From Rhodospirillaceae bacterium (GTDB taxonomy: Bacteria; Pseudomonadota; Alphaproteobacteria; Bin65): a stretch of DNA of 64,000 bases. The position numbers were made by a program, and so were the translations under genes. The stretch spans positions 62,001 to 126,000 of the forward strand of contig JAPPLJ010000030.1 of assembly GCA_028819475.1 (NCBI GenBank). Direction: 5' to 3'. Position 1 is the first letter of the stretch, and every line of letters starts with the position of its first letter. The notes below the pieces were generated by a model. That model was not told the origin of the DNA. It did not search any database and worked only from the letters and a program-made list of their open reading frames with translations. Of the stretch, positions 1 to 64,000 are shown one piece after another.

Positions 1-428
1 AGGGAATCTTCTATCGCCGGCCTGACGTGCTGACCGTTTCGCTGCATTGCGATCCGGCGGACTATTACCCCTTCTTCGCCGGCCATGCCGATGAGCGCGG
101 CGCCGGCGACGGCACCGGCTGTCACCTCAACCTGCCGCTGCCGCCGGAGACCGGGGACAACGCCTATCTTTCCGCGCTCGACTCGGCGTTGAACCGCATT
201 GCCGCCTGGGGGCCGGACATACTGTTCGTCGCGCTCGGCGTGGACGGCTACGAGAAGGACCCGCTGCGCGGCATCTGCCTGACCACGCCCGGCTTCAGCC
301 GCATCGCCCGGGCGATCGGCGAGCTGAAAGTTCCGACGGCGCTGATCCAGGAAGGCGGATACCATGTGCCGGACCTGGGAAAAAACGTCTTCTCCTTCCT
401 CGAAGGCTTCGAGGCGGCCCACGGTTAG
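1..428 (+). CDS. Histone deacetylase / acetylpolyamine amidohydrolase family protein, 3' part
   Basis: Only the C-terminal part is in the window; the open frame runs in from the left edge (first complete codon at base 3). The visible residues include FYRRPDVLTVSLHCDP, YYPFFAGHADE, LGVDGYEKDPL and IQEGGYH. In class II histone-deacetylase-like enzymes the Asp of the VDGYEKDPL segment is a zinc ligand and the Tyr of EGGYH completes the active site. These zinc enzymes remove acetyl groups from acetyl-lysine or acetylated polyamines. The substrate cannot be told from this fragment. It converges on the MarR gene 26 bp downstream. Confidence 0.85.
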   Translation, partial: GIFYRRPDVLTVSLHCDPADYYPFFAGHADERGAGDGTGCHLNLPLPPETGDNAYLSALDSALNRIAAWGPDILFVALGVDGYEKDPLRGICLTTPGFSRIARAIGELKVPTALIQEGGYHVPDLGKNVFSFLEGFEAAHG

Positions 429-454
429 GGCGTCCCGGGTTCCTGCGTCGGCCG

Positions 455-916
455 TCAGGCGGCGGAGTCGAGCGCGTCGCCGCCCAGATTGTCGTAGACC
501 CGGACCAGCATCCGCTTGAGCGCGGCGGCTTCTTCTGCCGTGAAACCGGCCAGTGCGACCGTTTCGTAGCGCCGGGCGACCGGCACGATGGCCCGGACGG
601 TCGCCCGGCCGACCGGCGTCAGGGCGACGGCGACGACCCGCGCATCCGCATCCGGTTCCCGCCGGCGGTTCACCATGCCCCGGCTCTCCATCTTGCCGAC
701 CAGCCGGGACAGGGTGGAGATGTCGATCGAGGTCAGGTCCGCCAGATCGCTGATCCGCAGGCCGTCGCGGTGATGGAGCGCGGCAAGGACCCGCCACATC
801 TGCAGGGTGACTCCGTGCGGCGCGATCTCGCGCGAAAAGGCCGCCGCCAGTTCGACGCCCGTGCGGTTGATCAGGTAGGGGAGGTAGGCGGTGAGGTCGA
901 AGGACACGGCGGTCAC
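455..916 (-). CDS. MarR family transcriptional regulator
   Basis: A protein of 153 residues with a MarR-type winged helix-turn-helix around residues 38-100 (HRDGLRISDLADLTSIDIST, then the wing RRREPDADARVVAVALT). The start chosen is GTG 916, which overlaps the TGA of the upstream flavin oxidoreductase gene as GTGA, so the two are translationally coupled; GTG 907 is the alternative. MarR proteins bind palindromes as dimers and usually repress their own operon until a small ligand binds. A perfect 7-4-7 palindrome in the operon promoter (2016-2033) is the likely operator. The ligand is unknown. Confidence 0.9.
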   Translation of the reverse strand: MTAVSFDLTAYLPYLINRTGVELAAAFSREIAPHGVTLQMWRVLAALHHRDGLRISDLADLTSIDISTLSRLVGKMESRGMVNRRREPDADARVVAVALTPVGRATVRAIVPVARRYETVALAGFTAEEAAALKRMLVRVYDNLGGDALDSAA

Positions 917-1989
917 GCCGCTTTGCGCTGGGCCCGGCGGGCGTTGTGCTTGCCGTCGAAGTGGGGCGCGACCTCGTCCATGAACAGGTGCATCTGTTCC
1001 TCGACGATCGCCTTGTCCTTTTTGCCGACGTTGAAATAGAGGATCACCTCGTCGATCCCGGCTTCCTCGACCTCTTTCAGCTTGTCGATCGCCTTCTGCG
1101 GCGGGCCGAGCAGGATGGATTTGTCGGTCAGGTCTTCGCCCTGCATGTTCTCCAGGATGTCGACGATCTTGCGGAAATAATGCATGGTCGGCGGCGCCTT
1201 GGCCGGGTCGCCGGTGAAGGCCGGCAGGGCGCAGTGTTTGAAATAGTCCATCTGGCTGCTGCGACCGTAGCTGTCGTTCTCGTCGATATAGATGAAATAG
1301 CTGCACATCTTGCGGCCCGGCTCGGTGCCGGCGCGCGCGCAGGTCTCGCGGTAGGCCTCGGCGGCCTTGTCGAGCCCGCCATACATCATGCCGGCGGCGA
1401 ACGGCGCCCAGATGACGTTGGTGCCGTGGCGCGCCGCGATCTCCAGCGAGGTGTTGGAGAAGGAGGCCGTGTAGAACGGGATCGGGTTCTGCACCGGTTT
1501 GGGCGTGATCTCCATTTCCGGGATGTCGTGGAACTGGCTCTTGTGCGACCACGGCCCGTCGCCCCAGGCCTTGAGGATGATCTCGATGGCGTCTTCGAAA
1601 TATTCCGCCGATTTCATGAAGTCGGCGCCGAAGGGCGCGTATTCCCGCTGGTCGTAACCGCGCCCGGCGGCGAAATCGACCCGGCCGCCGGACAGCAGGT
1701 CCAGCGTCGCCCAGGTCTCCGCGACATGGACCGGATGGTGCAGCGGCAGCACGGCGACGGCCGGCGCCAGGCGGACGTGCTGCGTTTCCGGGATGATGCT
1801 GGCGAGCAGCAGGTCCGGGCGCGAATTGACGCCGAGGGAATCGAAATGATGCTCGCCGATCCAGACCGAGTGATAGCCCAGCCGGTCGGCCAGGATCGCC
1901 TGTTCGCGGATGTCGAGCACAAAATCGTTCGGCGTGCGCGGATTGTCCGGATAGTGGTTGTCGCTGAGCGTGAAATAGCCGAATTCCAT
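913..1989 (-). CDS. LLM class flavin-dependent oxidoreductase (luciferase-like monooxygenase)
   Basis: A protein of 358 residues with the luciferase-like TIM-barrel pattern: MEFGYFTLSDNHYPDN at the start, ADRLGYHSVWIGEHHF, RLAPAVAVLPLHHPVHVAE, and LSGGRVDFAAGRGYDQREY. Such enzymes use reduced flavin, usually FMNH2, and oxygen to oxidise small organic substrates. ATG 1989 is preceded by a GGGAG ribosome site and fits the family start; the long open frame further upstream is non-coding. It is the first gene of a two-gene operon with marR and is probably repressed by it. The substrate cannot be predicted. Confidence 0.93.
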   Translation of the reverse strand: MEFGYFTLSDNHYPDNPRTPNDFVLDIREQAILADRLGYHSVWIGEHHFDSLGVNSRPDLLLASIIPETQHVRLAPAVAVLPLHHPVHVAETWATLDLLSGGRVDFAAGRGYDQREYAPFGADFMKSAEYFEDAIEIILKAWGDGPWSHKSQFHDIPEMEITPKPVQNPIPFYTASFSNTSLEIAARHGTNVIWAPFAAGMMYGGLDKAAEAYRETCARAGTEPGRKMCSYFIYIDENDSYGRSSQMDYFKHCALPAFTGDPAKAPPTMHYFRKIVDILENMQGEDLTDKSILLGPPQKAIDKLKEVEEAGIDEVILYFNVGKKDKAIVEEQMHLFMDEVAPHFDGKHNARRAQRKAA

Positions 1990-2015
1990 GACCGTCGCTC
2001 CCGGCTGCAACGCGG

Positions 2016-2033
2016 TATTTGCATTTGCAAATA
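2016..2033. promoter_or_regulatory. Putative MarR operator (7-4-7 palindrome)
   Basis: The arms TATTTGC and GCAAATA are perfect reverse complements around a 4-bp spacer. The site overlaps the predicted -10 box and ends 26 bp upstream of the ATG of the flavin oxidoreductase gene. Size, symmetry and position are typical of a MarR dimer site. That the MarR encoded in this operon binds it is inference. Confidence 0.65.
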
Positions 2034-2058
2034 TCCTGCATGTATAGGGAGGTGTCAA
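2030..2058 (-). promoter_or_regulatory. Sigma-70-type promoter of the flavin oxidoreductase-marR operon
   Basis: On the minus strand TTGACA (2058-2053) and GATATT (2035-2030) are separated by 17 bp. The -10 box lies inside the MarR palindrome, so a bound repressor would block RNA polymerase. The predicted 5' leader is about 30-35 nt and contains the GGGAG ribosome site. Confidence 0.55.
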
Positions 2059-2060
2059 GG

Positions 2061-2205
2061 GCGTCCTTCGAGACGGCTCGGGCGTTCGCCTTCGCCTCCT
2101 CAGGATGAAGGGTTGTGTTTGCTTCACCCATACAGCTTCATCCTGGGGAGGGGCTGAGGAGCGATCCGTCAGGATCGCCTCTCGAAGCCCCGTCTCGAAG
2201 GACGC
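2061..2205. repeat. Nested palindromic repeat, family A, copy 1
   Basis: The outer arms (2061-2076 and 2190-2205) are 16 of 16 complementary, starting GCGTCCTTCGAGACGG. The inner arms (2095-2110 and 2136-2151) are based on CCTCCTCAGGATGAAG with one change. The same arms recur at 5904-6047. The element sits in the divergent gap between the flavin oxidoreductase and EamA genes and could form a large hairpin in RNA or a cruciform in DNA. It carries no gene. Confidence 0.85.
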
Positions 2206-2226
2206 CGACCCGAGGAGCGCGCCGCC

Positions 2227-3111
2227 ATTTCCGACAGACCCGCCGCCGTCGATATCCTGCTGCCGCTGGCTTTCGTGCCGCTGTGGTCGACCGGCTTCAT
2301 CTTCACGAAGTTCGGGCTGCCCTATGCCGAACCGATGAGCTTCCTGTCGGTCCGCTTCGCCCTCGTGGTGCCGCTGATGATCGGCGTGGCGCTTGCGATG
2401 CGGGCGGCCTGGCCGACGCGCGCCGAGGCCGGGCACAGCATGGTCGTCGGCATCCTGCTGCACGGGCTCTATCTGGGCGGGGCGTTCGTCGCGATGGCCG
2501 AAAGCGTGCCGGTCGCCGTCGTGGCGCTGATCGTGTGCCTTCAACCCGTGCTGACCGCGACTGCGGTCGGCGCGGCGCTCGGCGAGCGGGTCCGGCCGGT
2601 TCAATGGCTCGGCCTGCTGCTCGGGCTCGTCGGCGTCGCCATGGTCCTGTGGCGCAAGATGGGCCTCGACGGCGGGCTCGAGGCCGAGGGAAGCCTGACC
2701 GGCTACGCTTTTTCGGGGCTGGCCCTGCTCGGCATTACCGCGAGCACCATCTACCAGAAGCGCTACTGCGCCGACGTGCATCCGGCGTCCGGCGGGGTCT
2801 ACCAGTATATCGCCGCCGCCGCGGTCATCGTACCCGCTGCGGCGCTGACCGAAAGCTGGCGCGTCGATTTCGGCGCGCCGGAATTCCTCTTCGCCCTGTT
2901 CTGGCTCACCGTCATGCTGTCGGTCGTCACGGTCTGGCTGCTCATGGTGCTGATCCGGCGCGGCGCGGCGAGCCGGGTCGCCAGCCTGTTCTACCTCGTG
3001 CCGCCGGTCACCGCCCTGTTCGCCTGGATGCTGTTCGGCGAAACCCTGGGGCCGCTCGCGCTCGCCGGCATGGCGGTGGCTGTACTGGGAGTCGCTCTGG
3101 TGAACCGGTGA
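2227..3111 (+). CDS. EamA/DMT family transporter
   Basis: A drug/metabolite transporter-type membrane protein with two EamA halves and about ten hydrophobic segments. Family features are PLWSTGFIFTKFGLPYAEP near the N-terminus and a second half ending LFGETLGPLALAGMAVAVLG. It probably exports a small metabolite across the inner membrane. The frame has no ATG, GTG or TTG before GTG 2275, which would cut off the conserved start of the first helix. ATT 2227, nine bases after GAGGAG, gives MSDRPAAVDILLPLAFVPLW and restores a normal N-terminus, so I use it. GTG 2275 is the conservative alternative. The palindromic repeat ends 21 bp upstream. Confidence 0.82.
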   Translation: MSDRPAAVDILLPLAFVPLWSTGFIFTKFGLPYAEPMSFLSVRFALVVPLMIGVALAMRAAWPTRAEAGHSMVVGILLHGLYLGGAFVAMAESVPVAVVALIVCLQPVLTATAVGAALGERVRPVQWLGLLLGLVGVAMVLWRKMGLDGGLEAEGSLTGYAFSGLALLGITASTIYQKRYCADVHPASGGVYQYIAAAAVIVPAAALTESWRVDFGAPEFLFALFWLTVMLSVVTVWLLMVLIRRGAASRVASLFYLVPPVTALFAWMLFGETLGPLALAGMAVAVLGVALVNR

Positions 3112-3143
3112 CCCAAGGACGGGCTGTACGAAATGGAGTTTCC

Positions 3144-3171
3144 CGGAAAGCCATACTAGACAGGTTTTCCG
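3144..3171 (+). terminator. Hairpin between the EamA and exonuclease-like genes, terminator-like
   Basis: CGGAAAGCC and GGTTTTCCG pair as a 9-bp stem with one G-U pair and a 10-nt loop, followed by TCTTT. It lies 32 bp after the EamA stop and ends 22 bp before the next ATG. It may terminate the transporter transcript, or act as a leader hairpin for the lower-GC gene that follows. Confidence 0.45.
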
Positions 3172-3193
3172 TCTTTGCAGATATCGAGCGAGA

Positions 3194-3865
3194 ATGAGAC
3201 TTTCGAAACGTCACACCTGTATTGCCATCTCAACCACCGGACTCGACTCGCAGTCTGACCGGATCGTCGAAATCGCGTTCGTCAAATGGCGCGGCAGGAG
3301 CGCTATCTACAATCACTCGTATTTCGATCCTGGGCGCTCCGTTTCTGACGAGGCCTACCATCGCCATCGATTGGGCGCAAAGTTCCTCAAGGGTTATGAT
3401 CCACTCGGCGAAGAGGACGCCAAGGCAATTGTTGAAGTGATCGGTGATTCCATTCTCGTTGCATTCAAGGCGGAGTTCGTACTCGAATTCTTGAATTCGG
3501 AATTGAACCGCCACGGGGTGTTTTTGCCCCGCAGTCTACTTTCCGTCAGCCTGCAACCGGTATTCAGCGAACTCTTCGGCGTTGATCGCGTCAGCATGTA
3601 CCAAGTTGCGCAAGAACTGGGAATGCAGGGCTACGAAGATGCGGTCGCTGTCAAAAAGGATTTGAAGCTGGACCATTTGCCAGCGTTCGGCTCGGCGGCT
3701 GTAAACGCGCGGCGCGTCGCTGTCTTGTCCCGTTTTGTCAAAATTAAAGGCAATCAGGTAACGCTTCGGCCCGAGCATTCCAGTGAGGAACAAAAATCCG
3801 TCAGCTTCGGTATGGTTATCATCCTTGCGGCTTGCGTGGCGCTAATCGGATTCTTGGCAACGTAG
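3194..3865 (+). CDS. Membrane-anchored DnaQ-like (DEDD) exonuclease-fold protein lacking catalytic residues
   Basis: A protein of 223 residues resembling the DnaQ/epsilon 3'-5' exonuclease fold. ISTTGLDSQSDRIVEIAFV (about residues 12-30) aligns with the ExoI motif DTETTGLD...RIIEIG, but the catalytic D and E are replaced by A and S. VAFKAEFVLEFLNSEL (89-104) aligns with ExoII, HNAxFDxxFLxxEL, but lacks its H-N and D. An ExoIII-like Asp remains in QGYEDAVAVKKDL. Residues about 204-221 form a hydrophobic helix, a probable C-terminal membrane anchor. ATG 3194 follows a GAGCGAGA ribosome site. The gene is visibly lower in GC than its neighbours, suggesting acquisition. I infer a non-catalytic nucleic-acid-binding protein on the inner membrane; its role is unknown. 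Confidence 0.75.
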   Translation: MRLSKRHTCIAISTTGLDSQSDRIVEIAFVKWRGRSAIYNHSYFDPGRSVSDEAYHRHRLGAKFLKGYDPLGEEDAKAIVEVIGDSILVAFKAEFVLEFLNSELNRHGVFLPRSLLSVSLQPVFSELFGVDRVSMYQVAQELGMQGYEDAVAVKKDLKLDHLPAFGSAAVNARRVAVLSRFVKIKGNQVTLRPEHSSEEQKSVSFGMVIILAACVALIGFLAT

Positions 3866-4022
3866 GTGACTGTCGCTTCATCGAATCGTCGTGAATTTCT
3901 GGCCGTTGCTGATGCTCCGGTGCCACGGCCGACACTACAGCAATTTCGCGACACCCGGCTCGGCTTCCGCTACATTGCCGGCCGATAAGCCGGACATCGC
4001 AAGACCGCCGGAACTTTCGATC

Positions 4023-5648
4023 ATGTACCGCTTCGACCTCACCGAATCCTACATTCCCGCCCAGACCGACGATGTCGTGCTGGAGACGACGGTCGGCGGC
4101 ATCCTGCGCGAGGCGGCCAGTCAGCGCGGCGACGCCACCGCACTGGTCGAGATCGATCCCCCGTCGGTCGAGCGCAAGCGGCAGTGGACCTTCGCCGAAC
4201 TGCTGGCCGACAGCGAACGCCTGGCGGCGGCGCTGGCGTCGCGCTACGCGCCGGGCGAGCGGCTGGTGGTCTGGGCGCCGAACGTGCCGGAATGGGTGCT
4301 GATGGAGTTCGCCTGCGGCCTGGCCGGCCTCGTCCTGGTGACGGCCAACCCCTCCTACCAGAAAGACGAACTGCGCTACGTCCTCGAGCAATCCGGCGCG
4401 TCGGCCCTGTTTTCGGTGGCGAGCTTTCGCGGCAATCCCATGGCGGAGATCGGCGCCGCCGCAGCCGGCGGGCTCGACGCGGTGCGCGAGATCGTCGATC
4501 TGGACGATCCGGACGCCCTGTTCCGCACCGGCGACCGGCCGGCGGCGCTGCCGGAAGTCGCTCCCGGCGATGCGGCGCAGATCCAGTACACCTCCGGCAC
4601 CACCGGTTTCCCCAAGGGGGCCGTGCTGTCGCACCGGGCGCTGACCAACAATGCGCGCTTCTTCGCCCGGCGCACCGACACCCGGCCGGACTCGGTGTGG
4701 GCGAATTTCATGCCGATGTTTCACACCAGCGGCTGCGGCATGATCACCCTGGGCGCGCTCCAGGCCGGCTGCCCGGTGTTCCTCGTCAAGCAGTTCGATC
4801 CGGCCGCCGTCCTGCGCCTGATCGAACGCGAACGGGTGACTGCGGCCCTCGGCGTGCCGACCATGCTGGTCGCCATGCTGGAGTGCCTGGACCGGCAGCC
4901 CCCGGACCAGCAGCCATACGATCTGTCGTCGGTGGAGATCGCGGTCTCCGGCGGTTCGATGGTCGCGCCCGAACTGGTGCGCAAATGCGTCGAACGCTTC
5001 GGCTGCAGCTTCCAGACCGTCTTCGGCCAGACCGAATCGGCGCCGCTGATTACCCAGCACCATGCCGGCGAGCCTCTCGACATCGTCTGCAACACGGCGG
5101 GCCTGCCGATGCCGCAGACCGAGGTCTCGATCCGCAGCGTCGACGGGGAGAACCGGGTGCTGCCGGTCGGCGAGGTCGGCGAGATTTGTGTGCGCGGCTA
5201 TTGCGTGATGATCGGCTACCACGACAATCCGTCGGCGACCGCCGAAGCCATCGACGCCGAGAGCTGGCTGCACACCGGCGATCTCGGAACCCTGGACCGC
5301 CAGGGCTACCTGCGCATCACCGGCCGGGTGAAGGAGATGATCATCCGGGGCGGCGAGAACCTGTTCCCGGCCGAGATCGAGAACACGCTGATCGAGCATC
5401 CCGACGTCGCCGAGGTCGCCGTGGTCGGCCTGCCCGATGAGAAATGGGGCGAGATCGTCGCCTGCTTCGTCCGCCTGGAGCCGGGCCGGGAATTCGATCC
5501 GGAGGAATTGCACCGCCATTGCCGCGCCCGGATCTCGCCCCAGAAGACGCCGACGGTCTGGCAGAAGGTCGAGGGCTTCCCGCTCACCGGATCGGGCAAG
5601 ATCCGGAAATTCGCGCTGGTCGAAGACTATCTGGCGGCGGGCGGCTGA
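4023..5648 (+). CDS. Acyl-CoA synthetase (AMP-forming), AMP-binding family
   Basis: A protein of 541 residues of the ANL superfamily. The phosphate-binding loop is QYTSGTTGFPKGAVLSH, followed by FGQTESAPL, HTGDLGTLDRQGYLRITGR, KEMIIRGGENLFPAEIE and the catalytic-Lys region PLTGSGKIRKFAL. It activates a carboxylic acid with ATP and transfers it to CoA. Chain length and specificity cannot be read from the sequence, although the architecture matches medium- or short-chain FadD-like enzymes. ATG 4023 gives the family start MYRFDLTESYIP; the open frame extends upstream without similarity. It stands alone between a lower-GC gene and a repeat-containing gap. Confidence 0.92.
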   Translation: MYRFDLTESYIPAQTDDVVLETTVGGILREAASQRGDATALVEIDPPSVERKRQWTFAELLADSERLAAALASRYAPGERLVVWAPNVPEWVLMEFACGLAGLVLVTANPSYQKDELRYVLEQSGASALFSVASFRGNPMAEIGAAAAGGLDAVREIVDLDDPDALFRTGDRPAALPEVAPGDAAQIQYTSGTTGFPKGAVLSHRALTNNARFFARRTDTRPDSVWANFMPMFHTSGCGMITLGALQAGCPVFLVKQFDPAAVLRLIERERVTAALGVPTMLVAMLECLDRQPPDQQPYDLSSVEIAVSGGSMVAPELVRKCVERFGCSFQTVFGQTESAPLITQHHAGEPLDIVCNTAGLPMPQTEVSIRSVDGENRVLPVGEVGEICVRGYCVMIGYHDNPSATAEAIDAESWLHTGDLGTLDRQGYLRITGRVKEMIIRGGENLFPAEIENTLIEHPDVAEVAVVGLPDEKWGEIVACFVRLEPGREFDPEELHRHCRARISPQKTPTVWQKVEGFPLTGSGKIRKFALVEDYLAAGG

Positions 5649-5826
5649 AGCGCCCTTCAAGGGGGGCCGGAAGAGCGCCGCGCCGCGGGCTGGAACGCCG
5701 CCGCGCCTCTCGCCTGGCTCCCGCCTTCCGCCGCCATCTTCCTCCAGCATCGCCAGGGCATCGGCACGGAGGGCGCGGGCCGGTCACGGTCTTCAAAAAA
5801 TATTTCCTTTTTTTAGACAATATTCC

Positions 5827-5855
5827 TTGACACGGCAGTTCCCGCGCCCTATATC
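5827..5855 (+). promoter_or_regulatory. Promoter-like sequence without an assigned gene
   Basis: TTGACA (5827-5832) and TATATC (5850-5855) with a 17-bp spacer form a near-consensus sigma-70 promoter pointing into palindromic repeat A. No coding gene lies downstream on this strand. It may be chance in an AT-rich patch or may drive a short non-coding RNA. Confidence 0.35.
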
Positions 5856-5903
5856 GGCCTTGTCAACGCCCGAAATGCGCCTGCCGCGGCCGGCCGACAT
5901 CCC

Positions 5904-6047
5904 GTCCTTCGAGACGGGGCTTCGAGACGCAGTGCTGCGCACTGCTCCTCAGCCCCTCCTCAGGATGAAGAGGCATATTGGCCAATAATATCAGCTTCAT
6001 CCTGAGGAGGCCCGAAGGGCCGTCTCGAAACGCCCGTCTCGAAGGAC
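5904..6047. repeat. Nested palindromic repeat, family A, copy 2
   Basis: The outer arms GTCCTTCGAGACGG (5904-5917) and its complement (6034-6047) are perfect. The inner arms CCTCCTCAGGATGAAG (5955-5970) and its complement (5995-6010) are also perfect. The centre differs from copy 1 and holds an AT-rich stretch. The conserved arms with a variable centre suggest that arm pairing is what is maintained. Confidence 0.88.
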
Positions 6048-6365
6048 GCCGCCCCCGGTGTCGACCGGCGCTCCTACCCGGCCGGGAGGCTGGAAAATTT
6101 CCTAGCTAGAGTGATTTTGCGCACTTCCGAGAGGCGTGTTTCCAACGATTCCAAGGGGTTAGGGCCGACGGGCGCAAAAAAACATATAAGAATGATCGGT
6201 CTGTTTAATTTCAAAAAACAGAGCTATTTCAATGACTTGGGCAGCCTGAAATTGAACATTTGTTCAAAATCCGGCCGTTTTCCGGCGCCCGGCCCGCCCA
6301 GAGCGGCACAAAGCGGATGGAATCCCCCGCCATCTTCATGGCGGCGGCAACAGCGGCGCACGCGC

Positions 6366-9065
<2,700 letters not shown>

Positions 9066-9084
9066 CGGTAGCCGACTGCGCCGG

Positions 9085-10167
9085 TCAGGCGGCGAGGTGG
9101 AAGGGCTCGAGACCCGAGAGCGTCAGGCTGGCCGGCGCGTCCGGGACGCAGCGCGGCGCGACGCCCTCGACCGCCGCCCGGATCGCCGCGATATGCGCGG
9201 GCGTGGTGCCGCAGCAGCCGCCGACGATGTTGACCAGCCCGTCCCGCGCCCAGGCGCCGAGGAAAGCGGCGGTCTGTTCCGGCGTCTCGTCGTAGCCGCC
9301 GAAGGCGTTCGGGAGGCCGGCGTTGGGATGGACACTGATCCGCGCCGCAGCGACGCTCGACAGGTCCGCGATGAAAGGCGCCAGCTGCTCGGCGCCGAGG
9401 GCGCAGTTCAGGCCGATGGCAAACGGCCGGATATGCTGGACCGACGTCCAGAAGGCTTCCACGGTCTGCCCCGACAGGGTGCGTCCGGAGCGGTCGGTGA
9501 TCGTGCCCGAAACGATGACCGGCAAACGGAATCCGAGCGCCTCGAAGGAATCCTCGACGGCGAACAGGGCGGCCTTGGCGTTGAGCGTGTCGAAGACCGT
9601 CTCGACCAGGACGATATCGGCGCCGCCGGCGACGACCGCATCGGCATTCTCGCGGTAGATCGCGACCAGTTCGTCGAAGGTCACGTTGCGGTAGCCCGGA
9701 TCGTTGACGTCCGGCGAGATGGAGGCCGTCCGGTTGGTCGGGCCGAGCACGCCGGCGACAAAAACCCGGCGCGCCGGATCCGCCGCGCTCGCCGCGTCCG
9801 CTGCGTCCCGCGCGATCCGGGTGCCGGCGCGGGCGATCTCCGCCGCGTGATAGGCCAGGCCGTAGTCGGCCTGTGAAATGGCGTTCGCGTTGAAGGTGTT
9901 GGCCTTCAGGATATCGGCGCCGGCCGCCAGGTTGGCGTCGTGAATGCCGCGCACGATGTCCGGCCGCGTCAGGTTCAGGAGATCGTTGTCGCCCTGCAGG
10001 GGCCGGTCGTGGCGCGCGAAGGCGTCGCCCCGGAAATCTTCTTCCGTCGGCCCCGCCGCCTGGATCATCGTACCCATGGCGCTGTCCATGACCAGGATGC
10101 GTTCGGCGGCGAGCGCCTCCAGCGCGGCGGCGGCAGGGCGGAAGGACGTGTCGGTCTTGCGCTTCAC
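9085..10167 (-). CDS. Homocysteine S-methyltransferase module of split methionine synthase
   Basis: A protein of 360 residues forming a homocysteine-binding barrel. [13 protein letters not shown] opens the domain, and the three zinc-ligand cysteines are visible in IGLNCALG (Cys255) and VGGCCGTTP (Cys318, Cys319). In single-chain MetH this is the N-terminal domain; here it is a separate gene directly before the cobalamin-binding part, so the two products probably act as a complex. GTG 10167 starts two bases after the metF stop, which implies coupling. It could be annotated as a stand-alone homocysteine methyltransferase, but the adjacent MetH lacking this domain makes the split-enzyme reading stronger. 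Confidence 0.93.
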
Positions 10168-10169
10168 GG

Positions 10170-11036
10170 TCAGGCGGCCTCTTCCAGCGGGGCACGAACG
10201 CTCAGACGCCGGCAGATCGCCGCCGTCAGCGCCGGCCGGTTCAGGGTGTAGAAATGAAACGCTTCGATGCCTTCGGCCTGGAGCCGCTGGCACAATTCCG
10301 TCGCCTGCGCCGCCGCGACCATCGACCGGGTCTCGGGATCGTCGTCCAGGCCGCGGTAAAGCTCCGCGAGCCAGGCCGGGACCGTCGCGCCGCAGGCCCC
10401 GGCAAAACGGACCGCCCGGGCAAAATTTGTGATTGGCAGGATGCCCGGTACGATCGGCGCTTCGATGCCGGCCGCACGCGCCCGGTCCCGGAAGCGCAGG
10501 AAGGTCGCCGGCTCAAAGAAGAACTGGGTGATCGCACAGGCTGCGCCGGCGTCAAGCTTGCGCTTGAGATTGTCGAGATCGGCCTCCGGCGATGTCGAGT
10601 CCGGATGGCATTCCGGATAGGCCGCCACCGCAATGTCGAAATCCGCGACTCGGCGCAGGCCGGCGACCAGGGCGGCGGCATTCTCATAGCCGCCCGGATG
10701 CGGCGCATACCGGACCGCGTCCCTCGGCGGGTCGCCGCGCAGGGCGACGAGATGGCGGATGCCCGCCTCCCACCATCCTTTTGCGATGGCGTCGACGTCT
10801 TCGCGCACCGCGCCGACGCAGGTCAGATGCGCCGCCGGCTCGAGGCCGGTATCCCGCCTGATGGCGCGCACGATCCGGTCGGTCCGGGCGCGGGTCGAGC
10901 CGCCGGCGCCGTAGGTGACCGAAACGAAACGCGGTCCGAACGGCGCCAGGGCCTCGACGGTGCGCCACAGCGCGGCCTCGTCCCGTTCCGTGGCCGGCGG
11001 GAAGAATTCGAAGCTCAGCTTGAGCGGCGGATTCAC
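10170..11036 (-). CDS. metF: 5,10-methylenetetrahydrofolate reductase
   Basis: A protein of 288 residues with the MetF barrel. LSFEFFPPATERDE carries the catalytic Glu, followed by FVSVTYGAGGSTR, AAHLTCVG, HLVALRGDPP, AAYPECHPDS and AITQFFFEP. It reduces methylene- to methyl-tetrahydrofolate with FAD, supplying the methyl donor for the MetH genes that follow. The start is GTG 11036, whose last bases overlap the stop of the regulator gene (GTGA). The length is normal for the bacterial enzyme. Confidence 0.97.
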   Translation of the reverse strand: MNPPLKLSFEFFPPATERDEAALWRTVEALAPFGPRFVSVTYGAGGSTRARTDRIVRAIRRDTGLEPAAHLTCVGAVREDVDAIAKGWWEAGIRHLVALRGDPPRDAVRYAPHPGGYENAAALVAGLRRVADFDIAVAAYPECHPDSTSPEADLDNLKRKLDAGAACAITQFFFEPATFLRFRDRARAAGIEAPIVPGILPITNFARAVRFAGACGATVPAWLAELYRGLDDDPETRSMVAAAQATELCQRLQAEGIEAFHFYTLNRPALTAAICRRLSVRAPLEEAA

Positions 11037-12022
11037 GAAACCGCCCTCCCCTCGGCATCCGCCTCCGGTTCGGGCGCCGCATCGTTGGCAGGGCGGGCGG
11101 CGGACCAGATGGCGACCGTCAGCGGATCGCCGTCCAGCAGCACGGGCTCCTCCGGCGACAGGCTGGCGGCGCGGAACCAGCGCCGGATATCGCTGTCCTC
11201 GAAACCCGCCCAGCGATGGGCATGCTGGTCGAGCAGCGCCGTCATGCCGTGGGGCGCGAAATCGACCACGACCACCCGGCCGCCGGGCTTCAGCACCCGC
11301 GCGGCCTCGGCGAGCACCTGGGCCGGCCGTTCGGAATAATGCAGCACCATGTGCAGCGTTACGGCATCGAAACGCTCCTGCCCGAAGGGCAGCTGGTACA
11401 TGTCGGCGTGGCGGACCTGGCAGTGGCGCAGCCCGTCCTTGTCCAGATTGTGCCGCGCGACCGCCAGCATCTCGCGGCTGAGGTCGATGCCGATGGCGCT
11501 GGTCACTTCCTGTGCGACCAGTTCCAGCACCCGGCCGGTGCCCGTGCCGATATCGAGCAGGTTATGGACCGGCTGGCGCAGCACGACCTGGCGCAGGGCG
11601 GCATCGACCTGCGCCGGGTCGACGTGAAGGGCGCGGACCTCCGACCAGCTCGCGGCGTTGGCCCGGAAGTAGTCGGCGGCGATGCGCGCCCGCTCGGCCT
11701 TGATTTCTTCGAGCCGGACCAGGTCGAGCGCCTGGATCTCGTCGCTTTCCGGGATCAGATCGATCAGCTGCCGCGCCAACTCGGCGTTGCGCGCGCCGCT
11801 GCTCGTTTCAGCCAGGCGGTACCACGCCCAATTGCCCTCCTGGTGCCGCTCCAGGAGACCGGCCTCGACCAGCAGCCTCAGATGGCGCGAGACCCGGGGC
11901 TGCGACTGCCCCAGCACGCGCACCAGATCCGACACCGTGAGTTCGACATGCGCGCACAGCGAAAGGATGCGCAGGCGCGTTCCCTCCGCCGCCGCCTTCA
12001 GGCCCAGAAGCAACTGGTCCAC
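11033..12022 (-). CDS. ArsR-type regulator fused to a SAM-dependent methyltransferase domain
   Basis: A protein of 329 residues. Residues 1-95 form an ArsR/SmtB winged helix (EGTRLRILSLCAHVELTVSD, GQSQPRVSRHLRLLVEAGLL). Residues about 145-270 form a class I methyltransferase fold with the SAM loop LLDIGTGTGRVLEL. No typical metal-binding cysteine cluster is seen, so the methyltransferase domain may sense SAM or S-adenosylhomocysteine. ArsR-type regulators of the SAM cycle (SahR) are known. Leading the metF-metH operon, it is probably its repressor. The start is GTG 12022. A 32-bp palindrome overlapping the promoter lies 62 bp upstream. Confidence 0.93.
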   Translation of the reverse strand: MDQLLLGLKAAAEGTRLRILSLCAHVELTVSDLVRVLGQSQPRVSRHLRLLVEAGLLERHQEGNWAWYRLAETSSGARNAELARQLIDLIPESDEIQALDLVRLEEIKAERARIAADYFRANAASWSEVRALHVDPAQVDAALRQVVLRQPVHNLLDIGTGTGRVLELVAQEVTSAIGIDLSREMLAVARHNLDKDGLRHCQVRHADMYQLPFGQERFDAVTLHMVLHYSERPAQVLAEAARVLKPGGRVVVVDFAPHGMTALLDQHAHRWAGFEDSDIRRWFRAASLSPEEPVLLDGDPLTVAIWSAARPANDAAPEPEADAEGRAVS

Positions 12023-12083
12023 GTCCCGATAGCTCCCCGGATAGCGGGCCGGCCTGACCCGGCCCTGAACAATTGCTGACAGA

Positions 12084-12115
12084 TTGATATAAACATATCG
12101 TTATGTAATTATCAA
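12084..12115. promoter_or_regulatory. Putative operator of the methionine operon (32-bp palindrome)
   Basis: The site is symmetric about 12099.5. The outer arms TTGATA/TATCAA and inner arms ACATA/TATGT are perfectly complementary around a TCGT centre, with mismatches only between the two arm sets. It is strongly AT-rich inside GC-rich DNA and overlaps the predicted promoter. It is the expected kind of site for the ArsR-type regulator encoded next to it. Confidence 0.7.
12087..12115 (-). promoter_or_regulatory. Promoter of the arsR/methyltransferase-metF-metH operon
   Basis: On the minus strand TTGATA (12115-12110) and TTATAT (12092-12087) have a 17-bp spacer. Both boxes lie inside the palindrome, so regulator binding would exclude RNA polymerase. 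The predicted leader is about 58 nt, too short for a SAM-type riboswitch. Confidence 0.55.
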
Positions 12116-12191
12116 GAAGAAACTGCTGATGTTTCCTGTTCAGGCCCGGTCCGGGTCGCGGCAGCGATTTCCTCTCCAGCCAACGATTTGT

Positions 12192-12219
12192 GACCCCGGC
12201 CGAAGGGCGAACCGGGGTC
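12192..12219. repeat. Small inverted repeat in the gap before the flavoprotein gene
   Basis: GACCCCGG and CCGGGGTC pair around a 12-bp centre. It lies in the 349-bp gap (12023-12371) between the methionine operon and the flavoprotein gene. Apart from the operator and promoter, the rest of the gap shows nothing recognisable. Confidence 0.55.
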
Positions 12220-12371
12220 TGGATCCGGCGGCGGGGCGCCGGAGCCTTATCGCCACGGGCCGCCGCATGGGGCTTGGCAAGGCGGCGCGGTTCGGGGAGG
12301 CTTCCGCAGCCGTCACAGCAGTCTTCGGGGCGCGGTCGCGCCGGCCCCTCATATCGAGGAATCCGCAGCAG

Positions 12372-13598
12372 ATGGACGCAGACCGGACCCATGTCATCGT
12401 CGGAGCGGGCCATGCCGGCGGGCGTGCGGCCCAGGCCATGCGGCAATACGGGTTCGAAGGCCGCGTCCTGCTGATCGGCGAGGAGCCGCACCTCCCCTAC
12501 GAGCGGCCGCCGCTCTCCAAGGAGCTGATCGTCACCGACGCCGGCCTGGAGAAGGTCCGGCTGCACGACGCGGCCTGGTACGCCGAGAACCGGATCGAGC
12601 TGATCGCCGGCAATGCCGCGGCCTCGATCGACGCGGCGGCGAAGACCGTCGGACTGGCCGAGGGGCAAACCATCGGCTTCGACCGGCTGATGCTGACGAC
12701 CGGCGCGCGGGTCCGCAGGCTGCCGGTGCCGGGCGCCGATCTCGACGGCGTTTTCTACCTGCGCACGATCGAAGACAGCGAAGCGATCCGGGCGCAGATC
12801 GCAGCGGGAACCGAAGTCGCGGTGATCGGCGGCGGCTTCATCGGCCTCGAAATCGCTGGCAGCGCCGCGAAGCGGGGCGCCGGGGTCACCGTGCTCGAAG
12901 CGGCCGACCGGCCGATGGGCCGCAGCGTGGCGCCGGAAGTGTCGGACTGGTTCGCGGGGATGCACCGGGCGCGCGGCGTCGACCTCCGGCTCGGCGTATC
13001 GGTCGCCGCGATCGAAGGAAACCGCGCCGCAACCGGCGTCCGGCTGGGCGACGGCAGCGTCGTTCCGGCGACGGTCGTCGTCATCGGCATCGGCATCCTG
13101 CCCAATATCGAGATTGCCCAAACCGCGGGGCTGGCGGTCGACAACGGCATCGTCGTGGACGACCGGGGCCGGACCTCGCATCCGGACATCTGGGCCGCCG
13201 GCGACGTCGCCAACCAGCCCAACGCCTTCGCCGGCCGGCGCCTGCGGCTGGAGAGCTACCAGAACGCCCAGGACCAGGCGGCGGCCGTGGCGCGCAACCT
13301 GTGCGGCGCGGACGAGGCCTATGAGGACTCGCTGTGGGTCTGGTCCGACCAGCACGATGTCAACCTGCAGATGACCGGCGCGCCGGAAAGCTGGGACGGT
13401 CTTCTCTGGCGCGGCGATCCGGATGACAGCCGGTTCACCGTCTTCTACATGGCGGGCGGCAGGATCGTCGCGGTGAACACCGTCAACAACGGCCGCGAGA
13501 TGCGCCCGGCCCGGATGCTGATGGAGAGTGGCAGGATCGTCGATCCCGCCGCGCTTGCCGATACGTCGGTCAAGCTCCTGAAACTGGCGCGAGGCTGA
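12372..13598 (+). CDS. NAD(P)/FAD-dependent oxidoreductase, ferredoxin/rubredoxin reductase type
   Basis: A protein of 408 residues with an FAD-binding start HVIVGAGHAGGRAAQAMRQ, a central NAD(P)-binding loop VAVIGGGFIGLEIAG, LMLTTGARVR, the second FAD motif IWAAGDVANQPN and a reductase C-terminal domain. The order matches reductases that pass electrons from NAD(P)H to a ferredoxin, for example for a Rieske dioxygenase or P450. No partner ferredoxin is next to it. ATG 12372 is chosen because the conserved domain begins six residues in. The next gene, mtnP, starts 8 bp after its stop. Confidence 0.92.
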   Translation: MDADRTHVIVGAGHAGGRAAQAMRQYGFEGRVLLIGEEPHLPYERPPLSKELIVTDAGLEKVRLHDAAWYAENRIELIAGNAAASIDAAAKTVGLAEGQTIGFDRLMLTTGARVRRLPVPGADLDGVFYLRTIEDSEAIRAQIAAGTEVAVIGGGFIGLEIAGSAAKRGAGVTVLEAADRPMGRSVAPEVSDWFAGMHRARGVDLRLGVSVAAIEGNRAATGVRLGDGSVVPATVVVIGIGILPNIEIAQTAGLAVDNGIVVDDRGRTSHPDIWAAGDVANQPNAFAGRRLRLESYQNAQDQAAAVARNLCGADEAYEDSLWVWSDQHDVNLQMTGAPESWDGLLWRGDPDDSRFTVFYMAGGRIVAVNTVNNGREMRPARMLMESGRIVDPAALADTSVKLLKLARG

Positions 13599-13606
13599 TC
13601 CGTTCG

Positions 13607-14506
13607 ATGCCGACCGACATTCACTCGCCGGACCGGCCGCCCGTGATCGGCGTGATCGGCGGCAGCGGGATCTACGAGATCGACGGGCTGGAGGACTGCC
13701 GCTGGGCGACCGTGGAAAGCCCGTTCGGCGCGCCCTCGGACCAGCTGCTGTTCGGACGGCTGGGCGGGATCCGCATGGTCTTCCTGCCCCGGCACGGGCG
13801 CGGCCATGTCCACTCGCCGACCTCGATAAACTATCGCGCCAACATCGACGCGATGAAACGCGCCGGCGCGACCGAGATTCTTTCAGTCAGCGCCTGCGGC
13901 TCGTTCCGGGAGGAGCTCGCGCCCGGCACCTTCGTGCTCCCGGATCAGTTCATCGACCGCACCTTCGGCCGGGACAAGAGCTTCTTCGGCGAGGGTCTTG
14001 TGGCCCATGTCGCCTTTGCGCATCCGGTGTGCAACCGGCTGAGCGGCGTTCTTGCCGAGTCCTGCGCGGCGCTGGACATTCCGTTCAGCGCCGGCGGCAC
14101 CTACCTGGCGATGGAGGGACCGCAGTTCTCCACGCTGGCCGAATCGAACCTCTACCGCTCGTGGGGCTGTTCGGTCATCGGCATGACCAACATGCCCGAA
14201 GCCAAGCTCGCCCGGGAAGCCGAGCTCTGCTACGCCACCGTCGCGATGGTGACGGACTACGACTGCTGGCACCCGGACCACGATGCCGTCTCGGTCGAGA
14301 ATGTCATCGGCGTGCTTCTGGCCAATGCCGACAAGGGCCGGGCGCTGGTCAGGGACGCGGCGCAGCGGCTGGCCGGGCGCACCCGCGCCTGCCCGGAGGG
14401 CTGTCACACGGCGCTCGAACACGCCGTCATCACGGCGCCCGACGCGCGCGACCCGGCAATGGCCGCCAGGCTGGATGCGGTGGCCGGGCGCGTCCTCAGC
14501 CGCTGA
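13607..14506 (+). CDS. mtnP: S-methyl-5'-thioadenosine phosphorylase
   Basis: A protein of 299 residues of the nucleoside phosphorylase II family. It shows IGVIGGSGIYEIDGL, the phosphate-site LPRHGRGHVHSPTSINYRAN, GTYLAMEGPQFSTLAES, and the MTAP-type substrate segment GMTNMPEAKLAREAELCYAT. It splits methylthioadenosine, the by-product of polyamine and other SAM-dependent syntheses, into adenine and methylthioribose-1-phosphate. It sits 8 bp after the flavoprotein gene and 9 bp before a FucA-like aldolase, suggesting one operon for methylthioadenosine salvage. Confidence 0.95.
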   Translation: MPTDIHSPDRPPVIGVIGGSGIYEIDGLEDCRWATVESPFGAPSDQLLFGRLGGIRMVFLPRHGRGHVHSPTSINYRANIDAMKRAGATEILSVSACGSFREELAPGTFVLPDQFIDRTFGRDKSFFGEGLVAHVAFAHPVCNRLSGVLAESCAALDIPFSAGGTYLAMEGPQFSTLAESNLYRSWGCSVIGMTNMPEAKLAREAELCYATVAMVTDYDCWHPDHDAVSVENVIGVLLANADKGRALVRDAAQRLAGRTRACPEGCHTALEHAVITAPDARDPAMAARLDAVAGRVLSR

Positions 14507-14515
14507 GGCGGCCCC

Positions 14516-15184
14516 TTGACTAGCGCCCCGCCACGCCATCTGAAGCTGCGCAAGGCGGTCATCGCGGCGGCGCGGCAGCTGGAGCCGCTCGGCATCAACC
14601 GGGGCACCTCCGGCAATGTCAGCGTGCGGGCCGGCGAGGGGCTGCTGATCACGCCGACCGGCATTCCTTACGATTCGTTGACGCCTGGCCAGATTGTGTG
14701 GATGGACACAGAAGGCCGTTACAAAGGCGACTGGCTGCCGTCGAGCGAGTGGCGCTTCCATTGCGATATCCTGCGCGTTCGGCCGGACCTCAACGCCATC
14801 GTCCACACCCACGCTGTCCATGCGACGGCGCTTGCCTGCCACGGCAGGGGCATCCCCGCCTTCCATTACATGGTCGCCGCGGCCGGCGGGCGGGATATCC
14901 GCTGCGCGCCCTACGCCACCTTCGGCACCGCCGAACTGTCGGCCAACGCGCTCCGCGCCCTCGAGGACCGGCGGGCCTGCCTGCTCGCCAACCACGGCCT
15001 GATTGCGTGCGGCTACACGCTCAATGCGGCGCTGGCGCTCGCCGTGGAGGTCGAATCGCTGGCTGCCATGTATCTCAAGGCGCTCGAAATCGGCGAGCCG
15101 GTTGAACTGGACGACGCGGAAATGCAGAGAATCCTTGGGAAATTCGCGACTTACGGCCAGAATCCGGCCTCCGCGCGCCGCTAG
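14516..15184 (+). CDS. Class II aldolase, FucA-like; candidate methylthioribulose-phosphate aldolase
   Basis: A protein of 222 residues very close in pattern to L-fuculose-phosphate aldolase: RGTSGNVSVR, LLITPTGIPYDSL, LPSSEWRFH, zinc ligands in IVHTHAVHATAL, HYMVAAAGG, CAPYATFGTAEL and LLANHGLIACG. The start is TTG 14516. FucA-type aldolases can also cleave 5-methylthioribulose-1-phosphate to dihydroxyacetone phosphate and methylthioacetaldehyde (the DHAP shunt). Its place directly after mtnP favours that role over fucose use, because no fucose genes are nearby. MtnB dehydratase is the alternative, but the FucA-like motifs fit better. Confidence 0.88.
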   Translation: MTSAPPRHLKLRKAVIAAARQLEPLGINRGTSGNVSVRAGEGLLITPTGIPYDSLTPGQIVWMDTEGRYKGDWLPSSEWRFHCDILRVRPDLNAIVHTHAVHATALACHGRGIPAFHYMVAAAGGRDIRCAPYATFGTAELSANALRALEDRRACLLANHGLIACGYTLNAALALAVEVESLAAMYLKALEIGEPVELDDAEMQRILGKFATYGQNPASARR

Positions 15185-15298
15185 CCTTCGCAAAATCCGG
15201 CATGGTGTCGCAGGGGCCGGGTGCCACAAAGATTCGCCCCGTTCCGGCGTCTAACCTTCGGGCACTCGAACCCCGTCAGGCCAGATATCCGGAGTCTC

Positions 15299-16147
15299 AT
15301 GCCCGTTCCGATCACCGGAATCGACCACGCCATCGTCGGCGTCCGCAAGCTGGAAGCGGCGCGGCGGAAATGGGCGAAGCTCGGCTTCACGATAACCCCG
15401 CGGGGCCGGCACAGGGGCTGGGGCACGGCGAACTACTGCATCATGTTCGAGACCGACTATGTCGAGCTGCTCGGCATCGTCGATCCGGAGAAATTCACCA
15501 ACAAGCTGGACCGGTTTCTCAAGCTCCGCGAAGGGCTGATGGGCCTGGCCTTTTCGGCGGAAGAAGCGGAGGCGGTCAGCGCGGCCCTCGAAGCCGCCGC
15601 CATCGGCTACAAGGGCCCTGCCGACCTGTCGCGCCTGCTCGAACTTCCCGAGGGCGAGGTCGAACCGGCCTTCAAGCTGGTTTACCTCAACGGGGCCACG
15701 CCGGGCGTCTCGTCCTTCGTCTGCCAGCATCTGACCCGCGATCTGGTCTGGCGGCCGGAATGGACGGACCACCCCAACGGCGTCACCGGCATCGACTCGA
15801 TGACCGTCGTGGTCCGGAGCACCGGCGCGGCCCAGGCCGGCTGGAAGAAGTTTCTGGGCCGGGATGCCGTGACCGAGATCGGCGGGCAGGAATTCAGCGT
15901 AAAGGTCGGCCCGACCGAATTGCGCTTCCTGACCGAGGCCGCCGCCGGGGACGCCCTGCCGGAACTCAGGCGGCGGAAATGGCGGCCGCCGTTCGTCGCC
16001 GGCATGGCGCTTTCGGTGACCGATCCGGCGGAGACGGTCAGGGCCCTGGAGGCCGGCGGCATCGGATACACGCGCAAGGACGACCAGACCGTCGCCGTCA
16101 CGGGATCGCAGGCCAACGGCGTGAGCCTGGAGTTCTGCGCACTCTGA
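15299..16147 (+). CDS. VOC family protein (glyoxalase-like domain)
   Basis: A protein of 282 residues. The start PITGIDHAIVGVRKLEAARR and later CIMFETDYVELLGI resemble glyoxalase-like-domain-3 proteins of the vicinal oxygen chelate superfamily; a second module begins near residue 155 (GIDSMTVVVRST). His and Glu residues suitable as metal ligands are present. The reaction is unknown. ATG 15299 follows a CGGAG ribosome site; the frame extends upstream but without similarity. It lies 114 bp after the aldolase gene and converges on a hydrolase gene. Confidence 0.85.
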   Translation: MPVPITGIDHAIVGVRKLEAARRKWAKLGFTITPRGRHRGWGTANYCIMFETDYVELLGIVDPEKFTNKLDRFLKLREGLMGLAFSAEEAEAVSAALEAAAIGYKGPADLSRLLELPEGEVEPAFKLVYLNGATPGVSSFVCQHLTRDLVWRPEWTDHPNGVTGIDSMTVVVRSTGAAQAGWKKFLGRDAVTEIGGQEFSVKVGPTELRFLTEAAAGDALPELRRRKWRPPFVAGMALSVTDPAETVRALEAGGIGYTRKDDQTVAVTGSQANGVSLEFCAL

Positions 16148-16169
16148 CCGCGCGCGCCGCGGCGACCCC

Positions 16170-16841
16170 TCAGGTCAGCGATTCGAAGAAAGCCAGTGTG
16201 CGCCGCAGCGCCTGGCCGGCGGCGGCCGGGTCGTAATCCTTCCGGGCGTCGCAATTGAAGCCGTGACCGGCATCGTAGACATGGACCGGCACGCCCCTGT
16301 GGGCCTCGCGGATCGTGTCGACATCGGCCATCGGGATCGCATGGTCCCTGGCCCCGAAATGCAGCATGACCGGCGCCTGCGGTTGTTCGTCCACCAGCCC
16401 GGCGGTACGCCCGCCATAGTAGCCGACCGACGGAATCGCGAGGCGCGTCGCCGCCAGCCAGGCGAGCGTGCCGCCCCAGCAATAGCCGACGCCGAACGCC
16501 GGGCCGCCGCATCCGGTTGCCGAGGCGGCCGTATCCGCCGCGGCCCGGACATCGAGCAGCGGCCCGTCCCAGCCCAGTTCGCCGACGACGCTGCGGCCCC
16601 TGGCAAATCCGTCCTCGTCGTAGCCCAGTTCGACGCCGTTCTCGACCCGGTCGAAGACCGCCGGCGCGATCGCGACATAGCCGTGGCCGGCGAACTTGTC
16701 GGTATCCCGCCGGATATGGTCGTTGACGCCGAAAATCTCCTGCATGACGACGACGATGCCCTTCGCCGCGCCCTCCGGCCTCGCAAGCCAGGCCCGGCAC
16801 TCGTGGCCGTCTTCTGCGGTTACCGCAATCCATTCGCCCAT
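16170..16841 (-). CDS. Dienelactone hydrolase family protein
   Basis: A protein of 223 residues with the alpha/beta-hydrolase fold. Its triad fits dienelactone hydrolase: the nucleophile Cys in GVGYCWGGT, Asp in FGARDHAIP and His in YDAGHGFNCD. VVVMQEIFGVNDHIR carries the conserved Glu. The family opens lactone rings or hydrolyses esters in the cytoplasm; the substrate is unknown. It lies 21 bp downstream of the NYN gene, in the same direction, and may be co-transcribed with it. Confidence 0.9.
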   Translation of the reverse strand: MGEWIAVTAEDGHECRAWLARPEGAAKGIVVVMQEIFGVNDHIRRDTDKFAGHGYVAIAPAVFDRVENGVELGYDEDGFARGRSVVGELGWDGPLLDVRAAADTAASATGCGGPAFGVGYCWGGTLAWLAATRLAIPSVGYYGGRTAGLVDEQPQAPVMLHFGARDHAIPMADVDTIREAHRGVPVHVYDAGHGFNCDARKDYDPAAAGQALRRTLAFFESLT

Positions 16842-16862
16842 CGATACCGTCCTCCAGCCAAT

Positions 16863-17660
16863 CTAATGTTCTCGGGCTTCCGCCTCTTCAAGCGACGGCA
16901 GGCCGAGGTGGCGGCGCACATCCTCGTAGGAAACGGACATACTCCAATCAGTCGCCTGATTCAGGCGCCGCGCGCCGCCTGGTAACAGACTTCCGCCGCG
17001 TGTCAGAAACGCAACATTGATAACGATCTTTCCGAAGTTCTTGATAGCGGAAACTGCGGGCAAATAGTCCTGATCGCCGGAGAGGATCACGGCGACGTCG
17101 TAAATGTCTCTTAGCATGTTCATGTCGACGGCGAGGTTGACGTCGACGGTCTTTTCTTCGCCGAAGCGGGCCGAGAGAACATTGTATCCGATCGAGCCGG
17201 ATCGCCGGAATTCGACGGATCGATGCGCCGCTGAAATTCTGTCTTGAGCCCGGAGAAACGATTCGAACCGCGCCCGGATGGTATCCGCTCCGCGATTGAG
17301 AAAAGCTCTGATCTCGTCCGCTTTGGCAGCCAGATCCGCCAACGATTCGATACCAAGGCTGTCGCACATCAGCCGGTTACCGAGTGCCAGGTTGACCTGC
17401 CGTCTCGGAATTCGACCAGTCGCCAAGGCGGATACAGGAAACGGATCGACCTGCTGGACGACATACCAATATGCGCGAATTCGTTCGCCGTTGCCGCCGG
17501 TCGCCCGATAAACCAGATCGTCGAAAAAACCGGTCCAGTCCGCCTGTTCCGGCAAATAATCCCGTGGATCGAATTGCGCACGCGTAAACAGGTCGCCGAT
17601 CACGTGGCGTAAGTTCTCGCCATCTACGAAGATGCAGACCCGTTTGGTCATGTCCGACAT
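16863..17660 (-). CDS. NYN domain (PIN-like) putative RNase
   Basis: A protein of 265 residues. VCIFVDGENLRHVIGDL at the N-terminus holds the first acidic residue of a NYN/PIN nuclease. DVNLAVDMNMLRDIYDVAV and ILSGDQDYLPAVSAIKNFGK contain the later acidic residues, so the active site looks complete. Such proteins usually cleave RNA. The start is ATG 17660 or 17651. Both lie immediately after a 9-bp GC hairpin, leaving little room for a normal ribosome site. The gene is lower in GC than ychF upstream, suggesting acquisition. Confidence 0.88.
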   Translation of the reverse strand: MSDMTKRVCIFVDGENLRHVIGDLFTRAQFDPRDYLPEQADWTGFFDDLVYRATGGNGERIRAYWYVVQQVDPFPVSALATGRIPRRQVNLALGNRLMCDSLGIESLADLAAKADEIRAFLNRGADTIRARFESFLRAQDRISAAHRSVEFRRSGSIGYNVLSARFGEEKTVDVNLAVDMNMLRDIYDVAVILSGDQDYLPAVSAIKNFGKIVINVAFLTRGGSLLPGGARRLNQATDWSMSVSYEDVRRHLGLPSLEEAEAREH

Positions 17661-17665
17661 AAAAT

Positions 17666-17721
17666 GGCGGGGAGCCGCAACTCCCCGCCGGATCGCAAGC
17701 GAGCCCGAGCACACCCGGGCT
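17666..17721 (-). promoter_or_regulatory. Two leader hairpins before the NYN gene
   Basis: On the minus strand the first hairpin (17721-17702) has AGCCCG/CGGGCT arms. The second (17689-17666) pairs GGCGGGGAG with CTCCCCGCC around a 6-nt loop and is followed by ATTTT and the ATG at 17660. The second looks like an intrinsic terminator or a translation block placed at the gene start. Formation in RNA is inferred from complementarity only. Confidence 0.55.
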
Positions 17722-17732
17722 TTCAACGGAAA

Positions 17733-17760
17733 CAGATAGGCAACTGGTGCTTCGCGTCAA
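17733..17760 (-). promoter_or_regulatory. Promoter-like sequence of the NYN gene
   Basis: On the minus strand TTGACG (17760-17755) and TATCTG (17738-17733) are separated by 16 bp. The predicted transcript would begin just before both leader hairpins. Confidence 0.4.
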
Positions 17761-17777
17761 GTGAAATTGCAATCCCA

Positions 17778-18878
17778 CTACACGTTGAAGCGAAAAAGCA
17801 TGATATCGCCGTCCCTGACCGGATAGTCCCGGCCTTCGCTGCGCATTTTTCCGGCCTCCCGGGCCGCCTGTTCGCCGCCGGATTCGAGGAAAACCTCCGA
17901 AGAGACCGTTTCCGCCCGGATGAAACCGCGCTGGAAATCCGAGTGGATCTCGCCGGCCGCCTCGTACGCCGTGGCGCCGCGCGGCACCGTCCAGGCGCGG
18001 GTTTCCTTCGGCCCGGTCGAGAAGAAGGTGATCAGTCCGAGCAGATCGTATCCGGCGCGAATCACCCGGTCGAGACCGGGCTCGCCTAGTCCCAGCGATT
18101 CGAGAAACGCCTGGCGCTCGGCTGCGTCCTCCAGTTGCGCCAGTTCCGCCTCGATATCCGCGGCGATGACCACCGAGGCCGCCCCGCTGGCGGCGGCAAA
18201 GTCCTCGACCTGCCGGGAATGGCCGTTGCCGGTCGCCGCCGATTCCTCGTCGACATTGGCGATGTAGAGGACCGGCTTGGCGGTGAGCAGCTGCAGGTCG
18301 CGAAACGCCTTTTCCGAGCCGGCCGGGACATCCGCCTGTCGCGCCGGACGCCCGGCCTCGAGCGCGGCCAGCGCCGGCTCCATCGCCTTCAGCCGTTCCC
18401 GGGCGTCCTTGTCGCCGCCGGTGACGCGCCGCCGGGCGTTCTCCGCACGGCCTTCCAGGCTTTCCAGATCGGCCAGCATCAGTTCGGTTTCGACGGTCTC
18501 GATATCGCGCACCGGATCGACCGCCCCTTCGACATGGTGCACGGCGCCGCTATCGAAGCAGCGCACGACATGGGCGATGGCGTCGACCTCGCGGATGTTG
18601 GCGAGAAACCGGTTGCCCAGTCCTTCGCCCCTGCTCGCCCCGCGCACCAGCCCGGCGATATCGACGAATTCCAGCTGCGCCGGGACGGCGGCGGCGGAGC
18701 CGGTCAGCGCCGCGATCGCCGCCGGCCGGTCGTCGGGCACTGCGACGCGGCCGATATTCGGCTCGATGGTGCAGAACGGATAGTTGGACGCCTCGGCGGC
18801 CGCCGTCGCCGTCAGGGCGTTGAACAGGGTGGACTTGCCGACATTCGGCAGCCCGACGATGCCGCAGCGGAACCCCAT
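17778..18878 (-). CDS. ychF: Redox-regulated ATPase/GTPase YchF
   Basis: A protein of 366 residues of the Obg-like YchF family. The Walker A loop is GLPNVGKST (9-17), followed by the effector region YPFCTIEPNIGRV, switch DIAGLVRGASRGEGLGN, YIANVDEE in place of the usual NKxD, and the C-terminal TGS domain (about 280-366, LITFFSTGPKETRAW and RDYPVRDGDIMLFRFNV). YchF binds ribosomes and hydrolyses ATP. Its ATG directly follows the stop of pth, a common alphaproteobacterial order. Confidence 0.97.
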   Translation of the reverse strand: MGFRCGIVGLPNVGKSTLFNALTATAAAEASNYPFCTIEPNIGRVAVPDDRPAAIAALTGSAAAVPAQLEFVDIAGLVRGASRGEGLGNRFLANIREVDAIAHVVRCFDSGAVHHVEGAVDPVRDIETVETELMLADLESLEGRAENARRRVTGGDKDARERLKAMEPALAALEAGRPARQADVPAGSEKAFRDLQLLTAKPVLYIANVDEESAATGNGHSRQVEDFAAASGAASVVIAADIEAELAQLEDAAERQAFLESLGLGEPGLDRVIRAGYDLLGLITFFSTGPKETRAWTVPRGATAYEAAGEIHSDFQRGFIRAETVSSEVFLESGGEQAAREAGKMRSEGRDYPVRDGDIMLFRFNV

Positions 18879-19559
18879 CTATCCGGCATCCCCCTCGGCG
18901 GCAGGCGGCGCTGCGGAGCCTTCGGACACTGGCGGGTCGTTCGTTTTCGGAGGCGGTTTCGGCGGCGGCTTCGGGTCCGGTTTCGGGGGCGGCGGGTTCA
19001 TGGTCTGGCTGACCTTCGTCATGAAGCGGTTGTCGTCGCCACCGACCAGCAGGGGCAGGGCTTCGGCAACCGCATCGATCAGCGCGCCGGCGGTCCTGCG
19101 CTCCGCCTTGGTGAAATCGTGCAGGACATAGCCCGTGACCCGGTCGCTGTCGCCCGGATGGCCGATGCCGAGCCGGACCCGGCGAAAGTCGGGACCGATG
19201 CGCGCCGCGATATCGCGAATGCCGTTGTGGCCGCCGTGGCCGCCGCCGGTCTTGACCCGTATCTTGCCGGGCACGAGATCGAGTTCGTCGTAGAGAACGG
19301 CGACATCGGCCGGATCGAGCTTGTGAAAACGCACCGCCGCGCCGACCGAGCGGCCCGACAGGTTCATCCGCGTCATCGGCTTGAGCGCCAGAATGCGTGT
19401 GCCGGCGACCTCGCCGTCCGCGGCGGCGCCGGCGAAGCGGCCGCGCCAGGGACCGAAGCCGTAGCACCGCACGATTTCGTCCAGCGCCATGAAGCCGAAA
19501 TTATGGCGGTGGCCGGCGAATTTCGGCCCGGGATTGCCCAGTCCGACCAGGAGCAACAT
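18879..19559 (-). CDS. pth: Peptidyl-tRNA hydrolase
   Basis: A protein of 226 residues. LLLVGLGNPGPKFAGHRHNF holds the catalytic His, followed by KPMTRMNLSGRSV, YDELDLVPGKIRVKTGGGHG and RVRLGIGHPG. It releases peptides from prematurely dropped peptidyl-tRNA. The C-terminal ~45 residues are a proline- and lysine-rich tail (PPPPKPDPKPPPKPPPK) beyond the usual core, likely disordered. It lies between rplY and ychF in one minus-strand operon. Confidence 0.97.
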   Translation of the reverse strand: MLLLVGLGNPGPKFAGHRHNFGFMALDEIVRCYGFGPWRGRFAGAAADGEVAGTRILALKPMTRMNLSGRSVGAAVRFHKLDPADVAVLYDELDLVPGKIRVKTGGGHGGHNGIRDIAARIGPDFRRVRLGIGHPGDSDRVTGYVLHDFTKAERRTAGALIDAVAEALPLLVGGDDNRFMTKVSQTMNPPPPKPDPKPPPKPPPKTNDPPVSEGSAAPPAAEGDAG

Positions 19560-19612
19560 GGCTGCGCCCTACGGTGTGGCCCGCCGCGCCGGAACTTCGC
19601 AGCGGTGCAGGA

Positions 19613-20290
19613 TCAGGATTCGGCCGGGCCGTCCTCGTCGTCCTGCTGCGACGCCTCGTCCTCGGCGACGGTCGGGACGTCCATTTCGTCGTCTTCCTCG
19701 TCTTCTTCTTCGTCCTCGACGATCTGCATCGGCGCGGCGATGGAGGCGATCATGAAATCGCGGTCGGCGATCGTCGGCCGCACGCCTTCCGGCAGGGTGA
19801 TGTTTCCGATCCTGACCGAATCGCCGATTTCCATTCCGCTGAGATCGACGACGATCTCCTCCGGAATGTTGCCGGCGGCGGTCGCCACTTCGACGGTGTG
19901 ACGCACGACGCTCAACACGCCGCCGACCTCCAGGCCCGGCGCGGCCTCTTCGTTGACGAAGCGGACCGGTATCTCGACCGTCACCCGCGTCCGGTCGGTC
20001 ACGCGCAGGAAATCGACATGGATCGGATCGTCCGTGACCGGGTGGAACTGCACCTCTTTCGGCAGGACCCGGTGCTTTTCCCCGGCCACATCGACATGGA
20101 ACTGGGTTGCGAAGAATCCCGTCTTGCGCATCCGGGCGTGCAGGACCCGGGGGTCCATCGTCAGCAGCACGATATCCCGGCCGCCGCCGTAGATGACGCC
20201 CGGCAAGCGGCCTTCGCGGCGGATCGCCCGGGCGGCCCCCTTGCCGGCCCGGTCGCGCGCCGCGGCTTCGAGCACAGCGTAGTCGCTCAT
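19613..20290 (-). CDS. rplY: 50S ribosomal protein L25/CTC form
   Basis: A protein of 225 residues with the L25 beta-barrel (ARDRAGKGAARAIRREGRLP, PGVIYGGG), a CTC-type C-terminal domain (VRFVNEEAAPGLEVGGVL, LPEGVRPTIADRDFMIASI) and an acidic tail rich in Glu and Asp. It binds 5S rRNA. ATG 20290 gives the conserved MSDYAVLEAAARD start; the longer frame upstream has no similarity. It lies 53 bp before pth. Confidence 0.95.
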   Translation of the reverse strand: MSDYAVLEAAARDRAGKGAARAIRREGRLPGVIYGGGRDIVLLTMDPRVLHARMRKTGFFATQFHVDVAGEKHRVLPKEVQFHPVTDDPIHVDFLRVTDRTRVTVEIPVRFVNEEAAPGLEVGGVLSVVRHTVEVATAAGNIPEEIVVDLSGMEIGDSVRIGNITLPEGVRPTIADRDFMIASIAAPMQIVEDEEEDEEDDEMDVPTVAEDEASQQDDEDGPAES

Positions 20291-20466
20291 CGATCGTCTC
20301 CAGAATTCGTCCCGATATTCGATGGAACCCGCCCGTCCGACCTCCCCTCGGGCCTTTTTGGGGTGCCGCGCGCGGACGCCGCGATATGGGTCCGGGCGGA
20401 TGCCGCAATCAAGCGACAGGTGGCCGCGGCGGATTGCCGGCGATGCCCGTCGCGGACAAGGCCGCC

Positions 20467-21411
20467 TCAGTTGAACAGGCTGCTGACGCTGGTCTCCTCG
20501 CTGATCCGCCGGATGGCCTCGCCGATCAGCGGCGCAATGCTGAGCGGCCGGAGCTTGTCGGAGACGCGGACGGCCTCGGTTGCCTGGATCGAGTCGGTGA
20601 TCACCATCTCGCCGATCGGCGATCCGGCGATCCGGCCGACCGCGCCGCCCGAAAGGACGCCGTGGGTGACGTAGGCCGCCACCGATTCGGCGCCGGCATT
20701 CATCAGGGCGTCGGACGCGTTGCACAGGGTCCCGGCGGAATCGACGATGTCGTCGACCAGGATGCAGACCCGGCCCTTGACGTCGCCGATGATGTTCATC
20801 ACCGCCGAGACGCCGGCCCGCTCGCGCCGCTTGTCGATGATGGCGAGGTCGGCGCCGATCCGGCGCGCGATGCCCCGGGCGCGCAGCACGCCGCCGACAT
20901 CCGGCGACACGATCACCGCCTCGCTGGCCCCGTTGTCCTTGCCGTATTCCCGGTCGATATCGGCGGTGAAGACCGGCGCGGCGAACAGGTTATCGACCGG
21001 AATGTCGAAGAAGCCCTGGATCTGCCCGGCGTGGAGATCGATGGTGAGCAGCCGGTTGGCGCCGGCCGTGGTGATCAGGTTTGAGACCAGCTTTGCCGAT
21101 ATCGGCGTTCGCGGGCCGGTCTTGCGGTCCTGCCGGGCGTAGCCGTAGTAAGGCACCGCGGCCGTGACCCGGCGCGCCGACGCGCGGCGCAGCGCGTCCA
21201 GCATCACCAGCAGTTCCATCAGGTTGTCGTTGGCCGGGAACGACGTCGACTGGATGACGAAGACATCCTCGCCGCGGATGTTTTCCTCGATCTCGACGAA
21301 CACCTCCATGTCGGAGAACCGGCGCACATTGGCCTGCGTCAGCGGCACGTTGAGATAGGCGGAGACCGCTTCGGCGAGCGGCCGGTTGCTGTTGCCGGCG
21401 ATCAGTTTCAT
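20467..21411 (-). CDS. prs: Ribose-phosphate pyrophosphokinase
   Basis: A protein of 314 residues with [76 protein letters not shown] and the PRPP-binding loop [14 protein letters not shown]. It makes PRPP from ribose-5-phosphate and ATP for nucleotide, His and Trp synthesis. ATG 21411 gives the standard N-terminus. The 299 bp upstream (21412-21710) separate it from the divergent oxidoreductase gene and show no gene. Confidence 0.97.
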
Positions 21412-21710
21412 GAAATTCCCCGCCACGCCCCGGAGAGAATCGTTCTTTCCGGGTTGTACATTCCGGGTCGAACCCGCCCTTCGTTCGAGCCGGCCGGGAA
21501 GACAGCCTTCGGGCAACCCGCACGCGATGGGGCGGTTCTAACAAGCCGTCATAAAGCTGTAAACGTGGCCGGCGCCGCCGCGGACCGGCACCGGCCGGCG
21601 GCGGGCTGCGCCGAATGCGGCCCATGCCAAAGCCGCGCTTGGCGTCCCGCGCCGATACACTTAGGTTACGGGCGCACACCGGATTTGCCCGAAACGGAAT
21701 TCTCGAACCC

Positions 21711-24700
21711 ATGGCCGCCACGCCGCAGCGAAAAGTTACTCTCGAAGACAAGTACGAGCTGGAGGAAGGCCGGGTTTTCCTGACCGGCATCCAGGCGCTG
21801 GTCCGGCTGCCCATGATGCAGCGCCAGCGCGACCTCGCGGCGGGCCTGGACACCGGCGGCTTCATCAGCGGCTATCGCGGCTCGCCGCTGGGCGTCCTGG
21901 ACATGAACCTGTGGCGCGCGCAGAAATATCTCGAACGCCACCACATCAAGTTCGAGCCGGGCGTCAACGAAGACCTGGCGATGACGGCGGTCTGGGGCAG
22001 CCAGCAATTGCCGCTGTTCCCCGACGCCGCCAAGGATGGCGTCTTCGCCATGTGGTACGGCAAGGGCCCCGGCGTCGACCGCTGCGGCGATGTGCTGAAG
22101 CACGGCAACGCGGCGGGCTCGTCGGAACATGGCGGCGTCCTGATCTGCGCCGGCGACGACCACGGCGCCAGCTCCTCCACCCTGCCCCACCAGTCGGACC
22201 ATATGTTCATCGCCGCCATGGTGCCGGTCCTGTATCCGGCCAACGTCCAGGAGATGCTGGACTACGGCCTGATCGGCTGGGCGATGTCGCGCTATACCGG
22301 CGCCTGGGTCGGTTTCAAGACGGTCGCCGAAGTGGTCGAGAGCGCCGCATCCGTCTCCGTCTCGCCGGACCGCGTCCGGATCGACACGCCGAACGCCTAC
22401 ACCCCGCCGCCCGGCGGCCTGAACATCCGCTGGCCCGACGGCATCCACGAACAGGAAGACCGGCTGCTCCGGCACAAGGCCTATGCCGCGCTCGCCTTCG
22501 CCCGGACCAACCGGATCGACCGGGTGACGATCGACAGCCCGCGGCCGCGCCTCGGCATCGCGACGTGCGGCAAGTCCTATCTCGACGTGCGCCAGGCGTT
22601 GCAGGATCTGGGCGTCGACGAGGCGAAGGCCGCCGCGATCGGCATCCGGCTCTACAAGGTCGGCATGATCTGGCCGCTGGAGAAGGACGGCGTACGGGAA
22701 TTCGCCCGGGGACTCGAAGAGATCGTCGTCGTCGAGGAGAAGCGCGCGCTGGTCGAGAACCAGCTGAAGGAGCAGCTGTACAACTGGGACGCGGCGACCC
22801 GGCCGCGCGTCATCGGCAAGTTCGACGAGAAGGGCGACTGGCTGCTCCCGGCGTCGAGCGACCTGTCCCCCGCCACGATTTCAAGGGCGATCGGCGAGCG
22901 GATTCTCAAGTTCCACGACGACGAGAGCATCCGGAGCCGCCTCGAATTCCTCGACCGCAAGGAAAAGGCGCTGGCCGCCAAACCGGTGAGCTTCGACCGG
23001 ACGCCCTATTTCTGCTCCGGCTGCCCGCACAACAGCTCGACCCGGGTGCCGGAAGGCAGCCGGGCGGTGTCCGGCATCGGCTGCCATTTCATGTCGCAAT
23101 GGATGGACCGCAACACCGCGACCTTCACCCAGATGGGCGGCGAAGGCACGCCGTGGATCGGCCAGGCCGCCTTCTCCAACGCCGGGCACATCTTCGCCAA
23201 CCTTGGCGACGGCACCTACTATCACAGCGGCCTGCTCGCGATCCGGGCCTGCGTCGCGGCCGGCGTCAACATCACCTACAAGATTCTCTACAACGACGCC
23301 GTGGCGATGACCGGCGGACAGCCCGTGGAAGGCCAGCCGACGGTGGCCGACATCTCGCTCCAGGTCTATGCCGAGGGCGCGAAGAAGGTCGTTATCGTCT
23401 CCGACGAGCCGGACAAGTACCCGACGTCGATGCATTTCGCGCCGGGCGTCACCTTCCACCACCGCGACGATCTCGACCGGGTGCAGCGCGACCTGCGCGA
23501 ATGGAAGGGCGTATCGGTGCTGATCTACGACCAGACCTGCGCCGCCGAGAAACGCCGCCGCCGCAAGCGCGGCGAATTCTACGATCCGCCGAAGCGGGTC
23601 TTCATCAACGAGCGGGTGTGCGAAGGCTGCGGCGACTGCTCGGTCCAGTCGAACTGCATGTCGGTCACGCCGGTCGAGACCGAATTCGGCCGCAAGCGCA
23701 AGATCGACCAGTCGAACTGCAACAAGGATTTCTCCTGCATCAAGGGCTTCTGCCCGAGCTTCGTGACCGTGCATGGCGCGGCGCCGCGGCGGGCCGCGGC
23801 AACCGTGCGCCCGGCCGACCTGCCGGACGAGGCGATCCCCGAGCCGGCCGTTCCGGACTGTAGCGAGCCCTACGGCATCCTGGTGACCGGTATCGGCGGC
23901 ACCGGCGTCATCACCGTCGGCGCCCTGATCTCCATGGCCGCCCATATCGAGGGCAAGGGCGTCACGACCCTCGACCATACCGGCGTCGCGCAGAAGAACG
24001 GCGCGGTGATGAGCCATATCCGCATCGCCGAGCGGCCGGAGGACATTCACGCGGTCCGGATCGCGGCCGGCGAGGCGGATGCGGTGATCGGCTGCGACCT
24101 CGTGGTGACGTCGAGCAATGCTGCGCTCGCCAAGATGGGCGGGGACAAGACCCGCGCCATCGTCAACACCCAGGAGACGATGACCGCCGGCTTCATCCGC
24201 GACAAGGACCTGCAATTCCCGAGCCAGGCCCTGCTGGATATCGTCGGGCAGACGGTGGGCGAAGGAAGGTTCGAGGCGCTCGAAGCGACCGCCATCGCCA
24301 CCCGCCTGATGGGCGATTCGATCGCGACCAACATGTTCATGCTTGGCTATGCCCTGCAGAAGGGCATGGTGCCATTGCAGGAAGCCTCGATCCTCGAAGC
24401 GATCGAACTGAACGGCGTCGCCGTGACGGCCAACAAGCGGGCGCTCGACTGGGGCCGGCGCGCTGCGGTCGACCTCGAAGCCGTGCGCAGGATCGCGTTT
24501 CCGGCCGCGCCGCTCGAATTCAAACCGAAACGGGCCGAGACGGTGGACGAGATCGTCGCGCTCCGGTGCAAGGACCTGACGGCCTACCAGAACGCCGCCT
24601 GGGCCGACCGGTACGAAAGCCTGGTGCGGGCGGCCGAAGCGGCGGAGCGGGACAAGGCAAAGGGCCGGTCGGGCCTGGCGCTCGCCGTGGCGCGGAACTT

Positions 24701-25217
24701 CCACAAGCTGATGGCCTACAAGGACGAGTATGAGGTCGCCCGGCTCTATTCGGACGGCGATTTCCGCCGCCGGGCCGCCCAGGCCTTCGAGGACGGCAAC
24801 CACCGCATGACGGTCCATCTCGCGCCGCCGCTGCTGGCCCGGCGCGATCCCGAGACCGGCCATCTCGAAAAACGCGAATACGGCCCGTGGATCTTCACCG
24901 CCTTCGCCGTGCTGGCGAAATTCAAGGGCCTGCGCGGCGGGCCGTTCGACCCGTTCGGCCGGACGGCGGAGCGCAAGGCGGAGCGCAGGCTGATCGCCGA
25001 TTACGAAACGACCGTCCGCGAACTGATCGACGGGCTTGACGCCGAAACCCACGATCTGGCGGTGCAGATCGCCAATATCCCGGAGGACATCCGCGGCTAC
25101 GGCCACATCAAGGAAGCCGGCATGGCCTGCGCCGCGGAGCGCGAGGCCGAACTGATGCGCCTGTTCCGCGATCCGGCCGAACGGCGCAGGGCCGCGATCC
25201 GGGAAGCCGCGGAGTAG
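21711..25217 (+). CDS. Indolepyruvate ferredoxin oxidoreductase family protein, fused subunits
   Basis: A protein of 1168 residues joining the alpha-type 2-oxoacid oxidoreductase (TPP) part and a C-terminal gamma part. It shows GFISGYRGSPLGVLDMNL, GVNEDLAMTAVWGSQQ, the TPP site FANLGDGTYYHSG with NDAVAMTGGQP, a cysteine cluster CEGCGDCSVQSNC plus CNKDFSCIKGFCPS for an iron-sulfur cluster, then GIGGTGVITVGALISMAAH. The family oxidatively decarboxylates aryl-pyruvates to acyl-CoA, reducing ferredoxin. In aerobic Proteobacteria this single long form is common. ATG 21711 fits the conserved start; upstream extension is unlikely. Confidence 0.94.
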   Translation: MAATPQRKVTLEDKYELEEGRVFLTGIQALVRLPMMQRQRDLAAGLDTGGFISGYRGSPLGVLDMNLWRAQKYLERHHIKFEPGVNEDLAMTAVWGSQQLPLFPDAAKDGVFAMWYGKGPGVDRCGDVLKHGNAAGSSEHGGVLICAGDDHGASSSTLPHQSDHMFIAAMVPVLYPANVQEMLDYGLIGWAMSRYTGAWVGFKTVAEVVESAASVSVSPDRVRIDTPNAYTPPPGGLNIRWPDGIHEQEDRLLRHKAYAALAFARTNRIDRVTIDSPRPRLGIATCGKSYLDVRQALQDLGVDEAKAAAIGIRLYKVGMIWPLEKDGVREFARGLEEIVVVEEKRALVENQLKEQLYNWDAATRPRVIGKFDEKGDWLLPASSDLSPATISRAIGERILKFHDDESIRSRLEFLDRKEKALAAKPVSFDRTPYFCSGCPHNSSTRVPEGSRAVSGIGCHFMSQWMDRNTATFTQMGGEGTPWIGQAAFSNAGHIFANLGDGTYYHSGLLAIRACVAAGVNITYKILYNDAVAMTGGQPVEGQPTVADISLQVYAEGAKKVVIVSDEPDKYPTSMHFAPGVTFHHRDDLDRVQRDLREWKGVSVLIYDQTCAAEKRRRRKRGEFYDPPKRVFINERVCEGCGDCSVQSNCMSVTPVETEFGRKRKIDQSNCNKDFSCIKGFCPSFVTVHGAAPRRAAATVRPADLPDEAIPEPAVPDCSEPYGILVTGIGGTGVITVGALISMAAHIEGKGVTTLDHTGVAQKNGAVMSHIRIAERPEDIHAVRIAAGEADAVIGCDLVVTSSNAALAKMGGDKTRAIVNTQETMTAGFIRDKDLQFPSQALLDIVGQTVGEGRFEALEATAIATRLMGDSIATNMFMLGYALQKGMVPLQEASILEAIELNGVAVTANKRALDWGRRAAVDLEAVRRIAFPAAPLEFKPKRAETVDEIVALRCKDLTAYQNAAWADRYESLVRAAEAAERDKAKGRSGLALAVARNFHKLMAYKDEYEVARLYSDGDFRRRAAQAFEDGNHRMTVHLAPPLLARRDPETGHLEKREYGPWIFTAFAVLAKFKGLRGGPFDPFGRTAERKAERRLIADYETTVRELIDGLDAETHDLAVQIANIPEDIRGYGHIKEAGMACAAEREAELMRLFRDPAERRRAAIREAAE

Positions 25218-25388
25218 ACGCGCGCCGGTTCGGGGCGCTTCGGAGATTTCAGGGGTGTCTGTCGCCGGCGTCCCGCCGGCGTCCCGGCGGCGTCGCGGGG
25301 GCCGGATACCTTCGGTCGCATTGTTGGGGTTCCGGCCCGCCCATAGCTTCGCGCGCGCCCCGTTTCACCGTCTTTCGGAGGACAACCG

Positions 25389-25874
25389 ATGCCCCTCGAC
25401 CAGCGATCCGAAGATCGCGGCCCGGCCTATGCGCCCGTAACCAGCGCCGAACTCCACGGATATTATTTCGAGGATCTCGAGATCGGCATGACCGCGGTCT
25501 ATTCGCGCACGGTCACCGAAGCGGATATCGCCAATTTTTCCGCGGTTTCGGGCGACATCAACCCGCTGCATCTGTCGGAGCAGTTCGGCGGCGAGGGGAT
25601 GTTCGAAGGGCGTATCGCCCACGGCATGCTGTCCGCCGGTTTCATCTCGGCGGTCATCGCCAACAAGCTGCCGGGGCCCGGCGCCATCTATCTGGGCCAG
25701 TCGCTCCGCTTCATGGCGCCGGTGCGCGCCGGCGATACCGTGAACACGCGGCTCACCGTCCGCGAGCTCAACGACGAGAAGTGCCGGGCCATTCTCGATA
25801 CGATCTGCATGGTGAACGGCGAGCCGGTGATCGAAGGGGAAGCGATGGTCAAGGTGCCGTCGCGCGACGGCTGA
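25389..25874 (+). CDS. MaoC family dehydratase, (R)-enoyl-CoA hydratase-like
   Basis: A protein of 161 residues with a single hot-dog domain. The catalytic Asp and His lie in FSAVSGDINPLHLSE, and FEGRIAHGMLSAGF follows. PhaJ-type enzymes hydrate enoyl-CoA to (R)-3-hydroxyacyl-CoA for polyhydroxyalkanoate or fatty-acid metabolism. ATG 25389 follows a GGAGG site. It is 11 bp upstream of ribF, with which it is probably co-transcribed. Confidence 0.92.
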   Translation: MPLDQRSEDRGPAYAPVTSAELHGYYFEDLEIGMTAVYSRTVTEADIANFSAVSGDINPLHLSEQFGGEGMFEGRIAHGMLSAGFISAVIANKLPGPGAIYLGQSLRFMAPVRAGDTVNTRLTVRELNDEKCRAILDTICMVNGEPVIEGEAMVKVPSRDG

Positions 25875-25885
25875 CCCGCCGCGCA

Positions 25886-26845
25886 ATGCGGCTGATCCGG
25901 ACATGGCGGGAAATCCAGGACGAGGCGGCCGGCGCGGTCGTCGCGGTCGGCAATTTCGACGGGGTGCATGAGGGCCACCGCGCGGTAATCGGCGCCGCGG
26001 TCGAGGCCGCCCGGAGCGCGGGCGCGCCGGCCGGCGTGCTGACCTTCGAGCCCCATCCGCGCTCCTGGTTCCGGCCGGAGCAGCCGCCGTTCCGGCTGAC
26101 GCCGCTGCGCTCCAAGGTGCGCCAGCTCGAAGCGCTCGGGATCGACCTGCTTTACGTGCTGCCGTTCGACGAAGCGATGGCCGGCCGAACCGCCGAAGCC
26201 TTCGTTGAGGAAATCCTGATTGCGGGCCTGCAAATCCGCCGCCTCGTCGTCGGCTACGATTTCGTCTTCGGCAAGGGCCGGGGCGGTTCGGTCGCGACCC
26301 TGCAAGGCTACAGCGATGCCGGCCGTTTCGGCCTCACCGTCGTCCCCGCCGTCGACGACGAAACCGGCGGCAGCTATTCCTCGACCCGGATCAGGCAGGC
26401 GCTGCGCGACGGCGACCCGGCGACTGCAGCCGCCCTGCTCGGCCGGTCCTGGGAGATCGAGGGCCATGTCCTGCCCGGCGACCGGCGCGGCCGGACCATC
26501 GGCTTCCCGACCGCGAACCTGGATATCAGCGATTACCTGCGCCCCCGGTACGGGGTCTACGCGGTTCTGATCGCGCTCGACGAACCGGGCGGCGGTGCGC
26601 CGGTCTGGCTGCCCGCCGTCGCCAATCTGGGCAAACGACCCACGATCGGCGACGACAAGCTCCTGCTCGAAGTCAACATCTTCGACTTCGACCGGGATAT
26701 CTACGGCCGGCTCGCCAGGGTGCGTTTCGTGGATTATGTCAGGCCCGAACGGAAATTCGATGGACTGGACGCCTTGAAAGCGCAGATCGCGAAGGATGCG
26801 GCGGCGGCGCGCCGAATTATCGCCGCCCTCCCGGCGGGGCGCTAA
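25886..26845 (+). CDS. ribF: Bifunctional riboflavin kinase / FAD synthetase
   Basis: A protein of 319 residues. The N-terminal FMN adenylyltransferase part has VAVGNFDGVHEGHRAVI and YSSTRIRQALRDGD. The C-terminal riboflavin-kinase part has RGRTIGFPTANLDI and ANLGKRPTIGDDKLLLEV. It converts riboflavin to FMN and FAD. ATG 25886 gives the usual start; the open frame reaches further into the MaoC gene without similarity. It lies upstream of ileS and lspA, a conserved order in Proteobacteria. Confidence 0.97.
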   Translation: MRLIRTWREIQDEAAGAVVAVGNFDGVHEGHRAVIGAAVEAARSAGAPAGVLTFEPHPRSWFRPEQPPFRLTPLRSKVRQLEALGIDLLYVLPFDEAMAGRTAEAFVEEILIAGLQIRRLVVGYDFVFGKGRGGSVATLQGYSDAGRFGLTVVPAVDDETGGSYSSTRIRQALRDGDPATAAALLGRSWEIEGHVLPGDRRGRTIGFPTANLDISDYLRPRYGVYAVLIALDEPGGGAPVWLPAVANLGKRPTIGDDKLLLEVNIFDFDRDIYGRLARVRFVDYVRPERKFDGLDALKAQIAKDAAAARRIIAALPAGR

Positions 26846-26917
26846 CACGCCGGGCACTTTCGCCGTTCCAGTTTCACACCGGGCGCAACAGGCCCGGCCC
26901 TTTCCCGGACCCTTTCG

Positions 26918-29809
26918 ATGACCGTCGACTACCGAGACACGATTTTCCTGCCGCAAACCGACTTTCCCATGCGCGCCGGCCTGCCGAAGAAGGAGCCGGA
27001 AATCCAGAAGCGCTGGGAAGAGGAGGATCTCTACGGCCAGTTGCGCCGGATCAGCACGGGCCGCGAGAAATTCATCCTGCACGACGGGCCGCCCTACGCC
27101 AACGGCAACATCCATATCGGCACCGGGCTCAACAAGATCCTCAAGGACCTGATCAACCGGACCCAGCAGATGCTGGGCAAGGACGCCAACTACGTTCCGG
27201 GCTGGGACTGCCACGGCCTGCCGATCGAATGGAAGATCGAGGAGCAGTACCGCGCCAAGGGCCGGGACCGCGGCGCCGTCCCGATCAACGATTTCCGGCG
27301 CGAATGCCGCGAGTTCGCCGAACACTGGATCGAGGTCCAGCGCCAGGAGTTCAAGCGCCTCGGCGTGATCGGCCGCTGGGACGATCCCTACCTGACGATG
27401 ACGTTCGACTCCGAGGCGCTGATCGCGGCCGAGCTGATGAAGTTCGCCGCCGGCGGCAAGCTCTATCGCGGCTCGAAACCCGTCATGTGGTCGGTCGTCG
27501 AGGGCACGGCGCTCGCCGAGGCGGAGGTCGAATATCTCGACCACGAGTCCGACACGATCTGGGCGAAATTTCCGGTCGTCGGCGGGCCCGGCGATCTCGT
27601 CGGCGCCTCGGTTGCCATCTGGACGACGACGCCGTGGACGATCCCCGGCAACCGGGCGGTCTGCTATTCCGGCCGCCTGCCCTACGGCGTTTACGAAGTC
27701 ACCGCGGCGCCGGACGGCAACTGGGCGAAGGCCGGCGACCGGCTGATTCTGGCCGACGCCCTCGCCGCCGACGTCATGGGCGCGGCGCGGGTCGAAAGTT
27801 TCGAGAAGCGGCGGGCGGTCGGCGCGGAGGATCTGGCGGCGGCGACCTGCGCCCATCCGCTGCGCGCGGCCGGCCTCGGCGGCTACGGGTTCGACGTGCC
27901 GCTGCTTGCCGGCGAGCACGTTACCGACGACGCCGGCACCGGCTTCGTCCACACCGCACCCGGACACGGCCGCGAGGACTTCGATATCTGGACGGCCGAG
28001 GAAGCCGGGATCGGGGCCCGGGGCATCGACACCGCCATCCCCTTCACCGTCGGCGCGGACGGGGCGTTCACCGAAGATGCGCCCGGCTTCACCGGCGAAT
28101 TCGTCATTACCGACAAGGGGAAGAAAGGCGGCGCCAACAAGGCGGTGATCGCCGCCCTCGCCGCGGCCGATGCCCTGATCGCCCGGGGCCGCCTGACGCA
28201 CCAGTATCCCCATTCCTGGCGCTCGAAGAAGCCGGTCATCTTCCGCAACACGCCGCAATGGTTCATCGGCATGGGCGACGGTGAGGCGGAAGGCCTGCGC
28301 AAGGTGGCGCTCGGCGCCATCGACGCGACCCGCTTCGTGCCGGCGGCGGGGCGCAACCGCCTGTACGCCATGATCGAGCAGCGGCCGGACTGGGTGATCT
28401 CGCGACAGCGGGCCTGGGGCGTGCCGATCGCCGTGTTCGCCGACCCGGCGACCGGCGAGGTGCTGAACGACCCGGCGGTTAACGCGCGCATTATCGAAGC
28501 CTTCCGCGAAGAGAGTTCCGACGCCTGGTTCCGGGACGGCGCGCGCGAGCGCTTCCTGGGCGGCGCGTACCGGGACGGTCCGTGGCAGAAGGTTGACGAC
28601 ATTCTCGACGTGTGGTTCGAGAGCGGCTGCACCCACGCCTTCTGCCTGGAGCAGGAGCCGGACGAACTGGTCTGGCCGGCCTCGCTCTATCTGGAAGGCT
28701 CGGACCAGCATCGCGGCTGGTTCCATTCCTCGCTTCTGGAATCCTGCGGCACCCGCGGCCGGGCCCCTTACGAGGCCGTGCTGACCCACGGTTTCGTGAC
28801 GGACGAGGACGGCCGCAAGATGTCCAAGTCCCTGGGCAACGTGACGGCGCCCCAGGAGATTTGCGACCGGTACGGCGCCGATATCCTGCGCCTGTGGGTC
28901 GTCGCCTCGGACTATTCCGAAGACCTGCGCATCGGGCCGGAGATCGTCAAACAGCAGGCCGACACCTACCGCCGCCTGCGCAACACGCTGCGCTTTATCC
29001 TCGGCAACGTCGCCGGCTTCTCGGAGGAGGAGAAAGTCGCGCCGGCGGACTTGCCGGAGCTTGAGCGCTGGGTGCTGCACCGGCTGCACGCGCTGGACGG
29101 CGAATTGCGCAAGGCGTGCGACGACTTCGAGTTCCACGGCTTCTACGCCGCCCTGCACCATTTCTGCGCCACCGAATTGTCGGCCTTCTATCTCGATATC
29201 CGCAAGGATGCGCTCTATTGCGACCGGCCGGATTCGCAGCGGCGGCGGGCGGCGCGGACGGTGCTGGACATTCTGTTCGACTGCCTGACCGCCTGGCTTG
29301 CGCCGGTGATCTGCTTCACCGCGGAAGAGGCCTGGGCGGCCCGGCACGGCGACAATGCCGGCAGCGTTCATCTGCGCACCTTCCCGGACATTCCGGCAGA
29401 CTGGCGCGACGACGCCCTGGCGGCGAAATGGTCGAAGATCCGCGCCTTGAGGCGTGTCGTGACCGGCGCGCTGGAGGAAGAGCGGGCGGCCAAGCGGATC
29501 GGCTCGAGTCTGGACGCCGCCCCGGCGGTCGAAGCGACGCCCGATTTTGTCGAGGCGATGAACGGCGTCGACCTTGCCGAGATCGCGATCACGTCTGCCG
29601 CCACGCTCACGCCGAGCGCCGATCCGCAGGGCGCGTTCGCCATGCCGGAAATCGCCGGCGTCGCCGTGACGCCGGCACCGGCCGAACATCCGAAATGCGC
29701 CCGGTGCTGGAAGAAACTGCCGGATGTCGGCGCCGATCCGGACGTGCCGGATACCTGCGGCCGCTGTGCCGATGCGGTCCGGGCCCATCGGGTCCGGGCC
29801 CTGCGCTGA
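26918..29809 (+). CDS. ileS: Isoleucyl-tRNA synthetase
   Basis: A protein of 963 residues. It has the class I signature [20 protein letters not shown] (HIGH-type, near residue 66), an editing domain with [15 protein letters not shown], the tRNA-contact region [21 protein letters not shown] as [10 protein letters not shown], and a C-terminal zinc site CARCWKKL...CGRCADAV. It charges tRNA-Ile. ATG 26918 fits. It stands 9 bp before lspA, the classic ribF-ileS-lspA order. Confidence 0.98.
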
Positions 29810-29818
29810 AGGGCGGAT

Positions 29819-30301
29819 ATGGCCGTCCGGCGATACGGCTTCGTCGCCGGCCTCGGCGCCCTGATCCTGGCGCTCGACCAGATCACCAAGGTCTGGGTTC
29901 TCGGCGCCCTCAGCGCCGCCCGGCCGGCGATCGAGGTCACCTCGTTCCTCAACATCGTCCTGGTCTGGAACCGGGGCATCAGCTTCGGGCTGTTCAACCG
30001 CGAATCCGATTGGCAGCCCTGGCTGCTCGTCGGTCTGAGCCTCGTCATCGTGGCCGGTCTTCTGCTCTGGCTGCGCACGGAGCGCGGCCGGTGGATGACG
30101 CTGGCGATCGCCCTGCTCGCCGGCGGCGCGATCGGCAATGCGGTGGACCGGGTGCGCCTCGGCGCCGTGGTGGATTTCCTCGATTTCCATGTCCGCGGCT
30201 GGCATTTCGCGGCGTTCAACGTGGCCGACGCGGCGATCACCTGCGGCGTGGCGGTATTACTGGTCGGTTCCTTGTTCGGCAGCCGGAATGACGCTACATA
30301 G
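29819..30301 (+). CDS. lspA: Prolipoprotein signal peptidase (signal peptidase II)
   Basis: A protein of 160 residues with four hydrophobic helices. The catalytic Asp residues lie in GNAVDRVRLGAVVDFLDF and FNVADAAITCG, and DQITKVWV is near the N-terminus. It cleaves signal peptides of lipoproteins in the inner membrane. The lipoprotein encoded next is a natural substrate. Confidence 0.97.
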   Translation: MAVRRYGFVAGLGALILALDQITKVWVLGALSAARPAIEVTSFLNIVLVWNRGISFGLFNRESDWQPWLLVGLSLVIVAGLLLWLRTERGRWMTLAIALLAGGAIGNAVDRVRLGAVVDFLDFHVRGWHFAAFNVADAAITCGVAVLLVGSLFGSRNDAT

Positions 30302-30354
30302 CGTGACGAATCGGTCCTCCGGAATTTTCGCGGAACGATGGAGAGGCGAAGGCG

Positions 30355-30831
30355 ATGACGAGACACGAGCGCCCTGTCCGGCGGCCTTTCGGGATCGCGG
30401 TCGCCCTGGGTGCGATGCTGGCGCTGGGCGGCTGCGAAACCCTTGGCGAGGCCTTCAGCGGCGTCAATCCGATCGCGAAGGAACTCGACCAGTCGGCGAC
30501 CAAGGGCGGCGGCAAGACGGACAAGCTCGCGATCCCGCCGGGTTACGGGCAACGGCCGACAGCCGGCAAGGCCGCGGGCGGCGATACCCGCAAACCCGGA
30601 GACGCGCCGAAAGCCGGCGCCGGCAAGGCTCCGGAAAAGGTCGGCGATCCGAAGAAGATCGACCTCAAGACCGGTACAACCGGCGAAACGACCGAGGGCC
30701 GGACGCTGAACACGAACCGCAGGATCGTCCGCGAGGACCGGGTCGAGACCCGCGGCAAGGAGATCGTCAAAGAAGGCGACCCGAGCAAAGGCGAAAAGGA
30801 ACTCCTCAAACCTTCGAAGAAGAAAAGCTAG
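30355..30831 (+). CDS. BamF-like / DUF3035-type lipoprotein
   Basis: A protein of 158 residues. A signal peptide ends in the lipobox LALGGC (Cys near 25), and the mature part contains DKLAIPPGYGQRP, which resembles the IPPDYxLRPP motif of alphaproteobacterial DUF3035/BamF lipoproteins. The rest is low-complexity and rich in Lys, Gly and Thr, likely disordered. Its position between lspA and an M16 pair is typical of this family, which is linked to the outer-membrane assembly machine. The weak similarity outside the motif keeps the function provisional. Confidence 0.8.
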   Translation: MTRHERPVRRPFGIAVALGAMLALGGCETLGEAFSGVNPIAKELDQSATKGGGKTDKLAIPPGYGQRPTAGKAAGGDTRKPGDAPKAGAGKAPEKVGDPKKIDLKTGTTGETTEGRTLNTNRRIVREDRVETRGKEIVKEGDPSKGEKELLKPSKKKS

Positions 30832-31004
30832 CCCGGATTTCCTGCCGCAGTTGCGGTCTGCGCGGCGCCCGGGGCGGCGGACCGCGCCCCGGTCGATCAT
30901 ATTGCCACATCCCGGCCACAAGTTGCGGCCATGAAACGCCCCCAAAGCGTTGGGCGGGCGGTTTTCCCTGCCGCCGGGCCCGTCAGCCAAGGCAGGAGAA
31001 GTCC

Positions 31005-32426
31005 TTGATCGGTCGACGAATTGTGCGCCGCGCGGCGCTTGCGGGGCCGGCCCTTGCCGCCCTGATGCTGATGGGCGGGTCGATGGCAGCCGGCGTTCCG
31101 GCCGTTGCGGCCGAGCCCCAACGCCAGGGCTTGTTCAACGCGCAGACCTTCACCCTGAAGAACGGGCTTCGCGGGGTCGTCATCGTCAACCGGCGGGCGC
31201 CGGTCGCCCTCCATATGGTCTGGTACCGGGCCGGCGCCATCGACGAACCGGCCGGCAAGTCAGGCATCGCGCATTTTGTCGAACACCTGCTGTTCAAGGG
31301 CACAAAAACGCTGAAATCCGGGGAATTTTCCAGGATCGTCGCCGCCAATGGCGGCCGGGAAAACGCCTTCACCAGCTGGGACTACACCGGCTACTACCAG
31401 TTCGTCGCCAGGGACCGCCTGCCCCGGATGATGGAGATCGAGGCGGACCGCATGGCGAACCTCGTGCTCACGGAAGACAACATCGTCCAGGAACGGCGCG
31501 TCATCCTGGAGGAACGGCGCTCGCGTATCGAGGCGAGCCCCTCCACGATCCTGTGGGAGCAGGCGCGCCGCGCCCTTTTCCTCAACCATGGCTACGGCCG
31601 CCCGATCATCGGCTGGATGCACGAGATGGCGCAGCTGTCGCGGCAGGATGCGCTGGACTTTTACCGGCGGTTTTACGGCCCCGATAACGCGGTCCTTGTC
31701 GTCGCCGGCGATGTCGACCCCGCTGAGGTGCGCCGCCTGGCGAAGAAATACTACGGTCCCGTGCCGCGGCTGAAGGCGCCGCCGCACCGGCGCCTGCTGG
31801 AGCCGCCGCAGCGCGCCGAACGCCGGGTGATCTATCGCGACCGCCGCGTGCGCCGGCCTTCGTTCAGCCGGATGTACCATGCGCCCGGTTACAACAGCAG
31901 CGGCGCGGAGCACGCCTACGCCCTTCAGGTGCTGGCGCGGCTGCTCGGCTCGTCCTCTACCAGCCTGCTTTACCAGAGCCTGGTGGTGCGCCGGAAGCTG
32001 GCCACCGCCGCCGGCAGCGGCTATGGCGCGAGCCGGCGCGGACCGTCCAGCTTCTACCTGTTTGCGTCGCCGCGGCCGGGTGTCGGCATCGGCCGGCTGG
32101 AAGAGGCGGTCGACGACGAATTGGCGACGATCCTGAAAAAGGGCGTGCCGAAAGAGGAGGTCGAGGCGGCGAAGCGGCAATTGCAGGACATGGCGATCTT
32201 TGCCCGCGACAGCCTTCGGACCGGCGCCAACGCCATCGCAACGTCGCTGACGATCGGCCGGACGGTGCGGGACGTCGAGGAATGGCCGGCGCGGATCGGC
32301 GCGGTAACGGTCGACCAGGTCAACGCCGCGGCGCGCCACGTCCTGCAACGGCGCAAGTCGGTCACCGCCCTGTTGCTGCCGGACGAGCCCGCCGAAGCGG
32401 ACAAGGCCGGGGAGCAGAGGCAATGA
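31005..32426 (+). CDS. M16 family metallopeptidase, catalytic partner
   Basis: A protein of 473 residues. A signal peptide (LAALMLMGGSMAAGVPAVAA) is followed by the peptidase domain with the inverted zinc motif HFVEHLLF (His90, Glu93, His94) and RRVILEERRSR. The protein is exported and acts as a zinc protease in the periplasm. The start is TTG 31005, six bases after AGGAGAAG; GTG 31023 is the alternative. Its TGA overlaps the ATG of the second M16 gene, so the two are made together, as is normal for paired M16 proteins. Confidence 0.93.
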   Translation: MIGRRIVRRAALAGPALAALMLMGGSMAAGVPAVAAEPQRQGLFNAQTFTLKNGLRGVVIVNRRAPVALHMVWYRAGAIDEPAGKSGIAHFVEHLLFKGTKTLKSGEFSRIVAANGGRENAFTSWDYTGYYQFVARDRLPRMMEIEADRMANLVLTEDNIVQERRVILEERRSRIEASPSTILWEQARRALFLNHGYGRPIIGWMHEMAQLSRQDALDFYRRFYGPDNAVLVVAGDVDPAEVRRLAKKYYGPVPRLKAPPHRRLLEPPQRAERRVIYRDRRVRRPSFSRMYHAPGYNSSGAEHAYALQVLARLLGSSSTSLLYQSLVVRRKLATAAGSGYGASRRGPSSFYLFASPRPGVGIGRLEEAVDDELATILKKGVPKEEVEAAKRQLQDMAIFARDSLRTGANAIATSLTIGRTVRDVEEWPARIGAVTVDQVNAAARHVLQRRKSVTALLLPDEPAEADKAGEQRQ

Positions 32427-33769
32427 GCGCCCGTCGGCGCAGCGCCGGACCGGCCCCCGGGTTCGTTCTCGGCGCACTTGTTCTCGGCGCGCTCGCCCTG
32501 TTCGCGGTTTCCGCCGCATCGGCCGCCGTCGAGGTGCGCAAGGTCGTCAGCCGGTCGGGCATCGTCGCCTGGCTGGTCGAGGATCACAGCAACCCGATCC
32601 TGTCGATGAGCTTCGGGTTTCGCGCTGGCGGTTCGTTCGATCCGGCCGGCAAGGAGGGACTGGCGGAACTGACGTCGATCCTGCTGGACGAAGGCGCCGG
32701 GCCGATGGATGCCCTGGCCTTCCAGAAAAAGCTCGAAAACCTCTCGATCCGGCTCGACTTCGAGGTCGGCCGCGACCAGTTCCACGGCGCGCTCAGGACG
32801 CTCAGCCGCAACAACGACGCGGCGTTCGAAATGATCGGGCTGGCGCTCACCCGGCCGCGCTTCGACGCCGACGCGGTCGAGCGGATGCGGGCCGGCCTGC
32901 TGTCGGGCTATCTGCGCGACAGCCGCCGGCCCCGTTACCTGGCGCGGCGCGCCTTCTGGTCGTCGGCCTTTCCGGACCATCCCTACGGACGCCCGGTTTC
33001 CGGCACGACAAAGAGCCTGGGCGCGATCGCCCGGGCCGACCTGGAGCGCTTCGTCGCCGATAATTTCACCCGGGACAACCTGTTTGTCGGCGTCGTCGGC
33101 GACGTGACCCCCGCCCAACTCGCGGTGTTGCTCGACAAGGCGTTCGGCGGCCTGCCGGCAAAACGGAAATCGCGCCCGGTGCCGGCCGCCGCGCCGAAGC
33201 TCGAAGGCGGACTTGTCGTCAAGCGGTTCGATACGCCGCAAAGCGTGGCGATGTTCGGCCAGCCGGGCCTGCCGCGCCGGCATCCCGATTACTATGCGGC
33301 GTATGTCCTGAACCATATCCTCGGCGGCGGCGGCTTCACTTCGCGCCTGTATCTGCAGATCCGCGAAAAACGCGGCCTGGCCTATTCCGTCTATTCCTAT
33401 CTCTGGCCGATGCGGCGCACGTCCCTGCTGCTCGGCGCGGTGGCGACCGAGAATGCGCGGGTGGCCGAATCGGTCGCGATCATCCGGGAGCAATGGGCCC
33501 GAATCGCTGAAACCGGGCCGACCGCCGAAGAACTGGCTGCCGCCAGGAAATACCTCACCGGCAGCTATCCGCTGCGTTTTTCGAGTTCTTCGCGGATCGC
33601 GGACATGCTGGTCGGTCTGCAGTTCGAGGGCCTGGAGCGGGATTATTTCGCCAGGCGGAACGGCTATATCGAAAAGGTCACCTTGGCGGATGTCCGGCGG
33701 GTGGCGAAAAGCCTGCTGAAACCCGACCGGCTGACCTTCTTCATTGTCGGCAAGCCCGCCGGCCTGTAA
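32423..33769 (+). CDS. M16 family protein, non-catalytic partner
   Basis: A protein of 448 residues with a signal peptide and the M16 fold (RAGGSFDPAGKEGLAELTSI, YVLNHILGGGGFTSRLYLQI, REKRGLAYSVYSY). At the position of HxxEH it reads LAELTSILLDEG, so the zinc ligands are absent. It would pair with the preceding active protease to form the substrate chamber. It overlaps that gene by 4 bp (ATGA). Confidence 0.92.
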   Translation: MSARRRSAGPAPGFVLGALVLGALALFAVSAASAAVEVRKVVSRSGIVAWLVEDHSNPILSMSFGFRAGGSFDPAGKEGLAELTSILLDEGAGPMDALAFQKKLENLSIRLDFEVGRDQFHGALRTLSRNNDAAFEMIGLALTRPRFDADAVERMRAGLLSGYLRDSRRPRYLARRAFWSSAFPDHPYGRPVSGTTKSLGAIARADLERFVADNFTRDNLFVGVVGDVTPAQLAVLLDKAFGGLPAKRKSRPVPAAAPKLEGGLVVKRFDTPQSVAMFGQPGLPRRHPDYYAAYVLNHILGGGGFTSRLYLQIREKRGLAYSVYSYLWPMRRTSLLLGAVATENARVAESVAIIREQWARIAETGPTAEELAAARKYLTGSYPLRFSSSSRIADMLVGLQFEGLERDYFARRNGYIEKVTLADVRRVAKSLLKPDRLTFFIVGKPAGL

Positions 33770-33851
33770 GCATTGGCAGGTGACAATCGACCATTGAACG
33801 CTGCGGGGCCGGCCGTTTTCCGCCGGCGCCGACCTGGGCCGGCCGATCCCG

Positions 33852-35129
33852 ATGACGCCCCTCTATTCGCAGGATATTTCCGGAATCCTTGCGGCGCCGT
33901 CCGGCGCCGGCGGCCTGTCGCAAGCCGCCTTCGACGCCGCGTGCAACGAGGCCTGGCGCGCCTTGCTACGGCTGCGCGACGAGCACGCGGCCGGCGCGCC
34001 GCTGATGCGCCACGCATTTCGCGACGACGACCTGCCCGGGATCGAAACGGCGGCGCAGACGCTGGCTGGCGGGACATCCCGGATTTTCATGATCGGCGCG
34101 GGCGGATCGTCGCTCGGCGCAAGGACCTTGTGCGCGACCGCATGGGCCGGCCGGTCGACGTTCATCGAAAATGCCGATCCGGACACCGTGGGCCGGGTAG
34201 GCAGAGCCGAAATTGCCGACAGCGCCTTCCTCGCCGTCTCGAAATCGGGCGCCACCGCCGAGACCCTGGCGGTCTTCGCGTTGTTCTGGGCCGAGGCAGC
34301 GGAGGCGCTGGGCCCGGCCGAGGCCGCGAAGCGGTTTCTTGTCGTTACCGGACCGGATGAGTCGCCGCTGCGCCGGCTCGCCCTGCGGCACGGCATCGGG
34401 ATTGTGGACCACGAAGCGGACGTGGTCGGCCGCATGTCCATTCTCGCCAATGTCGGGCTGCTGCCGGCCGCCATCAACGGCGTCGACGGCCGGGCGGTCC
34501 GTGCCGGTGCGCGCGCGGTTGCGGAACAGGCGTTGACGGCGGACGCGGCGGCGGCCTGCCCGCCGGCCCTGGGCGCGGCGATGCAGGTTGCGCTGATGCG
34601 CGGGCGGGGCGCGACCGCCAGCATCCTGATGCCCTACGCCGACCGGCTGGCGGACTTTTCCCTCTGGTACGCACAGCTCTGGGCGGAGAGCCTGGGCAAG
34701 CAGGGCTGCGGCAGCATGCCCTATCCGGCGCTCGGCATGGTCGACCAGCACAGCCAGCTCCAGTTCTGGCTCGACGGCCCGCCGACCGGCGTCTACACGC
34801 TCATCGACCTGCCGCCCGCCGATACGCCGCCGCTGCGCCCCAACGACCCCGGCCTCGACTGGATGGACGGCCGGACCCTCGGCGAACTCATGCAGGCCGC
34901 AGCGCGCGCAACATCCCGGACTCTGGCCAAGAACGGCCGCCCGGTGCGGCGGATCCGGCTGGCGAGGACACGCGTCGATGCGCAGAGCGTCGGCGCCCTG
35001 GCGATGCATTTCATGCTGGAGACGGCGCTCGCCGGATACATGCTGGGGGTGGACCCCTATACCCAACCTGCCGTGGACGCGGCAAAGGCGATGGTGCGCG
35101 ATTTTCTCTCGAATTCCGGAGAGAATTGA
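33852..35129 (+). CDS. pgi: Glucose-6-phosphate isomerase
   Basis: A protein of 425 residues, a short alphaproteobacterial form. It shows IFMIGAGGSSLGARTL, the phosphate-binding SKSGATAETLAVF, FSLWYAQLWAESLGKQGCGS and a late catalytic region DQHSQLQFWLDGP. It interconverts glucose-6-phosphate and fructose-6-phosphate. The size is well below the ~550 residues of the E. coli enzyme, but the motifs are complete. mutL starts 17 bp downstream. Confidence 0.92.
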   Translation: MTPLYSQDISGILAAPSGAGGLSQAAFDAACNEAWRALLRLRDEHAAGAPLMRHAFRDDDLPGIETAAQTLAGGTSRIFMIGAGGSSLGARTLCATAWAGRSTFIENADPDTVGRVGRAEIADSAFLAVSKSGATAETLAVFALFWAEAAEALGPAEAAKRFLVVTGPDESPLRRLALRHGIGIVDHEADVVGRMSILANVGLLPAAINGVDGRAVRAGARAVAEQALTADAAAACPPALGAAMQVALMRGRGATASILMPYADRLADFSLWYAQLWAESLGKQGCGSMPYPALGMVDQHSQLQFWLDGPPTGVYTLIDLPPADTPPLRPNDPGLDWMDGRTLGELMQAAARATSRTLAKNGRPVRRIRLARTRVDAQSVGALAMHFMLETALAGYMLGVDPYTQPAVDAAKAMVRDFLSNSGEN

Positions 35130-35146
35130 TCTACATTATTTGGTGA

Positions 35147-36976
35147 ATGATTCGTCTCCTTCCACCAGATGTTGTTAACCGGATCGCTGCGGGCGAGGTG
35201 ATCGAGCGCCCTGCGGCCGTCGTCAAGGAACTGGTCGAGAACGCGATCGACGCCGGTGCGCGCAGGATCGATGCGGTCGTGCGCAACGGCGGCCGGAGCT
35301 ATATCGCCGTGACCGACGACGGCTGCGGCATGGGGCGCAAGGCCCTGTCGCTTGCCGTGGAGCGGCACGCCACCAGCAAGCTGCCGGGCGACGACCTCGT
35401 CAACATTTCGACCCTCGGCTTCCGCGGCGAGGCGCTGCCTTCGATCGGCGCGGTCAGCCGGCTCAAGATCGCGACCCGGGAGGCGGACACCGATTCGGGC
35501 TGGTCGATCCACGTTCACGGCGGCCTGCGCGGCATTCCCGGACCGGCGCCGATGCCGGGCGGCACCAAGGTCGAGGTGTTCGACCTGTTCTACGCCACGC
35601 CGGCTCGGCTCAAGTTCCTCAAGAGCGAGCGCAGCGAGCAGCAGGCGGTTTGCGACACCATCAACCGCCTGGCGATGGCCCATCCGGAAATCGGTTTCAG
35701 CCTGCGCGGCGACGGCGAACGCCCCCTGCTTGCGCTACCGGTCAACACCGGGGACATGTTCGATGTCCGGCTGGCGCGGCTCTCGGCGATCCTGGGCAAG
35801 GATTTTGCCGACAATGCGGTGCGCGTCGACGCCATGCGCGACGGTTTGCGGCTGACCGGCCATATCGGCGTGCCGACGCTGCATCGCGGAACCGCGCGGC
35901 ACCAGTATCTCTTCGTCAACGGCCGGCCGGTAAAGGACCGCCTGATGACCGGGGCCGTGCGCGGCGCCTATCGCGATTTCCTGGCCCGCGACCGCCATCC
36001 GCTTGTTGCCCTGTTTCTCGATATTCCGCCGGCCGAAGTGGACGTGAACGTCCATCCGGCCAAGACCGAAGTCCGGTTCCGGGATGCCGGAACGGTCCGC
36101 GGGCTGATCGTCAGCGCCCTGCGCCATGCGCTGGCCGAGGCCGGGCATCGTGCGTCGTCGACGGTTTCGGACGCCGCGCTCGGCTCGTTCCGGCCGTCGA
36201 GCGGCGCGGCGCCGTCCCATGCTTCCGGGCATTCGTTCAACGGCCATCGGCCGGCCTACGACGGCATGGCCGAAGCGACGACCGAGTGGCAGGGCCCCGA
36301 CGCCGCGCAACGGCCCGCAACGGACGCGTTTGACGGCGTCTCGGCGCCATCGGCGCAGCCGGTCGAGGCGCCGGACGTCGACGACACGGGTTTCGACAAT
36401 CCCCTGGGAGCGGCCCGGGCCCAGGTTCACCGGACCTACATCGTATCCCAGACCGCCGACGGAATCGTGATCGTGGACCAGCACGCGGCGCACGAACGGC
36501 TGGTCTACGAGGAGATGAAGAAGGCGCTCGCCAACGGCGGCGTCCAGCGCCAGGGCCTGTTGATCCCGGAAGTCGTCGAGCTGGACGACGACGCGGCCAA
36601 CGCCCTGATCGCCCGCCGCGGCGACCTGGCGGAACTCGGGCTGGCGATCGAGAAATTCGGCGGCGGCGCCATCGTCGTGCGCGAATATCCGGCGCTGCTC
36701 GGCGACGGCGACATCCAGGGCCTGGTGCGCGACCTGGCCGACGAGGTCGTCGATCTGGGCGGCGATTTTTCGCTGAAGGAAAAGCTTGACGAGGTGTGCG
36801 GCACGATCGCCTGCCACAGCTCGATCCGCGCCGGCCGGCCGATGAACGGCGACGAGATGAACGCCCTGTTGCGCCAGATGGAGGCCACGCCCCACAGCGG
36901 CCAGTGCAATCACGGCCGGCCGACCTATGTCGAACTGAAGCTGGACGATCTGGAGCGGCTGTTCGGCCGGCGGTAG
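35147..36976 (+). CDS. mutL: DNA mismatch repair protein MutL
   Basis: A protein of 609 residues. The GHKL ATPase part contains [31 protein letters not shown] and RHATSKL, with [17 protein letters not shown], and the transducer has [10 protein letters not shown] and [14 protein letters not shown]. After a variable linker (about 340-415) the C-terminal dimer domain has [11 protein letters not shown] and [20 protein letters not shown]; the endonuclease motif DQHAxxExxxxE found in many MutL proteins is not clearly complete. It links MutS to downstream repair steps. Confidence 0.97.
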
Positions 36977-37098
36977 ATTTCAGCCCGAAGAGCCGGGGAT
37001 CGGGCGCGTGCGGGAAACAGCCTCGCAGGGGCGTTATTTCAAGAGCCAGTGTGCCGCCGGGGCCGCCGTCTCATTACGCAGGCGAAAGTGGATCGCGT

Positions 37099-37587
37099 TC
37101 ATGGCCGGACCTCGCTCGCAGCCGATCGGGCTCCCGGATCGGCCACGTCGTATTGCAGGAGCCGGCGTTGCAGCCGCCACGCGCCGTCTTCGCGCACGAA
37201 CACGTCCCGGTACCACCCGGTGCGGTGCACCACCTGCGACCCGTCGCTATTGAGCATCGCAACGGCGAGCAGCGCCGACAGGCCGTGCACCGTGCCGCGC
37301 GCGCCGGGCGTGAGACGCAGGTTCATCGTGTAGTGGCGGGTGCGGCGATCCCTGGGCCTGGCGCGCATCGTTTCGAACGCCGCGACAATGGCATCGCACC
37401 CGACCAGCGGGACCTCCACGACTCCGAGATCGGGCTCCGCATCGAAATGGGCATCCCGGGCCCAGATTCGGCGAAAGCGCTCGAAGTCGCCGGCATCTAT
37501 GGCGAGGCCGTAGTCGGCTACGAGGGCGCTGATGGCGACGAATGCGTCCGCGCTGACCGTGGCAGCCGAAGGTGCATCATCGTTCAC
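37099..37587 (-). CDS. SnoaL-like (NTF2-fold) protein
   Basis: A protein of 162 residues with the small NTF2/SnoaL fold pattern: ALVADYGLAIDAGDFERFRR, WARDAHFDAEPDLG, RTRHYTMNLRL, GWYRDVFVREDGAWRLQRR. Members act as polyketide cyclases, ring-hydroxylating dioxygenase small subunits or isomerases; here the role is unknown. The start is GTG 37587. It lies 81 bp from a second protein of the same fold. Confidence 0.82.
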   Translation of the reverse strand: MNDDAPSAATVSADAFVAISALVADYGLAIDAGDFERFRRIWARDAHFDAEPDLGVVEVPLVGCDAIVAAFETMRARPRDRRTRHYTMNLRLTPGARGTVHGLSALLAVAMLNSDGSQVVHRTGWYRDVFVREDGAWRLQRRLLQYDVADPGARSAASEVRP

Positions 37588-37668
37588 GGGTGTCCCCCTC
37601 TTTTCGAAATTGAATAGATCCTGTTACCCCGGTTCAGCGCAGCGCCCCTTTGTCTGACAGCTGCCGGC

Positions 37669-38151
37669 TTACGGCGTGGGCGAATCGATCCGCGGGCGCT
37701 TGGCCAAACCATACTCCATGGTGAGTAAGCGGCTTTCGAACCGCCATTGCCCGTCGCCGTCGCGGACGACGATGTCGTCGTAGAAGCCGGTATTGATGAT
37801 TGTCGGAACCGGCTGATCGAGCCTCATATGCGTCAGCACCGAGCTCACCCGCGCGCGGGACTCCGTAAGGTCGTCGACGAGAACGCTGGACATCAGGTGC
37901 CGCCGTTTCGCGACCGCATCGCCCGCATCGCGCCGGCCGAACATGAGCCGTGCAATGACCATCGACCCGCGCGCCGGGAAGGACGCACCCCCGGGTCGTG
38001 GCAGGACGTCGAAGCTCGCGTCCTCGACAAAGAGCGCGGCGAATTCCTCGACCGCGTCGGCCCCGCGACGATCGATGATGTGGGCGTAGCGGCTCACCAG
38101 ATCGGTGATCGCGCAGCGAACGCAACTTTGCGGTTCATGCGTAACGGTCAT
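37669..38151 (-). CDS. SnoaL-like (NTF2-fold) protein, second copy
   Basis: A protein of 160 residues with CAITDLVSRYAHIIDRRGAD, FVEDASFDVLPRPG and TGFYDDIVVRDGDGQWRFES, the same fold as its neighbour but only distantly alike. ATG 38151 removes an arginine-rich upstream extension that looks non-coding. It lies downstream of the amidase-hydrolase gene set on the same strand. The function is unknown. Confidence 0.8.
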   Translation of the reverse strand: MTVTHEPQSCVRCAITDLVSRYAHIIDRRGADAVEEFAALFVEDASFDVLPRPGGASFPARGSMVIARLMFGRRDAGDAVAKRRHLMSSVLVDDLTESRARVSSVLTHMRLDQPVPTIINTGFYDDIVVRDGDGQWRFESRLLTMEYGLAKRPRIDSPTP

Positions 38152-38275
38152 GTGTGCCTGCTTCTCGATGCCCGGATTTTTTCGGCGGTCATCGCTTATA
38201 CCATGCGGCGCGGGCGGGCCCCGCATCCGCCTCGGCCGCTTCGCGACTCGTCGCGCTCCAGGTGCAGGGCCGGGG

Positions 38276-39709
38276 TCAGGCGGCGATTGCCGGCCAGCGA
38301 TCCTTCCAGGGCCGGGCTTTTTCCAGCTGCCCCGCCAGGCGGAACAGCGTCGCCTCGTCGCCGTAGCGGCCGGCGAATTGCACCCCGACGGGCAATCCGG
38401 CGTCGTTCCAGACCAGGGGGACATTCATCGCCGGCTGGCCGGTCACGTTGTACAGCGGCGTGTGGGAACTGAACCGGGCGACGGCCTGCCGGGCGGAGCG
38501 GCGGGTTTCCTCCGTCCAGACGAAGCTGCCGACCGGCAGGGGCGGCGCAGCGACCGTCGGCGTGAGCAGGATGTCCCGGTCCTCGAAGAAGCGGCCGACG
38601 ATGCGGGCGATGCGCTGGGCGTCCTGGACCGCGAGCAGATAGTCGGCCGCGCCGACCTTCTGCGAGACTTCGTACATGCGCCAGGTCCAGGGCTCGAAAT
38701 ATTCCTGCGACGGCTCCCGGCCCAGGCGGCGCGACCAGTCGGCGACCGCCCCGCCGAACGTGCCGGTCCACAGGTTCGAGAACAGCCGGGCGATCGTCTC
38801 CCACTCGATATCCGGTTCGGCATAATCGACGCGATGGCCGAGGGATTCGCACAGCCGGGCCGCATCCTCGACCGCGGCGACGCAATCTGCATGGACGTCG
38901 CAGCCGTTCATCGAGCCGGTCATCACAGCAATCCTGAGCGCGCCCGGATCGGCCCCGACCTCCTGCGCGAACGGCCGGGCCGGCGGCGCAGGGGCATAGG
39001 GATCGCCGGGCACGGAGCCGGCCGTGGCGTCGAGCAGCGCCGCGCTGTCGCGCACCGAGCGGCTGACGACGTGTTCGTGGACAATGCCGCCGCCGATATC
39101 GCCGTAATGCGGCGCCAGCGAATTGCGCCCGCGCGTCGCCTTCAGGCCGAACAGCCCGCAGCAGGACGCCGGAATGCGGATCGAGCCGCCGCCGTCGTTG
39201 GCGTGGGCCACCGGCACGAGGCCGGCCGCGACCGCTGCCGCCGAACCGCCGCTGGAGCCGCCGGTCATGCGGCCGGTGTCCCACGGGTTGCGCGCCGGGC
39301 CGAACAGTTCGGGCTCCGCGGTCGGCAGCAGGCCGAACTCGGACGTGTTGGTCTTGCCCAGCGTCACCAGACCGGCGGCGCGGTAGCGCGCGACCAGTTC
39401 GCTGTCCCCGTCCGAAACGTAGCCTTCGAGGAACCGCGATCCTTCGGTCATCGGCTCGCCAGCGAACTCCGCGGCAAGGTCCTTGAGGAGAAACGGAACG
39501 CCGCGGAACGGCCCCTCGGGCAGATCGGCCGCCGCGGCCTTCCGGGCCCGCTCGAACATCGGATGGACGACGGCGTTCAGGGCCGGATTGAGCCGTTCGA
39601 TCCGGGCGATGGCGGCATCGACGAGTTCGGCGGCGCTCGCCTCGCCCCGCCGGACGAGCGCCGCCTGGTCCGTGGCATCCAGTTTCCAGAGGTCGCCGAA
39701 GCCGGTCAT
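38276..39709 (-). CDS. Amidase signature family protein
   Basis: A protein of 477 residues. The Ser-cisSer-Lys triad is visible: Lys in [14 protein letters not shown], then [19 protein letters not shown] with the two serines, followed by [20 protein letters not shown]. It hydrolyses amides such as aryl or short acyl amides. ATG 39709 overlaps the stop of the phosphatase gene (ATGA), so the pair is coupled. GatA is excluded by the lack of gatB and gatC neighbours and by lower similarity in the C-terminal half. Confidence 0.93.
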
Positions 39710-40182
39710 GCCGATGGCCTTTCTTCCGGCAGCATCGCGACGATGCCGCGGCAACCGGCTTCGATCAGGTCGAGCGCCAGTTCGTAATCCTCCGCGCCGC
39801 CGTAGTAGGGATCGGGCACGTCCCGCCGCCCGGCGCCCGGGGCGAAATCGAGAAACCGGCGAATCCGGTCGCCGCGCCCTGCCGGCGCCGCCCGCCTCAG
39901 CCGGTCGAGATGGCCGCCGTCCATCGCCAGGATCAGGTCGAACCGGTCGAAATCGGCGCTAGCGATCTGCCGGGCGCGCTGGCCGGAGAAATCATAGCCG
40001 CGCCGCTCGCCGGCCGCTTGCGCCCGGGCATCCGGCGGCTGACCGATATGGTAGGCATGGGTGCCGCAGGACTCGACCGTCACCGCGTCGCCCAGCCCGG
40101 CAGCCTCGGCCATGCGGCGCAGCACGGCCTCGCCGGTCGGCGAGCGGCAGATGTTGCCGGTGCAAACGAACAGAATGTTCAT
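39706..40182 (-). CDS. Low-molecular-weight protein-tyrosine phosphatase
   Basis: A protein of 158 residues. The catalytic P-loop CTGNICRSP starts at Cys7 and the general acid lies in DVPDPYYGGAEDYELALDLI. It removes phosphate from phosphotyrosine proteins; arsenate reductase activity is an alternative for the wider family, but no ars genes are near. It is part of the run hydrolase-SDR-phosphatase-amidase. Confidence 0.94.
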   Translation of the reverse strand: MNILFVCTGNICRSPTGEAVLRRMAEAAGLGDAVTVESCGTHAYHIGQPPDARAQAAGERRGYDFSGQRARQIASADFDRFDLILAMDGGHLDRLRRAAPAGRGDRIRRFLDFAPGAGRRDVPDPYYGGAEDYELALDLIEAGCRGIVAMLPEERPSA

Positions 40183-40191
40183 CCGGCCGGA

Positions 40192-40980
40192 CTACAGGTG
40201 CGAGCCGCCGCCGTCGACGGTCAGCGACTGGCCGGTCAGGAAGCCGGTCTGCGGCGAGGCGAGGAACAGGATGGCGCCGATCAGGTCGTCCGGCGTTTCC
40301 GTGCGCTTGAAGCACTGGCTCTGGGCGAAGGCCCTGAAACCCTCGGCCGTGGTCGTCTCGCGCGGAATTTCCGTCATGGTTGCGCCGGGCAGTATGCAAT
40401 TTACTGCAATGCCGAAGTCGCCCAATTCCCGCGCCATCGAGCGTGTCATGCCGATCACAGCGGACTTTGATGCAATATAATGCAGGTATCGGTCGCGCCC
40501 GCGGTTGACCGCGGCCGAGGAGACGTTAATCACCCGCCCCCAGCCGGCTTCGCGCATCGCCGGCACGACCGCCCTGGTCGCCAGCATCGTGCCGGTGACG
40601 TTGACGTCGATCACCCGCCGCCACTCGTCGAGCGGGATCTCCCAGAACGGGCGCATCTTCAGGGTCGAGAAGATCGCGGCGCAGTTGAACAGGATGTCGA
40701 TCCGGCCCCGCGCGCGCAGCACGGTTTCGGCCAGCGCTTCGACCGAGGCCGGGTCGGCGACGTCGGTCGGCACAGCCAGGGCAGCTTCGCCGATCTCGCC
40801 GGCCACCGAGGCCGCTTTTTCGCCGTCTATGTCGGCGACGACTGGCAGCGCGCCGCAGGCCGCGAAGGCATGGGCCGCCGCCCGGCCGATGCCCTGGCCG
40901 CCGCCGGTGACGATGGCGACCCGGCCCTCCAGTCCTCCGATTTGCGGGCCGCCGCCCGCCGGGCCGTCCGGGTCAGGCAC
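40192..40980 (-). CDS. SDR family oxidoreductase
   Basis: A protein of 262 residues with the Rossmann start VAIVTGGGQGIGRAAAHAFA, DIDGEKA, NCAAIF, the catalytic Ser-Tyr-Lys in NVSSAAVNRGRDRYLHYIASK (split over adjacent turns), and a C-terminal LTGQSLTVDGGGSHL. It oxidises or reduces an alcohol or ketone with NAD(P). The start is GTG 40980, overlapping the hydrolase stop by 8 bp. Confidence 0.92.
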   Translation of the reverse strand: MPDPDGPAGGGPQIGGLEGRVAIVTGGGQGIGRAAAHAFAACGALPVVADIDGEKAASVAGEIGEAALAVPTDVADPASVEALAETVLRARGRIDILFNCAAIFSTLKMRPFWEIPLDEWRRVIDVNVTGTMLATRAVVPAMREAGWGRVINVSSAAVNRGRDRYLHYIASKSAVIGMTRSMARELGDFGIAVNCILPGATMTEIPRETTTAEGFRAFAQSQCFKRTETPDDLIGAILFLASPQTGFLTGQSLTVDGGGSHL

Positions 40981-42151
40981 AGAAGCCTCTCGCGTTCAGC
41001 CAGTCGATGCAGGTGTCGGCCGCTTCCTGCAATTTGTCCTTCTGGCCGAGATAGTAGTGGGTGGCGCCCTTTATCACCTTCATCGTCTTGTCCGCGCTGC
41101 CGGCGGCGGCATGGATCATGCCGGTGTGGGGTTGCGGCACCGCATCGTCGGCCGAATTCTCGATCGCCAGCAACGGCACGCCGACCGTGCGCGCGCATTT
41201 CTCGCCATGGGCGTTGGTATCGTCCGGCGACCATTGGCTGAGCCAGGCGCGCAGGGTCGAGAAGCGCCCGATGCCGACCGGGCCGCTGTTCACCGTTTCC
41301 GGCACGCCGAGATAGCACGCGCCCGGCTTGCGGTCGTTCGGGTCCAGCGCTGGATCGAGGAAGCGCGGCTCCGCCATGGTCCGGTGGGTGATCAGGCTGC
41401 GCTCGACCTCGTTGCCGCCGCGCTTCTTCAGGTCTTCGAGCATCTGGCGGACATACGCCGTCTTGCGGCGCATCCGGCCGAGCTGTGCGGCGCGGAAGCG
41501 GGCGATATAGTCGGCGCTGTAGGGCGGCCGGTTCGGGTTATCGGGATCGTAGAGGTCCAGTTCCGGGTCGCGGTTGTCGGGATCGTTTTCGTCGCGCACG
41601 GACGGGTCGATCCAGTCGGTCAGCACCACGGCGCGGGACAGGTGCGCGGCCTGGAAGATGAGCGCGTCGGCGGGAATCAGTCCCGCGGCGGTCAGGTCGT
41701 AGGGGTCGCCGGCCGGCGTGTGGACGATCGTCGGGTTCTCGGCCTGGGACTGGTAGAACAGGGAGAGCGAGCCGCCGCCGGACCAGCCGACCAGCACGAC
41801 CTTGTCGTAGCCCCAGTCCTCCTTCGCGTGGCGGACCCAGGCGCCGAGATCGGCCGCGACCTTTTCCATGATCAGCGCCGTATCGTTCTTCGGATAGCGG
41901 CTGGCGGCGCACAGGACATGGACGCCGTGGCGCGCCATCGCCCGCGGCATGGGCAGGAGTTGGAGCGTCGAGGCCGGGTGCATGTAGACGAGCAGCGTGT
42001 CCGAGGGCCGGCCTTCCGGAAGAAAGCGGACGCCTTCCAGGTTCACCGCGCCGTGGCTGCCGGCGAAACCGTAGGTCTCGGTGAACTGGCTGGTCTCCGC
42101 ATAGGAAATGTGCGCCCATTCGGCCTGCCAGGTGAAGGTTTCGCGCGCCAT
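40973..42151 (-). CDS. Alpha/beta hydrolase
   Basis: A protein of 392 residues with the nucleophile elbow GWSGGGSLS after KVVLVGWS, YMHPASTLQLLP before it, and a C-terminal AIENSADDAVPQPHTG and GATHYYLGQKDKL carrying the probable Asp and His. The substrate is unknown. ATG 42151 is used with a GGGAAAC ribosome site; ATG 42187 in the same frame is possible. It is the first gene of a coupled set running to the amidase. Confidence 0.88.
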   Translation of the reverse strand: MARETFTWQAEWAHISYAETSQFTETYGFAGSHGAVNLEGVRFLPEGRPSDTLLVYMHPASTLQLLPMPRAMARHGVHVLCAASRYPKNDTALIMEKVAADLGAWVRHAKEDWGYDKVVLVGWSGGGSLSLFYQSQAENPTIVHTPAGDPYDLTAAGLIPADALIFQAAHLSRAVVLTDWIDPSVRDENDPDNRDPELDLYDPDNPNRPPYSADYIARFRAAQLGRMRRKTAYVRQMLEDLKKRGGNEVERSLITHRTMAEPRFLDPALDPNDRKPGACYLGVPETVNSGPVGIGRFSTLRAWLSQWSPDDTNAHGEKCARTVGVPLLAIENSADDAVPQPHTGMIHAAAGSADKTMKVIKGATHYYLGQKDKLQEAADTCIDWLNARGFCA

Positions 42152-42373
42152 GGTTACCGTTTCCCGCTCCCGTTCGTCGTCCGCCATCCATGCCCGCGCC
42201 CGCCGCGCCTGTAAAGGGCCGGCGGTGGCCCGGTTCGCTATTCGTCGGCATCTATTCAGTCTGAATTTTCCGGGCACGGAAACCGGTTTGCTGCGGTGGA
42301 CGTTTGTCGCGAGCACCGGGCCGGGCGGAGAGACCGTAGGGGAGTTTCAAATAAGGCTCCCGGAAGCCGGACT

Positions 42374-43117
42374 TCAGGTGCGTATTCCGCTTCTCCGGCT
42401 GGCGCGGCGAAGCCGGTCCTCGAAGAATTTCCGGAAGACCGCATTTTCGTGAAAGCCGTCCGGGTCGACCCAAACTGCGCCAAATCGGCCAACCAGCCCG
42501 GCAATCCAGTCCGCAGCCTGCAACGTCTGGTATCGGTGACTTTCCAGTTGAAACGGGGGTTCGATAAGGTGACGCCTCGGCTGCGCCCCTCCGAACATTT
42601 TGCGCGACGCTTCGGTAATCAGGGCGGCGCGTTGGTCGTGCTCGTCAAGCGCCATCACAAAATTGCTCGATGGAATGCAATCTTCGATGCAAAAGTCATC
42701 GAGGCGATTTATGGCCTCGCTGAGGATCCTCCGGTAGAGCAGATTCGGATTGTGAATACCGACAGGCGCCGTTTTCCCGATTCCGACGTAGAACACGAAC
42801 CCGCCGAGCCTTGCAATTTTGTTGAGCAGGCGATTCGTGAACTTGCGGAGTTCGGGGTAGGTTGCAACGTTCCTGACCGTGTAGAGGCTCGATCCCTTCT
42901 TCTCCCACATTGCGGGATGTTCCTCGGACCGGGCGATTTCGAAAGCGAGCAATTCGCACTTTCGCTTGAAGAACCATGTCGCAAAGCCCCTGACCTCGTC
43001 CAGGGGCAGGACGAAGCCGGCGAGGCCGAAAACGGGACTGTCATTGTGCTTCGGGTGCGTCCGATCGATGTACGGACCGACATGGCCGAATTCGTCCAGA
43101 TACGCAATATAGGTCAC
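42374..43117 (-). CDS. DUF3800 protein
   Basis: A protein of 247 residues starting VTYIAYLDEFGHVGPY, the hallmark DUF3800 start (Y-L-D-E-S/F-G) with the first acidic residue at Asp8. ALDEHDQRAALITEA and LQAADWIAGLVGRFG carry the further conserved residues. The family is RNase H-like in fold and often lies in defence or mobile regions; its reaction is unproven. GTG 43117 is chosen because translation upstream runs through a hairpin. The gene is lower in GC than its neighbours and has its own promoter. Confidence 0.88.
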   Translation of the reverse strand: MTYIAYLDEFGHVGPYIDRTHPKHNDSPVFGLAGFVLPLDEVRGFATWFFKRKCELLAFEIARSEEHPAMWEKKGSSLYTVRNVATYPELRKFTNRLLNKIARLGGFVFYVGIGKTAPVGIHNPNLLYRRILSEAINRLDDFCIEDCIPSSNFVMALDEHDQRAALITEASRKMFGGAQPRRHLIEPPFQLESHRYQTLQAADWIAGLVGRFGAVWVDPDGFHENAVFRKFFEDRLRRASRRSGIRT

Positions 43118-43147
43118 TGGAAATCCATGGGTCCCGGAAACGCGAAA

Positions 43148-43167
43148 GCCCGCGCCGGAGCGCGGGC
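43148..43167 (-). promoter_or_regulatory. Leader hairpin of the DUF3800 gene
   Basis: GCCCGCG and CGCGGGC pair around a 6-nt loop, and on the minus strand are followed by TTTCGCG. The hairpin lies between the promoter (43235-43206) and GTG 43117. Structured RNA motifs upstream of DUF3800 genes have been reported as a class; whether this is a member cannot be told without a covariance search. Confidence 0.55.
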
Positions 43168-43205
43168 CTCGGAATGAAGGCAAGCCAGCTTGCGTTTCGC
43201 ACGAA

Positions 43206-43235
43206 GATATAGCGATCCGGCGATGGGCTTGTCAA
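43206..43235 (-). promoter_or_regulatory. Promoter of the DUF3800 gene
   Basis: On the minus strand TTGACA (43235-43230) and TATATC (43211-43206) are separated by 18 bp. The 5' leader of about 80 nt then contains the hairpin at 43148-43167 and a small CAAGC/GCTTG hairpin. Confidence 0.6.
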
Positions 43236-43446
43236 CCGAATAAACGACCGGGCCGGCAGGGGCAAAACCGTGCCGCCGGCCAATTCGACAGGCGATTGCC
43301 GTCTCAGAACCTCCGGGCGGGCCGCTTGGGCGCGCGCCGCCGCCTTGCGGAACTCAAGGCCGGGATGCCGCCAGGTCGGGGCGGCACTTGAACGGCGCGG
43401 GCGGTTCGGCTTTATAGGCGGGTCTTCATCGCCGGGAGCGCCCGCC

Positions 43447-44226
43447 ATGTACAAGCCGTTCGACCTGACCGGAAAGGTTGCGCTCGTCACCGGCGGCAAC
43501 GGCGGCATCGGCCTCGGCTTCTGCGAAGCGATGGCGCAGGCGGGCGCCGACATCTGCATCTGGGGCACCAACGCGGAAAAAAACGCCGCCGCGGCCGAAA
43601 CGCTGGCGGAGCCCGGCCGCAAGGTCCGTTCGCAGCAGGTCGACGTTTCGGACAGCGCCGCGGTCGAGGCCGCCTTCGCCGAGACCCTCGCCGAATTCGG
43701 CCGGGTCGACGGCGCGTTCGCCAACGCCGGGGTCACCGGCCGGAAACGCAGCTTTTTCGAGATCGACGACGCCGAATGGCAGCGCGTGATGCGGGTCAAC
43801 CTGGACGGCGCGTTCTACACCCTGCGCGCGGCGGCCCGGCACATGGTCGAGCGGGCGGAAGAGGGCGATCCCGGCGGCCGGCTGGTCGCCACGGCGAGCC
43901 TCGCCGCCCTCTCCGGCGCGGCGCGCAACGAGCATTACGGCGCAACCAAGGGCGCCGTCGTCTCGATGATCCGGGCGATGGCGGTCGATTTCGCGCGCTA
44001 CGGCATCACCGCCAACGCCATCCTGCCCGGCTGGATCGAGACCGACATGACCGAGACGCTGTTCGCCTGGGACCGGTTCGCGGAGGCCGCCCTGCCCCGC
44101 ACGCCCGCCGGGCGCTGGGGCCGGCCGGAGGATTTCGGCGGCATCGCCGTCTACCTGATGAGCGACGCCTCGGCCTTCCACACCGGCGACAGCCACCTGA
44201 TCGACGGTGGCTACTGGGTGTTCTAG
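43447..44226 (+). CDS. SDR family oxidoreductase whose 3' end is duplicated downstream
   Basis: A protein of 259 residues with VALVTGGNGGIGLGFCEAMA, AFANAGV, the catalytic tyrosine-lysine pair in NEHYGATKGAV, and the ending HTGDSHLIDGGYWVF. It is an NAD(P)-dependent short-chain dehydrogenase of unknown substrate. ATG 43447 follows a GGGAG site. The last 172 bases of the gene plus two bases beyond its stop (44055-44228) are repeated at 45817-45990 with one change, so the gene remains intact although foreign DNA follows it at once. Confidence 0.93.
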   Translation: MYKPFDLTGKVALVTGGNGGIGLGFCEAMAQAGADICIWGTNAEKNAAAAETLAEPGRKVRSQQVDVSDSAAVEAAFAETLAEFGRVDGAFANAGVTGRKRSFFEIDDAEWQRVMRVNLDGAFYTLRAAARHMVERAEEGDPGGRLVATASLAALSGAARNEHYGATKGAVVSMIRAMAVDFARYGITANAILPGWIETDMTETLFAWDRFAEAALPRTPAGRWGRPEDFGGIAVYLMSDASAFHTGDSHLIDGGYWVF

Positions 44227-44228
44227 GC
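44055..44228 (+). repeat. 174-bp direct repeat, left copy (3' end of the SDR gene)
   Basis: Identical to 45817-45990 except T versus C at 44208/45970, with no gaps. It ends two bases after the SDR stop codon. Together the two copies bracket 1,588 bp (44229-45816) holding the DGQHR gene. Confidence 0.97.
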
Positions 44229-44241
44229 CGCCCAGACTAGG

Positions 44242-44276
44242 CCTCCTAACCCGCCTCTACGAAGCGGGCTAGGAGG
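44242..44276. terminator. Hairpin at the left end of the DGQHR insert
   Basis: CCTCCTAACCCGC and GCGGGCTAGGAGG pair with one mismatch or G-U around a 9-nt loop. It lies 13 bp past the end of the SDR repeat and about 100 bp after the end of the DGQHR gene read from the other strand. It could terminate either transcript. There is no strong T-run, so a structural role at the insert boundary is also possible. Confidence 0.5.
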
Positions 44277-44377
44277 ATCACCTTGGCGTGTGTTGGCAAT
44301 CGCCTCGACGGGCAACTGGAGCAAATTTGGTGCCAATGCTGACTACCAGCACATTGCAGGCCTATACGAGACCTCGG

Positions 44378-45616
44378 TTACTCGACTTCCATATCGGGAA
44401 GATGGCGCAGGAGCATTGCCCGAAGAACCCGTTTGCCGGCGCTTGAGGAAAAACCGCCAGCGGCGCCGCCCTTCGGTGCAACAAGCCAAAACTCCGGGCT
44501 TTGAACGGTTTCGCCATCGGTGTTGTCGCCATGAACATTTTCGAAGACCGGAGCCAGCAGGTCCACATATGCTGCACTGTCGAACACACTTGCACCCCGA
44601 GAACGTACATGTTCGAGAACAACGAGTAAGAGTTCGTGCATCGCAGTAACGCCGATACCCTTCTGTAAGGTGAAGTCCGACGGCCGGAATTCGAGATCGC
44701 CGTCGCTGCCGTACTGCCCTTCGAACGGCTGGGGGCACACTTCTTTGACCGCTTTCCAAAACGCATTCAGTACCCGGACCTGATTTTCAGTACCGAGCTG
44801 CCCGAAGTAGTGACTGCTCACCAACGGTTTCAGCGAACTGATGAAGCTCGCGGCCGGTATGATCTTGTCACCCTTGTCTTCGTTTGCGAGGCGGATCCGG
44901 TCTTTCCAGATGGGCGAAGTTTTGTTCAAGACATCCACAAGGCATTGACCACTGATCTGCCAAGCCTTGTTATCCCGGATTGCCTGATCCATCACCTTCC
45001 CATCGTGGTCGGTCTGCTGTTTCAACAGGTCGAACGCTAGGTCTGTTTTCACCGATTTGGCGTTGCTGTTTACGACGTAGAATTGCCGCAATTCCTGATG
45101 TTCGTCTGCACCGAGCATCAAGACGAACGGTACAGAAAAGTTTTTCCAGACTTCGAGATCTTCTTCGCAAAGCTGCCGTATTGCCAGAACGCGGTGCTGA
45201 CCATCAACGACGTAGAGCGAAAACGATTCGTCGGCAGAATCTATCTCGATTGATCCGCCTTTCGCCATTTCGATGAGATGCTCAGCGTGCCGTTCCCGAA
45301 CATTCAGCAAGACCGCCGTTGGTATGTCGACGGTTTCAGCCCTTAGGTCTTTTGCCAGTTTGCTCACCCGACCCGGTTGCGGCTTGCGCTGGTACCCGGT
45401 CTTGCGGAGCGAATCGCGATACGGAACCTTGAAGCGGCACGCCAAGACGCCAGCCGGTATGCATCCAACGACGGTAGGAATCCCGCTGCTGACCGTTGGG
45501 CCCATTACGACAGGTATAGTCACGGATGCCTCCAAGCGTCTTGGGATGTCGCTGAGAGAAATGGAGATTTCGTCCTCGACGGGTGCGTTTTGCCTCGCCA
45601 GGTCTAGGTCAGTCAT
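44378..45616 (-). CDS. DGQHR domain-containing protein
   Basis: A protein of 412 residues. The signature YVVDGQHRVLAIRQL lies near residue 139 and NVRERHAEHLIEMA precedes it. Length and motif match DGQHR proteins, a group that includes DndB, the regulator of DNA phosphorothioation, and relatives in other defence loci. No dndACDE genes are near, so a DndB role is not supported. ATG 45616 is chosen because the open frame upstream translates the leader hairpins. The gene is clearly lower in GC than its surroundings and is the only gene in an insert bracketed by a 174-bp repeat. Confidence 0.85.
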   Translation of the reverse strand: MTDLDLARQNAPVEDEISISLSDIPRRLEASVTIPVVMGPTVSSGIPTVVGCIPAGVLACRFKVPYRDSLRKTGYQRKPQPGRVSKLAKDLRAETVDIPTAVLLNVRERHAEHLIEMAKGGSIEIDSADESFSLYVVDGQHRVLAIRQLCEEDLEVWKNFSVPFVLMLGADEHQELRQFYVVNSNAKSVKTDLAFDLLKQQTDHDGKVMDQAIRDNKAWQISGQCLVDVLNKTSPIWKDRIRLANEDKGDKIIPAASFISSLKPLVSSHYFGQLGTENQVRVLNAFWKAVKEVCPQPFEGQYGSDGDLEFRPSDFTLQKGIGVTAMHELLLVVLEHVRSRGASVFDSAAYVDLLAPVFENVHGDNTDGETVQSPEFWLVAPKGGAAGGFSSSAGKRVLRAMLLRHLPDMEVE

Positions 45617-45668
45617 GTATACTACTCGTGTTGATGAGCGGGCATTCCTTATGCTCCGCAGATTGGAG

Positions 45669-45725
45669 GGCCCCGGCGGTGCGACGCCGGGGCCTTCGTC
45701 GTTTCGACGGATCGAACCGACGAAG
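45669..45725 (-). promoter_or_regulatory. Two tandem leader hairpins of the DGQHR gene
   Basis: On the minus strand, read 5' to 3': the first stem spans 45725-45694 (13 of 14 pairs, 4-nt loop). The second spans 45694-45669 (GGCCCCGGCG with its complement, 10 perfect pairs, 6-nt loop). They abut and end 52 nt before ATG 45616. A TTGACA at 45763-45758 lies upstream, although its -10 box is unclear. This looks like a structured mRNA leader. Confidence 0.6.
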
Positions 45726-45766
45726 GCGCTGCAACGAAACACATATGAGGGCAATTGTCAAGGCCG

Positions 45767-45799
45767 AAAAATGGGACCTGATTTTCAGATCCCATTTTT
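45767..45799. terminator. Strong AT-flanked hairpin at the right end of the DGQHR insert
   Basis: AAAAATGGGA and TCCCATTTTT are perfect complements, with a further CTG/CAG pair inside. The A-run and T-run make it a terminator in either direction. It lies between the start of the DGQHR transcription region and the right repeat copy. Confidence 0.7.
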
Positions 45800-45816
45800 C
45801 GTATTCGAAGTGCAAT

Positions 45817-45990
45817 GACGCTGTTCGCCTGGGACCGGTTCGCGGAGGCCGCCCTGCCCCGCACGCCCGCCGGGCGCTGGGGCCGGCCGGAGGATTTCGG
45901 CGGCATCGCCGTCTACCTGATGAGCGACGCCTCGGCCTTCCACACCGGCGACAGCCACCTGATCGACGGCGGCTACTGGGTGTTCTAGGC
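45817..45990 (+). pseudogene. Displaced 3' end of the SDR gene (right copy of the 174-bp repeat)
   Basis: It repeats 44055-44228 with one substitution. An ATG formed at the junction (45815) would allow a 57-residue in-frame fragment ending HLIDGGYWVF, but it lacks the Rossmann domain and active site. It most likely is the original end of the SDR gene left behind when the DGQHR insert arrived carrying, or generating, a second copy. Confidence 0.9.
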
Positions 45991-46040
45991 GTCGCGCCGT
46001 ATCGAGAGCCTGCCCTGAGCCTGTCGAAGGGGACGCAGGA

Positions 46041-46568
46041 TCAGTTGTTCGGCCAGCGCATCCGCCGGAGCGGCGCATCCAGCGAAATGATCCCCGGCCC
46101 GCCCTTGAAGACAATGGCGGCGAGCACGGCGATCGCCAGCGTCTCCTTGGAAAAGAAGTTCGGATAGACGACCAGGCCGATGACGAGCGCCATGACGCAC
46201 AGGACGAAGGCCGCGTAGCGCGACGCCAGGCCGACCATCAGGAACAGCGGCGCGATGCTCTCGGCCCAGACGATCGGATGCATGGAAATGGCGTGGAACC
46301 ATTCCGGCATCTCGAAACCGAAATACTTGTACTCGGCGAACACGAAATCCTGATTGTCCGCAATCGCCCAGGGCAGCGGGATGCTCATGAAGCCGAGGTC
46401 GATCTTCTCGCCGACCCGGGTCAGCGCCGAGCGGAAGAAAAACAGGCCGACGGCAAACCGCGCGCCCAGCGCGAGCAGCGAATAGGGGATCAGCTCGAAG
46501 AGGCGGAACGTCTGCTGGATCAGGCCGTCCAGCCCCTCTTCCGTCGCCCTGGTTTCGGTCATTCTCAT
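46041..46568 (-). CDS. DoxX family membrane protein of a bufferin-type cluster
   Basis: A protein of 175 residues with four hydrophobic segments (YSLLALGARFAVGLFFFRSA, MHPIVWAESIAPLFLMVGLA, YAAFVLCVMALVIGLVVYP, TLAIAVLAAIVFKGG). DoxX-type proteins are frequent last members of DUF2282-DUF692-DUF2063 clusters. ATG 46568 follows an AGGAGCC site. It lies 48 bp after the DUF2063 gene. Its role, perhaps redox or quinone related, is not established. Confidence 0.88.
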   Translation of the reverse strand: MRMTETRATEEGLDGLIQQTFRLFELIPYSLLALGARFAVGLFFFRSALTRVGEKIDLGFMSIPLPWAIADNQDFVFAEYKYFGFEMPEWFHAISMHPIVWAESIAPLFLMVGLASRYAAFVLCVMALVIGLVVYPNFFSKETLAIAVLAAIVFKGGPGIISLDAPLRRMRWPNN

Positions 46569-46616
46569 GGGGTTCGGCTCCTTGCGTGACTGGTGTTCCG
46601 GGATGCCCTGCCGGAA

Positions 46617-47399
46617 TCAGCCGGCATCGCTGGTGACGTGGGAATGGAATGTGCCGCCCGCCAGATGTCCGGCGAGGCAGGCCGAAAGATCGAAGTCCGG
46701 GTCGGCGGCGACGCCGGCAGCGGCAGCTTCACCGAGCGTATCGCGGGCGGCAAGCGCGCTGAGGAAGGCGAAGTCGCCGTGCGTCGCCATGACCACGTCG
46801 ACCTTGCTTTCCGGCCGGCGCACCAGCACGCGCTGCCCGCCCTCCTGCTTTCCGGGCGGCCCGGGATCCGGCCCCGAATCCGGTAGCGCCTCGGCGCCCC
46901 ACAGGTCCCAGACCGGCCAGTCCGATTCGATCAGGCGTACCGTCGGATGCAGCCCGAGGCGCAATCCGGCATAGCGTTCCGGCGCCAGTCCGGCGAGCTG
47001 TCCGGCGTTCAGCATTTTGGCATCGGCCTCGAAATAGGCCTCGTTCACCGCCCACTCGACCCGCGCGAGATCGGGCAGGAAGGGCAGTTCCTCGACCGCC
47101 GGCGCAAAGCCGGCCAGGAAGGCCGCGAAGTCGCCGCCATAGGCGAACAGCTGGGGCCGTTGCGGCGGGTATTCCGCGATAAACCGCCGGGCCAGCACGG
47201 TGAATTTCTCATCGCCGACCAGATTGCGGACGGTCGGGAACGCGGCCTCGAGCACGCCGGCCAGCGACCGGTAGATATTGTTCCGGTAAATGCCGAAGCG
47301 ATGGCCGTTCTGCATGCCGCCGGCGGAAAGGGCCGCCACCGCCTCGCCGTCGCGGCCGATCGTTGCGGCGCGGAAGGCGGCTTGCAGGTCAGGCAACAT
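46617..47399 (-). CDS. DUF2063 (HvfC/BufC-type) MNIO partner protein
   Basis: A protein of 260 residues starting [15 protein letters not shown], with the conserved [20 protein letters not shown] and [23 protein letters not shown]2063 proteins bind the precursor peptide and deliver it to the neighbouring DUF692 oxygenase in ribosomal-peptide pathways. ATG 47399 overlaps the end of the MNIO gene by 11 bp, so coupling to it is expected. The frame is intact although the MNIO gene is interrupted. Confidence 0.92.
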
Positions 47400-48324
47400 C
47401 GTCCAGAATCCGGGGCTCGGGCCCAAGCCTGTCCAGCGCCGCCTGCGCCCGCGCCGCTTCGCCGAGCAGGGTGTCGAGCGGCGGCAGGTCCAGATCCCAT
47501 TCCATGAGAACCGGTTTCGGCCCGACCCGCGCGAGCGCGGTATCCAGCAGGTCCCAGACCGCCTCTTTCACGGTCGATCCGTGATCGTCGATCAGCACCG
47601 GCCGGCCGTCCCACTCCGTATCGGCGTGGCCGGCGATATGGATTTAGCCGACCAGCTCGCCGGGAATCGCATCGATAAAGTTCAGCGCGTCGTAGCCGTG
47701 GTTGAAGGCGCTGACATGGATGTTGTTGACGTCCAGCAGCAGGCCGCAGCCGCTGCGCTTCGCCGCTTCGACGCAGAATTCCCATTCCGGGATCGCCGAT
47801 TCGGCGAAGGTGACGTAGGAGGACGGATTTTCGATCAGGATGGTCCGGCCGAGTGCGTCCTGCGCCTGGCCGATGTTGCGCACCAGGGTGTCCAGCGCCT
47901 CTTCGGTATAGGGCAGCGGCAGCAGGTCGTTCAGATAGTCGCCGCCGGTCGTGCTCCAGGAGACATGCTCGGAAACCAGGCCGGGCTCGAACCGGTCGAA
48001 CAGGGACCGCAAAAGCGCAAGATGGGCGGTATCAAGCCCTTCGGCACTGCCGAGCGACAGGCCGACGCCGTGGCAGCTCAGGGGATAGTCCCGGCGGATC
48101 GCCTCGAGCGTCGCCAGCCGCGGACCGCCCGGGCACAGATAGTTTTCCGAATGAACCTCGATCCATGCGGTCGCCGGCCGGCCGTTCAGGAAGTCGCCGT
48201 AATGGGTATGGCGCAGGCCGATGCCGGCGGCGGCGGGGACCGGATCGCGCGCGAAAGCGTCAGCCAGCCCGGTCCCGTGTTCGATGGCCCCGTGTTCGAT
48301 GGCCATGCCGTCCCCTGCCGCCAT
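47389..48324 (-). pseudogene. DUF692 multinuclear iron oxygenase (MNIO), interrupted by an in-frame stop
   Basis: The frame encodes the DUF692 barrel: [57 protein letters not shown]. At codon 227 (47646-47644) a TAA stands where the family usually has an amino acid before IHIAGH. After it the same frame continues with [20 protein letters not shown] and [14 protein letters not shown] to the normal end at 47389. The part after the stop holds conserved metal-site residues, so the 226-residue product should be inactive. A single base change or a sequencing error explains it. Intact, it would modify cysteines of the DUF2282 peptide. Confidence 0.9.
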
Positions 48325-48444
48325 TCGCTACCGCCATTCGCTGCCGCCGTCGGCCCTTTATATCTGGACGCCCGCGCACAACTGGCAAGGCGTTTTCCTT
48401 CGTCCGGAGACGATAGAGGCGCATGATGCGCAGGCGAAAATAAA

Positions 48445-48469
48445 GGCGGCGCGGCCGGGCCGCGCCGCC
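48445..48469 (-). terminator. Intrinsic terminator after the DUF2282 precursor gene
   Basis: On the minus strand GGCGGCGCGG and CCGCGCCGCC form a 10-bp stem with a 5-nt loop, followed by TTTATTTT. It starts 18 bp after the precursor stop. Partial read-through would give more precursor than enzyme transcript, the usual need in such clusters. Confidence 0.75.
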
Positions 48470-48487
48470 CCTTCGAACTTTCCGGCG

Positions 48488-48781
48488 TCAGCTGGACTTC
48501 TTCTTCGGGTTCATACCCTTGAAGGGCTTCGTCTGGCCGCCCATCTCGGTGCAGGCCGTTGCCGAGGCGACGCCTTTCCAGTCGTCACCGCTGTAGTCGA
48601 CCTTGGACTGGCCGGCGCAGCTGTGCGTGCCCGCGGCGTTGCCGCAATCGTTCTGGCCGGCCTTGGCGATGCCGTAGCACTTCGTCTTGGCGGCCATGGC
48701 CGGGGTCGCGGCGGTCACGGCGGCCAGGGAAAGGGCGCCGGCAACGGCCGCGGCAACGGTCAATGCGTTGACTGTTTTCAT
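48488..48781 (-). CDS. DUF2282 bufferin-type precursor peptide
   Basis: A protein of 97 residues. A signal peptide (about 1-30, ending ATPAMA) is followed by a core with four cysteines at 35, 46, 55 and 77 in [33 protein letters not shown] and ATACTEMGG. This matches the DUF2282 bufferin family, whose cysteines are modified by a DUF692 enzyme with DUF2063 help and which then bind copper in the periplasm. ATG 48781 follows a GGAGG site. Whether modification still occurs is doubtful because of the MNIO stop. Confidence 0.92.
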
Positions 48782-49017
48782 GATGGAATCCTCCGGAATG
48801 TCGGTTCTCGGTGAGTGGCGAAAAAGCCATACAAACCTACGCATGGGCCCCGGCGAATCCAATCGCTTTCGTTCACGAAGGCGTGCAAAATCCGTTAGCT
48901 GCAGCGGCGTTGAACGGAGCGCCGCGGCACGGTCTTGACCGGCCGGGGGGCCGCGGTCACATTCCTGCGCCATCGGCCCGACAGACTGTTCACAGATTAT
49001 TCAGGGAGGCGCCGGCT

Positions 49018-49773
49018 GTGGCGAACCTTTCGACAAATCCCCGGAGCGAAACGATCCGGCAGGCGCGCCGGGACCTTTCCGCCGCCTTGCGCATGGCGGA
49101 CCGGCTCGGCTTCGGCGAAGGCGTCTGCAACCATTTCAGTTTCGCCGTTCCCGGCTCCGACGGCCTGTTCCTGATCAATCCCCGGCGCCTGCACTGGTCG
49201 GAAGTCACCGCGTCCAGCCTGCTGCTCGTGGACGACGACGGCGCCCTGGTCGAAGGCGACGAGCCGCCGGAAGCCAGCGCCTTCTATATCCACTGGCGCC
49301 TGCACAAGGCGGCGCCGCAGGCGAAATGCGTTCTGCACACCCACATGCCCCATGCGACGGCATTGACCATGCTGGAAGATCCCACGCTGCTGCCACTCAG
49401 CCAGACTTCGCTCATGTTCCACAACGATGTCAGCTACGACGACGCCTATAACGGTCTCGCCGGGTACCGTGAGGAGGGCGACCGCATTGCGGCGGCGCTG
49501 GGCAACCGCTCCACCCTGTTTCTCGCCAACCACGGCGTCATCGTGACCGGCGGGACCGTGCCGCTTGCCTGGAACCGGCTCTACTACCTGGAACGCGCGG
49601 CGATGCACCAGGTCATGGCGCTGTCGACCGGCAAACCGCTGCGGCCGGTGCCGGAGGACGTTGCCGAACTGACCGCGCAACAGATCGCGGAAGACGAGGC
49701 CGACATGGCGGAGAACCACTTCCGTTCGGTGCATCGGATTCTGGAACGGGAGTGCCCGGAATACCGCCACTGA
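49018..49773 (+). CDS. Class II aldolase/adducin family protein
   Basis: A protein of 251 residues with DRLGFGEGVCNHFSFAVPG, WSEVTASSLLLVDDDG, zinc ligands in LHTHMPHATALTML, and FLANHGVIVTGG. This is the aldolase II/adducin type that in bacteria is often an aldolase, epimerase or decarboxylase-like enzyme of unknown substrate. It differs from the FucA-like protein at 14516. GTG 49018 follows AGGGAGG with an 8-bp spacing; the longer frame upstream is rejected. Confidence 0.9.
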   Translation: MANLSTNPRSETIRQARRDLSAALRMADRLGFGEGVCNHFSFAVPGSDGLFLINPRRLHWSEVTASSLLLVDDDGALVEGDEPPEASAFYIHWRLHKAAPQAKCVLHTHMPHATALTMLEDPTLLPLSQTSLMFHNDVSYDDAYNGLAGYREEGDRIAAALGNRSTLFLANHGVIVTGGTVPLAWNRLYYLERAAMHQVMALSTGKPLRPVPEDVAELTAQQIAEDEADMAENHFRSVHRILERECPEYRH

Positions 49774-49794
49774 TGCGCTGCCTGCGACAGCGTC

Positions 49795-50160
49795 ATGAGT
49801 GCCGCTGCAAAATCGGGAAAGAAGCGATCCGCCCGCCCCGCCGGGAAGAAGCGGCCCCCGCCGAAGGCCGCCCGCCCGCGGGCACGCAAATCCCGGGCGC
49901 GCGAGCCCCGGACGCGCCTGACCGGAGTGCGCGCCGCCTTCTCCATCGCCCTGTCGCTGTTCGCCCTTCCCATGGCCGTCGCCGGCCTGATGGTTCCGCT
50001 GCCGGCCGGGCTGGCTGCCGTGCTCATGGCCGGGATCGCGCTGGTCGCCGGGCGCGGCCGGAAATGGCCGGTCCGGATCGCGCTGGCGGCCCTCGTTCTC
50101 GGCGTTTGCGGCCTGATCGGCGGACTGGTGATCGGCCTGACCGTGACCGCGCCCGCATGA
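49795..50160 (+). CDS. Small basic membrane protein of unknown function
   Basis: A protein of 121 residues. The first ~42 are almost entirely Lys, Arg, Ala and Pro (KKRPPPKAARPRARKSRARE), followed by three hydrophobic stretches (FSIALSLFALPMAVAGLMVP, GLAAVLMAGIALVAG, IALAALVLGVCGLIGGLVIG). I do not recognise a family. It lies between an aldolase-like gene (21 bp) and a NUDIX gene on the same strand. The composition suggests a cytoplasmic basic tail and a membrane body. A real but unassigned gene is likely. Confidence 0.6.
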   Translation: MSAAAKSGKKRSARPAGKKRPPPKAARPRARKSRAREPRTRLTGVRAAFSIALSLFALPMAVAGLMVPLPAGLAAVLMAGIALVAGRGRKWPVRIALAALVLGVCGLIGGLVIGLTVTAPA

Positions 50161-50194
50161 GCGGGCGACAGGCCGGCAGCCCTGCGCGCCGCGC

Positions 50195-51058
50195 ATGAGC
50201 TTCCTGGACCGGGTTCGCGAAATCAACCGGCACGATCCGGCGGCCTTTGCGCCGTTTGCCGTCGATGGCCGGCGCCTCGGCGCGGTGCGCAACGACCGGA
50301 TCGAGGCATTGCTCGCCGCCACCGCCGCCATCGTCCGGGCCGGCGACGGCAGCCTGACCTTTGCGGACGGTCTGGCTGCAGGCGGGCCGGGGGCGGTCGC
50401 GGCGCGAAACGAGGCCATGGCCGGGGCCGCGGCGCGCCTGTCGGAGGCCGGAGCCATCGCGCGGCTGCGCGGCGAGCTTTATCCGGCGGCGCGCCGGTTC
50501 GGCGAAACGCCCGCATTCGTCGTCGACCGGGCCGCCGTGCCCTTTCTCGGGCTGCGCGCCTGGGGCGTTCACCTCAACGGCTACACCCGGCGCGACGGCG
50601 CGCTGCACATGTGGATCGGGCGGCGCGCCCGGGACAAGCCGACCTATCCGGGCCGGCTCGACAATATGGTGGCCGGCGGCCAGCCCGCCGGGCTCGGCCT
50701 CATGGAAAACCTGGTCAAGGAATGCGCCGAGGAAGCGGACATTCCCGAAGCCCTGGCGCGGCGGGCCCGGCCGGTTGGCGCGATAACCTATGTCCAGCAG
50801 GCGCCGGAAGGCCTCAAGCCCGACGTGCAATTCTGTTTCGACCTGGAGTTGCCGCCGGACTTCGTGCCCCGCAACACCGACGGCGAGATCGAGAGTTTCG
50901 CCCTCTGGCCGATCGAACGGGTCGCCGGGATCGTCGCCGAAACCCGGGAATTCAAGGACAACTGCAACCTGGTCATCATCGACTTCCTGATCCGCCACGG
51001 CCTGATCCCGCCCGACGACCCGGACTATGTCGCCCTGGTCAGCGGGCTCCGTCCCTGA
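50195..51058 (+). CDS. NUDIX hydrolase with DUF4743 N-terminal domain
   Basis: A protein of 287 residues. An N-terminal DUF4743-type region precedes the NUDIX box GGQPAGLGLMENLVKECAEE (about 168-187), and NGYTRRDGALHMWIGRRA lies just before it. This Tnr3-like architecture occurs with thiamine-diphosphate-related NUDIX enzymes that remove damaged forms of the cofactor; that is family inference. It converges on hpnE with a palindromic repeat between. Confidence 0.9.
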   Translation: MSFLDRVREINRHDPAAFAPFAVDGRRLGAVRNDRIEALLAATAAIVRAGDGSLTFADGLAAGGPGAVAARNEAMAGAAARLSEAGAIARLRGELYPAARRFGETPAFVVDRAAVPFLGLRAWGVHLNGYTRRDGALHMWIGRRARDKPTYPGRLDNMVAGGQPAGLGLMENLVKECAEEADIPEALARRARPVGAITYVQQAPEGLKPDVQFCFDLELPPDFVPRNTDGEIESFALWPIERVAGIVAETREFKDNCNLVIIDFLIRHGLIPPDDPDYVALVSGLRP

Positions 51059-51067
51059 GGGGCGGCC

Positions 51068-51274
51068 GGATTCCTCTGTGAAGAGGCACCGAACGAATCC
51101 CCCTCCCCTTGGGGGAGGGGCTAGGGGAGGGGTCGCCTGCCGCCGCGCCGATGTCGGAACCCCGCACCGCGACAGAGGCCGCATACCCCTCCCCCTGACC
51201 CCCTCGCCCAAGGGGAGGGGGGACGCGTCGTTCTGCCTGTCGGATCCGGCTTGCGACTTTTCACAGAGAAATCC
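51068..51274. repeat. Nested palindromic repeat, family B, copy 1
   Basis: The outer arms GGATTCCTCTGTGAA (51068-51082) and TTCACAGAGAAATCC (51260-51274) match at 14 of 15 positions. Inside are C-rich/G-rich arms (51100-51132 and 51187-51222). The last ~67 bp align with 59477-59543. It fills the gap between two convergent genes and may form a large hairpin in both transcripts. Confidence 0.85.
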
Positions 51275-51305
51275 TCCCGGGAGATACCGGAATTGGCCGA
51301 ACCGC

Positions 51306-52610
51306 CTATCCCGCTGCCCGCGGGCGGCCGATGGCATTTGCGGCAGTCTCGCCCGACCGGATCGCGCCTTCGATGGTGGCCGGCAGGCCGGTGTCGGTCC
51401 AGTCGCCGGCGAGATACAGGTTGCGCCAGCGGGTCGTTGCGCCCGGCCGCAGCCGGTCCTGGGCCGGCGTCTGGGCGATGGTGGCGCGCTTTTCGGTAAT
51501 GACCCGGCAGGGCGGCACGGGACCGGACGGCATGGGGCCTGCCGCGCCGGTCGCCCGGCGGATTTCGTCCCACACCGTGGCGGCGAGACGGTCGTGGGGC
51601 AGGGCGGCCTCGGCGACCCCGGCGCTGATGGTGACGGAGAGCACGTCGCCGCGCAGGAACAGCCATTGCGCCGTTCCGCCGATCAGCCCCAGCAGCGGCA
51701 GCCCGCCGGGCAACGCAACCCCCTCCCCGACGACGTAATGCAGGTTCACGATCGGCCGGTATTCCGCCGGCGTCGCGACCTCCGGGAACAGGGCGGCGCA
51801 GGCGGCGGGCGGCACGGCGCTCACGACGGGTTCGCCCGACGCGACCGCGACCGTCTCCCCGCCGGCGTTCAGCGCGGACACCGTGGCATCGCCGAAGGAG
51901 ACCGAACGGATGCGGACGCCGGGCCGGAACCGGCCGCCGCGGGCTTCCAGCCATGTCACGGCCGGATCGGCGAAGCTTTCGGACAGGCCGGTGCGCGCGA
52001 TGCAGGGGCGGAACGCAGCCTCGCCGCGAAACAGGATCTCCGCCATCACCGGCCAGAGCAGCCGGGCCGCGCCGGCGGCAGCCTCGGTGTTGAGCACGGC
52101 GACCGCCATCGGCTCCCAGAACCGTTCGTAGAGGCGGCGGCGCGCCGAGCCCGGCGGCCCGTCGAACAGCTCGGCGACCGTGCGGTCCCTGGCCCGCCGC
52201 AGCTTCAGGGCGGCGGCATAGTCCGCAAGTCCGGTGTCCGGCACGCGACGGCCGGGCGCGCAGACCCACCAAGGCAGCGGCCCGCGGTTCGGCCGCAGGG
52301 TCCAGCGCGCCCCCGATCCGAGATCGACAAAGGGAATGCGCGCGGGCGCAACCTCGATCAGGGGGTCCGGCGCCCCGGTATCGCGCAGCAGCCCCATGGC
52401 CGACCGGTTGCCGGACAGCAGCAGGTGGTTGCCGTTGTCGATCGTGCGGTCGAGCGCGGAATCGTGGAACGAGCGGCAGCGCCCGCCCGGCTGGCCGGCC
52501 GCTTCGAACACGGTGACGGACCAGCCCAGCCCGGCGAGCCGCACCGCGGCGGACAGGCCGGCGAGGCCGGCGCCGATCACCCAGGCCCGGGAGGCGGTAT
52601 CGGACGTCAT
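51306..52610 (-). CDS. hpnE: Hydroxysqualene dehydroxylase
   Basis: A protein of 434 residues of the amine-oxidase-like FAD family. The N-terminus AWVIGAGLAGLSAAVRLAGL and EAAGQPGGRCRSF bind FAD, and the C-terminal YLAGDWTDTGLPATIEGAIR completes the site. It follows hpnC and hpnD, so it performs the last step of the three-enzyme route to squalene: reduction of hydroxysqualene. ATG 52610 lies 5 bp after the hpnD stop. Confidence 0.94.
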   Translation of the reverse strand: MTSDTASRAWVIGAGLAGLSAAVRLAGLGWSVTVFEAAGQPGGRCRSFHDSALDRTIDNGNHLLLSGNRSAMGLLRDTGAPDPLIEVAPARIPFVDLGSGARWTLRPNRGPLPWWVCAPGRRVPDTGLADYAAALKLRRARDRTVAELFDGPPGSARRRLYERFWEPMAVAVLNTEAAAGAARLLWPVMAEILFRGEAAFRPCIARTGLSESFADPAVTWLEARGGRFRPGVRIRSVSFGDATVSALNAGGETVAVASGEPVVSAVPPAACAALFPEVATPAEYRPIVNLHYVVGEGVALPGGLPLLGLIGGTAQWLFLRGDVLSVTISAGVAEAALPHDRLAATVWDEIRRATGAAGPMPSGPVPPCRVITEKRATIAQTPAQDRLRPGATTRWRNLYLAGDWTDTGLPATIEGAIRSGETAANAIGRPRAAG

Positions 52611-52615
52611 CCGGC

Positions 52616-53563
52616 TCAGATCAGCCCGTAGCGCACGGCGATCCAGAGTTTGCGCGGCCGGGACAGCGATACCGGCTCGGCATAGCGCTGCCAGCCGCGC
52701 CGCTCCAGCGCGGCGAGAATTGCGCGGTAGCCCATCATCATCATCCGCGCCGGCCGCATCGGACCGCGCCGGCTTCGGCGCATGTGTTGCAGCGCCATCC
52801 GGTAGTGCTGCTTGGCCATGCGCGCGACCTCGGCGCAGATCGCCGGCAGGGCCGAATGGCCGAGCACCGTATAGGGATCGCGCGACTCCAGTCCCTGCGC
52901 GGCGATCAGTTCGGCGGGCAGGTAAAGCCGGCCGCGCCTTGCGTCTTCGTCCAGATCGCGCAGGATGTTTGTCAGCTGCAGGGCGCGGCCGAGATGATGG
53001 GCGACCCGGCGGCCCCGCTCCCCCTCGGCGCCGAACGCCCGGATCGAGAGCCGGCCGACCGCCGACGCCACCCGGTCGCAATAGGTGTCGAGCGTCGAAA
53101 GGCTCGGCCCGCGAATGTCCTCTATCGCGTCCATCTCCATGCCGTCGATGACGGCGAGAAAATCCTCCTTCTCGAGGCCGAACTGGCGCACCGGCCGCAC
53201 CAGCGCGCGCAGGGTCATGATCTGCGGATCGCCGCGATAGACCCGGTCGATCTCCCGGCGCCAGATTTGCAGCCGGCCGATCTTCTCCGCCGCCGGCGCG
53301 GCCGCGTCGGCGATGTCGTCGACCTCCCGGCAGAAGGCGTAGATCGCAAACATCGCGTTGCGCCGATCCTCCGGCAGGATTTTCATGGCGGCCAGAAAGG
53401 ACGTGCCCGACGCCTGGACGATCTCCTGGGCGTGGGTCAGCGCCTCGAAATCCGGCGGCGGCAGGCCGTCGGCGCCGTTATCCGGGCCGGACGGCGGCGG
53501 GCGATCGGGGCGGGCGGCGGTTGCGGTCACGGAACGGGGCTGTCGGCGCTGCGAAGCTTTCAC
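52616..53563 (-). CDS. hpnD: Presqualene diphosphate synthase
   Basis: A protein of 315 residues of the squalene/phytoene synthase fold. The first Asp-rich motif is CREVDDIAD and the second is [16 protein letters not shown] with LYLPAELI after it. In the HpnCDE route it joins two farnesyl diphosphates to presqualene diphosphate. The N-terminal ~38 residues are Pro- and Arg-rich, and a later start is possible. Confidence 0.94.
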
Positions 53564-53625
53564 GGATTACCCGGCCGAGCCTATCGCCGGCACTCGCACG
53601 GCGTCACGCATTTTCGACGCCCCCT

Positions 53626-54501
53626 TCACGTCCCCGGCGTCGGCGCGCGCGGGCGCGTCATCCAGGCGCGGCCCAGTTCGCCGAGCACGCCGCGGCCGGC
53701 GGTGAGAGCGGCGCGGGGCTTCGACAGTTCGATGCGCGCCGCCACCGGATCGCCGGCGCGCAGGCGCTTCGACAGGGCGTGGGCCAGGGCGAGGATGGCG
53801 GCGCTCTCCCAGGCCAGGCGGCGGCTGCGCAGCGCCGGCATCAGGGGCCGGGCGTCGCGGAGCAGCGCGTCGACGCCGTCGAGGCAGCGGTCCTTCACCC
53901 GTTGCAGGCCGGGCGGCATGGCGGGCAGCGCCAGCTCCTCGACCGCCGCGCCCTCGGCCGCCATCCAGTCGCCGGGCAAGTAGACCCGGTCGAGGTTGCG
54001 GTAGTCGTCGGCGCAGTCCTGGAGGTGGTTGATGACCTGGAGCGCGTTGCACAGGGCGTCGGCGGCCGGCCAGGCGCTGTCCGGCCCGCCGTGCAGGTCG
54101 ATCAGAAACCGCCCGACCGGCGCCGCCGAGTGGCGGCAATAGCCCATCAGGTCGTCCCAATCGTCGTAGCGGGACTTCACCGCGTCCTGCTTGAAGGCGA
54201 CGATCAGATCCCGGCAATGGCGGATGACCTGGCCGGTCTCCGCCATTGTCTCGCGGACGCGGTGCGCCTTTTCGTAGGCCGGGTCGTCGGTCTCGCCGAG
54301 CAAGGCGCGGTCGAAGCCGTCCAGGCGGGCGACCTTGTCGTCGGGGTCGAGCACGGGATTGTCGGCAATGTCGTCGATCGCCCGGGCATAGGCGTAGAAG
54401 ACCGCCACCTTCGGGCGAAGCCGCCGGGGCAGCAGGAAAGAGCCGACGGGAAAGTTCTCGTCCCCGGCGCCCTTGCCCGATGGGGTCTCCGCCGTTGTCA
54501 T
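53626..54501 (-). CDS. hpnC: Hydroxysqualene synthase
   Basis: A protein of 291 residues, also of the squalene-synthase fold, with the aspartate motif [25 protein letters not shown], and the second motif [20 protein letters not shown], the D-x-x-D-x form found in HpnC. It converts presqualene diphosphate to hydroxysqualene. ATG 54501 is used; ATG 54516 adds five residues. It leads the hpnCDE operon for hopanoid and carotenoid precursors, diverging from queA. Confidence 0.93.
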
Positions 54502-54672
54502 AGGGTGCCTCGGCATGGCCCTGCCGACGGGCCGAACCCTTGGGGGAGCGGTCGCGCCGGGCGGAAAAAGCGACGATACGGCCCGCTACCACGTTCGCAG
54601 CCGCAAGCCAATTGCTGTAGGGAAACCGCTGGAACCCGGCCCAGGCCGAAACCCGCCGCCGACGGGAGCCCG

Positions 54673-55740
54673 ATGCGCGTCTACGACTTCGATTTTGCCC
54701 TGCCCAAAGACCGGATCGCCCAGGCGCCGGCGCGGCCGCGGGATTCGGCGCGGCTGCTCTGTGTGGGTGGCGGGGCCGGCGGCGGGCTGGCCGACCGCGC
54801 GGTGCGCGACCTGCCGGCCCTGCTGCGCCCCGACGACCTGCTGGTGATGAACGATACGAAGGTGATCCCGGCGCGGATTCGCGGCGTCCGGTCGGCGGCG
54901 CGCGGCGAGGCCCGGATCGAACTGACCCTGCACCGGCAGATGCCGGGCGAACGCGAGGCGGAGGCGCGCTGGCTGGCCTTCGCCCGGCCGGGCAGGCGGC
55001 TCAAGCCCGGCGATAGCGTGCGCTGCCCCGGCCTGCCCGACGCCACCGTTCTGGAAAAGCGGGCGGGCGGGGAAATCCTGCTCGCCTTCGAGGCCGGGGC
55101 GGCGGCGCTGCTGGAAACCCTCGACGCCGCCGGAGAAATGCCGCTGCCGCCCTATATCGCGCGGAGCGCGGCGTGCATGGACGACCGGGAGGATTACCAG
55201 ACGATCTATGCGCGCGCGCGCGGCGCTGTCGCCGCGCCGACGGCCGGCCTGCACTTTACCGAAGACCTGTTCGGGGCGCTGGACCGGCGCGGCGTCGACC
55301 GCGCTTTCGTCACCCTGCATGTCGGCGCCGGCACTTTCCTGCCGGTCAAGGCGGAGCGGGTGGCCGACCACCGGATGCACGCCGAGACCGGCACGGTCTC
55401 CGCCGAAACGGCGCAGCGGATCAACCGGGCGCGCGCCGCCGGCGGCCGGATCGTCGCCGTCGGCACGACCAGCCTGCGCCTGCTGGAAAGCTGCACCGAC
55501 GACAACGGCCGGGTTCGCCCGTTCGCCGGGGACACCGACATCTTCATCGTCCCCGGTTCGCCGATCCGCAGCGCCGATTTGCTGCTGACCAATTTCCATC
55601 TGCCCCGCTCGACCCTGTTCATGCTGGTCTGCGCCTTTGCCGGCACGGCGCAGATGAAGGCCGCCTACGCCCATGCCGTCGAGAACGGCTACCGTTTCTA
55701 CTCCTACGGCGACGCCTGCCTGCTGGAGCGCGCCCAGTGA
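54673..55740 (+). CDS. queA: S-adenosylmethionine:tRNA ribosyltransferase-isomerase
   Basis: A protein of 355 residues with [65 protein letters not shown] and [20 protein letters not shown]. It adds the ribosyl part of SAM to 7-aminomethyl-7-deazaguanine in tRNA, making epoxyqueuosine. ATG 54673 follows GGGAG. It is the first gene of queA-tgt-queF-queG. Confidence 0.97.
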
Positions 55741-55750
55741 GACCGGTGGC

Positions 55751-56878
55751 GTGACCGAATTCCGCTTCGATCTGCGGGAGACCGACGGCGCGGCCCGGCG
55801 CGGCCGGCTGCACACGGCCCACGGCACGGCGGAGACGCCGGCCTTCATGCCGGTCGGCACGGCGGGCACCGTCAAGGCCATGCTGCCGGCGCATGTCGCG
55901 GGCACCGGCGCGGAGATCGTGCTCGGCAACACCTATCACCTCATGCTCCGGCCGGGCGCGGCGCGGGTCAAGGCGCTGGGCGGCCTGCACCGCTTCATGG
56001 ACTGGCCCGGCCCGATCCTGACCGACAGCGGCGGCTTCCAGGTCATGTCGCTCGGCAGCCTGCGCACCCTTTCGGAGGAGGGCGTGATCTTCCGCTCCCA
56101 TATCGACGGCAGCGAACACGCGCTCACGCCCGAGCGCTCGACGGCGATCCAGGACGATCTGGACGCGACGGTCTCCATGGTCCTGGACGAGTGCACGCCC
56201 TGGCCGGTGGAAAAGGCCGCGGCGGCGGACTCGATGCGCCTGTCCATGCGCTGGGCGGAGCGAAGCCGCGCCGCCTTCCGCGCCCGGCCGGGCTACGGCC
56301 AGTTCGGCATCGTGCAGGGCAGCGTTTTCCCCGATTTGCGCGCCGAATCCGCGGCAGCGCTGGCCGACATCGGCTTCGAGGGCTACGCCGTCGGCGGCCT
56401 GGCGGTCGGCGAGGGCCAGCAGGCCATGTTCGAGACGCTTGACCTGACGGTGCCGGCCCTGCCGGGAGACCGGCCGCGCTACCTGATGGGCGTCGGCCGG
56501 CCGTCGGACATTGTCGGCGCGGTCGCCCGCGGCATCGACATGTTCGACTGCGTCCTGCCGACCCGGTCCGGCCGCACAGGCAAGGCCTTCGTGCCGGGCG
56601 GCGAACTGAATATCCGCAATGCGCGCCATGCCGGGGCGGACCGGCCGCTCGATCCGGATTGCCCCTGCCCGGCCTGCCGGCGCTTCAGCCGGGCCTATCT
56701 GCACCACCTGTTCAAGGCCGGCGAGATGCTCGGGCCGGTCCTGCTCACCTGGCACAATCTGCAACACTTCCAGGATCTGATGCGGGACATCCGGTCCGCG
56801 GTCGAGACCGGCAGTTTCGCGCTATACAGGCGGGAGCATGCCGCGGCCGAGGCGGCCTTCGATCCGCAGGCCGCCTGA
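55751..56878 (+). CDS. tgt: tRNA-guanine transglycosylase
   Basis: A protein of 375 residues. It shows [42 protein letters not shown] with an active-site Asp, [16 protein letters not shown] with the other, and the zinc site CPCPAC with HNLQHF. It exchanges guanine 34 for the queuine precursor. GTG 55751 is the only sensible start, 10 bp after queA. Confidence 0.97.
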
Positions 56879-56910
56879 GCGCCCGCCGCAGCACGCCCGA
56901 AAGGGAGACA

Positions 56911-57378
56911 ATGTCCACCCCGATCGAAACCCATACCCTCACCCAACTGGGCCAGCCGACGGAGATTCCCGCCTCGCCCGACGAGGCGGTGCTGGAATCC
57001 GTCCCCAACCCGCACCCCGGCAAGACCTATCTGGTGCGCTTTGTGTGCCCCGAATTCACCTCGCTCTGCCCGCTTACCGGCCAGCCGGATTTCGCCCATC
57101 TGGTGATCGACTATGTGCCGGCCGAACGGATCGTCGAGAGCAAGTCCCTCAAGCTGTTCCTGACTTCCTTCCGCAACCACGGCGCGTTCCACGAGGCCTG
57201 CACCGTCGGCATCGCCGAACGGCTGGCCGAGGCGCTGGCGCCGGCATGGCTGCGCATCGGCGGCTACTGGTATCCGCGCGGCGGCATGCCGATCGACGTG
57301 TTCTGGCAGACCGGCGAACCGCCGCCGGGCCTGTGGCTGCCCGATCAGGGCGTCCCGCCCTATCGCGGGCGCGGCTGA
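56911..57378 (+). CDS. queF: NADPH-dependent 7-cyano-7-deazaguanine reductase
   Basis: A protein of 155 residues, the short QueF form. The catalytic Cys lies in [20 protein letters not shown] and the NADPH-binding part is [20 protein letters not shown]. It reduces preQ0 to preQ1, the base inserted by Tgt. ATG 56911 follows AAGGGAGA. It is part of the queuosine operon. Confidence 0.97.
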
Positions 57379-57400
57379 CCCGGAGCGGACAGGTCCGGGG

Positions 57401-58504
57401 ATGAGCGCCGCCGGGGATATCCGGGCCGAGGCGGCGCGCGCGGGGTTCGACGCCGTCCGCTTTACCCATGCCCGGCTGCCGGCTTCGGCCGGCGACGATC
57501 TCGACCGCTTCCTGTTGCAGGGCTATGCCGGCGACATGGGCTGGCTGGCGATGACCCGGACCCGCCGCCGCTCGCCCGAGCGGATGTGGCCGGACGCGCG
57601 GACCGCCATCGTGCTCGGCGCGAATTACGGGCCGGCGGGCGACCCCCTCGCCGTTCTCGAAAAGCGCGACCGGGGCGCGGTCTCCGTCTACGCGCAGAAC
57701 GACGACTATCACGACGTTGTCAAGAAACGGCTCAAGGCGCTGGCGCGCTGGATCGCCGGGCGGTTCGAAACGGAGGTCAAGGTCTTCGTCGACACCGCGC
57801 CCCTGATGGAAAAGCCGCTCGCCGAACGGGCCGGACTGGGCTGGCAGGGCAAGCACACCAACCTGGTCTCGCGCGACTTCGGCAGCTGGCTGTTCCTCGG
57901 AACCATTCTCACGACCCTCGACCTGCCGGCGGACCCGCCGGAAACGGACCATTGCGGTTCCTGCCGCGCCTGCCTCGACATCTGCCCGACCGATGCCTTC
58001 CCGGCGCCCGGCCAAATCGATGCCCGGCGCTGCATCAGCTACCTCACCATCGAGCACAAGGGACCGATCCCGCGCGACTTGCGGCCGCTCATGGGCAACC
58101 GGATCTACGGCTGCGACGATTGCCTGGCGGTCTGCCCGTGGAACAAGTTCGCCCGGCAGACGGAGGAACCGGCCTTCCTGCCGCGGGCCGGACTCACCGC
58201 GCCGCGGCTGGCCGACCTGGCGGCGCTCGACGACGCCGGTTTCCGGGCCCTGTTCCGCAAGTCGGCGATCAAGCGGATCGGCCGCGACCGCTTCGTGCGC
58301 AACGTGCTGATCGCGATCGGCAACAGTGGGAGCGCCGACCTGGCCGCGACTGCCGAAAGCCTGCTGCAGGACGGATCGGCGCTGGTCCGCGGCGCGGCGG
58401 TCTGGGCGCTGCGGCGGCTCGATCCGGCGCGGGCCGAAGCGCTGAGGGCAGCCGCGGAACCGGCGGAGACCGATCCCGACGTCCGCGCCGAGTGGGCGGC
58501 CTGA
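57401..58504 (+). CDS. queG: Epoxyqueuosine reductase
   Basis: A protein of 367 residues with two ferredoxin-type clusters, [16 protein letters not shown] and [14 protein letters not shown], and the cobalamin-type N-terminal region including YAGDMGWL and [11 protein letters not shown]. It makes queuosine from epoxyqueuosine, the last step. It completes queA-tgt-queF-queG, with preQ0 synthesis (queCDE) encoded elsewhere. It converges with msrA. Confidence 0.96.
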
Positions 58505-58507
58505 CCG

Positions 58508-59167
58508 CTACTCCGCCGCGACGGCGACGCCGGCCGGGCAGGTGATGCCCGTGCCGCCGAGGCCGCAATAGCCGCCGGGAACCTTCGCCAGATACTGCTG
58601 GTGGTAGTCCTCGGCGTAAAAGAACTCCGGCGCGTCGAGGATTTCCGTCGTGATCGGCCCGTAGCCGGCGGCGGCGAGCCGGTCCTGGAACAGCGCCTTC
58701 GTCGCTTCGGCGAGCGATTTCTGTTCCGCCGTTGTGCAGTAGATGCCGGAGCGGTACTGGGTGCCGGCATCGTTGCCCTGGCGCATGCCCTGGGTCGGGT
58801 CGTGGTTTTCCCAGAACAGCTTCAGGACTTCCTCGGCGGGAAGCGTCGCCGGATCGTAGACGACCAGCACGACCTCATTATGGCCGGTCATGCCGCTGCA
58901 CACTTCCTCGTAGGTCGGGTTCGGCGTCTCGCCGGCGGCGTAGCCCACGGCGGTCGTATAAACGCCCGGCGCCTGCCAGAAGACCCGTTCGGCGCCCCAG
59001 AAGCAGCCCATGCCGACGATCAGCGTTTCCATGCCGTCCGGGAAGGGCGGCTTGATCGGGTTGCCGTTGACATTGTGCCGGTTCTCGACCGGCATCGCCT
59101 GCGCCCGCCCCTTCAGCGCCCGGCCCGGCGCGGGCATCTCCAGCTTGCGTCGCGGGATGAAGAACAT
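58508..59167 (-). CDS. msrA: Peptide methionine sulfoxide reductase A
   Basis: A protein of 219 residues. The catalytic Cys is in [17 protein letters not shown], and [35 protein letters not shown] and [10 protein letters not shown] follow. It repairs oxidised methionine in proteins. ATG 59167 gives [15 protein letters not shown]; the longer upstream frame translates a palindromic repeat and is rejected. It diverges from a small MazE-like gene. Confidence 0.96.
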
Positions 59168-59260
59168 GGCGGGAGCCTCGCAATGCCGGTTACGTTCGAT
59201 ACGACATAGGCAATGCATTGCTTGCCGGCCAGTGCCCGGCGCACCGCCCCCTTCCCTGGA

Positions 59261-59543
59261 GGAGTCCTCTGCGAAAAGGGCCAGGCCGCCGCAAACTTTT
59301 CCTTCCCCCTCTTCAGAGGGGGAAGTGGCCGAGCGCAGCGAGGTCGATGGGGGTGTCCGCGTGCTGTAGGGCCGTGCCGGCGCCACTCCACCCCCACCTG
59401 GCCTCCCCCTCTGAAGAGGGGGAGGAATAGGAAAGCGTCCGTTGGCGGATACTTGCGGCCTTCGCAGAGGAATCCCCAAGGGGAGGGGGACTGCCTTGCT
59501 TTCTCTGTCGAATCCCGTTCGTGGCTTTTTAACGAGAAATCCG
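59261..59543. repeat. Nested palindromic repeat, family B, copy 2
   Basis: The outer pair 59261-59275 and 59461-59475 matches at 14 of 15. Within are CTTCCCCCTCTTCAGAGG-type (59302-59324) and CCTCCCCCTCTGAAGAGG-type (59402-59424) hairpins. The ~67 bp ending 59543 align with the end of the copy at 51068-51274. It takes up most of the 418-bp gap between msrA and the MazE-like gene; the rest shows a short leader with a GGAGG site. Confidence 0.85.
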
Positions 59544-59585
59544 TAATTGGGACATTTAACGATACAGTCTGCCGGAGGCAAAGCC

Positions 59586-59780
59586 ATGACCGACCGTTCC
59601 GACGCCCGCCGCGTCTCCGGATTGCGCCTCGTACAGCTATGGGTGCCTGATTCACGCGCGCCGGGCTTTGCCGAAGAGTGCCGTCGCCAGACCGCGCTGG
59701 CGGCTGCATCCGACTGCGCCGACGCCGACCTCGGCGGTTTCCTCGACGCCGCGCTCGAAGACCTCGGCGCTTGGAAGTGA
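59586..59780 (+). CDS. DUF3018 / MazE-like antitoxin, orphan
   Basis: A protein of 64 residues with the family signature [20 protein letters not shown] followed by CRRQ, and an acidic end [17 protein letters not shown] that usually contacts the toxin. ATG 59586 follows GGAGG. In intact modules a MazF toxin starting MKRGDLVTV follows within ~30 bp; here only its first codons remain (59812). It may be a decaying toxin-antitoxin pair or a stand-alone regulator. Confidence 0.82.
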
Positions 59781-59811
59781 GGAAAGACCCGGTAGCGACG
59801 GACAGCCGACG

Positions 59812-59838
59812 ATGAAGCGCGGCAACCCCTTTACCGTC
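59812..59838 (+). pseudogene. Remnant start of a MazF-type toxin gene
   Basis: ATG 59812, 31 bp after the antitoxin stop, begins MKRGNPFTV, matching the family start MKRGDLVTV. After nine codons the similarity is lost and the sequence continues into the pheA terminus on the other strand (59864). Short, so based on position and nine residues only. Confidence 0.5.
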
Positions 59839-59863
59839 GGGTCACCCGATCCGCCGCCGCGCC

Positions 59864-60709
59864 CTAGCCCCGGAACGGGCTGGCCGGGTAGGTGCCGAGG
59901 AGGGTCCATTCGGTGGTGAAGAAATCGAGCTCCTCGAAGGCCCATTTCATGGCCTGCTCGTCCGGATGGCCTTCGACGTCGGCGTAGAACTGGGCGACGG
60001 TGAAGGCGCCGTCGATGATGTAGCTTTCCAGCTTGGTGATGTTGATGTTGTTGGTCGCGAAGCCGCCGAGCGCCTTGTAGAGCGCGGCCGGCACGCTGCG
60101 CACCCGGAAGACGAAGCTGGTGATCGTCTTGCGGCTGCCGGCGGCGGGCGTCAGATGCTCCGGCCCCATGATGATGAAGCGGGTCGTGTTGTGGTCGGCA
60201 TCCTCGATCTGGTCGCGCAGGATCTTCAGGCCGTAGATTTCGGCCGCCAGGGACGACGCGATGGCGCATTTCGCCCTGTCGCCCCATTGCGCGACGTCGC
60301 GCGCCGCGCCGGCGGTGTCGAAATGGATCGCCGGCTCGACGCCCAGCTCGGCGATCAGGTTGCGGCACTGGTCCAGCGCATGGATATGGCTGTGGATCTC
60401 CTTCAGGCCGCCGATTTCGGCGTCCGCCGTGCCGAGCAGGCAATGCTCGACCCGCTGGAAATGTTCGCCGATGATGTAGAGGCCGGAATGGGGCAGCAGG
60501 TGGTGAATGTCCGCCACGCGCCCCGCGACCGAATTGTCGATCGGGATCATGGCGAGCCGCGCCCCGCCCTCGCGCACCGCGGCGAAGCTGTCCTCGAAGG
60601 TGGCGCAGGGCAGCGGCTGCATGTCCGGGTAGACCTGGCGGCAGGCGATGTGGGAGTTCGCGCCCAGGGTGCCCTGGAAGGCGATGCGGTTGGCGGCGGT
60701 CTCGATCAT
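59864..60709 (-). CDS. pheA: Prephenate dehydratase
   Basis: A protein of 281 residues. The catalytic domain has IAFQGTLGANSHIACRQV, IPIDNSVAGRVADIHHLL and DHNTTRFIIMG (with the key Thr-Arg-Phe). The C-terminal ACT domain, KALGGFATNNINITKLESY, allows phenylalanine feedback. No chorismate mutase domain is present. ATG 60709 overlaps the kdsB stop (ATGA). Confidence 0.97.
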   Translation of the reverse strand: MIETAANRIAFQGTLGANSHIACRQVYPDMQPLPCATFEDSFAAVREGGARLAMIPIDNSVAGRVADIHHLLPHSGLYIIGEHFQRVEHCLLGTADAEIGGLKEIHSHIHALDQCRNLIAELGVEPAIHFDTAGAARDVAQWGDRAKCAIASSLAAEIYGLKILRDQIEDADHNTTRFIIMGPEHLTPAAGSRKTITSFVFRVRSVPAALYKALGGFATNNINITKLESYIIDGAFTVAQFYADVEGHPDEQAMKWAFEELDFFTTEWTLLGTYPASPFRG

Positions 60710-61458
60710 GCGTCTTGTTCCAGCATTGCCCGCGCCCGTGCAAGGTCTTCCGGCGTATCGACTCCGAAGGGTACGCCGTCGGCGACTGCCGCGTCGATGC
60801 GCATGCCGGCCTCCAGCGCGCGCAGCTGTTCCAGCTTCTCCCGCTTCTCCAGCGGGCTCGGCGGCAGGCCGACGAAGCGGTCGAGGGCCGGGCGGCGCCA
60901 GGCGTAGATTCCGATATGGTGCCAGACCGGCCCGGCGCCGGACGGCGCGGCGGCCCGGGTGAAATAGAGCGCCCGGCCCGCGGCGGCGCCCTCCGCCAGG
61001 CTCATCACGGCCTTGACGACGTTCGGGTTGTCGCGCTCGGCCGGATCGGCGGTCGGCACGACGAGGGTCGCGATATCGACCGCCGGGTCGCGCAGGGGGA
61101 CGAGCGACGCGCGGATCAGGGCGGGATCGATCGCCGGCAGGTCGCCCTGGAGGTTGACCACGATATCGAACCGGCCTTCGGGATCGCGGCTCGCGGCGGC
61201 AGCATGGACCCGGTCGGAGCCCGACGGCAGGGCCGGATCGGTCATGACTGCCTCGCCGCCGGCGGCCTCGACCGCCTCGGCGATCGCCCGGTCGGCGCAG
61301 GCGACAATGACCGGGCCGACGTCGGCTTCGACGGCGCGCCGCCAGACATGGACGATCATCGGCGCACCCGCAATTGTCGCAAGCGGCTTGTCCGGCAGCC
61401 GCGTCGCGGCCAGCCGGGCAGGGATAATTACCAGCGATTCCCGGCCGTTATCGGTCAT
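60706..61458 (-). CDS. kdsB: 3-deoxy-manno-octulosonate cytidylyltransferase
   Basis: A protein of 250 residues from ATG 61458, with VIIPARLAATRLPDKPLATI, VVNLQGDLPAIDP, HHIGIYAWRRPALDRFV and LEKREKLEQLRALE. It activates KDO for lipopolysaccharide. The open frame runs on upstream through five 12-bp repeats that would add an (x-T-G-A)n stretch; ATG 61470 and TTG 61560 are alternative starts. I choose the length typical of KdsB. It is coupled to pheA. Confidence 0.95.
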   Translation of the reverse strand: MTDNGRESLVIIPARLAATRLPDKPLATIAGAPMIVHVWRRAVEADVGPVIVACADRAIAEAVEAAGGEAVMTDPALPSGSDRVHAAAASRDPEGRFDIVVNLQGDLPAIDPALIRASLVPLRDPAVDIATLVVPTADPAERDNPNVVKAVMSLAEGAAAGRALYFTRAAAPSGAGPVWHHIGIYAWRRPALDRFVGLPPSPLEKREKLEQLRALEAGMRIDAAVADGVPFGVDTPEDLARARAMLEQDA

Positions 61459-61511
61459 GGCCTCGGTCATAGCCCCGGTCTTGGCCCCGGTATTGGCCCC
61501 GGTATTGGATT
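61452..61511. repeat. Five 12-bp tandem repeats at the start of kdsB
   Basis: Units of 12 bp beginning CGGT (61452, 61464, 61476, 61488, 61500), such as CGGTATTGGCCC, differ by a few bases. They span the two likely start codons of kdsB. Slippage here would add or remove four residues or move the start. Confidence 0.8.
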
Positions 61512-61744
61512 GGGCGTAACCCGCGGTTCGCAAAGGATTTATGTGACATCGTGTCGCCAAGTCCCGGCCTGTCGAGGCTGCGGGCCCGTCACTATAACCG
61601 GAGGCAAGTGTTCAGGTCCGTCGGCGCCGCGCCCGTTCTCGTGCCGCGGCGATCCGGGAGCGGCCCTGCCGGGACGTTGCAGAATGCAGCGTCTTCCGGC
61701 CAGGGTCGAGGGGCCTGCGTTGCAGGAAAAGCCCGGTCGCCGCC

Positions 61745-62293
61745 ATGAATATCAACTCCCTTGCCGCCTCTGTCCTGGTCGTGGGCATCAGCGCCCTGGT
61801 GATCAGCAAGGTGGGCGATATTCTCGTTCCGGAGACCTATTTCAGCCACAAGGCGGAAGCCGCGCACACGCCCGGAACCGCCACGCCGGCGAAAAAGGCC
61901 GCCCCGGACCCGGCGGTCGCCGTCGCCCTGGCCGCCGCCGACGCGGCGAAGGGCGAGAAGCTGGTGCGCAGCAAGTGCAAGTCCTGCCATACCTGGAACA
62001 AGGGCGGCCGCAACAGCGTCGGCCCCAATCTCTGGGGCGTGGTCGGCCGCGAGAAGGCGACCGTCGACGGTTTCAGCTATTCCTCGGCGATGAAGGCTGC
62101 GGGCGGAGACTGGTCCTTCGAGGAAATGTACACCTTCCTCAAGCGGCCGAGCGCGAAGATCAAGGGCACGAAGATGACGTACCGCCTGCGCAAGTACAAG
62201 CAGCGCGCCGACGTGATCGCCTTCCTGCGCACCCAGACCGATACGCCCCTGCCGCTCCCCGAGGCGGGCGACGCCGCCGGGAAAGCGGAGTAG
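61745..62293 (+). CDS. Membrane-anchored cytochrome c (CycM/c2 type)
   Basis: A protein of 182 residues. An uncleaved N-terminal helix (SLAASVLVVGISALVISKV) anchors it, an Ala/Pro linker follows, then a class I c-type domain with the haem site CKSCHTW and the axial Met in KMTYRLRK. CycM-type cytochromes shuttle electrons from the bc1 complex to terminal oxidases. It diverges from kdsB and is followed by hisN after 31 bp. Confidence 0.94.
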   Translation: MNINSLAASVLVVGISALVISKVGDILVPETYFSHKAEAAHTPGTATPAKKAAPDPAVAVALAAADAAKGEKLVRSKCKSCHTWNKGGRNSVGPNLWGVVGREKATVDGFSYSSAMKAAGGDWSFEEMYTFLKRPSAKIKGTKMTYRLRKYKQRADVIAFLRTQTDTPLPLPEAGDAAGKAE

Positions 62294-62324
62294 CCGCCCG
62301 TCGGAGGATGGGCGGCGCAGCGCC

Positions 62325-63146
62325 ATGACCGGCGTTTGCCCCGAAGAATTCGTCGAGATTGCGAACCGGCTTGCCGACGCGAGCGGCGCCGTTATCCGCC
62401 CGCATTTCCGCAGCGGCATCGCCGTGGCCGACAAGCATGACGAAAGCCCGGTCACGATCGCCGACGAGGCCGCCGAGCGGGAAATCCGCCGTATCTTGGA
62501 ACGGGCCTGCCCCGGCCACGGCATCGTGGGCGAGGAGTTCGGTTCCGACGGGGCCGGGCGCGACTACGTCTGGGTGATCGACCCGATCGACGGCACGCGC
62601 AGCTTCATCTGCGGCGTCCCGCTCTTCACGACCCTGATCGCCCTGCTGCGCGACGGCGAACCGGTCCTGGGCGTCATCGACCAGCCGGTTTCCGGCGAAC
62701 GCTGGGTCGGCGCGCGCGGCCGCGGCACGACCTTCAACGGGGCGCCGGTCAGGACGGCCGCGCCGAGGCCGCTCGCCGAAGCGGCGATGTTCACGACCGC
62801 GCCGGACATGTTCGAAGGGACCGTATTCCGGGACGCAGCGGCGGCGGAGGCCTATGGCCGGCTCCGGGCGGCAACCCGTCTCACCCGCTTCGGCCTGGAC
62901 GGCTACGCCGCCGGGCTGCTGGCGAGCGGCCTGATCGACCTGCATGTCGAAGGGGACATGAAACCGTGGGACTACATGGCGCTGGTGCCGGTGATCGAGA
63001 ATGCCGGCGGCGTCATGACCGACTGGGACGGCGGCCGGTTAACCCTCAAGGCCGGCGCCGGGCTCACGCTCGCCGCGTCCTCGCCCACCCTGCACGCAGC
63101 GGCGCTGGATGTCCTCGGGAACGGCCGGGCGCGGCGCGGCAGATAG
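62325..63146 (+). CDS. hisN: Histidinol-phosphatase, inositol-monophosphatase family
   Basis: A protein of 273 residues. The metal sites are EEFG in HGIVGEEFGSDG, WVIDPIDGTRSFICGVPLF and MKPWDYMALVPVIENAGG. The HisN subgroup of inositol-phosphatase-like enzymes dephosphorylates histidinol phosphate. General inositol phosphatase is possible, but the GDMKPWDYMALVPV region fits HisN better. ATG 62325. Confidence 0.9.
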   Translation: MTGVCPEEFVEIANRLADASGAVIRPHFRSGIAVADKHDESPVTIADEAAEREIRRILERACPGHGIVGEEFGSDGAGRDYVWVIDPIDGTRSFICGVPLFTTLIALLRDGEPVLGVIDQPVSGERWVGARGRGTTFNGAPVRTAAPRPLAEAAMFTTAPDMFEGTVFRDAAAAEAYGRLRAATRLTRFGLDGYAAGLLASGLIDLHVEGDMKPWDYMALVPVIENAGGVMTDWDGGRLTLKAGAGLTLAASSPTLHAAALDVLGNGRARRGR

Positions 63147-63214
63147 CCTAGAAGGGGCTAAACCTGCGATACGTGCGAACTAAGAAAAATTTACGAAAAT
63201 AATAAAATTTTCTC

Positions 63215-63242
63215 TTGACAGTCCGGCGCAAAGCCCTATCTT
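63215..63242 (+). promoter_or_regulatory. Promoter-like sequence, no gene assigned
   Basis: TTGACA (63215-63220), 16-bp spacer, TATCTT (63237-63242). Transcription would run through 63250-63560. A short RNA is possible; the downstream ATG 63403 has an AGGAA site but gives a frame overlapping the spermidine synthase gene. Confidence 0.4.
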
Positions 63243-63422
63243 CCTTGCAGCATTGTGCAGACATGCGCCCGGGCTGAGCGCCCTCCCCTTTCCTGCCGTC
63301 CAAGCCGGCAGTCCGGGCCTGTCCCGGACCGGATCGCCGTGGCGGTTCCGAACAGTTAGGGAATTTTTCATTTATTTTTGAGGAGTTTTTCAAAAGGAAT
63401 GTATGCCTCTATCCGGAGCGCG

Positions 63423-63459
63423 ATATATTGCGGTTCGGACAGAAGCGACCGCAGTATAT
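63423..63459. repeat. Inverted repeat in the AT-rich gap
   Basis: The arms ATATATTGCGGT (63423-63434) and ACCGCAGTATAT (63448-63459) pair over 12 positions with one G-U, loop 13 nt. Possible operator, RNA hairpin or remnant of a mobile unit. Confidence 0.6.
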
Positions 63460-63566
63460 TGTTGTCGGACGCCCGGCGGTGCAAAAAAACACAGTAGACG
63501 TACCGGTCTGTTTTGCTTATGGCTACGGAATCCGGCGGCGGCCGGAACCGCGGCGCGCCTGCCGCC

Positions 63567-64000
63567 TTACGCGCGCAGCAGGCTGCGCACGTCGTTCGGC
63601 AGCGCGAAGGCGGCGGCGAAGATGTCCGCATTGAAATAGCGCGTCTTCAGGCCGATGGCGTCGATCCGGTCCTGGATCGTGGCGCCGCTCCAGCGGCGCA
63701 GGCCGGGATTGTCGGTCGCCCAGCCGAACGCCATGAAGCCGCCATTGTAGGTCGGCACCGGCGCCAGGTAGAAGGCCGGGTCGGCGAACAGCCTGCGGAA
63801 CGCGGTATGGCTCGCCGTCACTTCGTCGCCCTGCAGGGACGGCACGCCATTCTGCGTCACCAGCACCCCGCCCTCCTTCAGGCAGCGCTTGCAGTTGCGG
63901 TAGAAGTCTTCGGTGAACAGGGCGACACCGGGGCCGACCGGATCGGTCGAGTCGATAATCGCGACGTCGAAGCGCCGGCCCGTCTCTGCGGCGAAGCGGG
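63567..64000 (-). CDS. speE: Spermidine synthase, 3' part
   Basis: The gene continues past the right edge; its last 144 codons are visible. They include the aminopropyltransferase features FDVAIIDSTDPVGPG, LFTEDFYRNCKRCLKEGG, VLVTQNGVPSLQ and YNGGFMAFGWAT. It transfers the aminopropyl group of decarboxylated SAM to putrescine, producing methylthioadenosine, the substrate of mtnP at 13607. Confidence 0.93.
   Translation of the reverse strand, partial: RFAAETGRRFDVAIIDSTDPVGPGVALFTEDFYRNCKRCLKEGGVLVTQNGVPSLQGDEVTASHTAFRRLFADPAFYLAPVPTYNGGFMAFGWATDNPGLRRWSGATIQDRIDAIGLKTRYFNADIFAAAFALPNDVRSLLRA

Follow-up and report, generated by a model that had tools for sequence, protein, structure and literature searches.

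The window, that is, the whole 64,000-nt stretch of DNA that was analysed, carries on its minus strand a stand-alone gene of the DGQHR family, preceded by two adjoining GC-rich hairpins and lodged behind an intact gene of the SDR family. The parts of the locus are as follows; L004 is the one close homologue, described below.

43423-44226, plus strand: intact SDR-family host gene (open reading frame list, profile match)
44055-44228, plus strand: direct repeat copy 1, the last part of the intact SDR gene including its stop codon (99.4% over 174 nt)
44235-45816, no strand: inserted unit that sibling genomes lack (left edge inferred)
44378-45616, minus strand: DGQHR-domain gene P0001, 412 aa (profile matches to TIGR03187 and PF14072)
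45669-45694, minus strand: hairpin 2 (sequence and fold; the same in L004 with one C-G to U-A change)
45695-45724, minus strand: hairpin 1, the 5' hairpin of the putative leader (sequence and fold; the same in L004 with one C-G to U-A change)
45756-45761, minus strand: TTGACA, a candidate -35 box in a conserved block, GGCCTTGACAATT; the hairpin follows 28 nt on (29 in L004)
45765-45801, no strand: AT-rich palindrome upstream of the -35 box, with 17-nt arms that are 94% complementary (inverted-repeat search)
45817-45990, plus strand: direct repeat copy 2, a second, detached copy of the SDR 3' end beyond the insert (repeat comparison)

The protein carries the DGQHR motif and scores 98.6 bits against TIGR03187 (cut-off 58.85), which places it in the DGQHR domain family; it also matches PF14072 (DndB) at 43.7 bits, above the cut-off of 29.1. 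It falls well short of the models for the characterized members: 19 bits against the 328 required by the DndB equivalog TIGR03233, and 53.4 against 300 for the DpdB equivalog NF041060. The DGQHR domain is likened to the GmrS domain of the ParB/sulfiredoxin fold (PMC4619093), and DndB is described as a ParB superfamily protein (PMC12839542). The AlphaFold model is poor (mean pLDDT 48.4) and no conclusion was drawn from it, and a sequence search of the PDB gave no relative (best E 0.59).

Gene and hairpins lie between the two 174-nt direct repeats, 44055-44228 and 45817-45990, which are 99.4% identical; copy 1 is the 3' end of the intact SDR gene. The SDR gene is present in six sibling genomes, none of which has a DGQHR homologue at E<=1e-20. 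At four of the six sibling loci (L012, L013, L015 and L016) the site is empty and the SDR gene is followed by DoxX, as on the far side of the insert; downstream DNA differs in L014 and L017. An empty site together with a duplicated target is what insertion with target duplication leaves behind. The left edge of the insert is put at 44235, because L012 and L015 match the window through TAGGCCGCCC and differ from it thereafter. Both repeat copies are 93-97% identical to five siblings and 78% identical to the sixth; the duplication is therefore recent. Within the insert the DGQHR gene is the one gene recognised; the open reading frame list has others there. Beyond the second repeat copy, 46015-46031 (CCTGAGCCTGTCGAAGG) is part of a REP-like intergenic repeat that varies between siblings at the site. 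Farther on, a RiPP enzyme gene of the MbnB/TglH/ChrH type (47392-48324) appears frame-broken, with profile positions 2-194 and 208-262 in two frames; it sits in a DoxX / DUF2063 / DUF2282 cluster, which we take to resemble bufferin operons.

Among 84,980 species genomes, one scan turned up a single close homologue of the gene, in a Defluviicoccus metagenome-assembled genome (locus L004; 84% aa identity). There the unit is preceded by the end of a RidA-like gene (PF01042) and followed by a decayed, incomplete duplicate of that gene's 3' end; this repeat covers 93 nt at 94%, and more pieces of it come after a 167-nt internal gap. In window and L004 alike, the repeats extend only a few bases past the stop codon. 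No such repeat of a host-gene end was found in the DNA covered at four further loci (L005-L008). Long duplication of a host-gene end at two separate insertions is odd, and nothing found explains it. Literature on long target duplications, leader autoregulation and DpdB, as far as the available texts go, offered nothing fitting apart from PMC12839542.

The two hairpins themselves are confirmed. Read in the sense of the message, hairpin 1 is followed directly by hairpin 2, and 52 nt then lead to the ATG at 45616, the distance given in the first-pass annotation. Hairpin 2 has 10 perfect pairs and a 6-nt loop, UCGCAC; hairpin 1 has a 13-position stem with one G·A mismatch and a 4-nt loop, UCCG. 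The annotation had described the same abutting stems, and its perfect stem and both loop sizes hold; its count of 14 positions for hairpin 1 takes in one base shared with hairpin 2 and comes to 13 without sharing. A still longer version of hairpin 1 can be drawn, with arms 45692-45707 and 45712-45727 that are 94% complementary around the 4-nt loop; its three outer GCC/GGC pairs (45692-45694 with 45725-45727) compete with hairpin 2. The abutting order of the two stems had been called unlikely by chance. That judgement is right for the pair taken together: the 67-nt double hairpin folds at -39.6 kcal/mol (z -5.07), and none of 200 shuffles was equally stable; the homologous strand in L004 gives z -6.36, again with 0/200. 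It does not extend to a single 10-bp stem, which is ordinary in this GC-rich window, because the window has 4 stems of at least 10 bp with loops of 3-8 nt, and 10 dinucleotide shuffles of it have 0-4 apiece. Two ready classifications were tried and rejected: a REP-like repeat, as DNA similarity search finds the double hairpin in a single copy in its own genome, and a known Rfam family, as no match was found in the window at gathering thresholds. At the same thresholds, the only match in L004 is a SAM_alpha riboswitch downstream of the unit.

The Defluviicoccus locus L004 has both hairpins at matching distances from the ATG and the upstream TTGACA: 28 nt (window) and 29 nt (L004) separate TTGACA from the hairpin, and 111 and 112 nt separate the hairpin start from the ATG. 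The main DNA match runs from the GGCCTTGACAATT block, 28-29 nt before hairpin 1, to the stop codon of the gene. Above it only a 12-nt block, GGATCTGAAAAT, stands out; it lies within the palindrome at 45765-45801 as the only part of it common to L004, at a different spacing. An alignment of 68 columns over the hairpins has 9 substitutions in 66 compared columns (57/66 identical). Four of the nine fall in paired columns, where they make up two complete C-G to U-A exchanges, one per hairpin, and none of the 21 pairs is broken; for random placement of nine substitutions, P is ~2e-4 (uniform), 0.002 (80% transitions) or 0.006 (transitions only). Three of four loop bases in hairpin 1 and five of six in hairpin 2 are kept, as are the purines of the asymmetric internal-loop mismatch. 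The hairpins are 52/59 identical, against 15/29 between TTGACA and the hairpin and 31/55 between hairpin and ATG (52-56%); DNA upstream of the -35 block is 25/52 identical. In the coding sequence 972/1236 positions are identical, with 230/412 at third codon positions; of the 59-nt coding windows, 35 out of 1178 have at least 52 identities, and of the 66-nt ones 47 out of 1171 have at least 57. The hairpin stretch is thus conserved like the best-conserved coding stretches, and stands apart from the remaining leader. Covariation drawn from two sequences is suggestive of conserved pairing and is not proof of it.

Farther afield the element is lost from view. Three more distant homologues (L005, L006 and L007, at 47, 37 and 34% identity) had no match to an RNA model of the element before their genes, with search filters off as well. 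In L006, L007 and the Roseomonas plasmid homologue L060 (~23% identity) the leader folds no better than shuffles; that of L005 reaches z -2.12, but with a different, AT-rich pairing. On these comparisons the two-hairpin element is confined to one small branch, because homologues at 47% identity or less lack it. The first-pass annotation had proposed that compensatory changes in the leaders of DGQHR homologues would support its reading: the one close homologue supplies two, with the same pairing, and the more distant ones none. Its designation of the hairpins as the leader of the DGQHR gene accordingly finds support for this small branch and not for DGQHR genes in general. Beside two of the distant homologues lie similar divergent genes, nuclease-like in appearance by eye (L006:2889-3689, 266 aa, and L007:3049-3825, 258 aa); just behind the L005 homologue (L005:2623-2740) is a sequence that resembles a tRNA, its anticodon region apparently enlarged by extra nucleotides, also judged by eye.

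Further searches for homologues of the gene brought little. Counting its own genome, homologues occur in 5/385 genomes of the class and 1/11 of the order (1e-20) and in 1/398 of the phylum (1e-40). Twenty plasmid records match the protein, the best at ~27% identity; phages gave no match. A protein search of viral contigs returned no relatives, and an alignment search returned four loci at 23-29% identity. Of the sets of loci that DNA patterns picked out in viral contigs, one scores 14-17 bits with the RNA model and another has no match to it at E<=0.01. At that threshold the model matches in 25/385 genomes of the class, own genome included, at 24-37 bits in the others against 98; the 8 of 34 places that were read as alignments look like terminators or chance. 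At one of them (L027:1501-1560), GGTTCGACCCGTCGAAACGACAAAGG with a terminator hairpin behind an unrelated gene comes near hairpin 1 in sequence, a likeness that is probably due to chance.

These observations are best understood by placing the hairpins in the message. Probably they are a genuine control element of a gene that was inserted recently; that they form a structured cis-acting leader of the DGQHR mRNA, kept by selection, is a reading to which we give about an even chance. Transcription would start from the TTGACA-containing block some 28 nt upstream of hairpin 1; the message would begin at or in hairpin 1, run through hairpin 2 and meet the ATG about 111 nt on. A -10 box near the candidate TTGACA is not clear, and promoter consensus scans of the window and L004 called nothing at the TTGACA/hairpin site. 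The most likely role of the hairpins would then be post-transcriptional control of the gene, by autogenous binding of the DGQHR protein or binding of another factor, by protection of the 5' end, or by both; the partner and the direction of control are inferred. Binding of the leader by the DGQHR protein itself is possible. Leader, promoter and gene would have travelled as one unit, recently inserted behind the SDR gene. What favours action as RNA is the conservation of the loops and of the asymmetric mismatch purines, which fit an RNA better than a symmetric DNA site. Several observations pull the other way: a symmetric DNA operator would also be expected to show compensatory changes in its inverted repeat; the element is present in just two sequences, and coding windows can equal its conservation (35/1178); six of the nine differences are third-position changes in one reading frame; and the homologues at 47%, 37% and 34% are without it.

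The natural rival locates the function in the DNA, because a superfamily member, DndB, binds palindromes in its own promoter: that of Salmonella binds two TACGN10CGTA palindromes there (PMC4507180). The inverted repeats would then be double-stranded operators at which the DGQHR protein, like DndB, represses itself through palindromes that cover its promoter and start site, with the RNA hairpins a by-product. Besides the DndB precedent, membership of the gene in the DGQHR/DndB families speaks for this, as does the position of the hairpins, about where promoter and start are expected; moreover, TTGAC is preceded or surrounded by GATCT-type sites in the window, L004 and L005, with none near TTGAC in L006 or L007. 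Conserved loops and an asymmetric mismatch are unexpected of a dimer site, however; the two adjacent stems differ; and L005, at 47% identity, shares the GATCT sites and not the hairpins, so that the actual operator may lie at those sites. An operator at the hairpins is possible, though we think it doubtful. A different use of the RNA would make hairpin 2 the stem of a terminator, serving as a leader attenuator or source of a short RNA, or insulating the inserted unit when read from the opposite strand. The stem type GGCCCCGGCG...CGCCGGGGCC does occur just behind open reading frames, with T-rich tails, in three of eight loci read (L023, L025 and L027), and the antisense tail in L004, CCTTTGTCGTTT, is somewhat T-rich. 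Yet no terminator was called at the hairpins on either strand in window or L004; the sense tails after hairpin 2, CCCTCCAATC or CCCTTTAAC, have no U-tract, so the GC-rich stem followed by a T run that marks an intrinsic terminator or attenuator is absent at the hairpins; and the conservation of hairpin 1 with its loop is left unexplained. The attenuation suggested in the first-pass annotation is accordingly unlikely in its classical form, and the terminator reading as a whole is improbable.

Two further accounts were weighed. The hairpins might serve movement of the inserted unit and not expression, as recognition sites for a recombinase acting in trans: the gene and its leader do lie between 174-nt repeats of a host-gene end, the siblings have empty sites, and the L004 homologue too stands beside a repeated host-gene 3' end. 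The hairpins are internal, however, and keep their distance to the ATG, while the edge of the unit is ~90 nt away here and ~400 nt away in L004; this account is very unlikely. Alternatively, the stretch might code for protein, as an upstream open reading frame or N-terminal extension to which the hairpins are incidental. The third-position differences (6/9) speak for this; the peptides of that frame, AFVGSIRRNDEGPGVAPPGP and AFVGSIHRNDKGPGVAPPGP, are alike, and in the window the frame is open into the gene. Against this, the L004 counterpart of that frame meets a stop just upstream, is not in register with the gene and offers no ATG, GTG or TTG start ahead of or inside the hairpins. A different L004 frame does run on into the gene; its counterpart in the window closes before reaching the gene, and the differences sit mostly at its second positions. 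A leader peptide or N-terminal extension shared by window and L004 was not found, and with the L004 frame startless and out of register the coding account is largely rejected: we regard it as extremely improbable.

A bolder version of the RNA reading joins protein, promoter and double-hairpin RNA in a one-gene mobile unit that inserts behind host genes and duplicates their 3' ends, in which the RNA would be the working partner of a ParB/sulfiredoxin-like protein (regulator, guide or inhibitor) and no passive leader; we hold this to be a long shot. The more modest proposal, a structured leader, would if true already add an RNA element that the searched Rfam release does not contain, one that controls a stand-alone gene from a protein superfamily linked to DNA modification and restriction; it would likewise offer a small, testable model for the regulation of orphan genes that move.

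Among known systems, the insertion can be compared with integrative elements such as the icd-integrating phages, which leave a duplicate of their target gene's 3' end. The layout is alike: an intact host gene, an insert, and a second copy of the gene end. Here, in contrast, one gene is recognised and no integrase, and the targets differ (SDR, RidA-like). Hairpin 2 has the same type of stem sequence as the GC-rich intrinsic terminators of alphaproteobacteria that the RNA model matched, but it precedes a gene and has no T run. Ribosomal-protein genes carry structured autogenous leaders at the 5' end of their messages; the element resembles such leaders in its conserved stems with compensatory changes, placed at the 5' end of the message of one gene, and differs in that the hairpins in window and L004 have no Rfam match at gathering thresholds. 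The closest comparison by protein is DndB of Dnd phosphorothioation, which belongs to the same superfamily (DGQHR motif; PF14072) and likewise has inverted repeats before its own gene (PMC4507180). As described there, DndB acts on DNA, at TACGN10CGTA, and from within the dnd operon (PMC4507180); the present gene stands alone, its product scores 19 bits against the 328 of the DndB equivalog, and it is preceded by long, adjacent hairpins with conserved loops.

Follow-up and report, generated by a model that had tools for sequence, protein, structure and literature searches.

Background

Bufferin precursors are exported by the Sec pathway, two of their central cysteines are converted by an MNIO enzyme acting with a DUF2063 partner, and the resulting product binds excess copper. 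For Buf1-type clusters, both the modification of central cysteines and the buffering of copper have been described (PMC12452194). DUF2282 without an MNIO was found in only 21 of 4072 complete genomes (PMC12452194), so that loss of the enzyme with retention of the precursor is uncommon but documented. Within the MNIO family, single substitutions of the metal ligands of MbnB either abolished its activity or lowered its level (PMC8888699), and the D249A substitution in FonB left the peptide unmodified (PMC13097082).

Gene content of the operon

The window, that is, the whole stretch of DNA analysed, is a 64-kb segment of contig C30 from the draft assembly of a Rhodospirillaceae bacterium (4.48 Mb, 72 contigs, 96.4% complete). 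Positions below are window positions unless a contig is named. A four-gene block occupies the minus strand from 48781 to 46041, in the order DUF2282, MNIO, DUF2063, DoxX. The first gene (48488..48781) encodes a Bufferin-1 type precursor of 97 residues (PF10048, E = 5.2e-19), which has four cysteines (C35, C46, C55 and C77), kept in all six aligned congeners, and whose 30 N-terminal residues resemble a signal peptide. Next comes the MNIO frame (47389..48324; DUF692, the MbnB/TglH/ChrH family), which is interrupted once. It is followed by the gene of the DUF2063 partner (46617..47399; PME type 1, 260 residues; PF09836, E = 2.7e-23) and by that of a DoxX-family membrane protein of 175 residues (46041..46568; PF07681, E = 9.2e-06), the latter being 99% identical in the nearest congener, G001. 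These Pfam matches, found in the expected order, agree with the cluster identity and gene order proposed in the initial annotation. The ATG of the DUF2063 gene, at 47399, overlaps the 3' end of the MNIO frame by 11 nt, and no clear ribosome-binding site was seen in the sequence directly ahead of it.

Several other elements were noted around these genes. A pattern scan of the gap between the precursor and MNIO genes picked out a GC-rich hairpin followed by a T-rich tail (48446..48463, minus strand), possibly a partial terminator. Upstream of the precursor gene, the inverted repeat TTCGTgaACGAA (48868-48879, minus strand) may be a regulator site; it recurs in the four congeners for which the upstream region was compared. 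Downstream of the DoxX gene, two near-identical copies (99%) of a segment of about 100 bp are found at 44130-44228 and 45892-45990. Short dispersed repeats (about 100 to 280 bp), with many copies across the contigs of the nearest relative, are located at 5764-6327, 51068-51283 and 59221-59514.

The MNIO frame consists of 312 codons (48324-47389), of which 226 are open before an in-frame TAA and 84 after it. This TAA is codon 227 (47644..47646, minus strand). When the stop was written as X, PF05114 matched across it, from residue 33 to residue 297, with 340.7 bits (cut-off 25; E = 6.7e-102). Translation of the frame and alignment with the congeners, where the codon encodes Glu, thus bear out the earlier claim of a TAA at 47646-47644 within a frame that is intact on both sides. 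The operon contains no second stop or frameshift, and neither a second MNIO nor a second DUF2282 gene was found in the assembly. The accompanying claim that all other genes are open holds for the window genes that could be compared with the nearest congener: among about 50 genes matched to G001 in the 64-kb window, only the MNIO combined an in-frame stop with codon constraint before and after it. We conclude that the cluster is an ordinary Buf1-type bufferin operon with a probable loss-of-function allele; no mechanistic novelty was found.

Comparison with related genomes

Each of the other six genomes of the genus has a single MNIO, free of stops and 73 to 96% identical. In the nearest congener, the frame runs without a break and is 96% identical along its full 311 residues; the DNA identity is also 96%. 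That this frame is uninterrupted, and that all six congeners are intact, excludes chance as the source of the observation. It had been predicted that relatives would show a sense codon (GAA or CAA) at the position of the stop. When this was checked, codon 227 was GAA or GAG, hence Glu, in the six congeners, and GAA in the nearest one, so that a single G-to-T change suffices to give TAA. Across 24 aligned MNIO proteins, taken from this lineage and from more distant ones, Glu227 was invariant; Gln occurs at the position in a few more distant relatives. Seventeen of the 49 invariant columns of the alignment lie at or after the stop (Glu227 and 16 others).

Codon constraint was used to assess the age of the lesion. 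Polarised changes on the branch of this genome amounted to six nonsynonymous and eight synonymous in the MNIO, in addition to the stop. If the gene were an older pseudogene in a cluster that is being lost, one would expect the whole operon to decay. The precursor, with five nonsynonymous against two synonymous changes on this branch, could point in that direction, though the changes fall at positions that vary among congeners. This explanation is nevertheless very improbable, given the lack of a frameshift or second stop and the low dN/dS values: against G001, these were 0.17 before the stop and 0.11 after it in the MNIO, 0.04 in the DoxX gene and 0.29 in the DUF2063 gene. Since codons are constrained on both sides and the rest of the operon is unbroken, the stop is either recent or not real. 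The Glu codon of the relatives, the constraint downstream of the stop and the lack of other decay are in line with what had been proposed at the outset, namely a very recent mutation, a strain polymorphism or a sequence error. Most likely, therefore, an ordinary system has recently acquired a single, isolated inactivating mutation, or the sequence is in error at this point.

Isolated stops elsewhere in the genome

The background of such stops was estimated on 366 genes of C30 and of three further contigs (135,535 aligned codons), about one-tenth of the genome, compared with G001. Genes were chosen by dN/dS; G+C content by codon position had selected antisense frames. Without a relative for comparison, ab initio scans for broken frames were unsuitable: they gave no output, were swamped by antisense frames or missed the MNIO itself. 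Clean in-frame stops with constrained codons on both sides were found in two of the 366 genes, the MNIO and an RND efflux permease. The permease frame (1033 residues, C30:56694-53596) has a TAG at codon 190 (G000:C30:56127-56125, minus strand; locus L072), where four congeners have a Glu codon, and its dN/dS is low on both sides. It is on the same contig, 53 kb from the MNIO, and precedes the first position of the window by about 6 kb.

Several candidate frameshifts of the present genome were rejected after inspection of the translations, as they corresponded to antisense N-terminal extensions in the ORFs of the relative. When the same rule was applied in the reverse direction, that is, to stops in G001, the cases marked appear to fall at the ends of frames, in gaps, or where the aligned stretch was short or poor. 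G001 does have a lesion of its own, a frameshifted GST-like gene (G001:C61:68748-69464) that is intact in the present genome. Among the approximately 150 MNIO matches listed in 385 alphaproteobacterial genomes, two contained a stop, that of the present genome and that of an unrelated alphaproteobacterial genome, G159 (G159:C8:36556-37365, locus L156), in which a single in-frame TAG follows the residues SEHLAW. The frameshift of G001 and the one-stop MNIO of G159 indicate that isolated lesions do occur, if rarely, in genomes of this kind. The frequency of isolated stops of this kind is roughly 0.5 to 1%.

Real allele or sequence error

We then weighed the possibility of a consensus or assembly error, in which case the codon would be a sense codon in the organism and its MNIO would be functional. 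A single wrong base would be enough, and the lack of further decay in the operon as well as the normal codon constraint downstream are equally expected from an error. In addition, a second Glu-to-stop codon is present on the same contig, in the RND permease, and the assembly, a fragmented draft of 72 contigs, could be a metagenome-assembled genome with mixed strains. The counts argue in the other direction. In these genes, 2.5% of random single-base changes create a stop, so that two stops in 135,506 codons, if all were errors, correspond to some 79 errors over 406 kb, or about 2e-4 per base; with two events only, the range is wide, roughly 2e-5 to 7e-4 per base. The error rate of a consensus built from well-covered short reads would normally lie below 2e-4 per base; this speaks for at least one of the changes being real. 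Neither is it remarkable that both stops derive from Glu, since no other single type of change creates stops in these genes as often as G-to-T in Glu codons (7485 of 30,779). G/T differences in the 366 genes were balanced (594 G>T and 627 T>G), and neither a mutator nor a systematic G-to-T artefact is supported. We consider an error to be a serious but less probable explanation, perhaps one chance in three in plain terms, and favour, with some confidence, a real allele that is either recent or segregating.

The stop might also be bypassed, by programmed readthrough or recoding of TAA, to yield a full-length MNIO. The intact and constrained frame beyond the stop would fit this proposal, as would the second Glu-derived stop in the permease, which bears the same signature. 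However, both positions are standard Glu codons in the congeners, the stops themselves differ (TAA and TAG), and no tRNA gene is present within the 64-kb window. Bypass of the stop is thus extremely improbable.

Predicted effect on the enzyme and the pathway

A predicted model of the intact MNIO from the nearest congener (mean pLDDT 85) had 3bww, TglH and MbnB as best structural matches. In this model, the stop falls inside a barrel strand, strand 7 (residues 225-230), and strand 8 (272-274) and two helices (254-267 and 283-301) are downstream. The segment that would be left untranslated if the stop is real (47389..47643, minus strand) thus includes the rest of strand 7, strand 8 and the putative ligands H229, D246 and E275. 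The first two align with the iron ligands His194 and Asp209 of VcMbnB (ligand list in PMC8888699); conservation suggests that E275 is the counterpart of MbnB Glu238. As all three are located after the stop, the translated product, as assembled, does not have the full set of iron ligands. A full-length MNIO is encoded in the congeners but not in this assembly, where TAA is codon 227. The 226-residue product, with its barrel and iron site incomplete, should be inactive, because strand 8 and ligands are lost and because ligand substitutions in MbnB, and D249A in FonB, are harmful.

Assuming that the allele is real, one recent G-to-T change would have converted the codon of the invariant Glu227 to TAA. 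With an incomplete barrel and iron site, the precursor would be made but left unmodified, and copper buffering by the bufferin route would be lost. Since the assembly has no second MNIO, modification of the precursor would not be rescued. Moreover, ribosomes would stop about 245 nt short of the DUF2063 start codon, and expression of the partner may drop by polarity; such an effect is possible because the ATG overlaps the end of the MNIO frame with no clear ribosome-binding site before it. A more specific scenario, in which the lineage has just begun to lose bufferin maturation, the TAA allele segregates among strains, and an unmodified four-cysteine precursor is still made and possibly keeps some residual metal binding, appears rather unlikely.

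If the stop is real, a bufferin enzyme has been knocked out naturally at a single codon, with all other genes intact and no other MNIO in the assembly. Strains with and without the stop would therefore show what the modification contributes to copper tolerance. Otherwise, isolated stops in draft genomes (about 0.5% of genes) call for reads before interpretation.

Relation to known systems

The locus resembles the Buf1 (DUF2282) bufferin clusters (PMC12452194) in the order of precursor, MNIO, DUF2063 and DoxX genes and in its four-cysteine DUF2282 precursor, and differs from them by the in-frame stop in the MNIO frame. The MNIO of G159 likewise has an intact frame apart from one in-frame stop; in that case, however, the stop is a TAG, it is found at another position, after SEHLAW, and the lineage is unrelated. 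The intact MNIO of the congener agrees in sequence and predicted fold with MbnB, TglH and HS_1138 (PDB 7dz9, 8hi7 and 3bww), and ligand positions of MbnB align with H229 and D246 of the present frame. In contrast to these three proteins, the present one, as assembled, stops at residue 226 and does not have the C-terminal quarter.
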